Shown: positions 1-64,000 of the stretch, in pieces
Layout: each line of letters opens with the position of its first letter
Numbering within the stretch: the first letter of the stretch is position 1
Source: Rhodanobacter denitrificans
GTDB lineage: Bacteria > Pseudomonadota > Gammaproteobacteria > Xanthomonadales > Rhodanobacteraceae
Assembly: GCA_017848855.1 (NCBI GenBank)
Contig: JAFIHF010000021.1
Location: 1-64,000, forward strand
Length of the DNA: 64,000 nt
Reading direction: 5' to 3'
Position numbers and translations under genes: made by a program
Notes under the pieces: model-generated
The model's database searches: none
Told to the model about the DNA's origin: nothing
What the model saw: only the letters and a program-made list of their open reading frames with translations

Positions 1-152
1 AAACCCAAATCCTTGGCCAGCAGCATACGCAAGCCCAAACCGAAGGCGCCCAAAGACTATGTGGACGGCGCTGTCGCCCGAGCGCATGTGGCGACGGCGC
101 GGGCGCTCAGATCGGGGCGGGTAACACCTTGAAAGGGGTGCTTCTAAGAGCC
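1..152. other. Window edge, no confident gene
   Basis: Nothing here can be assigned. A plus-strand frame is open from base 1 to a TGA near 129, about 43 codons, with no start visible in the window. On the minus strand an ATG at 26-24 opens a frame that leaves the window after nine codons (MLLAKDLGF). It could be the 5' end of a gene downstream of hemC, but it is too short to judge. Confidence 0.2.
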
Positions 153-190
153 GGGACTCGGGACTCGGGACTCGGGACTCGGGACTCGGG
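153..190. repeat. 7-bp tandem repeat (GGGACTC)n
   Basis: Five uninterrupted copies of GGGACTC followed by GGG. The same array recurs near 3068-3101 with the same unit and orientation. It lies outside coding sequence, just downstream of hemC. Copy-number variation between strains would be expected for such a perfect short tandem repeat. Confidence 0.9.
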
Positions 191-208
191 AAAGCCTCGC
201 ACCCTTCT

Positions 209-240
209 CCCTCTCCCCCAAGCTCGCTTGGGGGAGAGGG
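209..240. repeat. CCCTCTCCC/GGGAGAGGG palindromic element
   Basis: A 14-bp perfect inverted repeat (209-222 with 227-240) around a 4-nt loop, followed by the typical flank TTGGGGTGAGGGGG. It lies 33 bp beyond the hemC stop and could act as a transcription end, but it has no T-run. Close relatives occur at about 24277, 24366, 39162 and 62728, and inside the lhr gene. Confidence 0.8.
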
Positions 241-273
241 TTGGGGTGAGGGGGCGCCCTTCGCTTCAGCCTG

Positions 274-1203
274 TCATTTGGCCGTCTGGGCGTCCATGCC
301 GAGGAACTCGGCGGCGCCCTGCGCGAAAAGCGCCTGCGCCACCGCGCGGCCCAGCGCCTCGGCATCGCTGCCCTCCGCCTGCGCGTGCAGCAGGCGGCCG
401 CTGGCCGCGTCGCCGACCAGGCCGCGCAGGTGCAGGCCGCGTTCGGTGAGCGTGCACCACGCCCCCACCGGCACCGTACAGCTGCCGCCCAGCGCCTGGT
501 TCATCGCACGCTCGGCGCCCACTTCCTGCCGCGTGTCGGCATCGTCCAGCGCGGCGAGCAGGGCCAGCACGGCCGACTGGTCGGCGCGCGCCTCGATCGC
601 GATCGCCGCCTGCCCCGGCGCCGGCAGCCAGTCCGGCGCGGCGAGCCGGCTGCGGATGCGCGCGGCCAGGCCCAGCCGCTCCAGCCCCGCGCAGGCCAGC
701 ACGATCGCGTCGTACTGCCCGGCATCCAGCTTCGCCAACCGCGTGCCCACATTGCCGCGCAAATCCAGCAGTTCCAGATCCGGCCGCAGCGCGCGCAGCT
801 GTGCCTGCCGGCGCAGCGAGGAAGTGCCGACCTTCGCGCCCTGCGGCAGCGCGGCGAGGTCGGCGTAGCGGTTGCTGACGAAGGCGTCGGCCGCATCCGC
901 GCGCGGCAGGATCGCCGGAAGCGCGAAGCCCGGCTCCAGCTGCGCCGGCACGTCCTTCAGCGAATGCACGGCGAGGTCGGCGCGGCCTTCCAGCATCGCC
1001 ACCTCCAGCTCCTTGAGGAACAGCCCCTTGCCGCCGATCGTCGCCAGCGGCTGGTCGAGGATCTCGTCGCCGCGCGTGGATAGCGGCACCAGATCCACCG
1101 CCAGCCCCGGATGAGCCGCGCGCAGCAGCGCCGCCACGTGCTCGGCCTGCCACAGCGCGAGCGCGCTCTTGCGGGTGGCGATGCGCAGGGTGTTCGGGGT
1201 CAT
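274..1203 (-). CDS. hemC: Porphobilinogen deaminase (hydroxymethylbilane synthase)
   Basis: Cytosolic enzyme of tetrapyrrole synthesis that joins four porphobilinogen units into hydroxymethylbilane. At 309 residues it has the usual family length. The N-terminus reads [19 protein letters not shown], followed by the substrate-pocket segments STRGD and [10 protein letters not shown]. The GGSC motif near the C-terminal domain carries the cysteine that binds the dipyrromethane cofactor. An upstream in-frame ATG at 1254 would add 17 residues with no family counterpart, so the ATG at 1203 is chosen. It follows algR on the same strand after an 80-bp gap on the other side, reproducing the algZ-algR-hemC order known from Pseudomonas. 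hemD is not visible in the window. Confidence 0.96.
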
Positions 1204-1282
1204 GCGGGCTCCATGGTCTGGCTCATGCGCCATTGTCGCCGATGCCGCGGCCACGGCGCAGGCAGCGACGAAGCGCCGCGGC

Positions 1283-1993
1283 TCAGCCCATCCTGAGCAG
1301 CTTCCGCAGCGCCGGCAGGTTGCGCCGACTCACCTCGGGGCTGAAGTCGGTGCCGGCGAGGCGGGCCAGCACGCGGCCGTCGGCCAGCGGTTTCAGGCCC
1401 AGCAGGCGCGCGGGCGGCACCAGGCAGTTGCGGTGCAGGCGGATCAGCTGCTCGGGGTAGGCTTCTTCCAGCTGGCGCAGCGATTCGTCGATCAGGAGTT
1501 CGCCGCCGGCGTGCCGCACGCACACGTACTTTTCCTCGGCGAGCAGGCAGATCACTTCGTCCAGCGCGACGCGCACCTGCTCGTCGCGCACGCGCGCGTG
1601 CAGCCAGGCGGTGGCGGCGCGCGGCGTTTCCGCCAGCCGCTTGCGCGCGCGCTGCAGCGCTTCGCGCAGGCGTTCCAGCCGCACCGGCTTCAAGAGGTAA
1701 TCCACCGCCGCCAGTTCGAAGGCGTGCAGCGCGTGGTTCTCGTAGGCGGTGCAGAACACCACCAGCGGCCGCGTGCGGCCGGCCAGCCGCGCGGCCAGCG
1801 CCATGCCGTCGAGGCCGGGCATGTTGATGTCGAGCAGCAAGAGGTCGGGCTGCAGTTCGGCGAGTGCGGCGAGCGCGGCCTCGCCATCGCCCACGCTGCC
1901 GGCCAGCTCGGCGCCCTCGCACTCGCCCAGCAGGCTGGCGAGGCGCAGGCGCGCCAGCGGTTCGTCGTCGACGACCAGCACGCGCATCGTCAT
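1283..1993 (-). CDS. algR: LytTR-family response regulator (AlgR-like)
   Basis: DNA-binding response regulator of 236 residues. The receiver domain (about 1-120) has the acidic pair in VVDDEP, the phosphoacceptor Asp55 in [10 protein letters not shown] and Lys102 in LLKP. A LytTR DNA-binding domain follows (about 135-236, with EKYVCVRH and IRLHRNCLV). The start ATG at 1993 overlaps the stop of the sensor gene in an ATGA, so the two are translationally coupled. A second ATG at 1987 is possible. In Pseudomonas AlgR controls alginate, twitching and virulence genes; the targets here are unknown. Confidence 0.93.
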
Positions 1994-3051
1994 GTTCCCT
2001 TGCCCTTCGACGGCCGAGCCTGTAGCGGCAGGCGCAGGCTCACCACGTAGTGCTCGCCGCGCGGACCGGCTTCCACTTCCGCGCCGGCGCCGTAGCGGAA
2101 CGCCACGCGGCGGCGCACGTTGTCCAGGCCGTGGCCGTTGCCGCCGCGCGGCGGCTCGGGCGGCAGCGGGTTCGCGACCTCGATCACGATGGCGTCGCCC
2201 AGGCGTTCGCCGCGCAGCATCACCACGCCGCCTTCGCGCAGCGGCTGGATGCCGTGGCGCACCGCGTTCTCCACCAGCGGCTGCAGCAGCAGGCGCGGCA
2301 GCGGGAAATCGCGCGGCAAGGTGTCCAGCTCGCGCCGCACGCGCAGGCGCTCGCCCAAGCGCAGCTGCTCGATCGCGAGGTAGCGCTCGATCAGCGCCAG
2401 TTCCTCGCCCAGCGTGCCGTCGCCTTGCTCGTGCTGGCCCAGCGCGGCGCGGAACAGTTCGGCGAGATTCTCCACCGTGCGTTCCGCCGCCGCCGGATCG
2501 ACCGGGATCAGCGCGGCCACCGTATTCATGCTGTTGAACAGGAAGTGCGGGCGGATGCGCGCCTGCAGCGCCTCCACCTGCGCCCGGCTCACCGCGGCGA
2601 GGCGCAGCCGCCACTGCGCGGCGACGTAGAAGTAGCGCAGCAGCGCGGCGCCGAGCAGGGCGGCGATCAGCACGTTGTCGCGCACGAAGGCCGGTGCGTC
2701 GCCGTGCAGCAGGCCCATCTGCAGCGCCGCGTCCAGCCCGTGCGCCAGCCAGCTCGCCGCGCCCACGATCGGCATCATCAGCAGCCACGCGGCGAGGTAG
2801 GGCAGGTGCCCCGGCAGCCGCTGCAGCCACGCGCGCGACAGGCACAGCACCACGCCGATCACCAGCGCCAGCCAGGTCACGAACAGGATGCCCACGCTGT
2901 AGCCGGCGAGGTCGCGATGGTCGCCCGCGGCCAGCCACACCACGGTGGCGGCGAGCGCGCCGCTCACCAGCAGGGTGAACAGCACCGGCAGGCTGCAGAA
3001 GTCCGGCAGCGGGCTGGGTTCGTCGCTGGCGTGGAACAGGGCAGGGCGCAT
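1990..3051 (-). CDS. algZ: LytS/AlgZ-type sensor histidine kinase
   Basis: Inner-membrane sensor kinase of 353 residues, partner of the overlapping response regulator. The first about 150 residues hold several hydrophobic segments (for example LPVLFTLLVSGALAATVVWL). Next comes the His-kinase core of the LytS family with RIRPHFLFNSMN, where the His is the phosphorylation site, and a HATPase domain with ENAVRHGI and NGHGLDNVRRR. A longer frame opens at 3111 but runs through a GGGACTC tandem repeat, so the extra 20 residues are an artefact and the ATG at 3051 is preferred. Confidence 0.92.
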   Translation of the reverse strand: MRPALFHASDEPSPLPDFCSLPVLFTLLVSGALAATVVWLAAGDHRDLAGYSVGILFVTWLALVIGVVLCLSRAWLQRLPGHLPYLAAWLLMMPIVGAASWLAHGLDAALQMGLLHGDAPAFVRDNVLIAALLGAALLRYFYVAAQWRLRLAAVSRAQVEALQARIRPHFLFNSMNTVAALIPVDPAAAERTVENLAELFRAALGQHEQGDGTLGEELALIERYLAIEQLRLGERLRVRRELDTLPRDFPLPRLLLQPLVENAVRHGIQPLREGGVVMLRGERLGDAIVIEVANPLPPEPPRGGNGHGLDNVRRRVAFRYGAGAEVEAGPRGEHYVVSLRLPLQARPSKGKGT

Positions 3052-3067
3052 GCGCGCAGTATGCCTT

Positions 3068-3101
3068 GGACTCGGGACTCGGGACTCGGGACTCGGGACT
3101 C
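3068..3101. repeat. 7-bp tandem repeat (GGGACTC)n, second copy
   Basis: Five consecutive units, the first lacking one G, about 17 bp upstream of the algZ start. The placement in the algZ leader means copy number could affect expression. Same unit as the array at 153-190. Confidence 0.85.
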
Positions 3102-3150
3102 GAGAAAGCACGATACCGCGAGAAACCGGCGTGGCCGAAACGTGGGCCTC

Positions 3151-3822
3151 TCAGGCTTCGAATCTCTCCGAGAGCCATGTGCGCAGATCGGCGATTTCCT
3201 CGGCGCAGACCGCGTGCGCCATCGGGTAGACGTGCCAGTCCACGCGGTAGCCCAGGGCCTGCAGCAGGTCGCGGCTGGCGCTGCCGCGCGGCGGGACCAC
3301 CACCGGATCGAAGCTGCCGTGCGCCTGGAAGATCGGCACGTCCGCGTTCGCCGCGCTGCGCTCGGCGGCCAGCGTGTCGGCGATCGGCAGGTAGGTGGAC
3401 AGCGCCACGATGCCGGCCAAACGCTTGGCATGGCGCAGGCCCGCGGCCAGCGCGATCGCGCCGCCCTGCGAGAAGCCGGCGAGGATGATCCGCTCGTCCG
3501 GCACGCCGCGCGCGTTCTCGCGCGCGATCAGCGCCTCGGTGGCGGCAATCGAGGCGCGGATGCCCGCCTCGTCCTGCTGCGCCAGCAGATCGAAGCCGGC
3601 GATGTCGTACCACGCGCGCATCGCCATGCCGCCGTTGATCGTCACCGGCCGCACCGGCGCATGCGGGAACACGAAGCGCAGCGCCGGCCAGTCCGCCGCC
3701 ACCAGCTCCGGCACGATGGGCGCGAAGTCGTGGCCGTCCGCGCCCAGGCCATGCAGCCAGATGATGCTGTAGCGGGGGCTGGCGGCGGTTTCGTGTTCGA
3801 CGGCGGGGAGGAGGGTGGACAT
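3151..3822 (-). CDS. Carboxylesterase / phospholipase-like alpha/beta hydrolase
   Basis: A 223-residue serine hydrolase of the Abhydrolase_2 (EstB, acyl-protein thioesterase-like) family. Visible motifs are IIWLHGLGADGHDF forming the oxyanion region, the nucleophile elbow GFSQGG near residue 117, the acid in HGSFDPVV and the catalytic His in YPMAHAV. No signal peptide is seen, so it is probably cytosolic. The frame runs on upstream to 3966, but the extra 48 residues are basic and atypical, and homologues start near MSTLLPAVEH, so 3822 is used. Substrate is unknown; short-chain esters are typical of the family. Confidence 0.9.
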   Translation of the reverse strand: MSTLLPAVEHETAASPRYSIIWLHGLGADGHDFAPIVPELVAADWPALRFVFPHAPVRPVTINGGMAMRAWYDIAGFDLLAQQDEAGIRASIAATEALIARENARGVPDERIILAGFSQGGAIALAAGLRHAKRLAGIVALSTYLPIADTLAAERSAANADVPIFQAHGSFDPVVVPPRGSASRDLLQALGYRVDWHVYPMAHAVCAEEIADLRTWLSERFEA

Positions 3823-3838
3823 GGCGTGCTCGGACGGA

Positions 3839-4597
3839 TCAGGGAGCGCCGACGATGGCGGCAACCGACTGCGGTTGCAATGGGCTGTCGAGCGCCACTT
3901 CCTGTTCCGATGGCAAGGGAATGCCCGGAGCTTCGTTCGCTGCTTGTTCCTTGCGCGCATAGGCACGCAGCATCTTGAGTTGCTGGTGCGTGAACGTGGG
4001 CGGGTCGAGCATGAAGCTGATCGGCACGCGCATGTGCGTGGCCACTGCGTGTCCGTTCACCTGCTCGGGCACGGCCCGCCACTGCTCCGCCAACGCCAGC
4101 ACGGATTGCTTGAACGAAGGCAGCAGAGGCCAATTTTCGAACTGGCTGCTGGCCTTGGCGTCGGTGAGGCTGCCATCGGGCTGCACCGTGACATCCAGCA
4201 GGGCGAAGGCCGACTGGCGCGCGCGAATCGCATCCATCGGGTAGAACGGCTTCACGCTCTGGCGGTCCAGGCGCGGCCCATTGCCCACATAGCTGATGCG
4301 CAGGTTGTAGTTGCCTTGCGCATTCGGCGTGGCGTGCAGCTTCGCCGAAATGAAGGTATGCGCCGGCACGGCTTGGCCATCGACCTTGGCCGGGACGAAG
4401 TGCCACTGCTGTACGGCCGCCGCAAGCAATTTGGTCACCGATGCCGGTACGCCGTCCTCGAACTGGGTAGCGACAACCCGGCCCTGCGCGTCCACATCCG
4501 CCCCTACCGAATACGTCTGCTCGCGCACCTCGGTGGCACGCACGGGCCACATGCAAGCCAGCGCCAGCAACCCGGCGCAGATCGTCGCCATCTTCAT
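3839..4597 (-). CDS. Secreted protein with two TonB C-terminal-like modules
   Basis: A 252-residue protein with a signal peptide (MKMATICAGLLALACMWPVRA). Two segments resemble the energy-transducer TonB C-terminal fold: about 35-95 (VDAQGRVVATQFEDG, then QQWHFVPAKVDGQAV) and about 140-215 (VTVQPDGSLTDAKASS, then EQWRAVPEQVNGHAV). Each ends in a 'W...P..V.G..V' pattern. There is no transmembrane anchor or Pro-rich spacer as in true TonB. ATG 4597 is preferred over 4615 because a GGGGGAG ribosome-binding site lies just upstream. Function is unknown; a periplasmic binding role is a guess. Confidence 0.65.
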   Translation of the reverse strand: MKMATICAGLLALACMWPVRATEVREQTYSVGADVDAQGRVVATQFEDGVPASVTKLLAAAVQQWHFVPAKVDGQAVPAHTFISAKLHATPNAQGNYNLRISYVGNGPRLDRQSVKPFYPMDAIRARQSAFALLDVTVQPDGSLTDAKASSQFENWPLLPSFKQSVLALAEQWRAVPEQVNGHAVATHMRVPISFMLDPPTFTHQQLKMLRAYARKEQAANEAPGIPLPSEQEVALDSPLQPQSVAAIVGAP

Positions 4598-4679
4598 CGA
4601 GCTCCCCCTCGGCACGCCGATGCCCCCGCACCGCGCGTGCAGCCAGCATGCCGCAGGCGCGTCGCAGGGGGCAACCGCG

Positions 4680-6836
4680 TCAGGGCGCCGCCGGCAAGCC
4701 CAGCTCCTGCGCGAAGAACGTCAGCATCAAGGCGGTGTTGCCCACGCGCTGGGAGAACGGCGCGCCGAAGCCGTGGCCGGCGTCCATGCGGGTGAGCAGC
4801 AGGATCGGCCGCTGCGAGCTGGTGGCGGCCTGCAGCGCGGCGGCGAACTTGCGCGATTGCCACGGCGACACGCGCGGGTCGTTGACGCCGGTGGTGAGCA
4901 ACACGGCGGGGTAGGCGGTGCGCGGCTCGACGTGCTGCAGCGGCGAGTACGCCAGCGTGGCCTTGAACTGCGCGGGATCGGCGATGCTGCCGTACTCGGG
5001 GATGTTGTAGGCGCCGTTGGCGGATTCGGTCTCGTGGCGGAGCATGTCGTAGATGCCCACCTGCGCCACCACCGCGCGGTAGTCGCCGGGATGCTGCACG
5101 ATCTGCGCGCCCATCAAGAGGCCGCCGTTGCTGCCGCCCAGCGCGCCCAGGTGCGCGCGGTCGGTCCAGTGCGTGTCGATCAGCGCCATGGCGGCGGCGT
5201 GGAAATCGTCGAACACGTTCTGCTTGTGCAGTTGCTGGCCCTGCGCGTGCCACAGCTCGCCGTTCTCGTTGCCGCCGCGGATGTTGGCGTAGGCGAGCAC
5301 GCCGCCGCGCTCCAGCCAGGCCAGCTCGGCGCCCACGAAATGCGGCGCCACCGGAATGTCGAAGCCGCCGTAGCTGTACAGGATCGCGGGCCGCTGGCCG
5401 TTCGGCGTCACGCCCTGCATCGCCAGCACGGTGACCGGGATCCTGGTGCCGTCCTTCGACGTGCCGTCGATGCGGTGCGCCTCGATCTTCGAATAGTCGG
5501 CGGCAGGCCGCTGCTCGAACACGGTCTTGAGCGTGCCGGCCTGCGCGTCGTAATCGACCCAGCGCGGCGGCAGCGTCCAGCCGCTGTAGTCGATCAGCGC
5601 ATGCGCCTGGCCTGCCTCGCTGGCGATGCCGCCGAGGCCGATGCCGTGCGCGGGCAGCGGCAGGCGGCGCACCAGCTTCGTGGCGCGGTCGTACTGCTCC
5701 ACCCACCAGTCCGGGCCCCAGCTGCGCACCACGAGGAAGCCGTCGGCGATCGGCAGCACGCGCTGCAGCGCGCCTTCGCGCTGGCCCAGCAGCTCGGTCG
5801 CCTTGCCGTTCGCGTCCACCGCGAGCAGCTTGCCGCGCGGCGCACCGGCGAAGCTCGCCACCACCAGGCGCTGGCCGATCCAGTGGGCGAAGCGCACGTT
5901 GGCGGCATCGCCGAGCAGCCGCTTCCACGCCGCGCCGTCGCGCAGCCACACTTCGGCCGGGCCGCCGTCGCCCGCGTTCGCCAGCACGGCGAGCTGCTTC
6001 GCGCCGGGCGAGGAGAGCAGGCGGTACTCGGCGATCTTGGAGAAATCCTTGCCGAACACGGTGACGTCCCGCGCCGCCGCCTCGCCGAGCACGTGATGCA
6101 CCAGCGCGGCGTGGAACTGCACGACTTCTCCGCCCTTCGTCGGCAGCGGGAAGCGCACGTAGGTGAAGCCGCGCTCGTCCGCATCCCAGGCCAGGCCCTG
6201 CGGCGAGGTGCCGCCGCCGGCCGCGGGCAGGGCGTCGGGCAGGGTCCGGCCGCTCTTCACGTCGAGCACGTGGATCGTGGTGAGCTCGCTGCCGCCCTCG
6301 GCGGTGCCGTAGGCGAGGTAGCGGCCGCTGGGCGAAGGCCAGTAGGCGGTGATCGCGGTGTGGCCGCCGTTCGCGTTGAGATCCACCAGCACGCGCGGCG
6401 CGCCGTCCGGCCACGGCTGCGCGACCAGCTGCGGCTGCGGTTGCGGCGGCGTCTCGCGCAGGTAGAACAGCGTGCCGCCCGCCAGCCACGGCGAGGAGCG
6501 CGTGACGGAGGTGGTCGCCAGCTGCTGCACGCGCGCGTTGATCGCCTTGCCGTCGGGCATCGCCGCCACGACGGCATCGGTGTAGCGGTTCTGCGCGGCG
6601 ATCCACTGTTGCACGGCGGGCTGGTCGGCAGCTTCCAGCCAGCGATACGGATCGGCCACGCGCACGCCGTGCAGCACGCTGGCGTCGTCGTGCCGCGGCG
6701 AGGCTGGCGGCTGCGGCATGGGTTCGCCGATCAGCGACACGTCGTGGCGCGGCGGCGCGGGCACCTGCCGGGCATCGGCGGCGCCGGCCGCCACGCCGGC
6801 GAGGAGCGCGAGGGAAAGGGCAAGGACGCGGCGCAT
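4680..6836 (-). CDS. Prolyl oligopeptidase family serine peptidase (S9A)
   Basis: Exported 718-residue peptidase. Signal peptide MRRVLALSLALLAGVAAGAADA, then the S9 N-terminal beta-propeller (with DPYRWLE), then the alpha/beta hydrolase domain. The nucleophile is in GGSNGG at about residue 568, preceded by YSYGGFDIP and ANIRGGNENG. The acid is in TGVNDPRV and the His in DAGHGFG. Family members cleave after proline in short peptides. The chosen ATG has GGAGAG six bases upstream; a longer frame to 6881 lacks this. It is divergent from the next S9 peptidase, with about 140 bp between starts. Confidence 0.93.
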   Translation of the reverse strand: MRRVLALSLALLAGVAAGAADARQVPAPPRHDVSLIGEPMPQPPASPRHDDASVLHGVRVADPYRWLEAADQPAVQQWIAAQNRYTDAVVAAMPDGKAINARVQQLATTSVTRSSPWLAGGTLFYLRETPPQPQPQLVAQPWPDGAPRVLVDLNANGGHTAITAYWPSPSGRYLAYGTAEGGSELTTIHVLDVKSGRTLPDALPAAGGGTSPQGLAWDADERGFTYVRFPLPTKGGEVVQFHAALVHHVLGEAAARDVTVFGKDFSKIAEYRLLSSPGAKQLAVLANAGDGGPAEVWLRDGAAWKRLLGDAANVRFAHWIGQRLVVASFAGAPRGKLLAVDANGKATELLGQREGALQRVLPIADGFLVVRSWGPDWWVEQYDRATKLVRRLPLPAHGIGLGGIASEAGQAHALIDYSGWTLPPRWVDYDAQAGTLKTVFEQRPAADYSKIEAHRIDGTSKDGTRIPVTVLAMQGVTPNGQRPAILYSYGGFDIPVAPHFVGAELAWLERGGVLAYANIRGGNENGELWHAQGQQLHKQNVFDDFHAAAMALIDTHWTDRAHLGALGGSNGGLLMGAQIVQHPGDYRAVVAQVGIYDMLRHETESANGAYNIPEYGSIADPAQFKATLAYSPLQHVEPRTAYPAVLLTTGVNDPRVSPWQSRKFAAALQAATSSQRPILLLTRMDAGHGFGAPFSQRVGNTALMLTFFAQELGLPAAP

Positions 6837-6974
6837 GCGGGCTCTCCGATGGGTCGGTGACGTTCGAGCGTACTCCCGCACTCATTGCAAGGCGCACCTG
6901 ACTAACGGCACTGGGCCGGCCGCGCGTGCCGCGGACTCGTTTATGCTGATTTCCTTTTGCCGCAAGGAACCCGC

Positions 6975-9419
6975 ATGCGCCGCCTGCTGCTCACCGGGCT
7001 GATCGCCCTCGCCGCGTTGCCCGCTGCCGCCATCGCGGCCACGCCGCTGGACCTCGCCACCATCATGGCCAGCCCCGACTGGATCGGCCACGCGGTGGAA
7101 AACCCGTACTGGAGCGTGGACGGCCGCAGCCTGTACTACGCGCTGAAGCGCGACGGCGACAGCGTGCGCGAGCTCTACCGCGTGAGCGCGGCCGGCGGCG
7201 CGGCGACCAGGCTCGATCCCGCCGCGATGGCGCAGGCCGACGGCCCCGCGGTGTTCGACCGCAGCCGCACGCACGCCGCCTACATCCTGCACGGCGACGT
7301 GTTCCTCGTCGATCTCGCCAGCGGCCGCCGCGTGCAGGTGACGCGCACGCCGCAGAAGGAATCCTCGCCGCAGTTCTCCGCCGACGGCCGCGCGCTGCAA
7401 TTCCGCGACGGCAACGACTGGTACGGCTACGACCTCGCCAGCGGCGTCACCGCGCCCGCGGCGATCCTGAAGTTCGCCGACGACCCGCAGGCGAAGCAGC
7501 CCGACGCGCTGGAACGCAAGCAGCTTGAACTCTTCAGCACGCTGCGCGAGATCAAGGCCGACCGCGACGCGCAGCGCGCGCAGCAAGAGGCGCTGGCAGC
7601 CGCCGATACCGGCCGCGCGCCGCAGCCGTTCTGGCTGGGCGACAAGATCAAGGCGGTGGACACCGAACTGTCGCCGAACGGCCGCTGGATGCTGGTGGTC
7701 ACCGCGCCCGCGCACCACGACGACGGCAAGGCGCCGGGGGTGATCCACTACGTCACCGACTCGGGCTACACCGAGCTGCAGCCGGCGCGCAAGTACGTGG
7801 GCCGCAACGATCCCGCGCCGCAGTCGCTGCTGCTGCTCGACCTCGCTGCGCACAAGGCGTGGCCGCTCGCCACCGACAACCTGCCCGGCATCAAGGACGA
7901 CCCGCTGAAGGCGATCCGCGAGCGCACCATCGCCGCGCTGGAAAAGGCCGGCCACGCCGACGAGGCGAAGGCGCTCGCCGCGCCCGCGGTGCGCCCGGTC
8001 AGCATCGCGCTCGTTCCCGACAGCGACAGCAACGGCGGCGGCGCCGCGTGGAACGAAGACGGCAGCCAGGTGGCCGTGCAGCTGCGCGCGCTCGACAACA
8101 AGGACCGCTGGATCGCCAGCGTGGACTTCGCGAAGCATGCGCTGGTGCCGCAGGACCGCCTGCACGACGACGCCTGGATCAACTGGAGCTTCAACGACTT
8201 CGGCTGGCTCAAGGACGGCCGCACGCTGTGGTACCTGAGCGAAGCCAGCGGCTGGTCGCGGCTCTACGTGAAGCCGCTGGACGGCAAGGCGAAGGCGCTC
8301 ACCGACAACGCGCAGTTCGAGGTCAGCCAACCCCGGCTCAGCGCGGACGGCCAATGGTTCTACCTGCTGGCGAACCGGGTGGCGCCGTACAGCTACGACG
8401 TCTACCGCGTGCCCACGAGCGGCGGCGCGCTCAGCCGCGTCACGCAGTACGAAGGCGTGGACGGCTACACCCTGTCGCCCGACGGCAGCCAGCTCGCCGT
8501 GCTGCACTCGGCGCCGTACCGGCTCAGCCAGCTCGCCGTGCAGCCTTCATCCGGCGGCGCGCCGCGCGAGCTCACCGACACGATGAAGCCGGCCTACACC
8601 TCACGCGCGTGGATCGCCCCGCAGTTCGTCGCGGTGCCGTCCTCGCACGGCGCCGGCGTCATCCATGCGAAGTACTACGGGCCCGCCAACGAGGCCGATG
8701 CGCCCGCCTCGCGCCCCGCGGTGATCTTCGTGCATGGCGCCGGCTACCTGCAGGACGTGTCGAAGCAGGAGACGTATTACGTTCGCGAACAGATGTTCCA
8801 CAACCTGCTGGTGCAGCAAGGCTACGTGGTGCTGGACCTGGACTACCGCGGCTCCGCCGGCTACGGCCGCGACTGGCGCACCGCGATCTACCGCCGCATG
8901 GGCCACCCCGAACTGGAAGACCTGCTCGACGGCAAGGCGTGGCTGGTGAAAAACCACGGCGTCGATCCCAGGCGCGTGGGCATCTACGGCGGCAGCTACG
9001 GCGGCTTCATGACCGAGATGGCGCTGCTGCGCGCGCCGGGCGAATTCGCGGCGGGCGCCGCGCTGCGCCCGCCGGCGGACTGGGCCACCTACAACCACGA
9101 ATACACCTCGAACATCCTCAACGACCCGCAGCTCGACCCCGAGGCGTACCAGCTGAGCTCGCCGATCGAATACGCACAGAACCTGCGCGATCCGCTCTTG
9201 ATCGAGCACGGCCTGATCGACGACAACGTGCTGGCCAGCGACTCCATCCGCCTGTACCAGCGCTTCGTCGAACTGCACAAGCGCAACTTCTGGATCTCGC
9301 TGTACCCGCTGGAACGCCACGGCTTCGAGCACGCCGACGACTGGTACGACGAATACCGCCGCATCGACGAGCTGTTCGACACCTACGTGAAGCGGCGCCC
9401 GGCAGCGGGCGCGAACTGA
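6975..9419 (+). CDS. S9 family peptidase (dipeptidyl-peptidase / acylaminoacyl-peptidase type)
   Basis: Exported serine peptidase of 814 residues. A signal peptide (MRRLLLTGLIALAALPAAAIA) is followed by a WD/PD40-like beta-propeller through about residue 560, then a Peptidase_S9 catalytic domain. The nucleophile is in GGSYGGF near residue 672, with the acid in HGLIDDNV and the His in ERHGFEH. The start is set at the ATG following AAGGAAC, not at the upstream ATG at 6957. Together with the divergent prolyl oligopeptidase it suggests periplasmic oligopeptide use, a common trait of this order. Confidence 0.92.
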   Translation: MRRLLLTGLIALAALPAAAIAATPLDLATIMASPDWIGHAVENPYWSVDGRSLYYALKRDGDSVRELYRVSAAGGAATRLDPAAMAQADGPAVFDRSRTHAAYILHGDVFLVDLASGRRVQVTRTPQKESSPQFSADGRALQFRDGNDWYGYDLASGVTAPAAILKFADDPQAKQPDALERKQLELFSTLREIKADRDAQRAQQEALAAADTGRAPQPFWLGDKIKAVDTELSPNGRWMLVVTAPAHHDDGKAPGVIHYVTDSGYTELQPARKYVGRNDPAPQSLLLLDLAAHKAWPLATDNLPGIKDDPLKAIRERTIAALEKAGHADEAKALAAPAVRPVSIALVPDSDSNGGGAAWNEDGSQVAVQLRALDNKDRWIASVDFAKHALVPQDRLHDDAWINWSFNDFGWLKDGRTLWYLSEASGWSRLYVKPLDGKAKALTDNAQFEVSQPRLSADGQWFYLLANRVAPYSYDVYRVPTSGGALSRVTQYEGVDGYTLSPDGSQLAVLHSAPYRLSQLAVQPSSGGAPRELTDTMKPAYTSRAWIAPQFVAVPSSHGAGVIHAKYYGPANEADAPASRPAVIFVHGAGYLQDVSKQETYYVREQMFHNLLVQQGYVVLDLDYRGSAGYGRDWRTAIYRRMGHPELEDLLDGKAWLVKNHGVDPRRVGIYGGSYGGFMTEMALLRAPGEFAAGAALRPPADWATYNHEYTSNILNDPQLDPEAYQLSSPIEYAQNLRDPLLIEHGLIDDNVLASDSIRLYQRFVELHKRNFWISLYPLERHGFEHADDWYDEYRRIDELFDTYVKRRPAAGAN

Positions 9420-9438
9420 GCGCGGCACGCCGCGCTGT

Positions 9439-9467
9439 CACCCCGGCCAGACATCAGTGCCGGGGTG
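9439..9467. terminator. Convergent terminator-like hairpin
   Basis: A perfect 9-bp stem (CACCCCGGC 9439-9447 with GCCGGGGTG 9459-9467) and an 11-nt loop lie between the S9 peptidase and the convergent thioredoxin-like gene, overlapping the latter's stop. There is no T-run, so termination is inferred from position only. Confidence 0.4.
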
Positions 9468-10275
9468 GCGCCGCCTGCGGCGCGATGCGTTCCAAGTGAT
9501 CGGCCAACGTGGCGCGCGAGAGCTCGCCCATCACCTGGTCGCGCAGAATGCCGTCGGCGTCGAGGAACAGCGTGGTGGGATAGCCGTGCACGCCGTAGCG
9601 GGCGGACAGATCGAGGTTGGCGTCGACCAGCACATGCCGTGGCGCGAGGCCGGCCTGATGCAGGTAGCCGGCCACGGTGACGGCATCCTCACCTTGATTG
9701 GCGAACACGAAGCGCACTTGCGGCATGCGCTGCTGCGCTTCCACCAGCATCGGCAACTCGCGGCGGCACGGGCCGCACCAGGTGGCCCAGAGGTTCACCA
9801 CCAGCGGCTTGCCGCGCAGCGAGGGCAGCGCAAGCTCATGGCCATCCAGATCGTGCAGGGCGATGGCCGGCAGGGGTTGTTGCGTCGCCTGGCGCAACTG
9901 CAGCGCGGTCAGCGTGGCGAGGCCCCAGCCCAGTACGCCCACCGCCACGCTCGCGGCCAGCGCCTTGCGCAGCGCCGGGCGGCGCCAGCCGATCAGCAGC
10001 GCCGCCAGCACGAGGCCGATCACCGCAGCCACGGGATCGAAGCCGCCGTCGCGCAGGTTGAGGATGCTCCACGGCCGTTCGAGATACTGCTGGCGCCAGC
10101 CGATCACGTACATCGTGCGCGCCAGCAGCAGGCCGGCGCCGAGCGCGAGGTACAGCGCGCCGCCCGCATCGGGCAGGCCGCGCTTGCGCAGGAAACCGGC
10201 ACAGCCGAGCGCGGCGACGAGGCCGAACAGCAGGGCGAGCAAGGCGGTGGGGAAGGCGAAGGGACCGAGGTTCAC
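9454..10275 (-). CDS. Membrane-anchored thioredoxin-like protein (TlpA/ResA type with Lgt-like N-terminus)
   Basis: A 273-residue fusion. The first about 130 residues are membrane segments resembling the prolipoprotein diacylglyceryl transferase fold (for example RTMYVIGWRQQY). The C-terminal half is a periplasmic redoxin domain with the active-site motif WCGPC near residue 167 and a cis-Pro loop in VHGYPTTLF. It probably keeps periplasmic thiols reduced. It is the last gene of the minus-strand sulfur/redox operon, 9 bp after the TauE-like gene. Thioredoxins of this kind (SoxW) accompany thiosulfate-oxidation genes in other bacteria; that role here is an inference. Confidence 0.85.
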   Translation of the reverse strand: MNLGPFAFPTALLALLFGLVAALGCAGFLRKRGLPDAGGALYLALGAGLLLARTMYVIGWRQQYLERPWSILNLRDGGFDPVAAVIGLVLAALLIGWRRPALRKALAASVAVGVLGWGLATLTALQLRQATQQPLPAIALHDLDGHELALPSLRGKPLVVNLWATWCGPCRRELPMLVEAQQRMPQVRFVFANQGEDAVTVAGYLHQAGLAPRHVLVDANLDLSARYGVHGYPTTLFLDADGILRDQVMGELSRATLADHLERIAPQAAPPRH

Positions 10276-10284
10276 AAGCGGTGC

Positions 10285-11049
10285 TCAGGCATGCAGATTG
10301 CGCACCAACATGTACACGGCCACCGCCACGATGGCCAGCGCGAACACCAGGTTGAGCGCGCCGCGAGTGCGCGCCAGCCGCCGCGCGAGGCGCGCGCCGA
10401 GCCAGCCGCCGCCCACGCCGCCGGCCACGAACAGCGCGGCCACGCGCCAGTCGACCAGCCCGGAGGCGGCGTAGTTGATCGCGGTGGCGGTGGCGAACGC
10501 GCCCACCGCGAGCAGCGAGCTGCCGATCGCCGCGATGATCTCCATGCCGCTGGCGAAGATCAGCCCCGGCACGATCAGGAAGCCGCCGCCGATGCCGAAG
10601 AAGCCGGCCAGCGCGCCCGCGCCGAAGCCGGTGGCGCCGAGGCGCGGATACAACTGCGGCTTCGGATAGCTGCTCTGCGCGCCGTTGTGCCGGCCGCGCA
10701 GCATCAGCGCCGCCACCACCAGCATCAGGAGCGCGAACAGCACCAGCAGGTGCTGGCCGTCCACGCGCTTGCCCAGGCTGGAGCCGGCGAACGCGCCCAG
10801 CACGCCGGCGGCCGCGAACGCGAGCGCGGCCGGCCAGCGCACGTGGCCGGCGCGCGCGTGCGGGATCAGGTTCGCGTAGGCGTTCGCGCCCACCGCCACC
10901 GCGCTGGTGCCGATCGCGAGGTGCGGATCGGACAGACCCACCACGTACAGCAGCATCGGCGTGGCGAGGATGGAGCCGCCGCCGCCGATCAGCGCCAGCG
11001 AGAAGCCCACCAGCGCGCCGCAGGCCAGCGCCAGCAGATCGGCCAGCAT
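10285..11049 (-). CDS. TauE/SafE (TSUP) family sulfite/organosulfonate exporter
   Basis: Inner-membrane protein of 254 residues with about seven to eight hydrophobic segments. It has the two internally repeated TSUP motifs: GGGGSILATPML early and FGIGGGFLIVPGL in the second half. Family members export sulfite, sulfoacetate or related anions. The ATG at 11049 overlaps the upstream TGA by one base (TGATG), giving tight coupling to the DUF442 gene. The same pairing of DUF442 and TSUP genes is familiar from sulfide and sulfite handling loci. Confidence 0.9.
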   Translation of the reverse strand: MLADLLALACGALVGFSLALIGGGGSILATPMLLYVVGLSDPHLAIGTSAVAVGANAYANLIPHARAGHVRWPAALAFAAAGVLGAFAGSSLGKRVDGQHLLVLFALLMLVVAALMLRGRHNGAQSSYPKPQLYPRLGATGFGAGALAGFFGIGGGFLIVPGLIFASGMEIIAAIGSSLLAVGAFATATAINYAASGLVDWRVAALFVAGGVGGGWLGARLARRLARTRGALNLVFALAIVAVAVYMLVRNLHA

Positions 11050-11483
11050 CAGCGCGGCGCCGCCGGCGTGCCACGCCGCAGCACGGCGGGATCGAGCGCG
11101 TAGCCGGCGTCGGCGGCGAGGCGCGCGATGTGTTCCGGCCCCAGCGCATCCGCCATCGCCAGCGCCCACAGGTGGATCGAGCGCGTGCCGCTGCGGCAGA
11201 ACGCGAGCACCGGCGCGGGCAGCTCGCGCAGGGCGGCGGCGAACGCCACCACGTCGGCGTCGTGCCATTGCCCGGAGCGGATCGGCAGCTCGCGCCAGGC
11301 GAGGCCGTGCGCCTGTGCCGCCTGCGCGAGTGCGGCGTTGGCGGGCTGGTCCGCCGCTTCGCCGTCGGGGCGGTTGCAGACCAGGCTGCGCCAGCCCTGC
11401 GCGGCCAGCGCGGCGATGTCGTCCACCGTCAGCTGGGCGGCCACGCCGAACGCGGGCGTGAGGCGATGCACCGGCGCGCTCAT
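11049..11483 (-). CDS. DUF442 / TIGR01244 family sulfur transferase-phosphatase domain protein
   Basis: A 144-residue cytosolic protein of the beta-lactamase-hydrolase-like (BLH, DUF442) family. It has the Cys-X5-Arg loop FCRSGTRS with Cys96, shared by tyrosine phosphatases and rhodanese-like sulfurtransferases, and VCNRPDGE earlier in the chain. In sulfide-oxidation proteins this domain carries persulfide chemistry. The start codon overlaps the stop of the upstream cytochrome in an ATGA and its stop overlaps the TauE start, so it sits mid-operon. Activity is inferred from family and context. Confidence 0.82.
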   Translation of the reverse strand: MSAPVHRLTPAFGVAAQLTVDDIAALAAQGWRSLVCNRPDGEAADQPANAALAQAAQAHGLAWRELPIRSGQWHDADVVAFAAALRELPAPVLAFCRSGTRSIHLWALAMADALGPEHIARLAADAGYALDPAVLRRGTPAAPR

Positions 11484-12427
11484 TTCGACGGCTCGCTGCC
11501 GAGCAGGTGGCCGTTCACCGTGGTGCCGTACAGCGACAGCGGCGTGTCGTGGTACTTCGCGCGGGTGGCGGCCACGTCGCCGGTGTAGCGCGGGTCCTGC
11601 GGGCGCTCGTGCGCGTCCATGTACATCGCCACGTCCCAGGCGTCCTGGTCGCTGAGCGTGCCGCCGCGGCTGAGCGGCATGTTCGCCTTGATGAAGGCGG
11701 CGGCGTTGTCGAGCTGGTGCATGCCCGCGCCCCAGTTGAACGACTGCGCGCCCCACAGCGGCGGGAACACGTTGCGCCCGGCCACCTGCTGGCCCTGGCC
11801 GTCGGCGCCGTGGCACAGCGCGCAGTCCTTCGCGTAGACCGCGGCGCCGCGCGCGTAGTCGGGCGGCTGCGGCGGCTTGAAGCCCTGCTTGGGATAGCCC
11901 GCGCCGGCCAGCGTCACGCCGGTGGGCGCGCCCTTGGCCATCCACCATGCATAACTTTGCAGCGCCACGATCACCTCGCTGTCCAGCGGCGGCGCCTTGC
12001 CGTTCATGCTGTAGCGGAAGCAGCCCTGCAGGCGCTCGCCGAAGCTGTTCACGTGGCCGTCCTTCTTGCGGTACTGCGGGTACACGCCCCAGGCGCCCCA
12101 CAGCGGCGCGGAGTTCGCGAGCCGGCCCGCGTCGAGATGGCAGTTGCTGCAGCTGAGGCCGTTGCCCACGAACTCGCGCGCGTGCGCAGGCGTGTCGGTG
12201 AAGATCGCCATGCCGCGGCGGATCTCCTCGCCCAGCGGGCCGGCGGGAATGTCGGCTTCGGACGGCGGCGTGAACGCGGGCTGCGCCTTGGCCTTTGCCG
12301 GCTCGCTTGCGGTTTTCGCCACGCTGGCGGCGGGCGCGGGCTTCGCGGCGGCCGGCGCTTCCGGCGTCGGATGCGAGCACGCGGCGAGTGCGAACGCGCC
12401 CAGCAGCGCGATGGGCAGGGACTTCAT
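11480..12427 (-). CDS. tsdA: TsdA-like diheme cytochrome c (thiosulfate dehydrogenase family)
   Basis: A 315-residue exported lipoprotein: MKSLPIALLGAFALAAC gives a lipobox (LAAC), followed by an Ala/Pro/Lys-rich linker to about residue 50. Two c-type heme motifs are visible, CSNCH near residue 92 and CALCH near residue 202. Around the first are features typical of TsdA: SCSNCHLDAGR, the YPQYRKKDG segment and GCFRYSMNGK. TsdA couples two thiosulfates to tetrathionate in the periplasm, passing electrons to a partner cytochrome. The upstream c4-like cytochrome, overlapping by ATGA, is the obvious partner. Substrate direction cannot be read from sequence. Confidence 0.82.
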   Translation of the reverse strand: MKSLPIALLGAFALAACSHPTPEAPAAAKPAPAASVAKTASEPAKAKAQPAFTPPSEADIPAGPLGEEIRRGMAIFTDTPAHAREFVGNGLSCSNCHLDAGRLANSAPLWGAWGVYPQYRKKDGHVNSFGERLQGCFRYSMNGKAPPLDSEVIVALQSYAWWMAKGAPTGVTLAGAGYPKQGFKPPQPPDYARGAAVYAKDCALCHGADGQGQQVAGRNVFPPLWGAQSFNWGAGMHQLDNAAAFIKANMPLSRGGTLSDQDAWDVAMYMDAHERPQDPRYTGDVAATRAKYHDTPLSLYGTTVNGHLLGSEPSK

Positions 12428-13152
12428 GGCGCACCCTCCTTGCGCGGCAGCGGCTGCCCGGCGAACCAGCCGGCCACGGCCTGGATCTCCTGCGGCGTGA
12501 GCTGCCTGGCGACGTGCTGCATCAGTTGCAGCGGATCGTTGCGGCGCGTGCCCTGTTGCCAGGCCTTGAGCTGCGCTTCGATATAGGCGGCGGACTGGCC
12601 GGCCAACGGCGGGAAATTCGCGCCCACACCCACGCCGCCGGGGCCGTGGCACTGCACGCAGCCCGGCACGCCGCGGCTCCAGTCGCCGCGCGTGGCCAGC
12701 CGTTCGCCGGCAGCGTCCGGCGTTGCGGCCGGCTTGGCGAAACGCGCGGGCAGCGGCAGCGCGCTGTAGTACTTCGCCAGCGCCGCGCGCTCGTCTTCAC
12801 TGAGCGCGCTGGCATTCGGCTGCATCACTGCGTTCGTGCGCGTGCCGTTCGCGAAATCGTCGAGCTGGCGCTGCAGGTAGGCCGCGTCGAGGCCGGCGAG
12901 GCGCGGATAGCCGCTCGCTTCCGTGCCGCCGCCGTCGGCGCCGTGGCAGGCCATGCAGGGCGCGGCGCCCTTGCCGTTGCCTTGCTGCGTGATGGTCTCG
13001 GCATCGGTGGCGTTGACGGCGAAGGGAACGGCGCAGACCAGTGCGGCTATCGCGCCGGCGAGCCGCCAGCTCCGGCCGGATCGCGCGCCAAGTCGCTGGG
13101 CCCCAGCTTGCACTGGGGCGACGGTGAGGTTTCCGGCGGCGGCACGTGGCAT
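12424..13152 (-). CDS. Diheme cytochrome c4-like protein
   Basis: Periplasmic electron carrier of 242 residues with two similar heme domains: CMACH near residue 66 and CVQCH near residue 166, each followed by a YLQ/YIEAQL helix, as in cytochrome c4. The N-terminus is unusual. About 30 residues, including VAPVQAGAQRLG, precede the hydrophobic signal core, and part of that stretch is encoded by a dispersed repeat fragment (13098-13110). ATG 13152 has GAGG eight bases upstream; a TTG at 13158 is possible. The gene probably delivers electrons from the TsdA-like protein, whose start overlaps its stop. Confidence 0.85.
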   Translation of the reverse strand: MPRAAAGNLTVAPVQAGAQRLGARSGRSWRLAGAIAALVCAVPFAVNATDAETITQQGNGKGAAPCMACHGADGGGTEASGYPRLAGLDAAYLQRQLDDFANGTRTNAVMQPNASALSEDERAALAKYYSALPLPARFAKPAATPDAAGERLATRGDWSRGVPGCVQCHGPGGVGVGANFPPLAGQSAAYIEAQLKAWQQGTRRNDPLQLMQHVARQLTPQEIQAVAGWFAGQPLPRKEGAP

Positions 13153-13162
13153 CGGCAAGCCC

Positions 13163-14101
13163 TCACTTCGGCGGCTGGAAGCCGTACTTGCGGTAGATCG
13201 CCTGCGCGGTCGGACTCTGCATGAAGGCGAGGAAATCCTTCGCCGCCTGCGGATGCGGGGCGGCCTTCAGGCGTGCGGCGGTGTAGGTGGCGACGGCGTT
13301 CTGCTCGGCGGGAATCGCCACCGTCTCGACCGGATGGTGCAGCACCTGCTCCTGGAAATACGCCTCGGTGGACCACACCGGCGCCGCGTCGGATTCGCCC
13401 TGCAGCACGCGCAGCGGCGACTGGCGGTGATGGATGGTGGTGAGGAAGGTGCTGCCATCCTGCACCTTGCTCACCATGACCGCGTGGTCCAGCGCCTCGC
13501 CGCCGGCCTTGCGGTAGCCGGCCTCGATCTGTTTCGCGATGCCTTCCCACGCGGGGTTCGGCATGCTCACCCGCACGTCGGCGCGGCCGAGGTCCTTCAG
13601 GCCCTCGACGTGTTTCGGATTGCCCTTCGCGACCAGGATCGCCAGCGGGTTGCGCGCGTAGTCGGCCGTGGCGGCGAACCAGTCGTGTTCTTTTTGCAGA
13701 CGCTCGACCGCGCCCTTGCCGGCCGTATAGACGTCCGGCTTGGCGGTGATGCGCAGGTTGCCCATCACCAGCGCGCCGCCGGCGATCTGCTTGGCGAGGA
13801 TGCCGGGCGGCAGCGTCTCCACGAACACGCGCTGGTATTCGGGATGCGCCTGCTTGAACGCGGCGACCAGGTCGTGCACCACCATGAACTGGTTGCCGGC
13901 GAAGAACACCGTGAGCTGCGGATCGACCACGTCGCCGTGCAGGTCGGCGATCGCGTCGAACGGTGGCACGCTGAACTGCAGGCCTTCGGGGGGCGGGTTC
14001 CAGGGCGGGAGGTAGTCGGGTTTGGTTTTGTCGGCGGCTTGGGCGGTGCAGGCGAAGGCGAGCAGAGCCGCCAGCAGCAATCGGCGTGGATGCAGTCGCA
14101 T
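13163..14101 (-). CDS. Orphan periplasmic substrate-binding protein (ModA/SBP_bac_11-like)
   Basis: A 312-residue exported protein (signal MRLHPRRLLLAALLAFACTAQA) of the type II extracellular solute-binding fold. Visible are VFFAGNQFMVVHDLVAAFKQ near the start and the hinge region YARNPLAILVAKGNPK. It ends in DFLAFMQSPTAQAIYRKYGF, typical of molybdate/sulfate-type binding proteins. No ABC permease or ATPase gene lies nearby. Instead it sits between a DsrE-like gene and two cytochromes in one operon. It may bind a sulfur oxyanion for the neighbouring enzymes, which is an inference. The start ATG follows AGGGAA. Confidence 0.75.
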   Translation of the reverse strand: MRLHPRRLLLAALLAFACTAQAADKTKPDYLPPWNPPPEGLQFSVPPFDAIADLHGDVVDPQLTVFFAGNQFMVVHDLVAAFKQAHPEYQRVFVETLPPGILAKQIAGGALVMGNLRITAKPDVYTAGKGAVERLQKEHDWFAATADYARNPLAILVAKGNPKHVEGLKDLGRADVRVSMPNPAWEGIAKQIEAGYRKAGGEALDHAVMVSKVQDGSTFLTTIHHRQSPLRVLQGESDAAPVWSTEAYFQEQVLHHPVETVAIPAEQNAVATYTAARLKAAPHPQAAKDFLAFMQSPTAQAIYRKYGFQPPK

Positions 14102-14136
14102 GTCGTAGTTCCCTGGAGCAAGAGCGCGTGTCTGAT

Positions 14137-14251
14137 GCTCAAAAAGTGCGTCCTGCACTTTTTGAGCTCGCCGAGGCCGACAAAGCCGGCCTCGGCTCCG
14201 TTCGAGCAGGCGCGTGCCGCGCCTGCTCGACGTCGGGCCAGCCATGGCCCG
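14137..14251. repeat. Four consecutive hairpins in a 189-bp operon gap
   Basis: Four separate perfect inverted repeats lie head to tail between the DsrE-like gene and the binding-protein gene: 14137-14149/14155-14167 (13 bp, 5-nt loop), 14170-14179/14187-14196 (10 bp), 14202-14214/14218-14230 (13 bp, 3-nt loop) and 14234-14240/14245-14251 (7 bp). Read on the transcript they would form a series of stem-loops, which could stabilise or terminate the upstream message. The stems are unrelated in sequence. Confidence 0.85.
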
Positions 14252-14289
14252 AATCCCCGCTCCGTCGAGCGGTTCGGTGCCGCGTGGCG

Positions 14290-14829
14290 TTACAGGGGCA
14301 TGAGGGCGTAGCCCTGCTGCTGCAGCTCGGTGATCGTGGTGAGCGCGGACAGCGCCACTTCCACGTCCTTCGCCACCCAGGCGTACTCGAAGTGGTTCTC
14401 GGCCACCGCCTGCCCGCACACCGCCACCGTGACACCCGCCTTGCGCAGCTGCGCGATCGCGGCGAGGTTGGGGTTGGCCACGCCGAACTTCGCGCGGTAG
14501 TGCGCGTCATCCAGCACCAGCGCGGTGGCCGGGCCGTAGGCGATCGCGACGAACTTCAGGTGGTCGAGCGGCACGCCCGAGGCGGCGTACAGGTTCACCG
14601 TGCGCGCCACCCGCTCCAGCGCGGGGTTGACCTCGTCGGGCTTGGCGCTGGGTTTGGTCATCGAGAACACCACCTTGTAGGTGGCGTTGCGGTCGGGCAG
14701 GAACGCCGCGTGCGGCACCGGATGGGTTGCGCCGGCGGCGGTGATGGCGGGCGCCTGGCTGTCGGCCGCCAGCGCGGCGGCGGGCAGCAGGCTGAGCACG
14801 AGCAGACCGGAAAGCAGTGGACGGAGCAT
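14290..14829 (-). CDS. Exported DsrE-family protein
   Basis: A 179-residue protein with a cleavable signal (MLRPLLSGLLVLSLLPAAALA) and a DsrE/DsrF-like fold: VVFSMTKP as first strand, LKFVAIAYGPA in the middle and GVTVAVCGQAV carrying the single likely functional Cys, followed by NHFEYAWVAKDVEVA. Cytosolic DsrE proteins carry sulfur as a persulfide. A periplasmic member beside TsdA-like and DUF442 genes suggests handling of reduced sulfur outside the cytoplasm. It is the first gene of the minus-strand operon, with about 100 bp to the upstream XRE regulator on the same strand. Confidence 0.82.
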   Translation of the reverse strand: MLRPLLSGLLVLSLLPAAALAADSQAPAITAAGATHPVPHAAFLPDRNATYKVVFSMTKPSAKPDEVNPALERVARTVNLYAASGVPLDHLKFVAIAYGPATALVLDDAHYRAKFGVANPNLAAIAQLRKAGVTVAVCGQAVAENHFEYAWVAKDVEVALSALTTITELQQQGYALMPL

Positions 14830-14932
14830 GGCGACCTCGATGCGTGGCGGCGCGGATCAGCGTCGGCGCATGCTAGGCCGGCCCGCACCGATAAGCCAAG
14901 GCGTTTTTTGTGATCGCGGCGATAAGCTGTGC

Positions 14933-15781
14933 TTATGCCTTAGCCGGTTCCCGCAATAGCCGCGCGAGACGCGCAAAGGCCGCTTCGCCAACCTCGTCGG
15001 CGGGCACGAAGAAGAACACCGTGGCGCCGCTCGCGCGACCGTCTCGTATCGGCAGACGCGTGCAGTACACGTTGAAGATGCCCAACTCGGGATGGAACAG
15101 CGGCACCTGCAGCGTGCAGAGCGGCGCGGTCAGCTGTTGCCGCCACAAAGTGCAGAACTCCGGGCTGGCGGCCGACAACGCGGCGATCAAGGTATCGAAG
15201 CGCGCGTCGTCGGGATGCGCCGCCTGGTTCATGCGAAAGATGCCCAGGATGTTGCTCATCGTGTCCATGAAGTCCGGATACAGCCGCCGGCGCACCGGAT
15301 TGAGGAACGCGTTCCACACGTGGTTGCGCGCGAACGGCCCGCTCGGCGCGTCGAACGCGAACAGGAAATTGGCGGCGGCGTTCCAGGCCAATGCGTCGAA
15401 TGCCGGATCCAGCACGAAAGCCGGCCCGCGATAGCGCTCGATCAACGGCTGCAAGGCCGGCGTCAACTCGACCGCCGACACGGCCGGTTCGGGGTGCGCC
15501 ACGCCGGCCAGCGAGAACAGGTAGGCCTCGTCGGTGGGCGACAGCGCCAGCGCACGGGCAATGCGCGACAAGGCCGTTGCCGAGACGTTGATGTCGCGGC
15601 CCTGCTCCAGCCACGTGTACCAGGTGACGCCCACCTCGGCGAGCGCGGCCACCTCTTCGCGGCGCAAGCCGGGGGCCAGCCGGCGCCCGCCGCGCGGCAA
15701 GCCCACCGCCTCGGGCGCCAGCGCGGCGCGGCGCGCGCGCAGGAAGGCCTTCAACTCGCTGCGTTGCCGGGGATGCTGCAT
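14933..15781 (-). CDS. XRE/MmyB-type transcriptional regulator
   Basis: A 282-residue regulator. The N-terminal helix-turn-helix (about 1-80) contains GLRREEVAALAEVGVTWYTWLEQGRDI, written here by its flanks GLRREEV and WYTWLEQG. A larger MmyB-like ligand-binding domain follows (about 100-270). It has the family signature LAWNAAA and ends in AFARLARLL. These proteins usually repress a divergent oxidoreductase gene; none is present here. ATG 15781 is chosen since the conserved part begins right after it, although no strong ribosome-binding site is visible; a GTG at 15847 is an alternative. A 14-bp inverted repeat 100 bp upstream may be its operator. Confidence 0.86.
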   Translation of the reverse strand: MQHPRQRSELKAFLRARRAALAPEAVGLPRGGRRLAPGLRREEVAALAEVGVTWYTWLEQGRDINVSATALSRIARALALSPTDEAYLFSLAGVAHPEPAVSAVELTPALQPLIERYRGPAFVLDPAFDALAWNAAANFLFAFDAPSGPFARNHVWNAFLNPVRRRLYPDFMDTMSNILGIFRMNQAAHPDDARFDTLIAALSAASPEFCTLWRQQLTAPLCTLQVPLFHPELGIFNVYCTRLPIRDGRASGATVFFFVPADEVGEAAFARLARLLREPAKA

Positions 15782-15880
15782 GCGCGCGGTACCGGGTGGT
15801 GGTGGGAATACCAGCAGCGGGAACTGTCTCCCCAAGCTGCCGGCCACGGATTTATGGTGAGGCTACCCCACAGTTCCAAC

Positions 15881-15931
15881 GGATATCCCGGCCCATTGTC
15901 ACGGATGGCAGCTAACCGGGCCGGGATATCC
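15881..15931. promoter_or_regulatory. 14-bp inverted repeat, candidate operator
   Basis: Perfect inverted repeat GGATATCCCGGCCC (15881-15894) and GGGCCGGGATATCC (15918-15931) with a 23-nt spacer, lying between the XRE regulator and the small divergent gene at 16071. It could be a regulator site or a stable stem. No other copy was noticed in the window. The rest of 15782-16070 shows no gene. Confidence 0.45.
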
Positions 15932-16070
15932 CGCGGTTGCGTGCAACGCGCAGCCCCATTGGTCCCCTCGCACCTCGCTCCATGCACGTTCCGGATGGAA
16001 GCTCCGCGCGCGTCGCCGGTAACGTCGGGGCCAGGTCTCACGTCCCTGCTGTCATCAACAGGAGATCGAC

Positions 16071-16325
16071 ATGTCGTTGCTTTCCACCGATACCGATACC
16101 GACATCGCCGAAACCGATGCGCTGACCGATTTCGTGGTCAACGCGCAACTGATGCTGGACCCGGCTACGCCCGAGGCGGTGCGCCGCGGGGCCGAGCCGC
16201 GGCTACTCGCCGTGCTGCCCACGCTGCAGGCGCTGGGCGTGTTCGAGCTGTTCGCGATCCGCGACCCGGCCTTGGCCGCGATGGTGCGCGACGAGCTGGA
16301 GGTGCGTCGGCAACACCACGGCTGA
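16071..16325 (+). CDS. Small hypothetical protein (84 aa)
   Basis: An 84-residue acidic, probably helical cytosolic protein. It starts MSLLSTDTDTDIAETDALTD and has the later segment PRLLAVLPTLQALGVFELFA. A good ribosome-binding site (AGGAGATCGAC before the ATG) and ordinary codon use support it as a real gene. No family is recognised and no signal peptide or membrane helix is seen. It lies 73 bp upstream of the marR start, and the perfect palindrome of the marR promoter separates them, so it is probably a separate unit. Confidence 0.6.
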   Translation: MSLLSTDTDTDIAETDALTDFVVNAQLMLDPATPEAVRRGAEPRLLAVLPTLQALGVFELFAIRDPALAAMVRDELEVRRQHHG

Positions 16326-16352
16326 TCTTGCTGAAACAAAATTGAACGCACA

Positions 16353-16390
16353 TATATTTGCCTTGACAAATATACTTCGGGCAATAGAAT
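16353..16390 (+). promoter_or_regulatory. marR promoter with overlapping palindromic operator
   Basis: A -35 box TTGACA (16363-16368) and a -10 box TAGAAT (16385-16390) are 16 bp apart. An 8-bp perfect inverted repeat, TATATTTG (16353-16360) and CAAATATA (16367-16374) with a 6-nt spacer, covers the -35. This fits autorepression by the MarR protein. The predicted start point falls within a few bases of the marR ATG at 16399, so the mRNA would be almost leaderless. Confidence 0.7.
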
Positions 16391-16398
16391 GCGCGTCC

Positions 16399-16857
16399 AT
16401 GAACAGCGAGTCGATCGCCTACTCCAGCCAGCGCGAAAGCCTCGGCATCCTGCTGGGCCTGGTACGCGCCGAGATCGTGCGCACGATGGAGGCGGAGATC
16501 GCGGCCAAGGGCCTGGAGCTGCGGTTCACCCAGTTCCTGATACTGAAGCGGCTGGCGCGGCAGGGCCCGATGGGCGCCACCGAGCTGGCCCGCTCGGTGG
16601 AGCTGGACGGCGGCGCGATGACCCGCCAGCTCGACCAGCTGGAGAGCCGCGGCTACCTGCGCCGCTGCCCGCACGCGCAGGACCGGCGCGCGCTGCGCAT
16701 CGAGCTCACCGACGAAGGCACCGCGCTGTGGCGGCAGCTCACCGACTGCAACGACCGCGTGCTGAAGGCGGCCCAGCGTTCGCTGAACGCCACCGAGCGC
16801 AAGCAGCTGCACGACTACCTGGAGCGCGTGCTGCACGCGCTGCGCGACAAAGACTGA
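16399..16857 (+). CDS. MarR-family repressor of the efflux operon
   Basis: A 152-residue winged-helix regulator. The recognition region reads GATELARSVELDGGAMTRQLDQLE, flanked by LRFTQFLILKRLARQG. The wing contains DRRALRIELTDEG. It heads the set MarR, outer-membrane factor, EmrA and EmrB, the layout of emrRAB-type multidrug efflux systems. It most likely represses the operon until a phenolic or lipophilic inducer binds. Start chosen at MNSESIAYSS, directly after the promoter; an upstream ATG at 16342 would sit before the -35 box and is rejected. Confidence 0.9.
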   Translation: MNSESIAYSSQRESLGILLGLVRAEIVRTMEAEIAAKGLELRFTQFLILKRLARQGPMGATELARSVELDGGAMTRQLDQLESRGYLRRCPHAQDRRALRIELTDEGTALWRQLTDCNDRVLKAAQRSLNATERKQLHDYLERVLHALRDKD

Positions 16858-16891
16858 TCCACCTCCCCACCTGCTTCGGGACCGAAAGCTC

Positions 16892-18358
16892 ATGCGCCTG
16901 CACCTCCTTGCGGCAGCGGTCGGACTGACCTTCGCGCTGGCCGGTTGCGCCGGCAGCGGCGGCCTGCATCCGCACGGCACGCCGACCGACCTGTCCGCGC
17001 TGCAGTCCGCGCACAGCCTGGCGAACGTGCCGGCCAGCGCGGCGTGGCCGTCCGCCGATTGGTGGACCGGCCTCGGCGATCCCCGCCTCGACACGCTGAT
17101 CGGCGAGGCGCTGGCCGACAACCCGACGCTGGCCATCGCCGACGCGCGTGCGCACGAGGCGCAGGCGGTGGCGGGCGTGGCCGAGGCCGCGCGCCTGCCC
17201 AGCCTCGGCGTGGGCGGCAGCGTGGCCGACGCACGCATCCCCACCACCGTGCCCGGCCTGGGCAACGGCCACCTGACGGCGGCGAAATACGTCTACGGCA
17301 GCTTCAAGTGGGACATCGACCTGTGGGGCGGCAAGCGCGCCGCCTGGGAAGCGGCGGTGGGCCAGGCCCGCGCCGTCGAGGTCGACGCCCGCGCCGCGCG
17401 CGTCGAGCTCTCCGCGAACGTGGCGCGCGCCTACGTGCGGCTGGGCTACGCCTACACGCAGCAGGACCTGGCCAAGGCCGAGCTCGAGCGCGCCGAGGCG
17501 TCGCGCAAGCTCACCGCGCAGCGCGTCGCCGCCGGCATCGACAACCGGATGCAGCTGCGCCGCGGCGATGCCGAAGTGGCCAGCGCCGAGGAACAGCTGG
17601 CGCTGGCCGGCCGCGCGATCGACGCCGCGCAGTCGGCGCTGTCGGTGCTGCTGGGCAAGGGCCCGGACCGCGGCCGCGAGATCGGCCGTCCGCAGCCGCT
17701 CGCGCCCGCCGCGCTCGCGGTGCCGGCCGACCTGCCGGTGGACCTGGTCGGCCATCGCGCCGACCTGGTCGCCGCGCGCTGGCAGGTGGAAGCCGCCGGC
17801 AAGGACATCAAGGCGGCGAAGACCGCGTTCCTGCCCAACCTCGACCTGGGCGTGATGGCCGGCCTGATCACGCTGGGCGGCACCAACCTGTTCCAGCTGC
17901 CCGCGCGCTTCTACAACGTGGCGCCCTCGGTGAGCCTGCCGATCTTCGACGGCGGCCGGCTGCGCGCGAACCTGTCCGGCAAGGACGCGCAGTACGACCT
18001 CGCGGTGGCGCAGTACAACCAGACCCTGGTGCGCGCGATCAACGAGGTGGCCGACGACGTCGATGCGCTGCAGTCGCTGCAGCAGCAGGCCGCGGCGCAG
18101 CAGCGCGCGCTGGCCGCCGCGCAGGACGCCTGGCAGCTCGCCGACCAGCGCTACCGCGCCGGCGTGGGCAGCTACCTCGAAGCGCTCAGCGTGCGCCAGC
18201 AGCTGCTGCTGGCCGAGCAACGCATGGCCGCGCTGAAGGCGCAGCAATCCGACCAGTCGGTGCAGCTGATCCAGGCCCTCGGTGGCGGTTACCGCCCCGG
18301 CGCCGACCAGCCGCCGCCCGCCGCATCCGTCTCCCCCGCACCCGCACATCATTCCTGA
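16892..18358 (+). CDS. Outer-membrane efflux lipoprotein (NodT/OprM family)
   Basis: A 488-residue TolC-like outer-membrane factor. The lipobox is ALAGC after MRLHLLAAAVGLTF. Two outer-membrane efflux repeats follow (about 60-260 and 270-465), with typical segments WWTGLGDPRLDTLIGEAL, KWDIDLWGGKR, DLPVDLVGHRADLVAARW and RYRAGVGSYLEAL. The product forms the outer-membrane duct for the downstream EmrA/EmrB pair. It begins 34 bp after marR and ends 9 bp before emrA, so the genes form one operon. Confidence 0.93.
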   Translation: MRLHLLAAAVGLTFALAGCAGSGGLHPHGTPTDLSALQSAHSLANVPASAAWPSADWWTGLGDPRLDTLIGEALADNPTLAIADARAHEAQAVAGVAEAARLPSLGVGGSVADARIPTTVPGLGNGHLTAAKYVYGSFKWDIDLWGGKRAAWEAAVGQARAVEVDARAARVELSANVARAYVRLGYAYTQQDLAKAELERAEASRKLTAQRVAAGIDNRMQLRRGDAEVASAEEQLALAGRAIDAAQSALSVLLGKGPDRGREIGRPQPLAPAALAVPADLPVDLVGHRADLVAARWQVEAAGKDIKAAKTAFLPNLDLGVMAGLITLGGTNLFQLPARFYNVAPSVSLPIFDGGRLRANLSGKDAQYDLAVAQYNQTLVRAINEVADDVDALQSLQQQAAAQQRALAAAQDAWQLADQRYRAGVGSYLEALSVRQQLLLAEQRMAALKAQQSDQSVQLIQALGGGYRPGADQPPPAASVSPAPAHHS

Positions 18359-18367
18359 GGCAGCCCC

Positions 18368-19567
18368 ATGTCCAGCCCCAACCCCACCGCGGCCGCCGCC
18401 CCGGCCGCCCCGACGCCGCAGAACGGCAATCGCCGCGGCTTCCTGTTGCGCGCGCTCGCCGCGGTCGTGCTGCTCGCCGCGCTCGCCTGGGCGCTGTGGT
18501 ACTTCCTCGACGGCCGCTGGTACGAAGGCACCGACGACGCCTACGTGGGCGGCAACGTGGTGCAGCTCACGCCGCAGATCCCCGGCACCGTGGTCACCAT
18601 CGGCGCCGACGACGGCGACCTGGTGAAGCAGGGCGACGTGCTGGTGAAGCTCGATCAGTCCAACGCCGACGTGGCGCTGGCCGAGGCGAAGGCCAATCTC
18701 GCCGCCACCGTGCGCAAGGTGCGCGGCTTGTATACCAGCGTCAGCGGCCAGCAGGCGATCGTCGCCGCGCGCGAGACCGCGGTGGCCAAGGCCAAGGCCG
18801 ACTACGACCGCCGCGTGGGCCTGGCGAAGTCCGGCGCGATCTCGGCCGAGGAGCTGTCGCACGCCCGCGACGAACTGACCGCGGCGCAGAGCGCGCTGGT
18901 CACCGCGCAGCAGCAGTACCAGACCAGCAAGGTGCTGGTGGACGACACCGTGGTCGCCTCGCACCCCGACGTGCAGGCCGCGGCGGCGAAGTTCCGCGCC
19001 GCCTATCTCGACGACGAGCGCACCACCCTGGTGGCGCCGGTGACCGGCTACGTGGCGATGCGCTCGGTGCAGCTGGGCCAGCGCGTGGCGCCCGGCGCGC
19101 CGCTGCTGGCGGTGGTGCCGCTGCACCAGGTGTGGATCGACGCGAACTTCAAGGAAACCCAGCTCACCCACATGCGCATCGGCCAGCCGGTGACGATCGA
19201 ATCCGACGTCTACGGCAGCAAGGTGAAGTACCAGGGCAAGGTGCAGAGCCTCGGCATCGGCACCGGCAGCGCGTTCTCGCTGCTGCCCGCGCAGAACGCC
19301 ACCGGCAACTGGATCAAGATCGTGCAGCGCATCCCGGTGCGCGTGGTGTTCACCGATCCGAAGCAGCTCGACCAGCACCCGCTGCGCATCGGCATGTCGC
19401 TCGCCGTGGAAGTGAACCTGCACGACCAGCACGGCCCGATGCTGGCGCAGCAGCCGCCGGCGCAGCCGGCCTTCAGCACCGACGTGTACGAACAGCAGGC
19501 GCACAAGGCCGACGCGCTGATCGCCGGGATCATCCACGCCAACATGGCGGGCGGCCAGGCCCATTGA
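18368..19567 (+). CDS. emrA: HlyD/EmrA-type membrane fusion protein
   Basis: Periplasmic adaptor of 399 residues. A single N-terminal transmembrane helix (about 25-50, LLRALAAVVLLAALAWALWYF) is followed by GTDDAYVGGNVVQLTPQIPG, the biotinyl-lipoyl-like half motif, a long alpha-helical hairpin rich in Ala/Lys/Glu (about 95-215) and the second lipoyl half (LVAPVTGYVAMRSVQLGQ). It links the EmrB transporter to the outer-membrane factor encoded just upstream. The C-terminal tail (AHKADALIAGII) is as usual for EmrA. Confidence 0.93.
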   Translation: MSSPNPTAAAAPAAPTPQNGNRRGFLLRALAAVVLLAALAWALWYFLDGRWYEGTDDAYVGGNVVQLTPQIPGTVVTIGADDGDLVKQGDVLVKLDQSNADVALAEAKANLAATVRKVRGLYTSVSGQQAIVAARETAVAKAKADYDRRVGLAKSGAISAEELSHARDELTAAQSALVTAQQQYQTSKVLVDDTVVASHPDVQAAAAKFRAAYLDDERTTLVAPVTGYVAMRSVQLGQRVAPGAPLLAVVPLHQVWIDANFKETQLTHMRIGQPVTIESDVYGSKVKYQGKVQSLGIGTGSAFSLLPAQNATGNWIKIVQRIPVRVVFTDPKQLDQHPLRIGMSLAVEVNLHDQHGPMLAQQPPAQPAFSTDVYEQQAHKADALIAGIIHANMAGGQAH

Positions 19568-19577
19568 CGACTCCCGC

Positions 19578-19730
19578 AGGAGCGCACCCTGTGCGCGAAT
19601 GAAAGGAGTGAGTGAAGAGGAGTGAGAAGTGAGAGAGGAGCAGCACGCCGCCACTCATGCTTTTGCTTTCTCTATCTACTCACTCCTCTTCGCTCACTTC
19701 GCGCTCGATCGCGCACAGGGTGCGCTCCTA
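19578..19730. repeat. REP-like element with nested second inverted repeat
   Basis: Outer arms AGGAGCGCACCCTGTGCGCG (from 19578) and its inverse ending near 19730 enclose a second, longer inverted repeat: AGTGAGTGAAGAGGAGTGAG near 19608 and its near-perfect inverse near 19679. The whole 153-bp unit lies between emrA and emrB. The outer arm is shared with elements at about 25639, 35587, 53345 and 60081; the inner one is shared with 35587-35702. Confidence 0.85.
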
Positions 19731-19748
19731 CGCCAATGATGTGATCCG

Positions 19749-21275
19749 ATGAGCACCCACTTCCGCCCCCCGAATCTCGCCGTCACCACGATCGGCTTGT
19801 CGCTGGCCACCTTCATGCAGGTGCTGGACACGACGATCGCGAACGTGTCGCTGCCGACCATCGCCGGCAATCTCGGCGTGAGCAACGACCAGAGCACCTG
19901 GGTGATCACCTCGTTCGCGGTGAGCATGGCGATCGCGCTGCCGCTGACCGGCTTCCTCACCCGCCGCTTCGGCGAGGTGAAGCTGTTCGTGTGGTGCACA
20001 CTGCTGTTCTCGCTCACTTCGTTCATGTGCGGCGTATCGCAGAGCATGGGCATGCTGCTGCTGTTCCGCGCGCTGCAGGGCGCGGTGGCCGGGCCGATGT
20101 ATCCGGTGACGCAGAGCCTGCTGATCGGCACCTACCCGCCGGAGAAACGCGGCATGGCGCTGGCGCTGCTGTCGATGGTGACGGTGGTGGCGCCGATCGC
20201 CGGCCCGATCCTGGGCGGCTGGATCACCGACAACTATTCCTGGCCGTGGATCTTCTTCATCAACGTGCCGATCGGCATCTTCGCCAGCGTGGTGGTGGCG
20301 AACCAGCTGCGCGCGAAGCTGGAGCAGCTGGAGCGGCCGCGCGTGGACTACGTGGGCCTGGTCACGCTGATCGTCGGCGTGGGCGCGCTGCAGATCGTGC
20401 TGGACAAGGGCAACGACGAGGACTGGTTCAATTCGCAGTTCATCGTCGTCGCCAGCATCGTCGCGGCGATCGCGCTGGCGGTGTTCCTGATCTGGGAGCT
20501 CACCGACAAGGACCCGATCGTCGACCTCAAGCTGTTCCGCCACCGCAACTTCACCACCGGCACGCTGGCGATGGTGCTGGGCTACGCCGCGTTCTTCTCG
20601 ATCGCGCTGCTGGTGCCGCTCTGGCTGCAGCAGAACCTGGGCTACACCTCGACCTGGGCCGGCTTCGCCACCGCGCCGCTGGGCGTGATCCCGGTGCTGC
20701 TCACCTTCTTCGTGGGCAAGTACGCCACGCGCATGGACCTGCGCCTGCTCGCCGCCGCCTCGTTCCTGGTGATGGGCGCGACCTGCTTCATGCGCGCGGG
20801 GTTCTACCTGCAGATCGACTTCCACCACGTGGCGATGGTGCAGCTGTGGCAGGGCCTGGGCGTGGCGCTGTTCTTCATGCCCACGCTGACCATCCTGCTG
20901 TCCGACCTGCAGACCAACGAGATCGCCGCGGGCTCCGGCCTCGCCACCTTCCTGCGCACGCTGGGCGGCAGCTTCTCCGCCTCGATCACCACGCTGATGT
21001 GGACGCGCCGCGCGGTGACCCACCACGAGCAGCTGGCCGAACACATCAATCCCTACAACCCGGCCGCACAGGCGGCGATGCAGCACATCGGCCAAGGCAA
21101 TCCGCAGCGCGGCGCCACCGTGTTGAACGGCATGATCACCCAGCAGAGCTTCCAGATCTCGTTCAACGAGGTGTTCCACGTGCTGGGCTGGATCTTCATC
21201 GCGCTGATCGTGGTGATCTTCCTCGCCAAGCCGCCGTTCACGCCGAAGGTGCGGCCGGCCGGCGGCGGGCACTGA
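19749..21275 (+). CDS. emrB: DHA2-family MFS multidrug transporter
   Basis: A 508-residue inner-membrane drug/proton antiporter with about 14 hydrophobic segments. DHA2 motifs include LDTTIANVSLPTIAG in helix 1, GFLTRRFGEVKLF in the first loop and motif C GPILGGWITDNYSW. It is the energised component of the EmrAB-outer-membrane-factor complex. The 181-bp gap from emrA contains a REP-like nested palindrome, which may lower emrB transcript levels relative to the upstream genes. Confidence 0.94.
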   Translation: MSTHFRPPNLAVTTIGLSLATFMQVLDTTIANVSLPTIAGNLGVSNDQSTWVITSFAVSMAIALPLTGFLTRRFGEVKLFVWCTLLFSLTSFMCGVSQSMGMLLLFRALQGAVAGPMYPVTQSLLIGTYPPEKRGMALALLSMVTVVAPIAGPILGGWITDNYSWPWIFFINVPIGIFASVVVANQLRAKLEQLERPRVDYVGLVTLIVGVGALQIVLDKGNDEDWFNSQFIVVASIVAAIALAVFLIWELTDKDPIVDLKLFRHRNFTTGTLAMVLGYAAFFSIALLVPLWLQQNLGYTSTWAGFATAPLGVIPVLLTFFVGKYATRMDLRLLAAASFLVMGATCFMRAGFYLQIDFHHVAMVQLWQGLGVALFFMPTLTILLSDLQTNEIAAGSGLATFLRTLGGSFSASITTLMWTRRAVTHHEQLAEHINPYNPAAQAAMQHIGQGNPQRGATVLNGMITQQSFQISFNEVFHVLGWIFIALIVVIFLAKPPFTPKVRPAGGGH

Positions 21276-21816
21276 CACCACTTGGCATTCAATGGAATGA
21301 AATGCCGCACGGGCTCCAGCCCGCTGGTTTTTGTTCGTCATTCCCGCGAAGCGCTTTTCAACAGCCGAAGGCTGGTCAAGCTCACTGCTGTCCGGAATAT
21401 CTCGCAGGTGATCTGCTCTCCTCTCCCTCCGGGACGGGTGCTCGCGAGAACCATTCGATTCCGCACCTTGGCTCGCCTGCGGCGGGCTATCGCTCGGGGC
21501 TTTCGCAGCGACAAAGCGGTTTCGGTCGCCTGCCGGCGCCCGAGTCACTTCTCTTTGCTGGCCCACGCCACCGCAGGAGCGGTGGCGAACGGCGAAGCCG
21601 GCCCGAAGGGCGGAGGGCAGGATGCCCGGAGTCAAGAAAAGGAACCAAGAGAAATGGCCTGTTCAATCCGCCGACCCTACAAGCAGGCCGTGTCAAAGGT
21701 ATTGGATCAACACTCGTCGACACGTCGCCCTACAGCGGCCACGCCGCGACGCAATCAAGGGTGATCGCAAAAGCCTTTTGCCGGATACTGCCCGACCCCC
21801 ATCGCCCGGAACCCAC
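21276..21816. repeat. Repeat-filled intergenic region
   Basis: No gene is supported here. The region holds fragments shared with 39228-39800: a segment near 21350-21382 equals the inverse of one near 39550-39581; 21507-21563 (CGCCTGCCGGCGCCCGAG then ACTTCTCTTTG) is the left half of the dispersed hairpin element; and about 21640-21755 matches the inverse of about 39605-39720. It therefore looks like a rearranged or decayed composite of the same intergenic repeat family. A weak CTCTCCCTCCGGGA-like palindrome lies near 21420. Confidence 0.7.
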
Positions 21817-22452
21817 ATGACCACCCGCGCCGCCCTGCAAGCCCGCCTGGAACAGGGCATCGCCGCACTCGGCCTCGCCCTGCCCGCGGGCGCGGTGGAG
21901 CGCCTGCTGGACTACCAGGCCCTGCTGGAACGCTGGAACGCGGCCTACAACCTCACCGCGATCCGCGACCCGGCCGAGATGGTCACCCGCCACCTGCTCG
22001 ACTCGCTGGCGATCCTGCCGTTCGTGCAGGGCGAGACGCTGGCCGACCTCGGCACCGGCCCCGGCCTGCCCGGCATCCCGCTGGCGATCGCCGCGCCGGG
22101 GCGGCAGATCCTGCTGGTGGATTCCAACGGCAAGAAGGTGCGCTTCCTGCGCGAGGCGATCCGCGCGCTCAAGCTCGACGGCGTGCGCGCGGTGCAGTCG
22201 CGGGTGGAGGACGTGCAAGGCCAGTTCGACTGCATCACCGCGCGCGCCTTCGCCAGCCTCGCCGACATGCTGGGCTGGGGCGGGCATCTGCTGGCGCCGG
22301 GCGGCGTCTGGCTGGCGATGAAGGGCAAGGCGCCGGACGAGGAACTGCCCGGCGTGCCGCCCGGCTTCGCGGTACGCGGCATCCATGCGCTGGCGGTGCC
22401 GGGGTTGGACGCCGAGCGCAGCCTCGTCGTGCTGGGCCGCAGCGGCGCCTGA
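21817..22452 (+). CDS. rsmG: 16S rRNA (guanine-527-N7)-methyltransferase
   Basis: A 211-residue SAM-dependent methyltransferase that modifies G527 of 16S rRNA. Family hallmarks are RWNAAYNLTAIRDPAEMVTRHLLDS, the SAM site LADLGTGPGLPGIPLA and the downstream VDSNGKKVRFLREA, written here in part. The in-frame sequence upstream of 21817 is repeat-derived and is left out. It is followed after 57 bp by parA and parB, a conserved order near the replication origin in many bacteria, though dnaA or oriC is not visible in this window. Confidence 0.95.
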   Translation: MTTRAALQARLEQGIAALGLALPAGAVERLLDYQALLERWNAAYNLTAIRDPAEMVTRHLLDSLAILPFVQGETLADLGTGPGLPGIPLAIAAPGRQILLVDSNGKKVRFLREAIRALKLDGVRAVQSRVEDVQGQFDCITARAFASLADMLGWGGHLLAPGGVWLAMKGKAPDEELPGVPPGFAVRGIHALAVPGLDAERSLVVLGRSGA

Positions 22453-22509
22453 ACCCGCCCGGCCGGGCCTGCTAATCTACGTCTCCTTTCGCGCACACGA
22501 AAAGTCGAC

Positions 22510-23391
22510 ATGGCACGCATCCTCGCTGTCGCCAACCAGAAGGGCGGCGTCGGCAAGACCACCACGGCAGTGAACCTCGCGGCGGCGCTGGCCGCGGCGA
22601 AGCGCCGCGTGCTGCTCGTCGACCTCGACCCGCAGGGCAACGCCACCATGGCCTCCGGCGTGGACAAGCACGCGGCGCGCCCGAACGGCTGCGCGGTGCT
22701 GCTGGAGGAAGCCACGGTGGCCGATGCCGTGGTCGCCACCGAGGGCCATTACGACCTGCTGCCCGGCAACGGCGACCTCACCGCCGCCGAGCTGAAGCTG
22801 ATGGACACGCTGGCGCGCGAGCACCGGTTGAAAGAGCAACTGGCCACGGTGGCCGGCCGCTACGACACCATCCTGATCGACTGCCCGCCCTCGCTGAACC
22901 TGCTCACGCTCAACGCGCTCACCGCCGCCGACGGCGTGCTGATCCCGGTGCAGTGCGAATACTTCGCGCTGGAAGGGTTGTCGAGCCTGCTGGAGACGGT
23001 CAAGGCGGTGCGCCAGCGGTTGAACCCGACGCTGGAGATCGAGGGCCTGCTGCGCACCATGTACGACGTGCGCAACAACCTCGGCAACGAGGTTTCCGCC
23101 CAGCTCACCCAGCACTTCGGCGACAAGGTGCTGCGCTCGATCATCCCGCGCAACGTGCGCCTTGCCGAGGCGCCCAGCCACGGCCAGCCGATCCACCTGT
23201 ACGACCGCAGCTCGCGCGGCGCGATCGCCTACATCGGTCTGGCCGGCGAGATCATCCGCCGCGAACGCGGGCTGCCGCCGGTGGCGGTGGAAGCGCACGA
23301 GGCCGACGATGCAACCGACACGATCGAGCCGTCCCCCGCGGGCGCGCACGGCGTGGTGCTGAAGGCGCCCGCCGCCAACCACCAAGACTGA
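22510..23391 (+). CDS. parA: Chromosome-partitioning ATPase ParA (Soj)
   Basis: A 293-residue deviant-Walker ATPase. The P-loop is KGGVGKTT at residues 11-18, the Walker A' region DLDPQGNAT follows near 38, and the Walker B segment ILIDCPPSLNLLT lies near 118. ParA moves ParB-bound origin regions along the nucleoid. The C-terminal about 40 residues (VAVEAHEADDATD onward) are an acidic and Ala-rich extension. parB follows after 9 bp, so the pair is cotranscribed. No parS palindrome (TGTTTCACGTGAAACA type) was seen nearby. Confidence 0.95.
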   Translation: MARILAVANQKGGVGKTTTAVNLAAALAAAKRRVLLVDLDPQGNATMASGVDKHAARPNGCAVLLEEATVADAVVATEGHYDLLPGNGDLTAAELKLMDTLAREHRLKEQLATVAGRYDTILIDCPPSLNLLTLNALTAADGVLIPVQCEYFALEGLSSLLETVKAVRQRLNPTLEIEGLLRTMYDVRNNLGNEVSAQLTQHFGDKVLRSIIPRNVRLAEAPSHGQPIHLYDRSSRGAIAYIGLAGEIIRRERGLPPVAVEAHEADDATDTIEPSPAGAHGVVLKAPAANHQD

Positions 23392-23400
23392 GGCTGAGGA

Positions 23401-24267
23401 ATGGCTGCTGCAAAGAAACGTGGGTTGGGTCGCGGACTGGACGTGCTGCTCGGCGGCGAAGGCGCCGCCGCGCCGGTGCTGGAGCAGGAGGGCGAGCTGC
23501 GCACGCTGCCGATCCAGCAGATCCAGCCCGGCAAGTACCAGCCGCGCCGCCACTGGAACGACGAGGCGCTGGACGAGCTGGCCGCCTCGATCAAGGCGCA
23601 GGGCCTGATCCAGCCGGTGGTGGTGCGCGCGATCGGCAAGCAGAAATACGAGCTGATCGCCGGCGAACGCCGCTGGCGCGCCGCCCAGCGCGCGCAGCTC
23701 GCCGAGATCCCCGTGCTGGTGAAGGAGGTGCCGGAAGTCGCGGTGCCCGCGATGGCGCTGATCGAGAACATCCAGCGCCAGGACCTCACCCCGCTGGAAG
23801 AAGCCGACGCGCTCAAGCGCCTGATCGAGGACTTCGACCTCACCCACCAGCAGGCCGCCGACGCGGTGGGCCGCTCGCGCGCATCCGTGTCGAACATGCT
23901 GCGTCTCACCGAGATGCCCGAGCCGATCAAGAAGCTGCTCGACGACGGCAAGCTGGAAATGGGCCACGCGCGCTGCCTGCTCACGCTCGACGAAGCCGTC
24001 GCCGTGCCGCTCGCCCGCCAGGCGGTGACCCTGGGCTGGTCGGTGCGCGACCTGGAGGACGCCGCGCGCCGCGCCCAGGCCGCGCCCAAGGGCAAGGCGA
24101 AGAGCGCGGCGCCGCGCGACCCCAACATCGCCGCGCTGGAACGCGAACTGGCCGAACGCTTCGCCACCCGCGTCGAACTCGCTGCCGCTCGCGGCGGCCG
24201 CGGCAAGCTGGTGATCCACTACCACAGCAACGACGAGCTGGAAGGCATCCTCGGCAAGCTGCGTTGA
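23401..24267 (+). CDS. parB: Chromosome-partitioning protein ParB (Spo0J)
   Basis: A 288-residue CTP-dependent DNA clamp. It opens with a basic N-terminus (AAAKKRGLGRGLDVLLGG) that contacts ParA. The ParB/Srx domain contains QIQPGKYQPRR and the GERRWRAA box, and is followed by IENIQRQDLTPLEEA. The helix-turn-helix is around TQQ/THQQAADAVGRSRASVSNMLRL, and the C-terminal dimer domain is LVIHYHSNDELEGILGKL. Cotranscribed with parA. A palindromic CTCTCCC-type element lies 10 bp beyond the stop. Confidence 0.95.
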   Translation: MAAAKKRGLGRGLDVLLGGEGAAAPVLEQEGELRTLPIQQIQPGKYQPRRHWNDEALDELAASIKAQGLIQPVVVRAIGKQKYELIAGERRWRAAQRAQLAEIPVLVKEVPEVAVPAMALIENIQRQDLTPLEEADALKRLIEDFDLTHQQAADAVGRSRASVSNMLRLTEMPEPIKKLLDDGKLEMGHARCLLTLDEAVAVPLARQAVTLGWSVRDLEDAARRAQAAPKGKAKSAAPRDPNIAALERELAERFATRVELAAARGGRGKLVIHYHSNDELEGILGKLR

Positions 24268-24276
24268 GCTGTTTCC

Positions 24277-24388
24277 CCTTCTCCCTCCGGGAGAAGGTGG
24301 CCGAAGGCCGGATGAGGGTACGGGGGTAGCGCAACGTTTCGCTCCGGACGAACCCTCACCCCCAGCCCCTCTCCCGAAGGGAGAGGGG
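24277..24388. repeat. Paired CCCTCTCCC palindromic elements
   Basis: Two hairpins face each other: 24277-24297 (9-bp stem) and 24366-24388 (10-bp stem, GAA loop). Their inner flanks GATGAGGGTACGGGGG and AACCCTCACCCCC are roughly complementary, so the whole segment can fold as one long cruciform. It fills the parB to glycosyltransferase gap and may end parB transcription. The same paired arrangement is seen at the four insert sites in lhr. Confidence 0.8.
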
Positions 24389-24465
24389 AGTGGCCTTCGA
24401 GCGGTATCGATTAAAATGCGCGCCTGCCGTGGCATCGCGGCACCCGTTTCCGTCAAGGCTCCACC

Positions 24466-25182
24466 ATGCCCCAGCTCTCCGTCGTCGTCCCCGTGTTCAA
24501 CGAGCGCGACAACATCCCGCCGCTGCTCGCCGAGATCGCCGCCGCGCTGCGCGGCAAGGTCGACTACGAGGCGATCTACGTCGACGACGATTCCAGCGAC
24601 GACAGCCGCGCGGTGCTCGCTGCGCAGAAGGCGCTGCACCCGGAGCTGCGCGTGCTGCACCACGTCACCCGCAGCGGCCAGAGCACGGCGGTGTGGAACG
24701 GCGTGCGCGCGGCGCGCGGCGCGTGGATCGCCACGCTGGACGGCGACGGCCAGAACGATCCGGCCGACATCCCCAAGCTGCTCGCCGCGCGCGACGCCGC
24801 CGCGCCCGAAGTGAAGCTGTTCGCCGGCTGGCGCACCACGCGGCGCGACAGCTTCAACAAGCGCATCTCGTCCAAGATCGCCAACGCGGTGCGCTCGCGC
24901 ATGCTGAAGGACGCCACCCCCGATACCGGCTGCGGGCTGAAGCTGTTCGAGCGCGAGGTGTTCCTGCGCCTGCCCTACTTCGACCACATGCACCGCTACC
25001 TGCCCGCGCTGGTGAAGCGCGCGGGTTTCCAGAGCACCAGCGTGCCGGTAGGCCACCGCCCGCGCACCGCGGGCGTGTCCAAGTACGGCATGCTCGATCG
25101 CCTGTGGGTAGGCCTGGCCGACCTGCGCGGCGTGGCCTGGCTGATGCGGCGGGGCAAGGTCACCCAAGTCGAGGAGCTCTGA
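24466..25182 (+). CDS. Glycosyltransferase family 2 (polyprenyl-phosphate mannose synthase-like)
   Basis: A 238-residue GT2 enzyme with a GT-A fold. It starts SVVVPVFNERDNIPPLLAEI, has the acidic nucleotide-sugar site IYVDDDSSDDS and the DXD-type motif ATLDGDGQNDP. The later stretch DTGCGLKLFEREVF resembles DPM1/ArnC-like dolichol- or undecaprenyl-phosphate glycosyltransferases. No C-terminal membrane helices are present, so it is a soluble or peripheral form. It probably transfers a sugar to a polyprenyl phosphate for envelope glycans; donor and acceptor cannot be told. Confidence 0.86.
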   Translation: MPQLSVVVPVFNERDNIPPLLAEIAAALRGKVDYEAIYVDDDSSDDSRAVLAAQKALHPELRVLHHVTRSGQSTAVWNGVRAARGAWIATLDGDGQNDPADIPKLLAARDAAAPEVKLFAGWRTTRRDSFNKRISSKIANAVRSRMLKDATPDTGCGLKLFEREVFLRLPYFDHMHRYLPALVKRAGFQSTSVPVGHRPRTAGVSKYGMLDRLWVGLADLRGVAWLMRRGKVTQVEEL

Positions 25183-25192
25183 CCGACATCAC

Positions 25193-25212
25193 GCCCGCAT
25201 GATGATGCGGGC
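25193..25212. terminator. Hairpin after the GT2 gene
   Basis: Perfect 8-bp stem GCCCGCAT/ATGCGGGC with a GATG loop, 10 bp after the GT2 stop and 36 bp before the DUF488 start. No long T-run follows, so it may be an attenuator or a weak terminator. Confidence 0.4.
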
Positions 25213-25248
25213 GTATGCTTTGGAGTATTCCCTTGCAGGGAGTACCCC

Positions 25249-25617
25249 ATGAGCATCGCTGTGAAACGCGTCTACGAGCCGCCCGCAAAAACCGACGGCT
25301 ACCGTGTATTGATCGACCGCCTGTGGCCGCGCGGCCTGAAGAAGGAAGCCGTGCCGCTGGACCTGTGGGCGAAGGAGCTGGCGCCCTCCACCGCGCTGCG
25401 CCAGTGGTTCGGCCACGATCCGGCGAAGTGGGAAGGCTTCCGCCAGCGCTATGCCGGCGAGCTGGACCGGCACGCCGAGCACTGGCGCCCGATCGCCGAG
25501 CGCGCCGCGAAACACCCCGTCACCCTGCTGTTCGGCGCCCGCGACGAGGAGCACAACAACGCGGTGGTGATGAAGGCCTACCTGGAGCACTGGCTGCACA
25601 ACCACGGGCCGCGCTGA
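25249..25617 (+). CDS. DUF488 family protein
   Basis: A 122-residue protein of the DUF488 family, recognised by KRVYEPPAKTDGYRVLIDRLWPRGLKKE near the N-terminus (in part here) and the central FGHDPAKWEGFRQRY. The end reads TLLFGARDEEHNNAVVMKAYLE. The biochemical role of the family is not established. No signal peptide or membrane segment is present. Good context: a hairpin upstream and a convergent REP-like element immediately downstream. Confidence 0.88.
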   Translation: MSIAVKRVYEPPAKTDGYRVLIDRLWPRGLKKEAVPLDLWAKELAPSTALRQWFGHDPAKWEGFRQRYAGELDRHAEHWRPIAERAAKHPVTLLFGARDEEHNNAVVMKAYLEHWLHNHGPR

Positions 25618-25638
25618 ACGGGGCGGCTGGCGATCGGG

Positions 25639-25713
25639 TAGGAGCGCACCCTGTGCGCGAATGCTTTCGCGTTGATCGAAGCCAAGAGCATTCGCGCACA
25701 GGGTGCGCTCCTA
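25639..25713. repeat. REP-like palindrome between convergent genes
   Basis: GTAGGAGCGCACCCTGTGCG and its inverse form two outer arms of about 29 bp each, with GAATGCTT/GCATTC extending the stem, around an asymmetric centre. It lies between the convergent DUF488 and patatin genes. One of five copies of this family in the window. Confidence 0.9.
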
Positions 25714-25732
25714 CCGGCAGATCTGCGCCGCA

Positions 25733-26665
25733 TCACGCCGACGGCGCGGCGCCCTGCGGCCAATGCGCCAGCGTCTCGCGCGCGGCTTGCCGGCCCAGCT
25801 CGATCAGCTCGCGGGCGCGGTAGAACTCGTAGGCGCTGGCCATGTTGCGCGGCAGCTGGATCAGCAGGTCCGGTTCGTAGGCGGCGAGGCGCAGTCGCGC
25901 CAGGTTCGCCTGCATCAGGTCCATCGCCTGGGTGAGCAGTTCCAGCGCGCCCGGTTCGCGCGGCGCGTCGCCGCTGTCGACGTGCGCCATCAGCCGGCCG
26001 ATGTAGGCGCCGATGCGCTGGCGGTAGCCCGGCGCGTCGGCGGCTTCCTCGACGGCGGGCGGCGGCGCGGGTTCGGCGGCGGCGCCGTCCACGCTCACCG
26101 CGATCAGGTAATCGGCCGGTTCGCGGATCAGCGGCGTCACCGGCACCGGGTTGAGCAGGCCGCCGTCCACCAGCCGGCGGCCGTCGAGGTACTGCGGGCG
26201 GAACACGGTGGGGATCGCGATCGAGGCGCGGATCGCATCGAACAGCGGGCCGCGCGACAGCCACACCTCGCGCTCGCGGTCGATGTCCACCGCCACCGCG
26301 GTGAACGCCAGCGGCAGCTCCTCGATCAGCGCGTCGCCGATCAGCTCGCGCAGCGTGCCGATGATCTTCTCGCCCTTGATCAGGCCGCCGCCGGAAAAGG
26401 TCCAGTCCAGCAGCCGCAGCACGTCCAGCTTGGCCAGCGCGCTGACCCAGTCGCGGTACACGGCCAGCTTGCCGGTGGCGTGGATGCCGCCGATCACCGC
26501 GCCCATCGAGCTGCCGGCGATCGCGGTGATGCGGTAGCCCTGCACCTCCAGCTCCTCGATCACGCCGATGTGCGCCAGCCCCTTGGCGCCGCCCGCGCCC
26601 AGCGCCAGCGCCACGGTGGGCTGGCGGCGTGCGTCGGTGGCCTCGACGGGGAGTGGCGTGTTCAT
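25733..26665 (-). CDS. Patatin-like phospholipase (RssA/YlbK type)
   Basis: A 310-residue serine lipase-like protein. It shows the glycine-rich oxyanion loop LGAGGAKGLAHIG, the nucleophile in AGSSMGA near residue 53 and the Asp of the Ser-Asp dyad in LVDGGLLNP near 190. A C-terminal helical region of about 100 residues ends MASAYEFYRARELIELGRQA. No signal peptide is apparent. Bacterial members hydrolyse phospholipids or lysophospholipids; the substrate here is unknown. Confidence 0.9.
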   Translation of the reverse strand: MNTPLPVEATDARRQPTVALALGAGGAKGLAHIGVIEELEVQGYRITAIAGSSMGAVIGGIHATGKLAVYRDWVSALAKLDVLRLLDWTFSGGGLIKGEKIIGTLRELIGDALIEELPLAFTAVAVDIDREREVWLSRGPLFDAIRASIAIPTVFRPQYLDGRRLVDGGLLNPVPVTPLIREPADYLIAVSVDGAAAEPAPPPAVEEAADAPGYRQRIGAYIGRLMAHVDSGDAPREPGALELLTQAMDLMQANLARLRLAAYEPDLLIQLPRNMASAYEFYRARELIELGRQAARETLAHWPQGAAPSA

Positions 26666-26774
26666 CCGCGCATTCTGCCCCGATCCCGATGAACGCGCCG
26701 TGCGGTTTTGCGCAGGCGCCGCCGTCGCGTAGCATGCGGTTCGTAACGCCACGCCAGGCGCCAGGGTGAGATCG

Positions 26775-26831
26775 ATGCAGACAGCACGCGGGGCGCCGCC
26801 GCCAACCGCAATCGCCGGAGCCGCCGCATGA
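26775..26831 (+). CDS. Possible 18-aa leader peptide upstream of the SLC13 permease
   Basis: A short frame reading MQTARGAPPPTAIAGAAA starts at an ATG with GGGTGAG six bases upstream and ends in a TGA that overlaps the permease ATG as ATGA. That geometry allows translational coupling. It is rich in Ala and Pro and belongs to no family. It could equally be a chance frame in GC-rich DNA. Confidence 0.3.
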   Translation: MQTARGAPPPTAIAGAAA

Positions 26832-28597
26832 GCTGGCAGGCCTGGGCGGTGATGGCGCTGGTCGCGGCGGCGATGGCGCTGTTCGCCAGCGAGAAGCTGC
26901 GCATCGACCTGGTGGCGCTGCTGCTGCTCGCCGCGCTGGTGGTGCTGGGCATCGTCAGCCCCAGCGAGGCGCTGGCGGGTTTCAGCAACGAGGCCACGGT
27001 GACGGTGGCGGCGATGTTCGCGCTCAGCATCGGCATCGAGCGCACCGGCCTGCTGGAGCCGCTGAGCCGGCTGCTGATGCGCATCCGCCAGCCGTGGCTG
27101 CTCACGCTCGCGCTGATGCTGGCGATCGCGCCGCTGGGCGCGTTCGTGAAGAACATCGCGCTGGTCGCCACCTTCCTGCCGCTGGCGCTGCGCGTGTGCC
27201 AGCGCACCGGCACCTCGCCCGCGCGGGTGCTGATGCCGATGGCCTACGCCGCGCAGATGGGCGGCGTGTGCACCCTGATCGGCACCTCGTCCAACCTGCT
27301 CGCCGACTCGCTGGCGCAGGAGCACGGCCTGCCCGCGTTCGGCGTGTTCGAGTTCACCGGCATGGGCGCGCTGCTGGCGGTGGCCGGCATGCTGTACCTG
27401 ATGCTGGTGGGGCGCTGGCTGCTGCCGCAGCACATCGAGGCGGACGAGATCGAGGAGGTGGAGATCGGCAAGTACGTCACCGAGCTCGCGCTCACCGCGC
27501 AATCGCCGCTGGTGGGCAAGAGCATCGCCGACCTGCAGCTGGGCGAGCGCTACGGCGTGTATCCGCTGGAGCTGCTGCGCGGCGAGCGGCGCATGTGGTC
27601 GCCGCGCTCGCAGCAGCTGGAGGTCGGCGACGTGCTGCTGGTGCGCGGCGACTGGGAGAAGATCGAGGAGTTCCAGCGCCGCGCCCACCTGCGCAACGTG
27701 CACGAGGGCCGCCGCATGGGCGAGGCGCGGCATCCGCTGATGCTGGCCGAGATCATGGTGGCGCCGGCCAGCCTCGCCGAGGGCCGCCGGCTGGCCGAGA
27801 CCGACCTCGGCCGCCGCCCCGACGCGGTGGCGCTGGCGATCCACCGCCGCGGCCAGGTGCTGCGCGACAAGCTCAGCGACGTCAGCCTCGCGGTGGGCGA
27901 CGTGCTGCTGGTGCTGGTGGACGAGGCCAGCATGCCGCAGCTGCGCAGCGACGACGCCTTCATCGTGCTCAGCGAGCGCGACGACGCGCGGCGCATGTCG
28001 CGCAAGGCGATCGTGGCGGCGGCGATCATGGCCGGCGTGGTGGTGGCCTCCGGCCTGCGCTGGTTGCCGATCCCGATGGCGGCGATCTGCGGCGCGGCGG
28101 CGATGGCGCTCACCGGCTGCTTCGGCCGCAAGGACGTCTACGAGGGCATCGACTGGAAGATCATCGTGCTGCTCGGCGCGATCCTGCCGCTGGGCACCGC
28201 GATCGAGAAGACCGGCCTGTCGCACGCCGTGGTGCAGGCAGGCCTCGGCCTGGTCGGCAACCACGGCCCGCTCGCCGCGCTGCTGATGGTGTACCTGCTC
28301 ACCGCCCTGCTCACCGAGCTGATGGGCCACAACCCCTCGGTGGTGCTGATGGTGGGCATCGCCGCCAGCGTGGCGCACGCGGTGCACGCCGACCCGCGCC
28401 CATTCGTGGTGGCGGTGGCGTTCGCCGCGGCGACCTCGTTCGCCACGCCGGTCGGCTACCCCACCAACACCATGGTGTACTACGCCGGCGGCTACCGCTT
28501 CACCGACTTCATGAAGGTGGGCATCCCGCTGATCGCGCTGTTCTGCGCGCTGTCGATGTGGCTGATTCCGAAGTTCTGGCCGTTCCATCCCGGCTGA
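26828..28597 (+). CDS. SLC13-family permease with two RCK_C (TrkA_C) domains
   Basis: A 589-residue inner-membrane transporter. About five hydrophobic segments (1-200) carry the substrate motif MGGVCTLIGTSSN. Two cytoplasmic RCK_C domains lie at about 215-295 (LTAQSPLVGKSIADL ... VGDVLLVRGDW) and 310-385 (RRPDAVALAIHRRGQ ... VGDVLLVLVDE). A second membrane block (390-589) includes the repeat motif MGHNPSVVLM and FATPVGYPTNTM. This is the YfbS/CitT-like 'SLC13 plus RCK' layout, predicted to move a dicarboxylate or sulfate-like anion. The substrate is not known. Confidence 0.9.
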   Translation: MSWQAWAVMALVAAAMALFASEKLRIDLVALLLLAALVVLGIVSPSEALAGFSNEATVTVAAMFALSIGIERTGLLEPLSRLLMRIRQPWLLTLALMLAIAPLGAFVKNIALVATFLPLALRVCQRTGTSPARVLMPMAYAAQMGGVCTLIGTSSNLLADSLAQEHGLPAFGVFEFTGMGALLAVAGMLYLMLVGRWLLPQHIEADEIEEVEIGKYVTELALTAQSPLVGKSIADLQLGERYGVYPLELLRGERRMWSPRSQQLEVGDVLLVRGDWEKIEEFQRRAHLRNVHEGRRMGEARHPLMLAEIMVAPASLAEGRRLAETDLGRRPDAVALAIHRRGQVLRDKLSDVSLAVGDVLLVLVDEASMPQLRSDDAFIVLSERDDARRMSRKAIVAAAIMAGVVVASGLRWLPIPMAAICGAAAMALTGCFGRKDVYEGIDWKIIVLLGAILPLGTAIEKTGLSHAVVQAGLGLVGNHGPLAALLMVYLLTALLTELMGHNPSVVLMVGIAASVAHAVHADPRPFVVAVAFAAATSFATPVGYPTNTMVYYAGGYRFTDFMKVGIPLIALFCALSMWLIPKFWPFHPG

Positions 28598-28627
28598 GGC
28601 GTGAGCGGCTGGCCAATGCTGCGCGAT

Positions 28628-28644
28628 TGACTTCCAGTAAGTCA
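28628..28644. promoter_or_regulatory. Palindrome before higBA, candidate antitoxin operator
   Basis: TGACTT-CCAGT-AAGTCA is a 6-bp perfect inverted repeat with a 5-nt spacer, located 19 bp upstream of the toxin start. HIG-type antitoxins bind such palindromes to repress their operon. Assignment is by position only. Confidence 0.45.
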
Positions 28645-28662
28645 TTGACGCACCATCCCGGC

Positions 28663-28977
28663 ATGATCTTCGTCGAGACTCCGGTCTTCACCCGCCAGAT
28701 CACTGCGCTCGTGACGGACGAGCAATACGCCGAGTTCCAGCGCTTCCTGGCGGAAAATCCCGAGGCTGGCGACCTCATCCAGGGTACCGGCGGCCTCAGG
28801 AAGATTCGTCTTGCGCTGGATGGCCGTGGCAAGCGCGGCGGCGCACGGGTCATTTACTACTACTTCGTGAACGCCTCGCAGATCGCCCTGCTGTTTGCCT
28901 ACCCGAAGAACGTTGCCGTTGACCTGACGGTTCGGCAGAAGCAGGCGCTGAAGGCCATCATCGAACAGTGGAGCTGA
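28663..28977 (+). CDS. higB: HigB2/RelE-family toxin
   Basis: A 104-residue toxin of the RelE/HigB superfamily, most similar in pattern to Vibrio cholerae HigB2. The central segment LIQGTGGLRKIRLALDGRGKRGG (shown here as GTGGLRKIR and GKRGG) is followed by RVIYYYFV and the C-terminal basic/aromatic stretch LLFAYPKN. HigB toxins cleave mRNA on the ribosome. The gene precedes its antitoxin, as is usual for hig loci, with two bases between the stop and the next ATG. A 6-bp palindrome lies upstream. Confidence 0.9.
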   Translation: MIFVETPVFTRQITALVTDEQYAEFQRFLAENPEAGDLIQGTGGLRKIRLALDGRGKRGGARVIYYYFVNASQIALLFAYPKNVAVDLTVRQKQALKAIIEQWS

Positions 28978-28979
28978 GC

Positions 28980-29270
28980 ATGGACAAGAATCTCTTTACC
29001 GAACTGCTCGAAAGCGTGGAGCAGGCTGGCGAGATCGCCCGCGGCGAACGCGTGCCGTCGAGGGAGTTCCATGTGGATGCCATGGGCATCAAGGAAATTC
29101 GTGCCGCTACCGGCCTGTCGCAGCCCAAGTTCGCCAAGGTGCTCGACGTGGATGTGGGCACCCTGCGCAACTGGGAACAGGGCCGGCGCGAACCCACCGG
29201 CCCGGCGCGCGCCCTGTTGCGTGCAATCCGGAACGATCCGAAGCATGTGCTGAAGGCGCTGGTGGCCTGA
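28980..29270 (+). CDS. higA: HigA-family antitoxin
   Basis: A 96-residue antitoxin with a flexible N-terminus and an XRE helix-turn-helix (about 38-90): IKEIRAATGLSQPKFAKVLDVDVGTLRNWEQGRREPTGPA, recognisable by GLSQPKFA and NWEQGRREP. It neutralises HigB and represses the operon. The ribosome-binding site GGAG lies inside the end of the toxin gene. The GTG at 28968 is also in frame, but the ATG has the better spacing. Confidence 0.9.
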   Translation: MDKNLFTELLESVEQAGEIARGERVPSREFHVDAMGIKEIRAATGLSQPKFAKVLDVDVGTLRNWEQGRREPTGPARALLRAIRNDPKHVLKALVA

Positions 29271-29278
29271 TGCATGCG

Positions 29279-29302
29279 GCGGGTAGGTCCATGCCCACCC
29301 GC
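29279..29302. terminator. Hairpin between higA and gnd
   Basis: GCGGGTAGG-TCCATG-CCCACCCGC forms a 9-bp stem with one mismatch between the convergent higA and gnd genes. No T-run is seen, so termination is a positional inference. Confidence 0.35.
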
Positions 29303-29320
29303 AGGTGCAACGCTTGATCC

Positions 29321-30232
29321 CTACTTCGGCTCGCTCTTGATCGCATGCCCGCCGAACTCGTTGCGCATCGCGGCGAGCAGCTTGTCGGAGAACGATTCGG
29401 TGTCGCGCGAGCGCAGGCGTTCGATCAGCGAGGCGGTGATGATCGGGGCGGGCACATCGAGGTCGATCGCCTCGTCCACGGTCCAGCGGCCTTCGCCCGA
29501 ATCGACCACGTACGGTGCGATGCCGTCCATGGTGGGGTTCTTGCCCAGCGCGTCGGTGGTGAGGTCGAGCAGCCAGGAGCGCACCACGCTGCCGTAGCGC
29601 CAGATCTCGCCGATCTGGTGCAGGTCGAGGCCGAACTCCTTTTTGTGCGCGAGGATGGAGAAGCCCTCGGCGTAGGCCTGCATCAGGCCGTATTCGATGC
29701 CGTTGTGGACCATCTTGGTGAAGTGGCCCGAACCCACCGGGCCGACGCGGCCCCAGCCCTGGTTCGCGGCGGGCGCCAGCGTTTCGAAGATGGGTGCCAG
29801 CGCCGCGACGGTCTTTTCGTCGCCGCCCACCATCATGCTGTAGCCCTCCTGGAGACCCCAGATGCCGCCGCTGGTGCCGGAATCCACGTAGCCGAGGCCG
29901 TGTTCGGCGTACAGCGCGGCGCGGCGCAGCGTGTCCTTGTAGTTGGAGTTGCCGCCGTCGATCACGGTGTCGCCTTTCGACAGCAAGGGAATCAGCGCGT
30001 TGACGGTGTCGTCGGTGATCTTGCCGGCGGGCACCATCAGCCACAGCACGCGCGGCGCGGGCAGCGCCCGGACCAGCGCCGCCAGCGAGTCGGCGCCGGC
30101 CACGCCCTTGGCCGCCGCCGCCTGGCGCGCGTCGGCGCTGGGGTCGAAACCGGTGACCTTGTGGCCGCCCCGCACCAGCCGCTCCGCCATGTTGGCGCCC
30201 ATCTTGCCCAGCCCGACCATGCCCAGTTCCAT
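29321..30232 (-). CDS. gnd: 6-phosphogluconate dehydrogenase, decarboxylating (short form)
   Basis: A 303-residue cytosolic enzyme oxidising 6-phosphogluconate to ribulose 5-phosphate and CO2. The Rossmann motif is MVGLGKMGANMAERL at the start, followed by VIDGGNSNYKDT, the substrate signature DSGTSGGIWGL and the catalytic Lys/Asn region KMVHNGIEYGLMQAYAEGF. The roughly 300-residue form lacking the second C-terminal domain is the GndA/YqeC class, often NAD-preferring. The predicted catalytic residues are intact. The next gene upstream on the strand is the GH144-like enzyme, 61 bp away. Confidence 0.95.
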   Translation of the reverse strand: MELGMVGLGKMGANMAERLVRGGHKVTGFDPSADARQAAAAKGVAGADSLAALVRALPAPRVLWLMVPAGKITDDTVNALIPLLSKGDTVIDGGNSNYKDTLRRAALYAEHGLGYVDSGTSGGIWGLQEGYSMMVGGDEKTVAALAPIFETLAPAANQGWGRVGPVGSGHFTKMVHNGIEYGLMQAYAEGFSILAHKKEFGLDLHQIGEIWRYGSVVRSWLLDLTTDALGKNPTMDGIAPYVVDSGEGRWTVDEAIDLDVPAPIITASLIERLRSRDTESFSDKLLAAMRNEFGGHAIKSEPK

Positions 30233-30293
30233 CGCATTGCTCCGTTTGAAGTAAGGGAAAACGGCGGCGCGGCGCGCGCCTGCCGCGAGAGTG

Positions 30294-31619
30294 TCAGGGC
30301 CGGCGGCCCTGCGCGTCCAGCCAGCCGCCGCCGAAGCCGGCGGCGCGCAAGCCGTCCACGATGTACCGGCAGCTGCGCAGCAGCCGCCACAGCAGGCCGC
30401 TGCGCTGGTTCTCGATCATCAGCAGGATCGGCCCGGTATTGATGCCGAAGAAGTACGGCGAGATCCAGCCGCAGGCGCTGTCGCCACCCCAGGTGGGGTT
30501 GAAGCTGGCCTCGAAGCCATAGGGGTGCTTGTCGTGCAGCGCCAGCGTGTGGATGTAGTGGTGCAGCGTGGGCAGCACGATCTCCGGCGCGAACGGCAGC
30601 GCGGCCGCCACCGCCCACGGCGACAGCGTGCCGTCGTCGAGGCCCCACGGCGCGCCGCGGCCCGCGTAGCCGTAGAACCGGCGCTCGACGCCGTCGATGC
30701 GGCGGCTGGTTTCGCCCGGGCCGTCGCTGGCGGTGATGCCCCAGCTCGACGCGCCGTAACCCTTGAGGCCCAGCGGGTTGTCGATCGCGTAGCGCTGCTG
30801 CACCAGGCAGGCGCGGCGGCTGTTCTCGAAGTAGTCGATGCCCTTGTCGCGCATGAAGGCGTCGCGGATGCCGCGGAAGTCGATCCACAGGTGCGACAGC
30901 TGGTGGGTGAACAGCGGTCCGCAGTACAGGTAGTCGAGGTCGTAGGCGTGCTTCCACTCGTAGGTGGCGGCCCAGGCCGCGAACGCGGCGGGCGGCAGCG
31001 CGTGGCTGGGCGAGCCCAGCGCCAGCACGTACAGCAGCAGGCCCTCGTCGTAGCCCTGCCAGCGGTGCGCGATGAAGCCGCTCTCCGGCCGCCAGCCGTG
31101 GCCGATGGTGCCGTCCGCGGCCTGTGCCCAGGCCCAGTCGGCGCGTCGGTACAGCAGCTCCGCCAGCTCGCGGATCTCGCGCTGCTGCGGCGTGTCGGCG
31201 CGGAAGTAGGCCGCCGCGGTGAGCATGCCGGCGAACAGGAAGGCGCTGTCCACGGTGGAGAGTTCGCACTGCCACGCGCGCCGGCCCGTGCGCATGTCGA
31301 GAAAGTGGTAGTAGAAGCCGCGATGACCCGTGGCGTCCGCCGCCTCGCCCTGCACGCTGTCGCGGAAGAAGCGCAGCGTGGCCAGCGTGCGCGCGACTGC
31401 CGTGCGCTCGTCGAGCAGGCCGCGCTCCACCGCCACCGGATACGCGGTGAGCGCCATGCCGGTGGCGGCGATGCTGGCGGGCCAGTCCGGCGCGGTCTTG
31501 TCCGCCACCAAGCCGTTGAGCGGATTCGTCTCGTACTGGAAATACGCCCAGGCCTTGTTCTGCAGATGCTGCAGCTGCGGGCCGGATTCCAGCGGGGGAT
31601 GCGGGGTGGCGATGGGCAT
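30294..31619 (-). CDS. Glycoamylase-like (GH144-type) glucanase, probable beta-1,2-glucanase
   Basis: A 441-residue protein of the glycoamylase-like domain (pfam10091). Visible signatures are NPLNGLVADKTAPDW near the start, RGFYYHFLDMRTG, the acidic STVDSAFLFAG and, late in the chain, SFNPTWGGDSACGWISPYFFGINTGPI, given here in parts. Members with this fold are GH144 endo-beta-1,2-glucanases and the central module of cyclic beta-1,2-glucan synthase. No signal peptide is seen from the chosen ATG. It is divergent from a GH94-like phosphorylase, which supports a role in beta-1,2-glucan turnover. The start is uncertain because no clear ribosome-binding site precedes it. Confidence 0.8.
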   Translation of the reverse strand: MPIATPHPPLESGPQLQHLQNKAWAYFQYETNPLNGLVADKTAPDWPASIAATGMALTAYPVAVERGLLDERTAVARTLATLRFFRDSVQGEAADATGHRGFYYHFLDMRTGRRAWQCELSTVDSAFLFAGMLTAAAYFRADTPQQREIRELAELLYRRADWAWAQAADGTIGHGWRPESGFIAHRWQGYDEGLLLYVLALGSPSHALPPAAFAAWAATYEWKHAYDLDYLYCGPLFTHQLSHLWIDFRGIRDAFMRDKGIDYFENSRRACLVQQRYAIDNPLGLKGYGASSWGITASDGPGETSRRIDGVERRFYGYAGRGAPWGLDDGTLSPWAVAAALPFAPEIVLPTLHHYIHTLALHDKHPYGFEASFNPTWGGDSACGWISPYFFGINTGPILLMIENQRSGLLWRLLRSCRYIVDGLRAAGFGGGWLDAQGRRP

Positions 31620-31698
31620 GCGGTGAAGCGCGGCGTGGTGTGCGCCGGCCAGCGTGCCCAGCGGCGTGCATTGACGCCGTGAATGCGCGCGGCCTCGC

Positions 31699-34600
31699 AT
31701 GCTCGGCGCTTCCCCGCACGAAGCCCCGCCGATGATCGCCGCCGCGCCGCGCCACTGCCTGCTTTCCAACGGTCGCGCCACGGTGATGCTCGATCGCCAC
31801 GGCGCCGGCTGGAGCCGCTGGCGCGGCCTCGCGGTGACGCGCTGGCGCGAGGACCCGACGCTCGACGACTGGGGCAGCTGGCTGCTGCTGCGCGACGAGG
31901 ACAGCGGCGAGGCGTGGTCGCCCACGCGGCAGCCGTTCGGCCACGACGCGCCGGACGACGCCGTGCGGTTCGAGCCGGGCCGCGCCACGTTCCGGCGCCG
32001 CCACCTCAGCCTGCACGCCACGCTGGAGGTGGCGGTGGCCGCCGATGCCGACGTGGAACTGCGCCGGCTCGTGCTCGGCAACCACGGCGACCGCGCGCGG
32101 CATCTCGCGATCACCAGCTACGCCGAGCTGGTGCTGGGCCCGGCCGGCGCCGACGACGCGCATCCCGCGTTCTCCAAGATGTTCGTGCAGACCGAGTGGG
32201 ATCCCGCGCGCGGCCTGCTGCTGGCCACGCGGCGCAAGCGCGCGAACGACGAGGCCGCGGTCTGGGCCGCGCAGGCGCTGCGCATCGTCGGCACAGTCGA
32301 CACCGCCGCGCCGGAAATCGAAACCGACCGCATGGCCTTCCTCGGCCGCGGCCGCACGCTGCGCCATGCACGGGCGTTGCAGCCGGGCGCGGCGCTGGGC
32401 GGCGGCACCGGCTGCGTGCTCGATCCGGTGTTCGCGCAGCGCCGCCACTTCACCCTGGTGCCGGATGGTGAGGTGACGGTGCTGCTGTGGACGCGCCTGG
32501 CCGAGCGCCGCGACGACACGCTGACGCTCGCCGCGCAGGCGGGCGATGCGGCGGCCGCCGCGCGCCTGTTCGACGGCGCCGCGCGGCAGGCCGAGGCGCG
32601 ATTGCGGCAATTCGGCATCGACGACGCGCAAGCCGCCCGCGCCGCGCACTGGCTGGATGCGCTGCTGGTCACGGACGCCGCGCAGCGCGCCGCGCCGGAA
32701 GCCATCGCGCAGGGCCGCGGCGGCGCGCCCACGCTGTGGGCGGCCGGCATCTCCGGCGATCGCCCGATCGCGCTGCTGCGCGTGCGGGGCGAGGCCGACT
32801 TGTCCCGCGTGCAGGAATTGCTGCAGGCGCAGCGGCTGTGGCGCGCGCAGCGTTTCGCGATGGACGTGGTGCTGCTCGATGCGGGCGATGCTTCGGTGCA
32901 GGCCGCACTTGCTCCGCTGCTGCAGGCGCAACGGGCGCAGCTGCAAGCCGGCGGCGAGCTGCCCAAGGCCGAGCTGTTCGCGCTGCAGGAGGGCGCGCTC
33001 GGCGACGACCTGCGCCACGGCCTGGCCTGCGCGGCGCGGCTGCTGCTGGACGCCGCTGCGGCACCGCGGCCCGCCGCTGCGGCCGTCACCGCCGCACCGG
33101 CGCCGCCGCTGCGCGCCCGCGCGCCGGCACGCGTCGCCGTCGTGGCCGACGTGGCGCCGGAGTTCCCCAACGGCATCGGCGGTTTCGTCGAGCGGGGCCG
33201 CGCCTACCGCATCGAGCTGAATGGCGACCGCTGCACGCCGCAGCCCTGGGTGAACGTGATCGCGAACCCGGGCTTCGGCTGCCTCGTCGCGGCCGAGGGC
33301 GGCGGCTACGCGTGGTCGATCAACAGCCAGCAGAACCCGCTGACGCCGTGGCCGAACGATCCGGTGAGCGACCGCCCGCACGAGGTGCTGTACCTGCGCG
33401 ACGAGGACAACGGCGCGCTGTGGAGCGCCACCGCGCTGCCGATCCGCGTGGCCGGCGCGCGTTACGTCGCGACCCACGGCAAGGGCTGGAGCCGCTTCGA
33501 GACCGACGCCCACGGCGTCGCCGTGGAAGTCCTGCAATGCGTGCCGGTGGACGACCCGCTGAAGCTGGCGCGCGTGCGCCTGATCAACCGCAGCGCGCGC
33601 ACGCGGCGGCTGTCGTTCACCGCCTACGTGGAATGGGCGCTGGGCCCGAACGGCGCGGTGCCCGCGCCCTTCGTGCAGACCGCGCGCGACGCGCAGACCG
33701 GCGCGCTGTTCGCGCGCAACCGCTGGCGGCCGGACTTCGGCGAGCGGGTAGCCTTCGCCGACCTCGGCGGCATGCAGCAGACGATGAGCGGCGACCGCGC
33801 GGCCTTCCTCGGCCCGCTGGGCAGCGTCGATCGTCCCGCCGCGCTGCACGGCGCCGCGCCCTTGTCCGGCCGCCTCGGCGCGGGGCTCGATCCCTGCGCC
33901 GCGCTGCAGCTGCGCGTCGAGCTGCCGCCGTACACCGAGCTCGAACTGCGCTGGCTGCTGGGCGACGCCGCCGGCGAAGCCGCGGCGCAGGCGCTGGTGG
34001 CGAAGTACCGCGCGATCGACCTCGATGCGGTGCTGGCCGCGGTCGTCGCACAATGGAACGGCCTGCTCGACGCGGTGCAGGTGCGCACGCCCGACCGCGC
34101 GCTGGACCTGCTGCTGAACGACTGGCTGCTCTACCAGGTCGTCGGCTGCCGGCTGTGGGCGCGCACCGCCTGTTACCAGGCCAGCGGCGCCTGGGGTTTC
34201 CGCGACCAGCTGCAGGACGCGATGGCGCTGTGCGTGAGCCGCCCCGACCTCGCGCGCGAACACCTGCTGCGCGCGGCCGGCCGCCAGTTCGCCGAGGGCG
34301 ACGTGCAGCACTGGTGGCTGCCGCCGAACGGGCAGGGCATCCGCACCCGCATCAGCGACGACCGCGTGTGGCTGGCCTTCGTCGCCGCGCACTACGTCGA
34401 GGTCACGGGCGACACCGCGGTGCTCGACGAAACGCTGCCTTTCCTCAGCGGCCCGGCGATTCCCGACGGCGCCGCCGACGCCTATTTCCAGCCCGGCATT
34501 GCGGACGAAACAGCCAGCCTGCACGAGCACTGCGCCCGCGCGCTGGACTCCGCGCTCAAGCGCGGCGCGCACGGCCTGCCGCTGATGGGCACCGGCGACT

Positions 34601-35562
34601 GGAACGACGGCATGAACGCGGTGGGCGCGGGCGGCCGCGGCGAAAGCAGCTGGATGGGCTGGTTCCTGATCCGCACGATCGAGGCCTACGCGCCGCTGGC
34701 CGCGGCGCGCGGCGACGCGGCGCGCGTGCAGCGCTGGCGCGACTGCGCCACGGCGCTGCGCGCGGCGCTGGAGCAGGCCTGGGACGGCGCGTGGTACCGG
34801 CGCGGCTACTACGACGACGGCACGCCGCTGGGCTCGGCGCAAAGCGAGGAATGCCGCATCGACACCATCGCGCAGTCGTGGAGCGTGCTGGCCGGCGCCG
34901 CCGATCCCGCGCACGCGGCGCAGGCGATGGCCTCGAACGAACGCGAGCTGGTGGATCGCGAGCACCGGCTCTCGCGCCTGTTCGCGCCGCCGTTCGACCG
35001 CGCCCGGGAGAACCCCGGCTACATCAAGGGCTACCCGCCCGGCGTGCGCGAGAACGGCGGCCAGTACACGCACGGCGCGGTGTGGTCGATCTTCGCCTGG
35101 GCCGCGTTGGGCGACGGCGACCGCGCCGGCGAACTGTTCGGCTTCCTCAACCCGATCCGCCACAGCGGCGATGCCGACGCGGCGGCGCGCTACCGGGTCG
35201 AACCCTATGTCTCCTGCGCCGACGTGTACTCGGTGGGCGAACTGGCCGGGCGCGGCGGCTGGACCTGGTACACCGGCTCGGCCGCGTGGCTGTACCGCGC
35301 GGGGCTGGAAGCACTGCTCGGCTTCCGCAAGCAGGGCGACGCATTGCGTCTCGACCCCTGCATACCGCGCGCGTGGCCCGGCTTCGAACTCGGCTACCGG
35401 CATCGCGGCCGCACCCGCTACGCGATCCGCGTGGAAAACCCGCGCGGCGTCTGCCGCGGCGTGACAATGCTGGAACTGGACGGCCGGCCGCTGCCCGCGG
35501 ACGCAGCTGTCGCGCTGCTCGACGATGGCGGAAACCACGTGCTGCGCGTGGTGCTGGGCTGA
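31699..35562 (+). CDS. GH94-family glycoside phosphorylase (NdvB C-terminal-like, probable 1,2-beta-oligoglucan phosphorylase)
   Basis: A 1287-residue protein with two beta-sandwich substrate-binding regions (about 10-290 and 490-760, the second with EFPNGIGGFVERGRAY and WSINSQQNPLTPWPNDP) and a C-terminal (alpha/alpha)6 catalytic barrel. The general acid Asp is in GTGDWNDGMN near residue 967. Other GH94 marks are GAWGFRDQLQDAMAL, YIKGYPPGVRENGGQYTHGA and GGWTWYTGSAAWLYR. It matches the phosphorylase part of cyclic beta-1,2-glucan synthase but lacks the GT84 and membrane modules, so breakdown rather than synthesis is likely. ATG 31732 is an alternative start. Confidence 0.87.
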   Translation: MLGASPHEAPPMIAAAPRHCLLSNGRATVMLDRHGAGWSRWRGLAVTRWREDPTLDDWGSWLLLRDEDSGEAWSPTRQPFGHDAPDDAVRFEPGRATFRRRHLSLHATLEVAVAADADVELRRLVLGNHGDRARHLAITSYAELVLGPAGADDAHPAFSKMFVQTEWDPARGLLLATRRKRANDEAAVWAAQALRIVGTVDTAAPEIETDRMAFLGRGRTLRHARALQPGAALGGGTGCVLDPVFAQRRHFTLVPDGEVTVLLWTRLAERRDDTLTLAAQAGDAAAAARLFDGAARQAEARLRQFGIDDAQAARAAHWLDALLVTDAAQRAAPEAIAQGRGGAPTLWAAGISGDRPIALLRVRGEADLSRVQELLQAQRLWRAQRFAMDVVLLDAGDASVQAALAPLLQAQRAQLQAGGELPKAELFALQEGALGDDLRHGLACAARLLLDAAAAPRPAAAAVTAAPAPPLRARAPARVAVVADVAPEFPNGIGGFVERGRAYRIELNGDRCTPQPWVNVIANPGFGCLVAAEGGGYAWSINSQQNPLTPWPNDPVSDRPHEVLYLRDEDNGALWSATALPIRVAGARYVATHGKGWSRFETDAHGVAVEVLQCVPVDDPLKLARVRLINRSARTRRLSFTAYVEWALGPNGAVPAPFVQTARDAQTGALFARNRWRPDFGERVAFADLGGMQQTMSGDRAAFLGPLGSVDRPAALHGAAPLSGRLGAGLDPCAALQLRVELPPYTELELRWLLGDAAGEAAAQALVAKYRAIDLDAVLAAVVAQWNGLLDAVQVRTPDRALDLLLNDWLLYQVVGCRLWARTACYQASGAWGFRDQLQDAMALCVSRPDLAREHLLRAAGRQFAEGDVQHWWLPPNGQGIRTRISDDRVWLAFVAAHYVEVTGDTAVLDETLPFLSGPAIPDGAADAYFQPGIADETASLHEHCARALDSALKRGAHGLPLMGTGDWNDGMNAVGAGGRGESSWMGWFLIRTIEAYAPLAAARGDAARVQRWRDCATALRAALEQAWDGAWYRRGYYDDGTPLGSAQSEECRIDTIAQSWSVLAGAADPAHAAQAMASNERELVDREHRLSRLFAPPFDRARENPGYIKGYPPGVRENGGQYTHGAVWSIFAWAALGDGDRAGELFGFLNPIRHSGDADAAARYRVEPYVSCADVYSVGELAGRGGWTWYTGSAAWLYRAGLEALLGFRKQGDALRLDPCIPRAWPGFELGYRHRGRTRYAIRVENPRGVCRGVTMLELDGRPLPADAAVALLDDGGNHVLRVVLG

Positions 35563-35586
35563 TGCACCGGAAAACCGGATCGCCCC

Positions 35587-35702
35587 AGGAGCGCATCCCG
35601 TGCGCGGGGGAGAGGAGTGAGTGAAGAGGAGTGAGAAGTGAGAGAGGAGCAGCACGTCACCGCGCATGCTTTCTCTATCTGCTCACTCCTCTTCACTCAC
35701 TT
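35587..35702. repeat. Partial REP-like element with nested inverted repeat
   Basis: One degenerate outer arm (AGGAGCGCATCCCGTGCGCG from 35587) and both inner arms (GAGGAGTGAGTGAAGAGGAG and its inverse ending near 35702) match the element at 19578-19730. The distal outer arm is missing. The distal inner arm supplies the last codons and stop of the convergent acyltransferase gene. Confidence 0.8.
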
Positions 35703-36595
35703 CCTGCTTTTTCGGCGTCGTAGGGGCTGACGAGGCCGTGCGCCGACCAGCGCTTGTACTGCCACTGGTACTGGGCGAAGGCCAGCTCCACGCAGGCCTC
35801 CACGCCGCGGTTGAGCGCCGCGCAGGCCACGCCGAGGTCGGCGTCGGCGAGGCCGTCCGGCGCGGGCAGGAAGTGGATGCGGTAGCCGGCGCCCCGCGGC
35901 AGGCGCTCGGCGAACGCGTACAGCACGGTGGCGCCGGTGCGCGCGGCCAGCCGTGGCAGCAGCACCATGGTCAGTGCGTCGCGGCCGAAGAACGGCGCGA
36001 ACTCGCCCTCGCCCGCGCGCGGCTTCTGGTCGGGCAGGATGCCCACCGTGCCGCCCGCGGCCAGCCGCTTGTACAGCGTGCGCACGCCGGCGCCCTCGGC
36101 GCGCACCTGCTCGGGCGCCAGCGCGCCGCGCACCTTGCGCAGCAGGCCCTCCACCGCGGCGATGCGCGGCGGGCGGTACAGGATCGCCATCGGCGTCTTG
36201 CGGCACAGCCAGTAGTTCAACAGTTCCCAGCACCCCAGGTGCGGCGCGGCGACGATCACACCCTTGCCCGCGGCCAAGGCGGCGTCGAACAGCGCCTCGC
36301 CGCGCACCTCGCGCACCAGCCGCAGGGAACGCTCGGCGCCGCTGCCCCAGATCTTCACGATCTCGGTGGCCGACTTGCCGCTCTCCGCCATCGCCGCGCG
36401 CAGCAGCGCGGCCTGCGCGGACGCATCCAGCCCGGGCCGGGCGATCGCGAGGTTCACCGCCACGTGCTGCGCGGTGCGCGTGCGCCGCCACAGCGCGAGG
36501 CGGCCCAGCCCGGCGCCGGCGGCCTGCAGCGCGCGCAGCGGCAGCAGGGCGAACAGGCGCAGCAGGAGATAGAGGAGGTACATGTCGGCACGCAT
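35693..36595 (-). CDS. Lipid A biosynthesis lauroyl/myristoyl acyltransferase (LpxL/LpxM/HtrB family)
   Basis: A 300-residue inner-membrane acyltransferase that adds a secondary fatty acid to Kdo2-lipid IVA. An N-terminal hydrophobic anchor is [20 protein letters not shown]. The HX4E catalytic motif is HLGCWE near residue 118, followed by LYRPPR and GILPDQKP. The end reads YQWQYKRWS. Which of the secondary acyl chains it adds cannot be decided. Two starts are possible (36595 and 36583). Its final few codons and stop lie inside a dispersed repeat, so the C-terminus may vary between strains. Confidence 0.9.
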
Positions 36596-36677
36596 CGGCG
36601 CAGTGTACGGGATGGCCGCGCTTCCACCGGCCGCATGGCGCGCTTATGCTGCGCACTTCGTCTCCCGCCGAGTCGCC

Positions 36678-37118
36678 ATGATCGCCCTGATCCAGCGTGT
36701 GCTCTCCGCCCGTGTCGAGGTCGAAGGCGAAACCGTGGGGGCGATCGGCCCGGGCCTGCTGGCGCTGGTGGCGGTGGAGCCGCACGACGGCGAGCCGCAG
36801 GCGCAGCGCATGCTGCAACGCCTGCTCGGCTATCGCGTGTTCGCCGACGAGGCCGGCAAGATGAATCGCTCGCTCGCCGACACCGGCGGCGGCCTGCTGC
36901 TGGTGAGCCAGTTCACGCTCGCCGCCGACACCCGCTCCGGCATGCGCCCCAGCTTCACCGGCGCGGCGCCGCCCGAGCACGGCCGGCGCTGGTTCGAGCG
37001 GCTGCTGGAACTGGCGCGCGCCGCGCATCCCGAGGTGGAAACCGGGCGCTTCGGCGCCCATATGGTGGTGAGCCTGGTCAACGACGGGCCGGTGACGTTC
37101 CGGCTCGATACCGGCTGA
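36678..37118 (+). CDS. dtd: D-aminoacyl-tRNA deacylase
   Basis: A 146-residue cytosolic editing enzyme that removes D-amino acids from tRNA. It begins [18 protein letters not shown] and has both diagnostic motifs: [14 protein letters not shown], and the C-terminal NDGPVTF containing the Gly-cisPro pair. Length is as expected. It is divergent from the lipid A acyltransferase with about 80 bp between starts. Confidence 0.96.
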
Positions 37119-37214
37119 ACGCCTGGCGCCGTCCTCGTCACGCAAGCCCGCGATCTGGCGCGATTTTTGCTGTCGGTTCCGGCGGCGTTCCGGCGGAATT
37201 TCCACCTTGAAAAC

Positions 37215-37243
37215 TGGTCAAAAAAGCAGCACATCGCTATAAT
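37215..37243 (+). promoter_or_regulatory. Probable rpoD promoter
   Basis: A perfect -10 box TATAAT (37238-37243) with TGGTCA (37215-37220) 17 bp upstream as a moderate -35. The start point would be near 37250, giving a 5' leader of about 25 nt before the rpoD ATG. The surrounding AT-rich stretch stands out in this GC-rich window. Confidence 0.7.
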
Positions 37244-37275
37244 GTCCGGTTCTTGAACCCTGCGGCGGTCGGTGA

Positions 37276-39150
<1,875 letters not shown>

Positions 39151-39161
39151 TCCTTCTTGCG

Positions 39162-39187
39162 CCCCTCTCCCGCGAGCGGGAGAGGGG
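39162..39187. terminator. CCCTCTCCC hairpin after rpoD
   Basis: CCCCTCTCCCGC and its complement form a near-continuous stem 11 bp after the rpoD stop. It belongs to the same palindromic family found elsewhere in this window. It probably serves as the transcript end, but it lacks a T-run. Confidence 0.55.
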
Positions 39188-39227
39188 TTGGGGAGAGGGG
39201 CTCTGTTTTCGCGTTGTCGCTGGATTC

Positions 39228-39800
39228 AAAGCGGTTTCGAGCGCCTGCCGGCGCCCGAGTTACTTCTCCTTTGCTTGTCCAAAAGAGAAGTAACCAAGAG
39301 GAAACGACACCCCGCGGCGCCGCTCTCCGGGCATCCTGCCCTGCGAGTCCGTGAGTCGGGGCCGGGCTTTTCGAGCGGGCTCCTGCCCGCGCGAAAAGGC
39401 GTTGCCATCCCTGGCAACGCCCGCTGCGCGGCCTTGTCGTCCCCGCCTCACCGTCGCCGAGGGGCCCCGGGAAAAGCAGCGCGCTCCAAGCGCGCAGAAG
39501 CAACGGCCAGAGCCAAACCCAAAGCTCAGAGCAAAGGCATTGGGCCCCAGCTTGACCAGCCTTCGGCTGTTGAAAAGCGCCTCGCTGGGGCGACGAGCTT
39601 TATGTCCTCAGTTTCCAGATACGTCGCGGGGTGGCCACTGTGGGGCGACGTGTCGGCGGGAGTTGGTCCAATCCCCTCGACACAGCGGGCTTGTAGGGTC
39701 GGCGGATTGAACCAGGCCATTTCTCTTGGCTACTTCTCTTTGGGCCAGCAAAGAGAAGTAGCTCGGGCGCCGGCAGGCGACCGAAACCGCTTTGTCGCTT
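39228..39800. repeat. Composite intergenic repeat with inverted hairpin ends
   Basis: The gap between rpoD and the cytochrome b gene holds no gene. The left end (39228-39306) and the right end (39719-39800, inverted) both carry AAAGCGGTTTCG, CGCCTGCCGGCGCCCGAG and a hairpin: 39259-39294 (15-bp stem, one mismatch) and 39729-39762 (14-bp perfect stem). Internal segments near 39311-39510 match parts of 62925-63415, and segments near 39545-39720 match the inverse of parts of 21345-21760. It therefore looks like a mosaic of dispersed repeat modules. Confidence 0.8.
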
Positions 39801-39983
39801 GCGAAATCGCACGATCCTAAGCCGCTCTCTCGCCAGCGGATGGATTGGAGAGAGGGTAACGACCACCACCACTTCGGGATGCGGCATTCCGGGCGTAGCG
39901 CTCGCGGCGCGGAAATGCCACAGTTCCGGCCACCGGCAGGGGCCACCGGCAGCACCGAAACGACCCCAGGAGCGCGCAACCCC

Positions 39984-40550
39984 ATGATGCCAACGCCATC
40001 CACCGTTGCCGCACCCGCGGCGGCGAGCCGCTACGACCGCACCACGATCGTGCTGCACTGGCTCACCGCGCTGCTGGTGCTCACGTTGTTCACGCTGGCC
40101 ATGCTGTGGGACTTCGCGCCCCGCGACACGCGCAAGCAGATGCAGTCCCTGCATATCTCGCTGGGCATCGTGCTCGCCGTGGTCGTCGCGGTGCGGCTGG
40201 CGTGGCGCGCCACGCGCGGCCGGCGGCTGCCGCTGGCCGTGGCGGGGCTGCAAGGCAAGGCGGCCAAGGCGGTGCATTACCTGCTCTACCTGCTGCTGGC
40301 GACGCAGGTGGTGCTCGGCTTCAGCTGGCGCTGGGCGCAGGCCGAAGCGTTCCAGTTCTTCGGGCTGTTCCCGCTGCGCTTCGCCGACGTCGGGAACAAG
40401 CCGCTGGCGCACACCCTCGGCGACCTGCACGACGCCGTCGGCTGGACCATCGTGATCGTGGCCGGCCTGCATGCCGCGATGGCGCTGGTCCACCACTACG
40501 TGCTCAAGGACGGCGTGCTGCGGCGGATGCTGGTCGGGAGCGGGACATGA
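39984..40550 (+). CDS. Cytochrome b561 family protein
   Basis: A 188-residue inner-membrane diheme cytochrome b561 (CybB-like). Four hydrophobic segments are present, with probable heme-ligand histidines in IVLHWLTALL, LHISLGIVLA, KAVHYLLYLL and LHAAMALVHHY. Such proteins pass electrons between ubiquinol and periplasmic or superoxide acceptors. The stop overlaps the start of the next gene in an ATGA. The upstream region is repeat-rich, so the promoter is not obvious. Confidence 0.9.
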   Translation: MMPTPSTVAAPAAASRYDRTTIVLHWLTALLVLTLFTLAMLWDFAPRDTRKQMQSLHISLGIVLAVVVAVRLAWRATRGRRLPLAVAGLQGKAAKAVHYLLYLLLATQVVLGFSWRWAQAEAFQFFGLFPLRFADVGNKPLAHTLGDLHDAVGWTIVIVAGLHAAMALVHHYVLKDGVLRRMLVGSGT

Positions 40551-41242
40551 GCCGCCTGCACCGGGAATCGCATCGGACGAGCCGGGCCGGCTGGCTGCGC
40601 GCCGCGGTGCTGGGCGCCAACGACGGCATCATCTCCACCGCCAGCCTGATCCTCGGCGTGGCCTCGGCCGCCTCGGGCCGTGGTGAGGTGCTGCTTGCCG
40701 GCCTCGCGGGCTGGGTCGCCGGCGCCATGTCGATGGCGGCGGGCGAATACGTCTCGGTGAGTTCGCAGTCGGACACCGAACATGCCGACCTGGCGCGCGA
40801 GCGCCGCGAGCTGGCGGAAGACCCGGCGTCGGAAGCGAAGGAGCTGGCCCAGATCTACGTGACGCGCGGCTTGACCAGGGAGCTGGCGCAGCAGGTGGCG
40901 GAGCAGCTGATGGCTCACGATGCGCTCAGCGCCCACGCGCGCGACGAGCTGGGCATTTCCGAGTTCACGACCGCGCGCCCGGTGCAGGCCGCGCTGACCT
41001 CGGCCGCGACCTTCTCCGTCGGCGCCGCCGCACCGCTGCTGCTGGTGCTGGCGGCACCGGAGTCCCGGATGGTGCCGGTGGTGGCCGTGGGCTCGATCCT
41101 GGGCCTGGCACTGCTCGGCGTGGCCGGCGCCCGGACCGGCGGCGCCGATGCCCTGAAACCGGCGATCCGCGTCGTGCTGTGGGGCGCCCTGGCCATGGCG
41201 CTGACCGCCGGCATCGGCTTGCTGGCCGGCAAGGCCGTGTAG
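40547..41242 (+). CDS. VIT/CCC1-family transporter (iron/manganese)
   Basis: A 231-residue membrane protein of the VIT1/CCC1 family. It shows the N-terminal signature VLGANDGIISTASLILGVA, the GAMSMAAGEYVSVSSQSDTE motif, a cytoplasmic helical region (AHADLARERREL to about 130) and three further membrane helices at the end. Family members move Fe2+ or Mn2+. Translational coupling to the b561 gene through an ATGA overlap suggests a joint redox-metal role, which is an inference. Confidence 0.9.
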   Translation: MSRLHRESHRTSRAGWLRAAVLGANDGIISTASLILGVASAASGRGEVLLAGLAGWVAGAMSMAAGEYVSVSSQSDTEHADLARERRELAEDPASEAKELAQIYVTRGLTRELAQQVAEQLMAHDALSAHARDELGISEFTTARPVQAALTSAATFSVGAAAPLLLVLAAPESRMVPVVAVGSILGLALLGVAGARTGGADALKPAIRVVLWGALAMALTAGIGLLAGKAV

Positions 41243-41281
41243 CGGGAAGCTGCGCGCGCCGGCCGCGCAGGCGGCACCGCC

Positions 41282-41653
41282 TCAACCCATGTCGTAGAAG
41301 AACTGCTCGCTCACCACCTTGCCGGCGCGCACGTGGTACACGCCGATCTCGGACATTTGCTCGCGGCCGCGGCCCTTGAACGTCACGTCCATCGACATCG
41401 CCACGCTGAACCAGTCGCCGGCCACCAGCGGATCGCTGACGGTGCCGCCATGCATCGTCTCCACCATCGCGGCGAACTGGCGGCCCTTCGCATAGATCGC
41501 CTCCAGCCCTTTCGCGTCGCCCAGCGCACCCGCCGGCGCGCCCGGCATCTCGATGCTCACCGCATCCTGCGCATACAACTCCCGCTGCGCCTGCTCGTAC
41601 TCGCCCTTGCGGCACAACTCGACCAAACGCTTCGCCACGGCTTCGGCGTTCAT
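41282..41653 (-). CDS. SnoaL/NTF2-like domain protein
   Basis: A 123-residue single-domain protein with the cone-shaped NTF2 fold pattern: an N-terminal helix (AVAKRLVELCRKGEYEQAQRELY), then DAVSIEMPG, and a C-terminal sheet ending HVRAGKVVSEQFFYD. Proteins of this type are often isomerases, hydratases or binding proteins. No catalytic residues can be assigned with confidence. It is convergent with the VIT gene, 39 bp away. Confidence 0.8.
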   Translation of the reverse strand: MNAEAVAKRLVELCRKGEYEQAQRELYAQDAVSIEMPGAPAGALGDAKGLEAIYAKGRQFAAMVETMHGGTVSDPLVAGDWFSVAMSMDVTFKGRGREQMSEIGVYHVRAGKVVSEQFFYDMG

Positions 41654-41818
41654 GGGGAGATCCCCACCGGGATGGAGCGAACAGCCTACGCCCTCCTGCT
41701 GACAAGGTTCTGTCAGCAGCCTGGATCGGCTCGACGCTCACATTCCCTGCCGCTACCATGCCAAGTTCATCGCGACGAGCGTGGCACGCATCATGGCGCT
41801 CGTTGTTGCGTTTTCAGT

Positions 41819-41894
41819 GGGCCTGTAGCACAGCGGTTAGTGCAGGGGACTCATAATCCCTTGGTCGAAGGTTCGAATCCTTCCGGGCCCACCA
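41819..41894 (+). tRNA. tRNA with CAT anticodon, probably tRNA-Ile2
   Basis: A complete 76-nt cloverleaf with encoded CCA. The acceptor stem is GGGCCTG/CGGGCCC, the D arm is GCAC/GTGC, the anticodon loop reads CTCATAA with anticodon CAT, and the T arm has GGTTCGAATCC. The variable region TTGGTC and anticodon stem context resemble the E. coli ileX-type tRNA, whose C34 is modified to lysidine to read AUA. Elongator Met is the alternative. Just downstream begins a small block of accessory genes. Confidence 0.9.
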
Positions 41895-41922
41895 CTTTCC
41901 TCAGCACATCCCTCTTGTGCGG

Positions 41923-41961
41923 GAAACCATAAAGTGACCGCTTTGGCCACTTTATGGTTTC
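41923..41961. repeat. 14-bp inverted repeat downstream of the tRNA
   Basis: GAAACCATAAAGTG (41923-41936) and CACTTTATGGTTTC (41948-41961) form a perfect stem with an 11-nt loop. It may end tRNA transcription or mark a boundary of inserted DNA. No direct repeat of the tRNA 3' end was found in the window, so it is not called an attachment site. Confidence 0.7.
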
Positions 41962-41976
41962 GTTGAAAAGTGGGGT

Positions 41977-42245
41977 CGGCCAGATGCAGCTCGACTTGTC
42001 GCAGTACGGTTTGAAGCAAGATTCAGTCTGGAGAACGTCCGGGAGCTTCTGATCGCGCTGCCAACTTTCCCGGAGCAGGGCGCATCGTCTTCCACCTCGA
42101 CGTTCAGTGCGGTCGACTGCTGAAGCTCCGCAACGAAGACGAACAGGCCATCGATCTGCTCAAGAAACACAGCAGTACGCCGATCCCCGCTGCTGTCACC
42201 GGCAAGATCGACATGCGCAACCGGACATTGGAGACAACTGCATGA
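41977..42245 (+). pseudogene. Frameshifted gene fragment ahead of the HNH nuclease
   Basis: Two adjoining frames look like pieces of one protein. The first includes VRFEARFSLENVRELLIALP and runs to about 42078. After a G-run (42078-42080) the sense continues one frame over as GRIVFHLDVQ, RLLKLRNEDEQAIDLLKKHS and ends in TLETTA. The terminal TGA overlaps the next ATG as ATGA, as in an operon. No start codon is seen, so it is both 5'-truncated and frameshifted. I do not recognise the family. Confidence 0.4.
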
Positions 42246-43057
42246 AGCAACAACTGTCGCGCTCGGAGATCGTGATGTTGCTGATCCGGCACGGCTTTGT
42301 TCGGGACAGCAGGCCGCAGGTGCATGCCGAAGCGTGGACATGGCATGACGAGCGGATCTATCTCAAGAGCGGCAACCGCTTTCCGTTAGTCATCGATCCA
42401 AAGCATGAGATCCGGTTGTGCGTGCTGTTGTCTGTGCCGGGCGTCGTGGGCAGCCCAGAGCGTTATGCCCACAACAGCAACTTCACCGGCTTCGATCGAC
42501 GGATGCATACCGGCAAGACGCCGATTGCATACGGGCTGGATTTCGGTTTCCAGTCGGTGGCGGCATTGGATGCATTCCTCGAAGTCGTTGCAGGCAAGGC
42601 GGTTGTGCTGCCAAGTGCAGCAGTAGACATAGAGAGCGCCACCGACCTGCCCGAGCGCGAGACCGAGCGTCAGGCTGTGATCGCGGCCCGGCGGGGGCAA
42701 GGCTTGTTTCGCGAATTGCTGGACCAGCGCTGGGGAAATTGCGCAGTAACGGCGTGCGCGACGCGAGAGTTGCTACGTGCCTCTCACATTCGCCCGTGGC
42801 GTGAATCCAGTAACGCCGACCGGCTCAACCCGGACAACGGCCTGCTGCTGGCGGCGCATCTGGATGCGGCGTTCGACCAAGGGCTGATCAGCTTCGCCAA
42901 CGACGGGTGCATCCTCATCCATGCGCGCCTGCCAAGCGCTGATGCGGAGGCCATCGGTATCTCGGCGGGGATGCGGCTGCGCGAAGTCCGGTCGGGGCAT
43001 CGGCCGTTTCTCGCGCGCCATCGCGAGCTGCATGGATTTCCACCTTCGCGGCAATAA
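42242..43057 (+). CDS. HNH endonuclease domain protein
   Basis: A 271-residue protein with an N-terminal region of unknown type (about 1-130, contains FDRRMHTGKTPIAYGLDFGFQ) and a C-terminal HNH_2 domain (about 160-240). The HNH marks are NCAVTACATRELLRASHIRPW and RLNPDNGLLLAAHLDAAFDQG, split here, with the His-Asn-His series in SHI, DNG and AHL. It resembles restriction-type HNH proteins in defence regions. GC content is visibly lower than in neighbours and it follows a tRNA and a broken gene, which suggests acquisition by transfer. Confidence 0.78.
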   Translation: MKQQLSRSEIVMLLIRHGFVRDSRPQVHAEAWTWHDERIYLKSGNRFPLVIDPKHEIRLCVLLSVPGVVGSPERYAHNSNFTGFDRRMHTGKTPIAYGLDFGFQSVAALDAFLEVVAGKAVVLPSAAVDIESATDLPERETERQAVIAARRGQGLFRELLDQRWGNCAVTACATRELLRASHIRPWRESSNADRLNPDNGLLLAAHLDAAFDQGLISFANDGCILIHARLPSADAEAIGISAGMRLREVRSGHRPFLARHRELHGFPPSRQ

Positions 43058-43171
43058 CGAGGTGAAGGCGGTTTCGCGTTTCCATGCACCCGCGCCAGAT
43101 TCGTTCAGAGTCTCTGCCACCAGCCGGCGGCGCTTGTTGCATGTTGCCTTTTTGGCCACATTCGTTGCCCA

Positions 43172-43801
43172 ATGAGCAACACTTCCGCCCTGATGGACCT
43201 GCTGTTTCCCGCCAAACGCCAACGGGTGTTGGCGCAGCTGTTGCTGGAGCCCGATGCCAGCCTGCATCTGCGCGAGCTGGCGCGGCTCACCGGCAGCCAT
43301 GCCGGCACGCTGGGCCGTGAGCTGGACAAACTGACGGAGGCGGGGCTGGTGTTGCGCAGCGAGCAGGGCAACCAGGTGCGCTACCAGGCCAATGCGCAGT
43401 GCCCGCTCTTCCCTGAGCTGGCAAGCATGTTCCGCAAGACGCATGGCATGGTGCCGCTGCTGCGCGAGGCGTTGGCGCCGCTGGCCGGACAGGTTCGGCT
43501 GGCGCTGGTGTTCGGCTCGATGGCGCGAGGGACGCAGGTGGCCGGCAGCGATATCGACCTGCTGGTGGTGGGCGAGGTGGGTTTCGGCGAGTTGGTGCAG
43601 GCGCTGTATCCGGTGCAGCAGGCGCTGCAGCGCGAGATCAATCCGGCGCTCTACGCGCCGGCGGAGTTTCGACGGCGGGCGCGGGAGGGCGAGGCGTTCG
43701 TTCGCCAGTTCCAGCAGAACCCGAACGTGTTCCTGAAGGGAGACAGGAATGACCTTGCAGAACTTGCTGGCGATCAGGCGGCTGCTGGCGCACGCGCCTG
43801 A
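43172..43801 (+). CDS. Winged-helix plus MNT-type nucleotidyltransferase (antitoxin-like)
   Basis: A 209-residue two-domain protein. The first about 95 residues form an ArsR/MarR-like winged helix (HLRELARLTGSHAGTLGRELDKL). The second is a minimal nucleotidyltransferase with the pol-beta signature FGSMARG followed by GSDIDLLVVG, the Asp pair for metal binding. In MNT/HEPN toxin-antitoxin pairs this partner adenylylates the HEPN toxin. The HEPN gene follows with a 53-bp overlap. The fused helix-turn-helix could allow autoregulation. Confidence 0.82.
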   Translation: MSNTSALMDLLFPAKRQRVLAQLLLEPDASLHLRELARLTGSHAGTLGRELDKLTEAGLVLRSEQGNQVRYQANAQCPLFPELASMFRKTHGMVPLLREALAPLAGQVRLALVFGSMARGTQVAGSDIDLLVVGEVGFGELVQALYPVQQALQREINPALYAPAEFRRRAREGEAFVRQFQQNPNVFLKGDRNDLAELAGDQAAAGARA

Positions 43802-44312
43802 CGCGACCGCGATCCGCAAATTGCTGGAGGCCGCGCGGCGCAACCTGGCCGATGCGCGCGTCGCCGCGATCAGCACGGACAACCGCTTCGATGCGGCCTA
43901 CAAGTGCCTGATGCAGTGCGCGATGCTGGGTTTGTGGGCGAGCGGTTATCGCACTGCGACCAGTCAGCCAGGCCATCACCAGACCGCGATCCAGTGCCTC
44001 ACGCTGACCATGGAGGTACCGCCGGCGACGGTGATCGTGCTCGATGCCCTGCGCAAGCAGCGCAATCTGAGCGACTACGAGGGCGACCCGATCTCGGGGG
44101 AGCGACAGGTGCGTCGCCGTTGGATATTGCGTGCACCTCGTCAGCCGAAACCAGTCAGACGTTCTTCATCACGGCCGCTGCTCCTCGTGCGGTTCCGGAT
44201 GGCTCCGATGCAGCGGCTCAAGCCATATCGGCGAACCCCGGACAGCTCACCCTTCCCAGCCAGTCCTCCAGCTGCTGCAGCACCTGGCCGCGGCCGGGTT
44301 CGGCTTCGTTGA
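43749..44312 (+). CDS. HEPN-domain protein with an aberrant C-terminus
   Basis: A 187-residue frame whose first about 115 residues are helical and HEPN-like: LLEAARRNLADA, FDAAYKCLMQCAMLGLWASGY and the terminal motif RKQRNLSDYEGD. That motif has Asp where the RX4-6H consensus has His. Beyond it the sequence turns into an Arg/Pro-rich stretch with no HEPN helix and runs 95 bp into the convergent hydrolase gene. This suggests loss or replacement of the normal 3' end. Its start overlaps the MNT gene, so the pair is a toxin-antitoxin-like module that may be damaged. Confidence 0.65.
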   Translation: MTLQNLLAIRRLLAHAPDATAIRKLLEAARRNLADARVAAISTDNRFDAAYKCLMQCAMLGLWASGYRTATSQPGHHQTAIQCLTLTMEVPPATVIVLDALRKQRNLSDYEGDPISGERQVRRRWILRAPRQPKPVRRSSSRPLLLVRFRMAPMQRLKPYRRTPDSSPFPASPPAAAAPGRGRVRLR

Positions 44313-45108
44313 ACAGCTCGTGGTACAGCGCCGCGAAGTAGCGCGTGGTGAGGCATTTCGTGCGCGAGGCGGCGGTGGAGAAATCGCGGCTGCCGCTGGC
44401 GTCGACCAGCGCGTCGTCGCCGGCCACCAGCAGCAGGGTGGGCAGGTCGAGCCGACCGGCGTCGGCGATGCAGGAGGCGCCGGCGCGGAAGATGAAGTCG
44501 GCGAGACGCGGGCTGACGCGGTCGTGGCACAACGCGTCGGCGCGGTAGGCGGCGACGACCCGCGGGTCGTGGCTGAGGCGTTCGAGGTCGAGACCGTTGC
44601 GCAGGCGCAGGTTCGGCGCAAGGCGCGCCAGGGTCGCGGCCAGCCGGCGCAGGGCGGGCGAGGCGTGGCTGCGCAGCGCGGGCGAGGACAGCACCAGCGC
44701 CTTCGGCGTGATGCGCTCGTCCAGCACCGCGCGCAGCGCGACCAAGCCGCCCATGCTGTGACCGAGCAGCAGCGGCGCGCTGCCCAGCGTGCGTGCGTAG
44801 TCGGCGTATACCACGGCGAGATCCGCCAGCAGGTCGTCGGGATGACGGAGTACGCCGCGCGGTCCGGGGCTTTCGCCGTGGCCGCGCTGGTCGTAGCTGC
44901 GCACGGCGTGGCCCTGCGCGTTGAACCAGCGCGCGAGGCGGTCGTAGCGGCCGGCGTGTTCGCCCAGCCCGTGCACGATCAGCACGCCGCCGCGCGCCTG
45001 CGGCAGCGGCCAGTCGTGCAGGCGCAGGGGTTGGCCGTCGGGGGTACTCAACCACGACTCTTGCTGCTGGCCGGCTTCGGCACGGTCTTTTTGCACGTCA
45101 AACCTCAT
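44218..45108 (-). CDS. Alpha/beta hydrolase, monoacylglycerol lipase-like
   Basis: A 296-residue Hydrolase_4 family enzyme. The chain reads VLIVHGLGEHAGRYDRLARWF at the first strand, YDQRGHGESPGPRG, the nucleophile elbow GHSMGG near residue 117, the acid in VAGDDALVD and the catalytic His in LYHELFNE. Members hydrolyse monoacylglycerols or lysophospholipids. No signal peptide is present. The start ATG at 45108 lies at the conserved N-terminus; the reading frame upstream is antisense to the protease gene. Its 3' end overlaps the HEPN frame. Confidence 0.9.
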   Translation of the reverse strand: MRFDVQKDRAEAGQQQESWLSTPDGQPLRLHDWPLPQARGGVLIVHGLGEHAGRYDRLARWFNAQGHAVRSYDQRGHGESPGPRGVLRHPDDLLADLAVVYADYARTLGSAPLLLGHSMGGLVALRAVLDERITPKALVLSSPALRSHASPALRRLAATLARLAPNLRLRNGLDLERLSHDPRVVAAYRADALCHDRVSPRLADFIFRAGASCIADAGRLDLPTLLLVAGDDALVDASGSRDFSTAASRTKCLTTRYFAALYHELFNEAEPGRGQVLQQLEDWLGRVSCPGFADMA

Positions 45109-45176
45109 CCCGGGATTTCGTCGATCTGCTTTGATCACTGCGCATGCCCCGCCCAACGGCGCCGGGGAATGGTCGA

Positions 45177-47177
45177 TCAAGGGTCGCTGATCCGCAGGTC
45201 CTTCGTCAGCAGGTCGAGCTTGCGCTTCATCTCGTCCTGCGAGTGGCTGCCTTCCACCCCGTAGAACGGGCTGTACAGCACGGTCGGACTCCCGGCATCG
45301 GCGACAGTGGAAGCAGCGACGCCGTTGATCTTCATCAAACCATCCTCCTGGCGCGCCACGGCGTTGTAGGGATAACTGCGCTGCGACACTTTCTGCCACG
45401 TGCTGGTCAGGTCTTCTTCCAGCCCAGCCGGCGGCGCGACGAAACGCTGCACGACCACGTTGTTCTTGTCGTCGGAGGCCGGGGTTTTCCATACCACCAC
45501 CGCGCCGACGTCCCAGGCCGGCTTTTGCTTGTCCAGCAGGAATCGAAAGCCCAAATACAGCAGGTTGTCCGGCTTGATGGGCTGCAGTTCGGGCGTGTAC
45601 GAGAAGGCCATCCGCTGCGAGGCGTAGCCGAAACGATGGTCGTAGTCGAACTCGACGCGGATGTTCCGGAACGCCGCCGGCAACAGGGCCGGCATCGCGA
45701 GGAATTGCTTCCACTGGGCCAGCGTGCCTTCGTAGGTGACGTAGACGAAATTGCTCAGCTCGTCCATGTCGAGTCTGGCGTCGTGCTCCCCGGACGCGGG
45801 AACCAGCCGGGTCAGCATCACGGTGCCGTCGGGTACCGGCAAGGAATAGAAGATCATCAGGGTGTTGGCATAGGGCAACGGCCAGACTTCGACATGCCAT
45901 GGACGCTGCCAGCGATCCATGCGCACCGTCTCGAAGCTCGGCTTTCCGAACGAGGTGATCTTGACGTTCTCGCTGCCTATCGCGCGCTGGAACATGCCGG
46001 TCTTGGCCATCAGGTCCATGCGTACCTTCGCGTCGGCATAGAACCGGGTGGCGTCAACGCCATCGGGGCGGCGCAGGTGTGCCAAGCCATTGCGGCCCAC
46101 GCCACCCACGTGCAGATAGCCGTTGCCATCCAGCGGAAGGCGCTGTGTGCCGCTGCCATCGAGGCTCCATTCGCCGGTGCTTCCGCGCCTGATCAGATGC
46201 GGAAAGGCGCTCAACTGCGTCTGCTGGTACAGCAATCTGGCGGAGCCCTGGCCATTGGGAAACAGGTTGGGCGACTCCTTCGCCAACAGTGCCTTGATCT
46301 GCTCGTCGCTGAAGGCGTCGAAATGTTTTTGGTACTCGCGGTAGAACTGCGCAAGGCTGAGCGGCAGCTTGAACTGCGCCTTGAGGGTGCCATTCTGGCG
46401 CGCGTCGAACAGATCGAGCTGGTAGGCGCCGCGGACGTCCATGACCGCCTGGCCCTCGGGCGCGGCGATTATTTCGCGGATCGGCAGCGCATAGTTCAGA
46501 TTCTCGTTGGCCGACTTCATCAGCACGATGCCGATCAGCCTGCCGTTCGCGTCGAGCAGCGGGCCACCGCTGTTGCCGGGCGATGCCGCCGCAGAGAAAC
46601 GCATCCATTTCCAGCGGCCGTCCTGTTCCTCCGGGGTATCCGAGGTGTAGAGGCCGTCGCGGATCACCACGCCGGTACCCAGCGCATTGCCGACCGCATA
46701 CACCACCTCGTTCAACGTCGGCTTCGAATTGACCTCGAGCGCGGCTGCCGCGGCTGGCTGCTCGGCCAGCGTGAACACCACGAAATCCTGCTGCAGCGAG
46801 AACTTTTCGACCTTGCCGATGGCATACACGCGGCCGGTGGCGTCGCGCAGCGCAGGCTCGCCCCACAGGCTGTTGATGCCGACCTGCAGCACATGTGCTG
46901 CCGTGACGTAGCGGTTGTTGCCCAGCGCGAAGGCGGTGCCGACCGAATAGTACTTGTCGGTGCGCTCCTGGTAGGGCAGCAAGTCCAGCGGCAGCGGTTT
47001 CTCGTAGGTCAGCGGATCGGCGGTCGGCTTGGCCGCCACTACCTCGAAAGTGGCGGCCTGGATCTTCGGCAGCAGGGCGGAGTCGAGACTCGCCGCATGC
47101 GCCGTCGATACGCCCAGCCCCGACACCCATACCAGCACGCCGATCCGGCGGATCGCCCTATCGCACCATGTACGCAT
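45177..47177 (-). CDS. Exported trypsin-like serine protease (S1 family) with large C-terminal region
   Basis: A 666-residue secreted protein. Signal peptide [17 protein letters not shown], then a trypsin-like protease domain (about 35-250) with the triad His in VTAAHVL, Asp in QQDFVVF and Ser in [10 protein letters not shown]. The remaining about 400 residues are of unrecognised type and contain repeated mention of a membrane-associated beta-rich pattern (for example [20 protein letters not shown]). The protease part resembles DegP-like domains without a PDZ. ATG 47177 has AAGGA upstream; ATG 47192 is an alternative. Substrate unknown. Confidence 0.85.
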
Positions 47178-47378
47178 ACGTGTCCTTCGCATGGAGGCGC
47201 GGCCCGCGGACTCCCCTCGGCATCCTCGCGGGCGGCAGCCAGCATGCATCTTGGCATGGCGCCGCAGCGCTTGCATGGCAGGCGGCGGCCGTTGCGCATG
47301 CGGAATGCGGGCAAGCGCGTGGTGGCGAACGGCGCGCGTAGAATCGAAAGCCCCGACTGCCACCGCGCCCCTGCCTGC

Positions 47379-50300
47379 ATGCAAGCGGATGCCTCCCCGC
47401 TGAGCGGCTTCCATCCCGCCGTCGCCGCCTGGTTCGACAGCCGCTTCGCCGCGCCCACCGCGGCGCAGGCGCAGGCGTGGCCGGCGATCCGCGCGGGCGG
47501 CCACGTGCTGGTGGCCGCGCCCACCGGCTCGGGCAAGACGCTCACCGCCTTCCTCGCCGCGATCGACGCGCTGGTGTGCGAGGGCGTGGCGCACGGCGGC
47601 GCGCTGCCGGACGAGACGCGGGTGGTCTACGTGTCACCGCTGAAGGCGCTGTCGAACGACATCCACGTCAACCTGGAAGAGCCGCTGGCAGGCATCCGTG
47701 CCGAACTGGAAAAGCTGGCCTTGCCCGAGGTGGCGATCCGCACCGCCGTGCGCACCGGCGACACGCCGCAGACCGAGCGCGCGTGGATGCGCAAGACGCC
47801 GCCGCACATCCTGGTGACCACGCCGGAGTCGCTGTACATCCTGCTCGGCTCCGCCTCCGGCCGCGAGATGCTGAAGAACACGCGCAGCGTGATCGTGGAC
47901 GAGATCCACGCCGTGGCCGGCAGCAAGCGCGGTGCGCACCTGGCGCTGACGCTGGAGCGGCTGGAGGCGCTGTGCCAGCGGCGGCTGCAGCGGATCGGGT
48001 TGTCGGCGACGCAGAAGCCCATCGAAGAAGTGGCCGACTTTCTGGTCGGCACAACATCACCCTCTCCCCTTTGGGGTACGCGGGGAGCGGCCATGGATGG
48101 CCGCGGCTCTGAGGAGCGAGGAGAGGGTGGGGGTGAGGGGACAACCTCGCCGCAGTCTCCATCGGAGCGCACTCTTGGCGACGTTCCCGCGAGCACCCGC
48201 CCCTCACCCTGCCCTCTCCCCGACGGGGAGAGGGAAAACATCGCGATCATCGACACGGGCCACACGCGCAAGCGCGACCTCGCCCTCGAACTCACCCCGC
48301 TGCCGCTCGAAGCGGTGATGTCGAACGACGCCTGGGCGCTGCTCTACGATCGCCTCGCCCAGCTGGTGCAGGCGCATCGCACCACGCTGGTGTTCGTCAA
48401 CACGCGGCGGCTGGCCGAGCGGGTGGCGCGGCACCTGTCCGAGCGGCTGGGCAAGCAGGCCGTGGCCGCACACCACGGCAGCCTCGCCAAAGAGCAACGC
48501 CTCGACGCCGAGCAGCGGCTGAAGCGCGGCGAGCTGGCGGTGCTGGTGGCCACCGCCTCGCTGGAGCTGGGCATCGACATCGGCGACGTGGACCTGGTCT
48601 GCCAGCTCGGTTCGCCGCGTTCCATCGCGGCTTTCCTGCAGCGCGCGGGGCGCTCCGGCCACCATATCGGCGGCACGCCGAAGGCGCGGCTGTTTCCCAC
48701 CACGCGCGACGACCTGGTGGAATGCGCGGCCCTGCTCGACGCCGTGCGCCGCGGTGAACTCGATGCGCTGGTGCAGCCGCCGCAACCGCTGGACGTGCTG
48801 GCGCAGCAGCTGGTGGCCGAGGTGGCCTGCCGCGAGTGGGACGAGGATGCGCTGTACGCGCTGGTGCGCGGCGCGTATCCGTATCGCGCGCTGTCGCGGG
48901 CGGACTTCGACGCCGTGGTGCGCATGCTGACCGAGGGCTTCACCACCCGCCGCGGCGCGCGTGCGGCCTACCTGCATCGCGACGCCGTGCATCGCCGCCT
49001 GCGCGCGCGGCGCGGCGCGCGGCTGGTGGCGCTCACCTCCGGCGGCGCGATCCCCGACACCGCCGACTACCTCGTGGTGCTGGAGCCGCAAGGCACCGTG
49101 GTCGGCTCGGTGCACGAGGACTTCGCGGTGGAGAGCCTCGCCGGCGACATCTTCCAGCTCGGCAACACCAGCTACCGCATCCTGCGCGTGGAGCGTGACC
49201 GCGTGCGCGTGGAAGACGCCCACGGCGTGCCGCCCAGCATCCCGTTCTGGCTGGGCGAGGCGCCGGGGCGCACCGACGAACTCTCGTTCGCGGTGTCGCG
49301 GCTGCGCGAGGAGGTCGATGCTCTGCTCCCCTCTCCCCCCGGGAGAGGGGTCGGGGGTGAGGGTTCGGTGCTCGCCGAACCTTCCAGCACAGCCGAACCC
49401 TCACCCCCAACCCCTCCCCCGGAGGGGGAGGGGAGTAAAGCCCGTGCATTGGCGTGGCTGCGCGACGAACTCGGCCTCGGCGAAGCCGCCGCGCAACAAT
49501 TGCTCGACTACCTCGCCAGCGCGAAGGCCGCACTCGGCGTGCTGCCCACGCAATCCACCCTGGTGTTCGAGCGCTTCTTCGACGAATCCGGCGGCACCCA
49601 GCTCGTCATCCACGCGCCGTTCGGCAGCCGCATCAACCGCGCCTGGGGGCTGGCGCTGCGCAAGCGCTTCTGCCGCCAGTTCAACTTCGAGCTGCAGGCC
49701 GCGGCCACCGAGGACGCGATCGTGCTGTCGCTTTCCACCAGCCACAGCTTTCCGCTGGAGGAAGTCGCGCGCTACCTGCACTCGAACACGGCCGAGCATG
49801 TGTTGATCCAGGCCCTGCTCGACGCGCCGCTGTTCCCCGCGCGCTGGCGCTGGAACGCGGTCACCGCGCTGGCGCTGCCACGCTTCGCCGGCGGCAGGAA
49901 GGTGCCGCCGCAGCTGCAGCGCATGAAGAGCGAGGACCTGCTCGCCGCGGTGTTCCCCGACCAGGTCGCCTGCCTCGAAAACATCGTGGGCGAGCGGCAG
50001 ATTCCCGACCACCCGCTGGTGGCACAGACCCTGCACGACTGCCTGCGCGAGGCGATGGACGTGGACGGCCTGCTGCGCCTGCTGCGGCGACTGGAAGATG
50101 GCGCGATCCGCCTCGTCGCGCGCGACCTCGCCGCGCCCAGCCCGCTCGCCGGCGCGGTGCTCAACGCCGCGCCCTACGCCTTCCTCGACGACGCGCCGCT
50201 GGAGGAACGCCGCACCCGCGCCGTGCGCCAGGATGTTCCCGCCAACGCCGGCGACCTCGGCCGGCTCGATCCCGACGCCATCGCTGCGGTGCGCGCGGAG

Positions 50301-52268
50301 GCATGGCCCGCGGTGCGCAGCGCGGACGAGATGCACGAGGCGCTGGATGCGCTGGGTGGCATCACGGTGGACGAAGCGGCGGCGAACGAGGGCTGGAGCG
50401 ACAAGCTGGAAAAGCTGGCGCACGACCAGCGCGCCACGCGTCTTCAACTCCCTCTCCCCCTGCTCATGGCAGGGGGAGAGGGTCGGGGTGAGGGGGGAGC
50501 TCTTGTTTCTACGACAACAGGGCGAGGCAAGGCCCCCCTCACCCCACCCTCTCCCCCAACAAAGTTGGGGGAGAGGGAGAAAAGCCAGGTCTGGACCAGC
50601 GCCGAAAAACTGCCGCTATGGCAAGCCGTGCATCCCGACGCTGCGTTGAAGCCCGCCATCGCCGCGCCCGCCGAATACGCCGCGCAAGCCTGGACCCGCG
50701 AAGACGCGCTGCGCGAGCTGGTGCGCGGCCGACTGCTGGGCCTGGGGCCGGTGACGGTGGCGGCGCTGGCCGCATCGCTGGGCGTGGCGCCGGCCGAGGT
50801 GGACGCCGCGCTGCTGCGCCTGCAAGGCGAGGGCTACGTGATCCAGGGCCGCTTCGATCCCGCGCTCGACGCGACGCAGTGGTGCGAGCGCCACCTGCTG
50901 GCGCGCATCCACCGCTACACGCTGGGCCGGTTGCGGCGCGAGATCGAGCCGGTGAGCCGGCGCGAGCTGATGCGCTTCCTGCTCGACTGGCAGCACGCGA
51001 GTCCCGCCACGCAGCTGCGCGGCCCCGATGCGCTGCCGGCCGTGCTGGCGCAGCTGGAGGGCTACGAAGCGGCGGCCGGCGCGTGGGAAGCAGAAATCCT
51101 GCCCGCACGCATCGCCGACTATTCGGCGAGCTGGCTGGATGAATTGTGCCGCGCCGGTCGCATCGCCTGGAGCCGCCTGCGCGCGGGCGGCGGCAGCGGC
51201 CCGGTGCGCGCCACGCCGATCGTGCTGCTGCCGCGCCGGCAATTGGCCGTCTGGACGGCCATCGCGCAGGCCTCCGAGCCGCAGGACAGCCTGCTGTCCT
51301 CGCGCGCGCAGGCGGTGGCCGACGCGCTGCGCGAACACGGCGCGCTGTTCTTCGACGAGCTGCAGTCCAGCGTGCACCTGCTGCGCACCGAGCTGGAGGA
51401 TGCGCTGGGCGAACTGGTCGCCGCCGGCCGCGTCAGCTCGGACAGCTTCGCCGGCCTGCGCGCCCTGCTGCTGCCCGCGGCGAAGCGCGAGGCGCCGCGG
51501 CACCGGCGCATACGGCGGCATGTGTTCGGCGGGATCGAGGATGCGGGGCGCTGGTCGCTCGTCCGTTCTTCCCTTCTCCCCGTTGGGGAGACAAATCGGC
51601 AGGACAGCCGATTTGCACGGCGCGAGCCGCCCGAAGGGCGAGGGCCAGGGATGGCCCGAGTGCAGGTGCCCGGCAGAGCCTGCCCCGGACTTGATCCGGG
51701 GGCGGATGAGGGGCGGGTGCTCGCGGAAGCACAGCTTGATGCGGACAGTGGCAAGAATGTCCCCTCACCCCAACCCTCTCCCCAAAGGGGAGAGGGAGAA
51801 CATCTGGAGCACATTGCGCGCGCCCTGCTCGCCCGCTACGGCGTGGTGTTCTGGCAGTTGCTGGAGCGCGAGGCGCCGTGGCTGCCGCGCTGGCGCGAGT
51901 TGTCGCGGGTGTATCGGCGGCTGGAGGCGCGCGGCGAGATTCGCGGGGGGCGTTTCGTGGAAGGGCTGGTGGGCGAGCAGTTCGCCTTGCCGGAGGCGAT
52001 CGCGCCGCTGCGCGCGATCCGCCAGCGCGCGGACGAGGGCGCGCTGGTCGTGGTGGGCGGTTGCGATCCGTTGAATCTGGTGGGCAGCGTGCTGGCCGGC
52101 GACAAGGTGCCCGCGGTGCCGGGCGCGCGCGTGCTCTACCGCGACGGCCTGCCGCTGGCGGCGCAGGTGGCGGGCAAGTTCGTGCCGCTGGCGGAGCTGT
52201 CCGCCGCGGAGACGCAGGCGGCGCGGCAGGCGTTGCAGTTGCGCGGCGCGCTGCGCCTCACAGCTTGA
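47379..52268 (+). CDS. lhr: ATP-dependent helicase Lhr with four in-frame palindromic inserts
   Basis: A 1629-residue superfamily 2 helicase. The N-terminal RecA domains show APTGSGKT (motif I), DEIH (motif II), SATQ (motif III), [12 protein letters not shown] and QRAGRSGH (motif VI). A winged helix and the Lhr core follow, and then the long Lhr C-terminal region. Lhr remodels DNA and RNA-DNA hybrids in repair. The gene holds four low-complexity Pro/Gly/Glu-rich segments, each encoded by paired palindromic elements (48051-48239, about 49326-49439, 50446-50586, 51565-51801). Without them it would be about 1400 residues, near the family norm. Its last 11 bp overlap the convergent NagX gene. Confidence 0.94.
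48051..48239 (+). repeat. Palindromic element insert 1 in lhr
   Basis: A 189-bp insert (63 codons) between the first and second RecA domains, after FLVG and before IAIIDTGH. The left arm has CCCTCTCCCCTTTGGGG, and the right arm CCCTCACCCTGCCCTCTCCC then GGGGAGAGGG. It reads through as residues rich in Ser, Pro, Gly and Glu without a stop. Confidence 0.85.
49326..49439 (+). repeat. Palindromic element insert 2 in lhr
   Basis: About 114 bp: one arm CCCCTCTCCCCCCGGGAGAG with flank GGGGGTGAGGGTTCGG, then its inverted counterpart CCGAACCCTCACCCCC and CCCTCCCCCGGAGGGGGAGG. The two arms are mutually complementary, so the insert can fold as one long palindrome. Encodes a Pro/Gly/Glu/Ser-rich 38-residue stretch. 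Confidence 0.85.
50446..50586 (+). repeat. Palindromic element insert 3 in lhr
   Basis: About 141 bp. The left arm is CCCTCTCCCCCTGCTCATGG with AGGGGGAGAGGG, and the right arm CCCCTCACCCCACCCTCTCC with GGGGGAGAGGGAG. Encodes about 47 residues between RATRLQ and VWTSAEK. Arms face each other as in the other inserts. Confidence 0.85.
51565..51801 (+). repeat. Palindromic element insert 4 in lhr
   Basis: About 237 bp, the largest insert, between GRWSLVR and [11 protein letters not shown]. The right arm CCCCTCACCCCAACCCTCTC with GGGGAGAGGGAG is canonical, and the left arm CCTTCTCCCCGTTGGGGAGA is degenerate. The interior has other inverted repeats such as CAAATCGG/CCGATTTG. The right arm is read in a different frame from that of insert 1, yet stays open. 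Confidence 0.8.
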
Positions 52269-53322
52269 GGTAGATGCGCCGCCGGTCCATCCACCACACG
52301 ATGGCCCACCAGCACGCCACGAATACGACGGCGTAGGCCAGCGAGGCGAGCTGGTCGCCGCCCCAGGGCGCGATCCAGCGGGCGAAGCCGCGTTCGTAGA
52401 TCGGCTGCTGCCAGCCCAGCGCGGGCAGCGCCACCTGCATGAGTTCCGAGCCCGCATAGGCGGCGATCGCGTTGACGCCGAAGCGGCGGCCCAGCGCCGG
52501 CCAGCCGTGCAGGTCGATGAGCCAATGGCAGGCGAGCAGCGCCAGCATCGCCCAGCCGCCGGTCCACAGCACGAACGAGGGCGTCCACAGGTTCTTGTTG
52601 AACGGCAGCCACGTCGAACACAGCCAGCCCAGCGCCACGGCCACCACGCCGGCGACGAGTAGAACCTTGAGCTTGCGCGCCCGCAGCCACACGCCGGCGA
52701 CCAGCCCGAGCAGGCTGCTGGCGATGGACGGCAGGGTGCTGAGCAGGCCTTCGGGGTCGTGCACCTGGCCGGTGGCGGGGTTGTGATCCCACACGTAATG
52801 GCCGAACACCGCGCCGTCGACGCGGTCGACGATGTTGCTCCACTGGTCCAGCGTGCCGCCTGCCAGCAGCAGGATGGCGTAGCCCACCAGCAATGCCGCG
52901 ATGGCGATCCACCATGCGCGTTTGGGCGTATAGACGGCCATGGCCGCCACAACCGCGAAGCACACGGCGATGCGCTGCAGTACGCCGGGCCAGCGCATGT
53001 CGCGGCCCGGCAGCCACCACGCCGCCAGCGCGTTGATCGCCAGCCCCAGTGCGAGGATGCGCAGCGCGCGCCACAGCGCCGCGTTGCGCAACACGGCCGG
53101 CGCCGCGCCCTGCTCCAGCCGCGGCAGGATCGCCAGCGCCACCGACACGCCCATCACGAACAGAAAGAACGGGAACACCAGATCGGTGGGCGTGCAGCCG
53201 TTCCAGGCCGCGTGCTCCAGCGGCGGATACACGTGGTCCCAGCTGCCGGGGTCGTTGACCAGCAGCATGCCGGCCACGGTGAGGCCGCGCAGGGCGTCGA
53301 GGGAGGCGAGGCGTTGCTTCAT
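52258..53322 (-). CDS. nagX: NagX-type DUF5009 membrane acyltransferase-like protein
   Basis: A 354-residue membrane protein with about ten hydrophobic segments, related to heparan-alpha-glucosaminide N-acetyltransferase. It starts [41 protein letters not shown], recognised here by [12 protein letters not shown] and the His in [11 protein letters not shown]. It has [14 protein letters not shown] in the second membrane region. Genes of this type (NagX) belong to GlcNAc/chitin regulons of proteobacteria. It is the last gene of the minus-strand GlcNAc block, downstream of the GH20 gene with a REP-like palindrome between. Substrate activity is not proven. Confidence 0.82.
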
Positions 53323-53344
53323 GCGCGATGGCTCCGATGCTGTT

Positions 53345-53420
53345 GTAGGAGCGCACCCTGTGCGCGAATGCTTTTGCTCCGATCGGCGCCAGAGCATTCG
53401 CGCACAGGGTGCGCTCCTAC
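53345..53420. repeat. REP-like palindrome between nagX and the GH20 gene
   Basis: GTAGGAGCGCACCCTGTGCG and its inverse, extended by CGAATGCT/AGCATTCG, form a near-perfect palindrome. It sits between two codirectional genes and could shield the upstream transcript from decay. Same family as the elements at 25639 and 60081. Confidence 0.9.
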
Positions 53421-53428
53421 AGGTTGGG

Positions 53429-55750
53429 TTACGGCATGGTTTGCAGGGACACCCGGCCCAGCGCATACAGCGGCCCGTCGACGGGCGCGGTGTAGACCAG
53501 GCACAGCGAGTGCTCGCCGCTCTGCGCGGGCAGTTTCGCGTCCAGCTTGAACTCGCGCGGGGCGTGCGCGGGATCGGGCAGCGGCATGGTGGCGAGCAGC
53601 GGGCCGTCGCAACGGTCGGCATGCACTACCAGCTCGCCGAACGGCGTCGCGTGCGGGCGCGACACCACCAGTTTCTGCTCGTGCGCCAGCTGGAAGTTGC
53701 GCGGCAGACGCACCGCGTCGACCTGGATCGCTTTGATGCCGTCCATCAGCGTGGGCGGGAACAGCTGGCAGGCGTCGAACACGTTCACCGCGTACACCGG
53801 CTGGGTGCTCGTCGCGTCGGGCATCGGCTGCAGGCGCAGGCGGAAGTCGCTGCCGGGGCAGTTCGCCAGTGCGGTGCCGGGCAGGCTGAGCAGGGCGGCG
53901 CGGCTGATCGCGCGCGTGCGCGGCGCGGCGAGTGCGCTGCCGTCATTGGCGAAGCTGGCGGCGCGCACGGTGGCGGGCAGCGTCAGGTTGATCGGCGACT
54001 GATACAGCGGCGAAGCCGGCGTGGGCGCGCTGCCGTCCAGCGTGTAGTGGATCGCGCCGAAATCGGCCTGGTCGGCCAGCGTCACCGTGGCCTTGCCGGT
54101 GGCCAGCGCCACGTTGCGGTCGACATGGATGGCCACCGCGAACGCGCTGTCGGCGTAGTCCACATGCTGGGCGCGGTAGCGCGCGAGCTGGGCCGGCAGG
54201 CGCGCGAGGAAGCCGCGCCAGTTATTGCTGGCGGCCGGCGACCAGGCCACTTCGCTGAGCGCGTCCAGCCGCGGGAACACCGCGTGTTCCACGTGGGCGA
54301 ACGTGGGGATGTGCTCGGTCCACACGTTGGCCTGCAGGCCCAGCACGTGCTTCGCCTGGGTCGCGTTCAGCACGTCCGGCACCACCTGCAGGCCGTACAC
54401 GTCCTTGAGCGATTCCACGCCGAGGCGGCCGGCGTACTCGTCGGCGAGGTCGCCCTGCACGTGGTCGAAGTACAGGCCCGGCGAGGGCGACATCACCACG
54501 TCGTGGCCGAGCAGCGCCGCCTTGATCCCGCCGTCGATGCCGCGCCAGGACATCACCGTGGCGTCCGCCGGCAGGTTGTCGCCTTCGAGAATCTCGTCCC
54601 AGCCGATCAGCTTGCGGCCGTGCTTTTCCAGGTACTGGCCGATGCGGCCCATGAACCAGCCCTGCAGCGCGTCTTCATTGCTGATGCCGAGCGCGCGCAT
54701 CTTCGCCTGCACCGTGGGCGAGGCCTGCCACTGGTCCTTGATCGCCTCGTCGCCGCCCACGTGGATGTACGTCGACGGGAACAGCGCCATCACCTCGTCG
54801 AGCACATGGTCGATGAAGGCGAAGCTGGCGTCGTCGACGTTGTACAGGTACGGGTTCACGCCCCAGTCGACGGATACCGGCGGACGCTTGCCGGTGACGC
54901 CGAGCTGCGGATAGGAGGCCACCGCGGCTTGCGCGTGGCCAGGCATGTCCAGCTCCGGCACGATGGTGACGTGGCGCGCGGCGGCGTAGGCCACCACGGC
55001 GCGGATTTCGTCCTGCGTGTAGTAGCCGCCGTAGCGTTTCGGCTCGCCGTCGCGGCCGGCGTCGGGCGGCGTGCGCCAGGCGCCGATCTTCGTCAGTTCC
55101 GGATAACGCTTGATCTCGATGCGCCAGCCCTGGTCGTCGGTGAGGTGCCAGTGCAGCACGTCGAGCTTGTGCTGGGCCATCTGGTCGATCAGCTTTTCCA
55201 CCTCCGCCACGCTCTGGAAGTGGCGCACGGAGTCGAGCATCAGCCCGCGCCAGGCGAAGCGCGGCCAGTCGCGGATGGCGAGCGCGGGCACGTCCACCGC
55301 GCCTTGCCGCGCGTCGGGCGTGAGCAGCTGGTACAGCGTCATCGCGCCGTGGAACAGGCCGGCGTCGTCGCGCGCACGGACGCGGATGCCTTGCGGCGTG
55401 ACGTCGAGCGCATAGCCTTCGGCCTGCGCCACCGGCGCCTGCGGGTCGCGCTGCAGCACGATCGCGTGCGCGGCTTGGCCGTCGGCGGCGAGCTGCAGCT
55501 GCAGGCCGCGCGTGCGCGCCTCGAGCGCGATCAGGTAATCCGCGGCCTGCTTCGTCGCGGCGTCATCGCTCGCGAGCACCACGGGCGTGTGCGCGTCCAC
55601 GGCGAAGCCGCCGTGCTGCAGCTCGATCTGCGCGGGCAGCGGAATCAGTGCGGGCGGCGCCGCGTCATCGGCGCGTGCGGCCTGCGCCGGCAGCAGGGCG
55701 AGCGCGAGCAGCAGGCCGGCGCAGCGGGACAACAGGGCGGGACGGTTCAT
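53429..55750 (-). CDS. Beta-N-acetylhexosaminidase (GH20)
   Basis: A 773-residue exported enzyme that releases GlcNAc from chitooligosaccharides. Signal peptide MNRPALLSRCAGLLLALALL, a GH20b N-terminal domain (about 35-155), then the catalytic barrel. The barrel has LDSVRHFQSVAEVEKLIDQMA, HWHLTDDQGWRIEI and the catalytic Asp-Glu pair in HVGGDEA near residue 333. A C-terminal beta-rich region with a chitobiase-like domain (YTLDGSAPTPASPLY) follows. It lies downstream of the TonB receptor and kinase genes, consistent with chitin breakdown in the periplasm or at the surface. Confidence 0.95.
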   Translation of the reverse strand: MNRPALLSRCAGLLLALALLPAQAARADDAAPPALIPLPAQIELQHGGFAVDAHTPVVLASDDAATKQAADYLIALEARTRGLQLQLAADGQAAHAIVLQRDPQAPVAQAEGYALDVTPQGIRVRARDDAGLFHGAMTLYQLLTPDARQGAVDVPALAIRDWPRFAWRGLMLDSVRHFQSVAEVEKLIDQMAQHKLDVLHWHLTDDQGWRIEIKRYPELTKIGAWRTPPDAGRDGEPKRYGGYYTQDEIRAVVAYAAARHVTIVPELDMPGHAQAAVASYPQLGVTGKRPPVSVDWGVNPYLYNVDDASFAFIDHVLDEVMALFPSTYIHVGGDEAIKDQWQASPTVQAKMRALGISNEDALQGWFMGRIGQYLEKHGRKLIGWDEILEGDNLPADATVMSWRGIDGGIKAALLGHDVVMSPSPGLYFDHVQGDLADEYAGRLGVESLKDVYGLQVVPDVLNATQAKHVLGLQANVWTEHIPTFAHVEHAVFPRLDALSEVAWSPAASNNWRGFLARLPAQLARYRAQHVDYADSAFAVAIHVDRNVALATGKATVTLADQADFGAIHYTLDGSAPTPASPLYQSPINLTLPATVRAASFANDGSALAAPRTRAISRAALLSLPGTALANCPGSDFRLRLQPMPDATSTQPVYAVNVFDACQLFPPTLMDGIKAIQVDAVRLPRNFQLAHEQKLVVSRPHATPFGELVVHADRCDGPLLATMPLPDPAHAPREFKLDAKLPAQSGEHSLCLVYTAPVDGPLYALGRVSLQTMP

Positions 55751-55799
55751 CGGCGGCTCCGGCGGATTGGTTTTCGCCTGGTTTCAATCTGGGGATCCC

Positions 55800-55897
55800 G
55801 TTCGCGCTGAGCGTAGCTTGCGTCAGCAAGCGAAGTCGAAGCGTCCCCACAAAGTGCCCTTCGACTTCGGCCCTTCGGGCCTACGCTCAGGGCGAAC
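55800..55897. repeat. Large imperfect inverted repeat
   Basis: GTTCGCGCTGAGCGTAG (55800-55816) and CTACGCTCAGGGCGAAC (55881-55897) pair at 16 of 17 positions. Inside are GAAGTCGAAG and CTTCGACTTCGG arms. It lies between the TonB receptor stop and the GH20 start, and would be transcribed only if the two genes share a message. No other copy was noticed in the window. Confidence 0.7.
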
Positions 55898-55925
55898 GGT
55901 GAGTGCTTGCTCGGCCATTCCAGAC

Positions 55926-55959
55926 AAAAAGACGGGCCCGCAAACCGAAGCCGGGCCCG
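55926..55959 (-). terminator. Rho-independent terminator of the TonB receptor gene
   Basis: On the minus strand an 8-bp GC stem (CGGGCCCG twice, 55952-55959 and 55933-55940) is followed directly by TCTTTTTG. Stem, loop and T-run fit a classical intrinsic terminator 48 bp after the receptor stop. It implies that the GH20 gene has its own promoter or is read by leak-through. Confidence 0.8.
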
Positions 55960-56007
55960 CACGGGGAGAGTGCAGGCCGTCCATGGCCCGCGGGTTGTCG
56001 CGGCGGG

Positions 56008-58704
56008 TCAGAACTTCAGGTGCGCGTTCAGGTAGTACTGGCGACCGTTCTCGTAGAACGCGGTCGGGATGTACGCGCTCTGGTAGTACTTGGTGGTCGG
56101 GTTGTTGAGGTTCAGCGCATCCAGGCTGAAGCTCAGCCAGTCGGTGGCCTTGTAGCTGAAGGACGCACCCAGCGTGCCGTACGACGCCTGGTAGTACGGC
56201 ACCGCGCCCTGCAGGCCGATCAGGAACGCCGAGCGCCAGCTGTAGCCGATGCGCGCGCCGAACGTGTCGTTCTCGAAGTAGGCACCGAGGTTGTAGGTGT
56301 TCTTCGAGGTGCCGAGCAGGTTGTGGCTGCCGTCCGCCCAGGTGAAGGACGAGGAGCCGTCGACGTAGGTGTAGTTGGCGTTCACGCCGAAGAACTGGCC
56401 GATCGGCTGGTTGTAGGTCAGTTCCAGGCCGGACAGGCGGGCGTCGGCATTCAGCGGCACGGCCACCTTGTAGGTCTCGAGCTTGTGGGTCAGCTCGCTG
56501 AAGAGCTGCTGGTCCTCGGTGCCGAACGCCACGTAGTTCTTCATGTTCATGGAGAACGCGTTGGCGGCGAGCAGGCCGCGCGGCATGAAGTACCACTCCA
56601 GGCCGGCGTCGAAGTTGGTCGACAGCACCGGTTTCAGGTGCGGGTTGCCGCCGCCGCCGGTCTTGTCCAGGTCCGAACCCCAGGAGGAGGCGCCGAGCGC
56701 GGAGTAGTCCGGCAGGGTCTGGGTCTGCGACACCGCGAAGCGGGCGATCAGGTCCTCGGCGATGTTGAACTTCAGGTTGAAGCTCGGCAGGAAGCGGCCG
56801 TAGTGGTTCGTGTAGTGGCGGCGGTCCCACTGGCCGAACAGGCTGCTCACGTCCGCCGGCTGCCCGGCCGGCACCGCGAAGTAGGTGTCGATGCCTTGGT
56901 TGATGTTGACGTAGCGCAGGCCGGCGTTGCCGCTCCAGTTCTCGCCCTGGAAGTTGGCCTGGAAGTACGCCGCGGCGTTCTTCTCGTCCACCCGCCACTC
57001 GCCGCCGTAGTTGTGGCGGCCGGTCGGGCCGTCGTTGTTGGAGAGCCAGGTGGAGTTGGCGTTGATCGCGCTTTGCAGCGCGGCCGGGGTGAAGTACCAG
57101 ATGTTGCGCGGGAACTGGCCGCCGATGCCCTGGGCGAAATTGCCCGGGTAGTTCGCGGTGGCGCCGTTCTGCAGCGCGGCCCAGATGTTGCCGGGCGAGG
57201 CGCCCTCGGGCGACAGCGCGGCGCGGTCGTGCTTGGCGTAGCGCACGCCGTAGTTGAACGAGTTCAGCACGCCGGCGTTGAAGTACTGGGTGAAGTCGGC
57301 GGTGAACCAGTTCTCCTTGTCGGTGGCCTTGACGATCTGGTTGCCCCAGGTGCCGAAGCTGGTCACGCCGGACGGGCCGCCGTTGCCGCCCACGCTCCAG
57401 TCCACCGGCGAGCCGTTGCCGTGCGTGGTCCAGCTGGCGCCGCCGCCGTTGTTGCCGGTCACCTCGGCGATGAACTGCTTCGGCGTGGCGCCGGTGCCCT
57501 TGGTGGTGCCGGCCTGGAACGTGGCCGTGAGGTTGTCCGAGACGTTCCAGTCGGCATCGGCGGTGTAGTAGTAGGTCTTCGCCGAGGCCTTGCGGTCGAT
57601 CATGTCGTACACGGTGTAATCCGTGCCCGGCTTGCCCGCATAGGTGGCGTTGGTGAGCACGCCGTTCTGCACGGTGTAACCCGGGTTCGGCGCCTGCGAG
57701 GTGGCGAAGTTGCCGCCCCACAGCATGTAGTTGCGGTTGTAGTTGTCGGCGTCGAGCTTGGAGTAGAAGCCGCTCAGGCCGAGGGTGAGGTCGTTGTTCG
57801 GGCGGAACTGCGCCTCGAGCAGGCCGCCGGTGCGCTTGCGGGTCTGGGTGAACAGCGTGGAGCCGAGCAGCGACGGAATGTACACGCCGACCAGGTCGGG
57901 GTTGGTGGCGGCCACCGGATCGGTGGCGGCGATCTGCTGGAAGCCGCCCGGAAGCTCCTGCGCCTCGCGCTGCAGGTGGCGCTTCTCGTCGAACACCTGG
58001 GCCAGCACGCCGAACGTGCTGTCGTCGTTCTTCCAGTTGAACAGGCCGGAGAACTGGCCGTCGGTGGTGGATGCCGTGCTGGAGTACACGCCGCCGATGC
58101 TGGCGTCCGCGGTGACCTGCTTGTCGAAGTCCAGCGGCTTGCGGGTGATGATGTCGACGTTGCCGGTGGTGCCGCCGTCCTGGAAGCGGGCTTCGGAGGA
58201 CTTGTGCACTTCCACGCGGCTGACGATCTCGGACGGCAGCAGGGTGTAGCTCACGCTGCGGCCCACGGTGTTGCCCTGGCTCAGCACGAACCAGTCGGCG
58301 GAACCCACGCCGTGCCCGTTGATCAGCGTCTGGGTCAGGCTCGGGCTGGTGCCGCGCAGGCTGACGCGGTCGGCTTCGTCGAAGCCGCCTTCCTGGGCGC
58401 TGGAGGACTGGATGTCCACGCCGGGCAGGTTGCGCAGGGTATCGGCCACGTTGTGCGCGGGCAGCTTGCCCACGTCTTCGGCGGTGACCACCTCGATGTT
58501 GGAGTTGGCGTCCTTCTTGATGTCGAGCGCCTTCTCGGTGGAGCCGCGGATGCCGGTGACGGTGACCGTCGACAGGGTTTTCGCTTCCTTCTTGCTCGCA
58601 GCGTTGCCGTTCTGGGTCGTCGTGCCGTCCTGCGCGTAAGCGCCGACGGACAGGCACAGGCCGGCGACGATGCTCGCGGCAAGCAGTGACTTGCGGTGGT
58701 TCAT
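56008..58704 (-). CDS. TonB-dependent receptor, probable chitooligosaccharide/GlcNAc uptake
   Basis: An 898-residue outer-membrane transporter. It has a signal peptide (MNHRKSLLAASIVAGLCLSVGAYAQ) and a TonB-box-like LSTVTVTGI. The plug domain (about 60-170) includes VVTAEDVGKLPAHNVADTLRNLPG, in part here, and the 22-stranded barrel ends in an aromatic C-terminus LNAHLKF. No N-terminal STN signalling domain is present. The substrate is inferred from the flanking GH20, kinase, permease and LacI genes. Several xanthomonad receptors in such loci are induced by GlcNAc. Confidence 0.92.
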   Translation of the reverse strand: MNHRKSLLAASIVAGLCLSVGAYAQDGTTTQNGNAASKKEAKTLSTVTVTGIRGSTEKALDIKKDANSNIEVVTAEDVGKLPAHNVADTLRNLPGVDIQSSSAQEGGFDEADRVSLRGTSPSLTQTLINGHGVGSADWFVLSQGNTVGRSVSYTLLPSEIVSRVEVHKSSEARFQDGGTTGNVDIITRKPLDFDKQVTADASIGGVYSSTASTTDGQFSGLFNWKNDDSTFGVLAQVFDEKRHLQREAQELPGGFQQIAATDPVAATNPDLVGVYIPSLLGSTLFTQTRKRTGGLLEAQFRPNNDLTLGLSGFYSKLDADNYNRNYMLWGGNFATSQAPNPGYTVQNGVLTNATYAGKPGTDYTVYDMIDRKASAKTYYYTADADWNVSDNLTATFQAGTTKGTGATPKQFIAEVTGNNGGGASWTTHGNGSPVDWSVGGNGGPSGVTSFGTWGNQIVKATDKENWFTADFTQYFNAGVLNSFNYGVRYAKHDRAALSPEGASPGNIWAALQNGATANYPGNFAQGIGGQFPRNIWYFTPAALQSAINANSTWLSNNDGPTGRHNYGGEWRVDEKNAAAYFQANFQGENWSGNAGLRYVNINQGIDTYFAVPAGQPADVSSLFGQWDRRHYTNHYGRFLPSFNLKFNIAEDLIARFAVSQTQTLPDYSALGASSWGSDLDKTGGGGNPHLKPVLSTNFDAGLEWYFMPRGLLAANAFSMNMKNYVAFGTEDQQLFSELTHKLETYKVAVPLNADARLSGLELTYNQPIGQFFGVNANYTYVDGSSSFTWADGSHNLLGTSKNTYNLGAYFENDTFGARIGYSWRSAFLIGLQGAVPYYQASYGTLGASFSYKATDWLSFSLDALNLNNPTTKYYQSAYIPTAFYENGRQYYLNAHLKF

Positions 58705-58789
58705 GATGTCCTCCCCTCAGAGGCTGGATCAGTTGGGACCGTGTGGTCGTGGTGGTCTTGCTTGATGGACGGCGTTCGGCGCCGTGTCG

Positions 58790-59887
58790 CTAGAGCGGTG
58801 GCATGGCTGGATCTCCCTGCCGCTCGTCCAGAAACCAGCTGGCGGCGCCGATGACACCTAGCTGGCCGTGCTCGATCAGTCGTACGGGAACCTTTTGCAG
58901 GAAGGCGCGCATCACGCCCTTGTTGAAGTAGCGCTCGGCGAAACGGCTGGCGCGCAGGAAGCCGTGCAGTTGCGGCAGGATGCCGCCGGCGAGGAACACG
59001 CCGCCGCTGGCGCCGTACAGCATCGCCAGGTCGCCGGTGAAGCTGCCGAGCAGGCCGCAGAACACCTCGAGCGTTTCCAGCGCCGTGGCGTCGTGGCCGG
59101 CCAGCGCGGCGCCGGTGACTTCCGCCGGCGTCATCAGCGCCACCGCGCTGCCGCGCAGCTCGCACAGCGCGTGGTAGAGCTTGAGCAGGCCGGGGCCGGA
59201 GAGCGCGTCCTCGTAGGAGACGTAGGCGCGGCCGCGCGCGAGCACGCGCAGGATCGCGATCTCGCGTTCGTTGCCGGGCGCCAGCGCGATCTGGCCGGCT
59301 TCGGTGGGCAGCACCTGCGCATGGCCGGCGCGCGGCAGCAGCACCGCCGAGCCCAGCCCGGTGCCCGGCCCCATCACCAGCACCGGGCCGCGCGGCGCCG
59401 GCTGCGTGGTTTCGATCACCGGCAGCGTCTCGTCCACGTCCAGGAACTGGGTGGCCCAGGCCACCGCCTCGAAATCGTTGATCACTTCCAGCTGGCTCAG
59501 GCCGAGCTGCTCGCGCAGCGCGCCGATCGCCACCGGCCAGGGCAGGTTCTCGTTGACGATCGCGTCGTCCAGCACCACGCCGGCGCAGGCCACCACGCAG
59601 CGGCGCACGCGCGCGGCGAGCGCGGCGTGGCCGGCGGCCGGCAATTGCGCCATGAAGTCGCGCAGCACGGCGCCGAGGCCGGCCCAGTCGGCGCAGCAGT
59701 AGCGCTGGTAGTGCAGCACGCTGACCGGCTGCCGGCCCGCAGGCGTGCCGAGCACCAGGCCGATGCGCGCATGGGTGCCGCCGACGTCGGCGGCGAGGAA
59801 CGGCTCGCCCCGGTCGAACGCGCCGTGCGGCGCCGGCGGCTGCGGCGACGGCGGGGCGGCATGACGCTGGCTGGCGAACTCTCCCAC
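58790..59887 (-). CDS. Glucokinase-family sugar kinase (glucokinase or GlcNAc kinase)
   Basis: A 365-residue ATP-dependent sugar kinase. It has the phosphate-1 motif AADVGGTHARIGLV, ENLPWPVA near the sugar site and a conserved acidic VINDFEAVAWAT containing the catalytic Asp. Further motifs are MGPGTGLGSA (phosphate-2), PTEAGQIALAP and the C-terminal GGVFLAGGILP (adenosine motif). In xanthomonad GlcNAc loci the kinase is of this family, so GlcNAc is as likely a substrate as glucose. The GTG at 59887 with AGGGGAAA upstream is chosen; the longer frame to 60016 covers the operator. It is cotranscribed with the TonB receptor or adjacent to it by 85 bp. Confidence 0.86.
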   Translation of the reverse strand: MGEFASQRHAAPPSPQPPAPHGAFDRGEPFLAADVGGTHARIGLVLGTPAGRQPVSVLHYQRYCCADWAGLGAVLRDFMAQLPAAGHAALAARVRRCVVACAGVVLDDAIVNENLPWPVAIGALREQLGLSQLEVINDFEAVAWATQFLDVDETLPVIETTQPAPRGPVLVMGPGTGLGSAVLLPRAGHAQVLPTEAGQIALAPGNEREIAILRVLARGRAYVSYEDALSGPGLLKLYHALCELRGSAVALMTPAEVTGAALAGHDATALETLEVFCGLLGSFTGDLAMLYGASGGVFLAGGILPQLHGFLRASRFAERYFNKGVMRAFLQKVPVRLIEHGQLGVIGAASWFLDERQGDPAMPPL

Positions 59888-59976
59888 TGGATTTCCCCTT
59901 GCTCCGCGGTGTCTGGACGGCGTGGCGCGTGGTGTGCGGCTGCCGGGAACGCTTTGGGCGGAGTCTGGAAGCGGTA

Positions 59977-59990
59977 TGACAACGTTGTCA
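59977..59990. promoter_or_regulatory. Perfect 14-bp palindromic operator (NagR-like)
   Basis: TGACAACGTTGTCA is a perfect palindrome with a central CG, the typical LacI-family operator form. It lies 89 bp upstream of the kinase start and within the region divergent to the MFS permease. It is the most probable binding site of the LacI-type regulator at 61663. Confidence 0.8.
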
Positions 59991-60080
59991 AGTGGCTGTC
60001 CCGGGATTGTCACCATCGTCGGGCGCGCCGTGCAACATGACTGTTGGCAGGGGGGCGATACACGCGCTGTGTCGTACGCC

Positions 60081-60148
60081 GTAGGAGCGCACCCTGTGCG
60101 CGATCAAGCTTTCCGCAAGAGCCGTTCGCGCACAGGGTGCGCTCCTAC
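60081..60148. repeat. REP-like palindrome inside the divergent regulatory region
   Basis: GTAGGAGCGCACCCTGTGCG and its inverse form a 68-bp hairpin unit lying between the perfect operator (59977) and the operator-like promoter site (60181). Being between divergent genes it is unlikely to act on a finished transcript end. Confidence 0.85.
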
Positions 60149-60179
60149 GCGCTCCGCCGGATGGGATTGCAGCTGCCGG

Positions 60180-60208
60180 TTGACAACGTTGGACTTTGCA
60201 GCCAATAA
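60180..60208 (+). promoter_or_regulatory. Promoter with operator half-site for the MFS permease
   Basis: TTGACA (60180-60185) acts as a -35 with a weak -10 CAATAA 17 bp on (60203-60208). TGACAACGTTG of the same segment equals 11 bases of the palindrome at 59977, so the LacI-type regulator would cover the -35 and block transcription of the permease and regulator genes. Confidence 0.6.
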
Positions 60209-60278
60209 AGGAGCCCTCGGCAGCCGCGGCTGCCGCTATGCTCACGGCCGTCCACGCCGTACCCCGGGGAGAGAAATC

Positions 60279-61562
60279 ATGGCAAGCACGCTGGCGGCCG
60301 CGCCGTCCGAACGCTCCTACATCGGCCCGATGATCGTCATCGGCGTGCTGTTCTTCATCTTCGGCTTCGTCACCTGGCTCAACGGGCCGCTGATCACCTT
60401 CGTCAAGCTGGCGTTCCAGCTGCCCGACGCCTACGCGTTCCTGGTGCCGTTCGCGTTCTACATCTCCTACTTCGTGTTCTCGCTGCCGGCCTCGTGGGTG
60501 CTGCGCCGCACCGGCATGAAGAAGGGCATGGCGCTGGGCCTGTTCGTGATGGCGGCCGGCGCGCTGCTGTTCGGCCAGTTCGCCACCATGCGCGTGTTCG
60601 CCGGCGCGCTCACCGGCCTGTTCGTGATCGGCGCGGGCCTGTCGCTGCTGCAGACCGCCTCGAACCCCTACATCAGCATCCTCGGCCCGATCGACAGCGC
60701 GGCGCAGCGCATCGCCTTCATGGGTATCTGCAACAAGCTCGCCGGCATTCTCGCGCCGCTGGTGCTCGGCGCGCTGGTGCTGCACGGCATCGGCGACCTC
60801 GACGCGCAGGTGAAGGCCGCCGACCCGGCGCTGCGCGAGGGCCTGCTGAACGCGTTCGCCGCGAAGGTGCACCTGCCGTACATGGCGATGGGCGGCCTGC
60901 TGCTGCTGCTCGGCGTGTGGGTGCTGCGCTCCTCGCTGCCGGAGATCAAGCCGGCCGGCGCGAACGACGAGCACGCGATCGGCCACACCGGCCGCACCAT
61001 CTACAGCTTCCCGCACCTGTGGCTGGGCGTGCTGTGCCTGTTCCTGTATCTGGGCGTGGAGGTGATGGCCGGCGACGCGATCGGCACCTACGGCGCCGGC
61101 TTCGGCCTGCCGCTGGACCAGACCAAGTTCTTCACCGCGTTCACGCTCGGCGCGATGCTGCTCGGCTACCTGGCCGGCCTGGTGCTGATCCCGCGCGTCG
61201 TCTCGCAGCAGCGCTACCTCGCGGTGTCCGCGGTGCTCGGCGTGCTGTTCACGCTGGGCGCCTACTTCACCACCGGCTACGCCTCGGTCACCCTCGTCGC
61301 CGCGCTGGGCTTCGCCAACGCGATGATGTGGCCGGCGATCTTCCCGCTCGCGATCAAGGGCCTGGGCCGCCACACCGAGGCCGGCTCGGCGCTGCTGATC
61401 ATGGGCATCGCGGGCGGCGCGCTGATCCCGCTGGCCTTCGTGCACCTGAAGGAGGTCATCAACTTCCAGGCGGCGTTCGCGCTGCTGATGGTGCCCTGCT
61501 ACCTGTACATCCTCTACTACGGCCTGCGCGGCCACCGCGTCGGTCAGCACGCGGCGGGCTGA
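60279..61562 (+). CDS. nagP: FHS-family MFS sugar permease (NagP-like)
   Basis: A 427-residue inner-membrane symporter with 12 hydrophobic segments. It shows the fucose-permease family marks FFIFGFVTWLNGPLI near the start, LQTASNPYISILGP in the middle and FANAMMWPAIFPLAIKGLG later. Close relatives in xanthomonads and Shewanella import GlcNAc or glucose. The ribosome-binding site GGGGAGAG precedes the ATG. Located directly upstream of the LacI-type regulator and behind the operator-like promoter at 60180. Confidence 0.9.
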   Translation: MASTLAAAPSERSYIGPMIVIGVLFFIFGFVTWLNGPLITFVKLAFQLPDAYAFLVPFAFYISYFVFSLPASWVLRRTGMKKGMALGLFVMAAGALLFGQFATMRVFAGALTGLFVIGAGLSLLQTASNPYISILGPIDSAAQRIAFMGICNKLAGILAPLVLGALVLHGIGDLDAQVKAADPALREGLLNAFAAKVHLPYMAMGGLLLLLGVWVLRSSLPEIKPAGANDEHAIGHTGRTIYSFPHLWLGVLCLFLYLGVEVMAGDAIGTYGAGFGLPLDQTKFFTAFTLGAMLLGYLAGLVLIPRVVSQQRYLAVSAVLGVLFTLGAYFTTGYASVTLVAALGFANAMMWPAIFPLAIKGLGRHTEAGSALLIMGIAGGALIPLAFVHLKEVINFQAAFALLMVPCYLYILYYGLRGHRVGQHAAG

Positions 61563-61662
61563 GATCGCGTGCGGCAGGCGCGCAGCGGTCCGCTAGACTG
61601 TGCGGCGCGTCGGCGCGGCCGTGCCGCGCGTCCCTTCGCATCTCGAATCTGAGGTCTCCCGC

Positions 61663-62712
61663 TTGCGCAGCGCCACCATCAAGGATGTAGCCGAGCAGGC
61701 GGGCGTGTCGCTGAAGACCGTCTCGCGCGTCATCAACAACGAGCCCTCGGTGCACGCGCGCACGCGCGAGAAGGTGCAGCGCGCGATCGAGGCGCTGGAC
61801 TACCGGCCCGATCCCTCCGCGCGCAGCCTGCGCAGCACGCGCGCCTACGCGGTGGGCCTGGTCTACGACAACCCCAACCCGCACTACATCATCAGCATGC
61901 AGAGCGGCGTGCTGGACGCCTGCCGCAAGAGCGGCTACGGCCTGCAGATCCATCCCTGCGACTCCACCTCGCCGCGGCTGGCCGAGGAGCTGGTGGCGCT
62001 GGTCGGCAACGCGCGGCTGGCCGGCCTGGTGCTGGCGCCGCCGATGTCCGAGCAACCGGAGCTGATCCGCAAGCTGGCGGCGGCGAAGATCCCGTTCATG
62101 CGGGTGATCTCCGCGCGGCAGGATCCCAAGGACGGCTATCCCTGCGTCTACGTGGACGACCGCGACGCCGCCTACGCGATCACCGAACACCTGATCCAGC
62201 TCGGCCACACCCGCATCGGCTTCCTGTGGGGCGGCCGCGACCACCGCTCCAGCCCCGAGCGCTACCAGGGCTATGAGGACGCGCTGAAGGACTACGGCAT
62301 CGCGCTCGACCGCAAGCTGATCCTGCCCGGCGACTACTCCTTCGACGACGGCTTCCGCGGCGCGCGCAAGCTGCTCGCGCTGAAGGACCGCCCCACCGCG
62401 ATCTTCGGCTCCAACGACGAGATCGCCGCCGGCGTGCTCGCCGCCGCGCACTCCAGCGGCATCAGCGTGCCGTGGGAACTCTCCATCGCCGGCTTCGAGG
62501 ACAGCCCGTTCTCCAAGCAGTCCTGGCCCGCGTTGACCACCGCGCGCCAGGCCACCGAGGACATCGCCCGCCACGCCGCGCAGCGGCTGATCGCCAACCT
62601 GCAGCATGAGGCGAACGGCGAGCCGCTGGAGGAGGGCAACGAGGGCTTCAGCCCCGAACTGGTGGTGCGCGGTTCCACCGCGCCGTTGCGGAGCGCGCCG
62701 GCGAAGCGTTGA
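61663..62712 (+). CDS. LacI-family regulator of the GlcNAc locus (NagR-like)
   Basis: A 349-residue repressor. The helix-turn-helix is ATIKDVAEQAGVSLKTVSRVIN, followed by the hinge LDYRPDPSARSLRS and a periplasmic-binding-like sensor domain (about 65-335) ending GSTAPL. Its predicted operator is the TGACAACGTTGTCA palindrome at 59977. The start is set at a TTG preceded by GAGG, since LacI proteins begin a few residues before the helix-turn-helix; a GTG at 61600 is possible but adds an atypical tail. The effector is probably a GlcNAc derivative. Confidence 0.9.
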   Translation: MRSATIKDVAEQAGVSLKTVSRVINNEPSVHARTREKVQRAIEALDYRPDPSARSLRSTRAYAVGLVYDNPNPHYIISMQSGVLDACRKSGYGLQIHPCDSTSPRLAEELVALVGNARLAGLVLAPPMSEQPELIRKLAAAKIPFMRVISARQDPKDGYPCVYVDDRDAAYAITEHLIQLGHTRIGFLWGGRDHRSSPERYQGYEDALKDYGIALDRKLILPGDYSFDDGFRGARKLLALKDRPTAIFGSNDEIAAGVLAAAHSSGISVPWELSIAGFEDSPFSKQSWPALTTARQATEDIARHAAQRLIANLQHEANGEPLEEGNEGFSPELVVRGSTAPLRSAPAKR

Positions 62713-62727
62713 CGCGCTCGCTCTTCT

Positions 62728-62752
62728 CCCTCTCCCCCCGTCGGGGAGAGGG
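62728..62752. terminator. CCCTCTCCC hairpin after the LacI gene
   Basis: CCCTCTCCCC (62728-62737) pairs with GGGGAGAGGG (62743-62752) around a 5-nt loop, 15 bp beyond the regulator stop. Same palindromic family as in lhr. Probably doubles as a transcript end. Confidence 0.55.
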
Positions 62753-62840
62753 TGGGGTGAGGGGCGAGTGCTCGCGACAGCCTTGCTTTTCTGTCGTCGC
62801 TCTATGGGGAAAAGGCTGCTGCTCTTGTGCACGCTTGGCA

Positions 62841-63509
62841 AGCGACAAAGCAGTTTCGTGCGCCTGCCGGCGCCCGAGCTACTTCTCTTTTGCTTGTCCA
62901 AAAGAGAAGTAGCCAAGAGAAAACGACACCCCGATGGCGCGCCCTCCGCCCATCCATGGGCTCCGGGTGCGCGGGCGGGTGGCGGGGTTTTTCGACGGGA
63001 CTCCTGTCCCGGCGAAAAACTGGCCCGCATCCGTGCGAGCCATCCTGTCGGACTTTCCTCCACCCGCCCGCCGCGCCATAGGGGCCCCGGAAGAGCAGCG
63101 CGCTCCCAGCGCGCAGAAGCAACAGCAAGATCAAGAGCACCCCACCCCAGCCCTCCCCTGCGTGCAGGGGAGGGGGCGACAGCCGGCAAGCTCGCGGCGC
63201 TTCGCTCTTGCTCTTGCTGTTGCTCTTGCTTCTGGCGCGCACGATGCGCGCCTGCTCCTCCGGGGCCCCTCGGCGGCGGCGAGACGGGGACGATCAGGCC
63301 GCGCAGCGGGCATCGCCATGGAGGGCGATGCCTTTTCGACCGGACAGGAGTCCGGCCGAAAAGCCCGGCCACGGCTCACGCACTTGCCGGGCAGGACGCC
63401 CGGCAAGCGCCGCCGCGGGGTGCCCTTTCTCTTTGGCTACTTTCTCTTTGGGCACGCAAAGAGAAAGTAGCTCGGGCGCCGGCAGGCGTCCGAAACCGCT
63501 TTGTTCCTT
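62841..63509. repeat. Inverted-dimer composite repeat
   Basis: No gene lies between 62713 and 63663. The left end (62841-62924) and the inverted right end (63419-63509) each carry GCGCCTGCCGGCGCCCGAG (the right end inverted) and a perfect 15-bp hairpin: 62878-62913 and 63436-63471. The next inner parts also mirror each other (near 62925-63030 and 63320-63418, both containing a GGACTCCTGTCC-like segment). Parts match 39311-39510. Small CTCCC palindromes lie near 63146 and 63563. Confidence 0.8.
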
Positions 63510-63663
63510 GCGATGTAATGGCAAAGCCAATCGACAATCAGCGAGATCATCGCGAGCACCCGCTCCCGACTCCCGCCAGCGGGAGAGGGGACATGCAGCG
63601 CTGTCGCAACTTCCGAGATCGCCGACCGGCATGCTCGCTCCGTCACCCCGCGAGGAAGCCGCC

Positions 63664-63915
63664 ATGCGCCCCACCGTCATCGACCATCGCCGCCACGAAC
63701 GCCTGCTCGGCATCGCCCTGCTGTGGCTGGCCGCCGGTGTCGCGCTGCTCGCCACCACGCTGGTGCCGGCGCATACCGCGCTGCTGGGTTGGGCGCCGCT
63801 GGTGTGGTTGCTGCTGGCGCCGCTGGCGTTGCTGCTGATCCTCGAACCGGGCCTGCCGCGGCAGTTGCTGGCGTGGCGGCCGGTGCGGCGCGGGCGGGCG
63901 CTGCGCCGTTACTGA
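63664..63915 (+). CDS. Small hypothetical membrane protein
   Basis: An 83-residue protein with two hydrophobic helices (about 15-33, LGIALLWLAAGVALLATTL, and 42-60, GWAPLVWLLLAPLALLLIL) and a basic C-terminus (RRGRALRRY). AGGAAGCCGCC precedes the ATG and supports this start over the ATG at 63631. The first residues include His/Arg-rich MRPTVIDHRRHER. No family is recognised. The basic tail suggests that it faces the cytoplasm. Confidence 0.65.
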   Translation: MRPTVIDHRRHERLLGIALLWLAAGVALLATTLVPAHTALLGWAPLVWLLLAPLALLLILEPGLPRQLLAWRPVRRGRALRRY

Positions 63916-63934
63916 TTCCATCTGGCAGTGGAGC

Positions 63935-63958
63935 GGCCGCGACAGGCTGGTCGCGGCC
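63935..63958. terminator. Hairpin at the window end
   Basis: GGCCGCGAC and GTCGCGGCC form a perfect 9-bp stem with a 6-nt loop, 20 bp beyond the small membrane gene. No T-run follows. The remaining bases to 64000 show no gene. Confidence 0.4.
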
Positions 63959-64000
63959 AGGGTGGTCGGGTGGGGGCGGAGGCCCTGCATCGCTCGACAG

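Follow-up and report, generated by a model that had tools for sequence, protein, structure and literature searches.

The lhr gene in the 64,000-nt window (the whole stretch of Rhodanobacter denitrificans DNA analysed here) raises the question of how the coding sequence of a large helicase can stay open while palindromic repeats lie within it at four places. The gene is a single intact frame of 1629 aa. The order of its Pfam domains (DEAD, Helicase_C, WH_Lhr, DEAD_assoc, WH3_Lhr and WH4_Lhr) places the product in the Lhr helicases, and the product matches the Lhr structures 7lhl and 5v9x. As the preliminary description had proposed, this frame holds four palindromic inserts without a stop, and their lengths of 189, 114, 141 and 237 nt are all multiples of three.

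Judged by its block order, CCCTCTCCC..GGGAGAGGG..GGGTGAGGG, which we compared by eye with Table 1 in the available portion of Holder et al. 2015 (PMC4666352), the repeat in these inserts is the G/C-rich intrastrand-triplex motif TM of that paper, which also bears the earlier name PIT and is linked there with boxC. A pyrimidine block is followed by a loop, a complementary purine block, a short loop and a third purine block, and copies occur both singly and as inverted pairs, in clusters with + and − copies. The excerpted text reports in vitro evidence for intrastrand triplexes formed by E. coli TM sequences. In the window, CCCTCTCCC occurs 21 times against 0.43 expected, a number reached by none of 100 shuffles; across the genome, TM matches (at most two mismatches) number 159 versus 15 for a reversed control. 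Each of the four lhr inserts contains two facing arms, as first described; of these eight arms, five fit the TM core (21 nt, at most two mismatches) and three deviate from it in spacing or sequence. The gene and its inserts are arranged as follows.

47379..52268, + strand: lhr, large helicase-related protein, the host gene, 1629 aa (open frame, Pfam domains, matches to 7lhl and 5v9x)
48051..48239, + strand: insert 1, residues 225–287, between DEAD and Helicase_C (TM arms; pLDDT below 50 at 227–282; Pfam limits 216 and 325)
48060..48139, + strand: left TM arm of insert 1, with an extended hairpin loop (about 48077–48119), itself a repeat (sequence; genome copies of the loop element)
48201..48234, − strand: right TM arm of insert 1 (sequence, CCCTCTCCC match)
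49326..49439, + strand: insert 2, residues 650–687, between WH_Lhr and DEAD_assoc (pLDDT below 50 at 657–680; Pfam limits 618 and 722; RNA fold z −9.0)
49328..49364, + strand: left TM arm of insert 2 (sequence, CCCTCTCCC match)
49398..49434, − strand: right TM arm of insert 2 (sequence, TM core census)
50446..50586, + strand: insert 3, residues 1023–1070, between DEAD_assoc and WH3_Lhr (pLDDT below 50 at 1029–1066; RNA fold z −9.2)
50450..50494, + strand: left TM arm of insert 3 (CCCTCTCCC and TM core matches)
50534..50577, − strand: right TM arm of insert 3 (sequence, CCCTCTCCC and TM core matches)
51565..51801, + strand: insert 4, residues 1396–1475, between WH3_Lhr and WH4_Lhr; more palindromes are nested in it (pLDDT below 50 at 1413–1468; RNA fold z −4.9)
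51571..51592, + strand: left arm of insert 4, degenerate (sequence; without an exact CCCTCTCCC)
51762..51796, − strand: right TM arm of insert 4 (CCCTCTCCC and TM core matches)

The second repeat that enlarges the left hairpin loop of insert 1 has 21 copies in the genome, and 11 of the 12 viewed sit within a TM-like hairpin. A genome-wide repeat search with the nested palindrome of insert 4, GAGACAAATCGGCAGGA.., returned a single occurrence, within lhr itself. An Rfam search of the window gave one match, a tRNA at 41819–41891, and none to the inserts. Outside lhr, the window holds a lone TM half-site at 63581 and four intergenic elements; the preliminary description had listed five intergenic copies (209, 24277, 24366, 39162 and 62728), of which 24277 and 24366 are the arms of one dimer.

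203..252, + strand: single intergenic TM (CCCTCTCCC and TM core matches)
24277..24387, no strand assigned: intergenic TM dimer, left arm variant (CCCTCTCCC match)
39163..39199, + strand: intergenic TM directly after an open reading frame ending at 39150 (ORF list, CCCTCTCCC, TM core)
62728..62763, + strand: intergenic TM directly after an open reading frame ending at 62712 (ORF list, CCCTCTCCC)

All four inserts sit between Pfam domains, and the AlphaFold pLDDT of Lhr falls below 50 only at the inserts and at the chain ends (for insert 4, 1413–1468 corresponds to fragment positions 454–509, with a one-residue break). Insert 3 connects two predicted beta strands, 1019–1024 and 1069–1074. The inserts sum to the 227 residues originally counted as added, but compared with an empty orthologue this Lhr has gained about 181 aa, because empty linkers hold residues too: together the four linkers span 234 aa in this protein versus 53 aa in two relatives (G008 and G009). 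It had also been pointed out that the right arm is read in differing frames in inserts 1 and 4 and still stays open. This holds, and is unsurprising because the TM unit in minus orientation is nearly stop-free in every frame (108, 98 and 112 of the 113 complete units found in the regions covered).

TM occupies many unrelated intergenic places, and most clusters are intergenic. Location nevertheless separates this genome from E. coli K-12, where TM is described as always intergenic in the available portion of Holder et al. 2015 (PMC4666352): among the exact matches listed, which comprise 125 motifs in 98 clusters, 10 of 98 clusters are read in frame within conserved genes, four in lhr and one each in mfd, hrpA, an ABC-F ATPase gene, ribD, lpd and ppc. 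Some loops here are extended, a further difference from the E. coli element, which shares the three-block form CCCTCTCCC - loop - GGGAGAGGG - 2 nt - GGGGTGAGGG, the inverted pairing of two copies and the many copies per genome. Intergenic location describes the E. coli copies and lies outside the sequence definition of TM. Five clusters failed the follow-up check and stand outside this count: L193, L203, L239 and L241 are same-strand with a single open frame, and L236 is same-phase but weak at its right flank. An EpmA-like case (L190, L244) was set aside as ambiguous, since the two protein domains on either side of its repeat could belong to separate genes. The mfd gene carries three tandem TM pairs, and its product has about 140 extra residues where the matches in G002 and G003 abut. 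The inserts in Mfd, Ppc and RibD split a domain model instead of separating domains. Over five genomes, murL too belongs to the genes with in-frame TM. The initial picture of one gene in one genome that has taken four copies is thus too narrow, since other genes here and Lhr of other genera carry TM.

To follow the inserts through Lhr evolution, we aligned Lhr from 40 of 60 relatives; the 20 left out comprise three with weak matches (G005, G012 and G020) and 17 others, some of which, for example G051 and G058, matched well. A wider set of 121 Lhr sequences kept all 80 named loci, 12 of which have a frame shorter than 1380 aa; 44 and 37 of these loci entered the structure alignments. TM-bearing inserts in the 121 sequences are confined to the same four linkers (13, 7, 9 and 5 sequences at sites 1–4), and none occurs in the other Lhr intervals with at least 10 extra residues. 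The preliminary description had named similar-length sequence at these positions in distant orthologues as something that would refute insertion. Such sequence does exist in part (for sites 1–4, the main gap is longer by 10 residues or more in 33, 25, 23 and 29 of the 121 sequences), but it is often repeat-derived again, and its pattern argues for permissive linkers and not against insertion. Site 2 of G010, for example, holds a different repeat, GTAGGAGCGCACC...GGTGCGC, and similar translated repeats occur in G032 and L178; other repeat-like peptides fill Lhr linkers in L130 and L114. Some long linkers contain no recognised repeat (e.g. Burkholderia site 2, G037). Within a given linker, the nucleotide at which a repeat has entered differs between families.

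Genomes with more TM have longer Lhr linkers (Spearman 0.71 for 41 genomes and 0.52 for the 28 outside the genus, with p-values that ignore relatedness). TM load alone does not decide the outcome: in G035, with 274 TM, none of the four Lhr sites is filled, and of 23 TM clusters sampled there none is in frame. In that chromosome the matches listed first hinted at long one-strand runs of TM, but the complete list of one sub-type is interspersed (40 forward, 46 reverse) and we dropped the idea of a strand bias. On a 47-row tree the long or short state changes at least 9, 7, 9 and 8 times at sites 1–4. Insert 3 is common to G000, G007 and G011, and same-genus species lack the insert at site 2 (G002, G003, G004, G008 and G009) or site 3 (G001 and G014). 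Comparison of filled with empty sites gave no recognisable target-site duplication, the linkers being strongly diverged; at filled sites native linker sequence is replaced, not simply parted. In 14 pairs, omega is 0.07–0.23 for the Lhr core and 0.32–1.60 for the inserts, many of whose values are unreliable because the inserts are short, some of them being non-homologous (dS >1). The insert codons thus appear to be under weaker constraint than the core.

We consider it likely, with a probability of about 0.8, that these are tolerated insertions, in which stop-poor repeats become disordered spacers in an unusually permissive Lhr. TM, a dispersed non-coding palindromic repeat, would spread within this bacterial family mostly as two facing copies, and intragenic copies would survive only if their length is divisible by three, they are stop-free and they fall in a linker or loop at the protein surface. 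Facing copies would have better odds of survival, since almost every reading frame through the minus-oriented arm is open. Translation of the mRNA through the insert would yield a Pro/Ser/Gly/Glu-rich spacer, presumably disordered in solution and probably near neutral, that is held by drift, diverges almost freely, grows by nested repeats and may be lost. With four insertion-accepting linkers across many lineages, Lhr would collect repeats in repeat-rich genomes; the order of gains and losses is inferred. Weighing against this reading are the TM-rich G035 with its empty Lhr, the domain models split in Mfd, Ppc and RibD, the lack of a clean target duplication, the replaced native linker sequence and the share of helicases among the host families.

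It is barely credible that the inserts are old, native linker domains of Lhr that merely resemble the repeat. Length does vary in distant Lhr as well, but the genome-wide excess of TM is mostly intergenic, the linkers of G008 and G009 are short, and relatives without TM have no TM-like linkers in Lhr. Such an origin is refuted for the TM arms and could survive for insert parts that were unrecognised as repeats. We also regard as highly improbable a dead or mis-assembled lhr, or removal of the inserts after transcription or translation. Repeats break the assembly here, with TM near several contig ends, and the relatives have their own blemishes at site 1: homopolymer runs and an N run in G001, X residues in G016. 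Against this, the same inserts recur in independent assemblies, long contigs included (4.09 Mb in G011, 3.48 Mb in G002), each of 41 lhr sequences has a single frame of at least 1424 aa, and the Lhr core is constrained; even G014, with one TAG within the last third of its Lhr match, retains a frame of 1581 aa. A pseudogene or sequencing errors, raised at the outset as possible refutations, are unsupported.

It is quite unlikely that DNA sequence directs the insertions, with a recombinase or an in-trans transposase choosing its targets and the four Lhr positions serving as hotspots in the DNA. Several genera use these positions, and the genome has two Y1_Tnp (RAYT-type) matches. However, the repeat families differ in the nucleotide entered within the same linkers, TM lies at many unrelated intergenic places, the intact Y1_Tnp gene is surrounded by another, GTGGGTCGGGAT-type repeat, and the second match is partial with a stop and has no TM in the 1301 bases read there; in this assembly of 73 contigs, 93% complete, a RAYT linkage of TM is unsupported. 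The arms read lack a GTAG or CGTC tag at their ends, the consensus tail being GGGGTGAGGG.

Quite unlikely, too, is a function for the inserts, by which TM would work within the helicase or repair gene that carries it, as a DNA triplex, mRNA hairpin or flexible tether, and slowed transcription or translation would tie the expression of Lhr, Mfd or HrpA to its own activity. The insert RNA folds strongly (z −9.0, −9.2, −5.0 and −4.9), insert 3 is shared by three genomes, and published REP insertions favour repair genes too (PMC3733652, available text). Across five genomes, in-frame TM occurs in nine gene families, four of them helicases (Lhr, Mfd, HrpA and UvrD), a raw count that mere tolerance does not predict without an argument from length or linkers. 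Yet the insert sequence is weakly constrained, particular inserts are missing from same-genus species, TM is replaced by other repeats at the same spots, and lpd, ribD, ppc and murL have also taken it. A bolder form, which we find similarly doubtful, holds that in-frame entry of these putative triplex-forming repeats is not blind but gathers in genes of unwinding or translocating proteins (Lhr four times, Mfd, HrpA and UvrD), where the repeat couples transcription of the gene to the activity of its product as a self-sensing brake; if true, this logic would also account for the surplus of REPs that has been published for repair genes.

The phenomenon itself has precedents. In-frame REP insertion, with DNA-repair genes prominent, is already known from Di Nocera et al. 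2013 (PMC3733652), whose available text describes GTAG/CGTC REPs in frame in many genes, double insertions in uvrA of Opitutus terrae and an insertion at about the same site in recB of two Xanthomonas species. Those repeats resemble TM in being palindromic, in forming dimers and in occurring several per gene. They belong to other families; in that portion of the paper RNA helicases are named and Lhr is not, and four sites common to genera and repeat families are described here, not there. The comparison first drawn, with Rickettsia palindromic elements (RPE), holds for manner: palindromic repeats stand in frame in functional proteins in both cases (per the same text), and the open frame and constrained core suggest in-frame insertion into an intact, live gene, four times over. 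We dropped RPE as the identity of the element after finding the TM sequence in print; the likeness drawn here is in the way the element works, the bacterial class is another, and the available text assigns RPE-4 and RPE-6 to CGTC repeats. In the open literature, a search by title or abstract found no description of TM inside genes, and a search with the translated insert peptide strings found no paper.

If tolerated insertion is right, TM, a widespread repeat whose published descriptions place it between genes, can also supply translated linkers; within a single large helicase, the same four points of entry take up unrelated repeats in several lineages. These four sites form a natural map of insertion tolerance in a multi-domain protein. 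For annotation, a Pro/Ser/Gly/Glu-rich segment in a protein from these bacteria should be read with care, since it may be a translated repeat and not a conserved motif, and the recurrence of palindromic repeats in DNA-repair genes can now be counted directly over thousands of genomes.

The lhr gene of the source genome (3.49 Mb in 73 contigs, the window being a part of it) is an open frame of 1629 amino acids at 47379-52268, the product of which has its Pfam domains in Lhr order and its best PDB sequence matches among Lhr structures. The preliminary description had placed palindromic repeats in frame inside this gene, and that claim is sound. The window contains 21 occurrences of the marker CCCTCTCCC, where 0.43 would be expected, and four inserts occupy inter-domain linkers, here called sites 1-4.

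Inserts in the lhr gene of the source genome
Insert 1: 189 nt, residues 225-287
Insert 2: 114 nt, residues 650-687
Insert 3: 141 nt, residues 1023-1070
Insert 4: 237 nt, residues 1396-1475

The repeat unit is built of CCCTCTCCC, a short loop, GGGAGAGGG, 2 bases and GGGGTGAGGG. Compared by eye, its sequence corresponds to the triplex motif (TM) sequences TM_ECO in Table 1 of Holder et al. 2015 (PMC4666352), who describe intrastrand triplex formation in vitro and the occurrence of inverted pairs. Whereas TM_ECO is described there as confined to intergenic DNA in E. coli K-12, TM in the source genome also lies in frame inside genes. The TM core has 159 matches in this genome at ≤2 mismatches (reversed control, 15). 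At ≤1 mismatch it is present in 28 of the 61 genomes examined, with 0 to 139 copies per genome in the family of the source genome, except for G035, which has the most of all (274). Because TM copies lie approximately 15-400 bases from the ends of six contigs of the source genome (C1, C18, C26, C31, C40 and C55), the repeat probably breaks its assembly.

Some inserts are composite. In insert 1, the loop of the left TM contains a second repeat (48077-48119), which is missing from the relative G007. This element (ACGCGGGGAGNNGCCATGGATGGCNNC and flanks) has 21 copies in the genome and lies in a TM-like hairpin at 11 of the 12 loci viewed (L303-L314, the exception being L305); it can be read either as an extended-loop TM subfamily or as a repeat that nests in TM. 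Insert 4 holds further palindromes, one of which occurs in the source genome solely within lhr.

Across 41 Lhr sequences (our own and those from 40 of the 60 relatives searched) aligned with 80 named ones, intervals with at least 10 extra residues and a TM motif coincide with sites 1-4 only (13, 7, 9 and 5 sequences, respectively); the motif is absent from approximately 17 further intervals with extra residues, most of which are found in few sequences. TM-bearing Lhr proteins outside the genus include those of G019, G021, G027, Dyella kyungheensis (L103), a Lysobacterales MAG (L107) and Stutzerimonas stutzeri 28a39 (L130; one motif, at site 2). Repeats other than TM occupy the same linkers: site 2 of G010 holds a different palindrome, GTAGGAGCGCACC...GGTGCGC, and we take the peptides at site 3 of G032 and L178, site 2 of L130 and site 4 of L114 to be of a type that such repeats encode. 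No repeat was recognizable in the longer linkers of Burkholderia (site 2) and G037.

All 41 sequences read as one frame of at least 1424 amino acids, the frame at site 1 of G001 and G016 being obscured by N or X runs. Separately, the lhr frame of Stutzerimonas stutzeri RM2 (L165) is broken, with three stops in the stretch tried and a longest frame of 1146 amino acids. Over 14 pairs, Nei–Gojobori omega ranged from 0.07 to 0.23 in the core and from 0.32 to 1.60 in the inserts. Insert 3, alignable by descent in the source genome, G007 and G011, has a dS of 0.19-0.30, close to the 0.29 of the core, and an omega of 0.57-0.94. Some of the other insert comparisons pair non-homologous inserts and have little meaning. 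The TM unit is stop-poor in its right-arm orientation (on average 2.81 of 3 frames open; left-arm orientation 2.05, shuffled units 2.25). From sequence, the lhr inserts appear to be translated and tolerated.

Total linker length follows TM count (Spearman 0.71 in 41 genomes, 0.83 without G035 and 0.52 in the 28 genomes outside the genus), and so does the tally of sites that carry TM (0.78 and 0.66), all with kinship ignored. G035 is a clear exception, with 274 copies yet short Lhr linkers at all four sites. A quickly built tree from the core columns of 47 rows, with 15 forks open, requires at least 9, 7, 9 and 8 changes between long and short states at sites 1-4, counted without direction. In lhr, the linkers that are empty in G008, G002 and G014 are unlike the ends of filled ones in sequence, and no target duplication was readable between them. 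In mfd, the matches of G002 and G003 abut where the source genome has approximately 140 extra residues, a clean addition.

We took stretches around the listed TM copies, plus ten loci from the search with the TM core, and retained clusters in an open frame with window-gene codon usage on both sides; frames were called by a simple codon model, and counts are approximate. Among the matches listed, the source genome has 98 clusters, 4 in lhr and 6 in other clear genes; a seventh candidate, near an EpmA-like gene, is ambiguous.

Genes other than lhr with TM in frame
lpd (dihydrolipoyl dehydrogenase), source genome: between the lipoyl and FAD domains
ribD, source genome
ABC-F ATPase gene, source genome
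hrpA, source genome
mfd, L235:229-4167 (contig C1), source genome: three tandem TM pairs inside the D3 domain
ppc, source genome
uvrD (DNA helicase II), L375:672-3020, G027 (another genus): a TM pair

The same procedure found 4 of 29 clusters in frame in G011 (hrpA, lpd, murL and an ambiguous EpmA-like gene), 2 of 32 in G021 (lhr and ABC-F), 3 of 33 in G027 (lhr, lpd and uvrD) and 0 of 23 sampled in G035. Clear host families in the five genomes number nine (lhr, mfd, hrpA, uvrD, ABC-F, ribD, lpd, ppc and murL), four of them helicases as a raw share. In two species (L190 and L244), TM copies separate a DUF559 protein from an EpmA-like synthetase domain within a single open frame, an arrangement that could be either a repeat-mediated fusion or a pair of neighbouring genes.

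The source genome has another repeat family, of the GTGGGTCGGGAT...ATCCCGAC type, and an intact Y1_Tnp (RAYT-type) gene lies amid such repeats (L102, contig C69). In-frame entry of repeats is a kind of event already known from the REPs of Di Nocera et al. 2013 (PMC3733652), who describe them in frame in numerous genes, with multiple copies in a gene and with repair functions prominent among the hosts. At the level of titles and abstracts, we found no description of TM inside genes in the open literature. What is new is the presence of the TM family inside genes and at four sites in Lhr, and that lineages and unrelated repeats share these same four sites.
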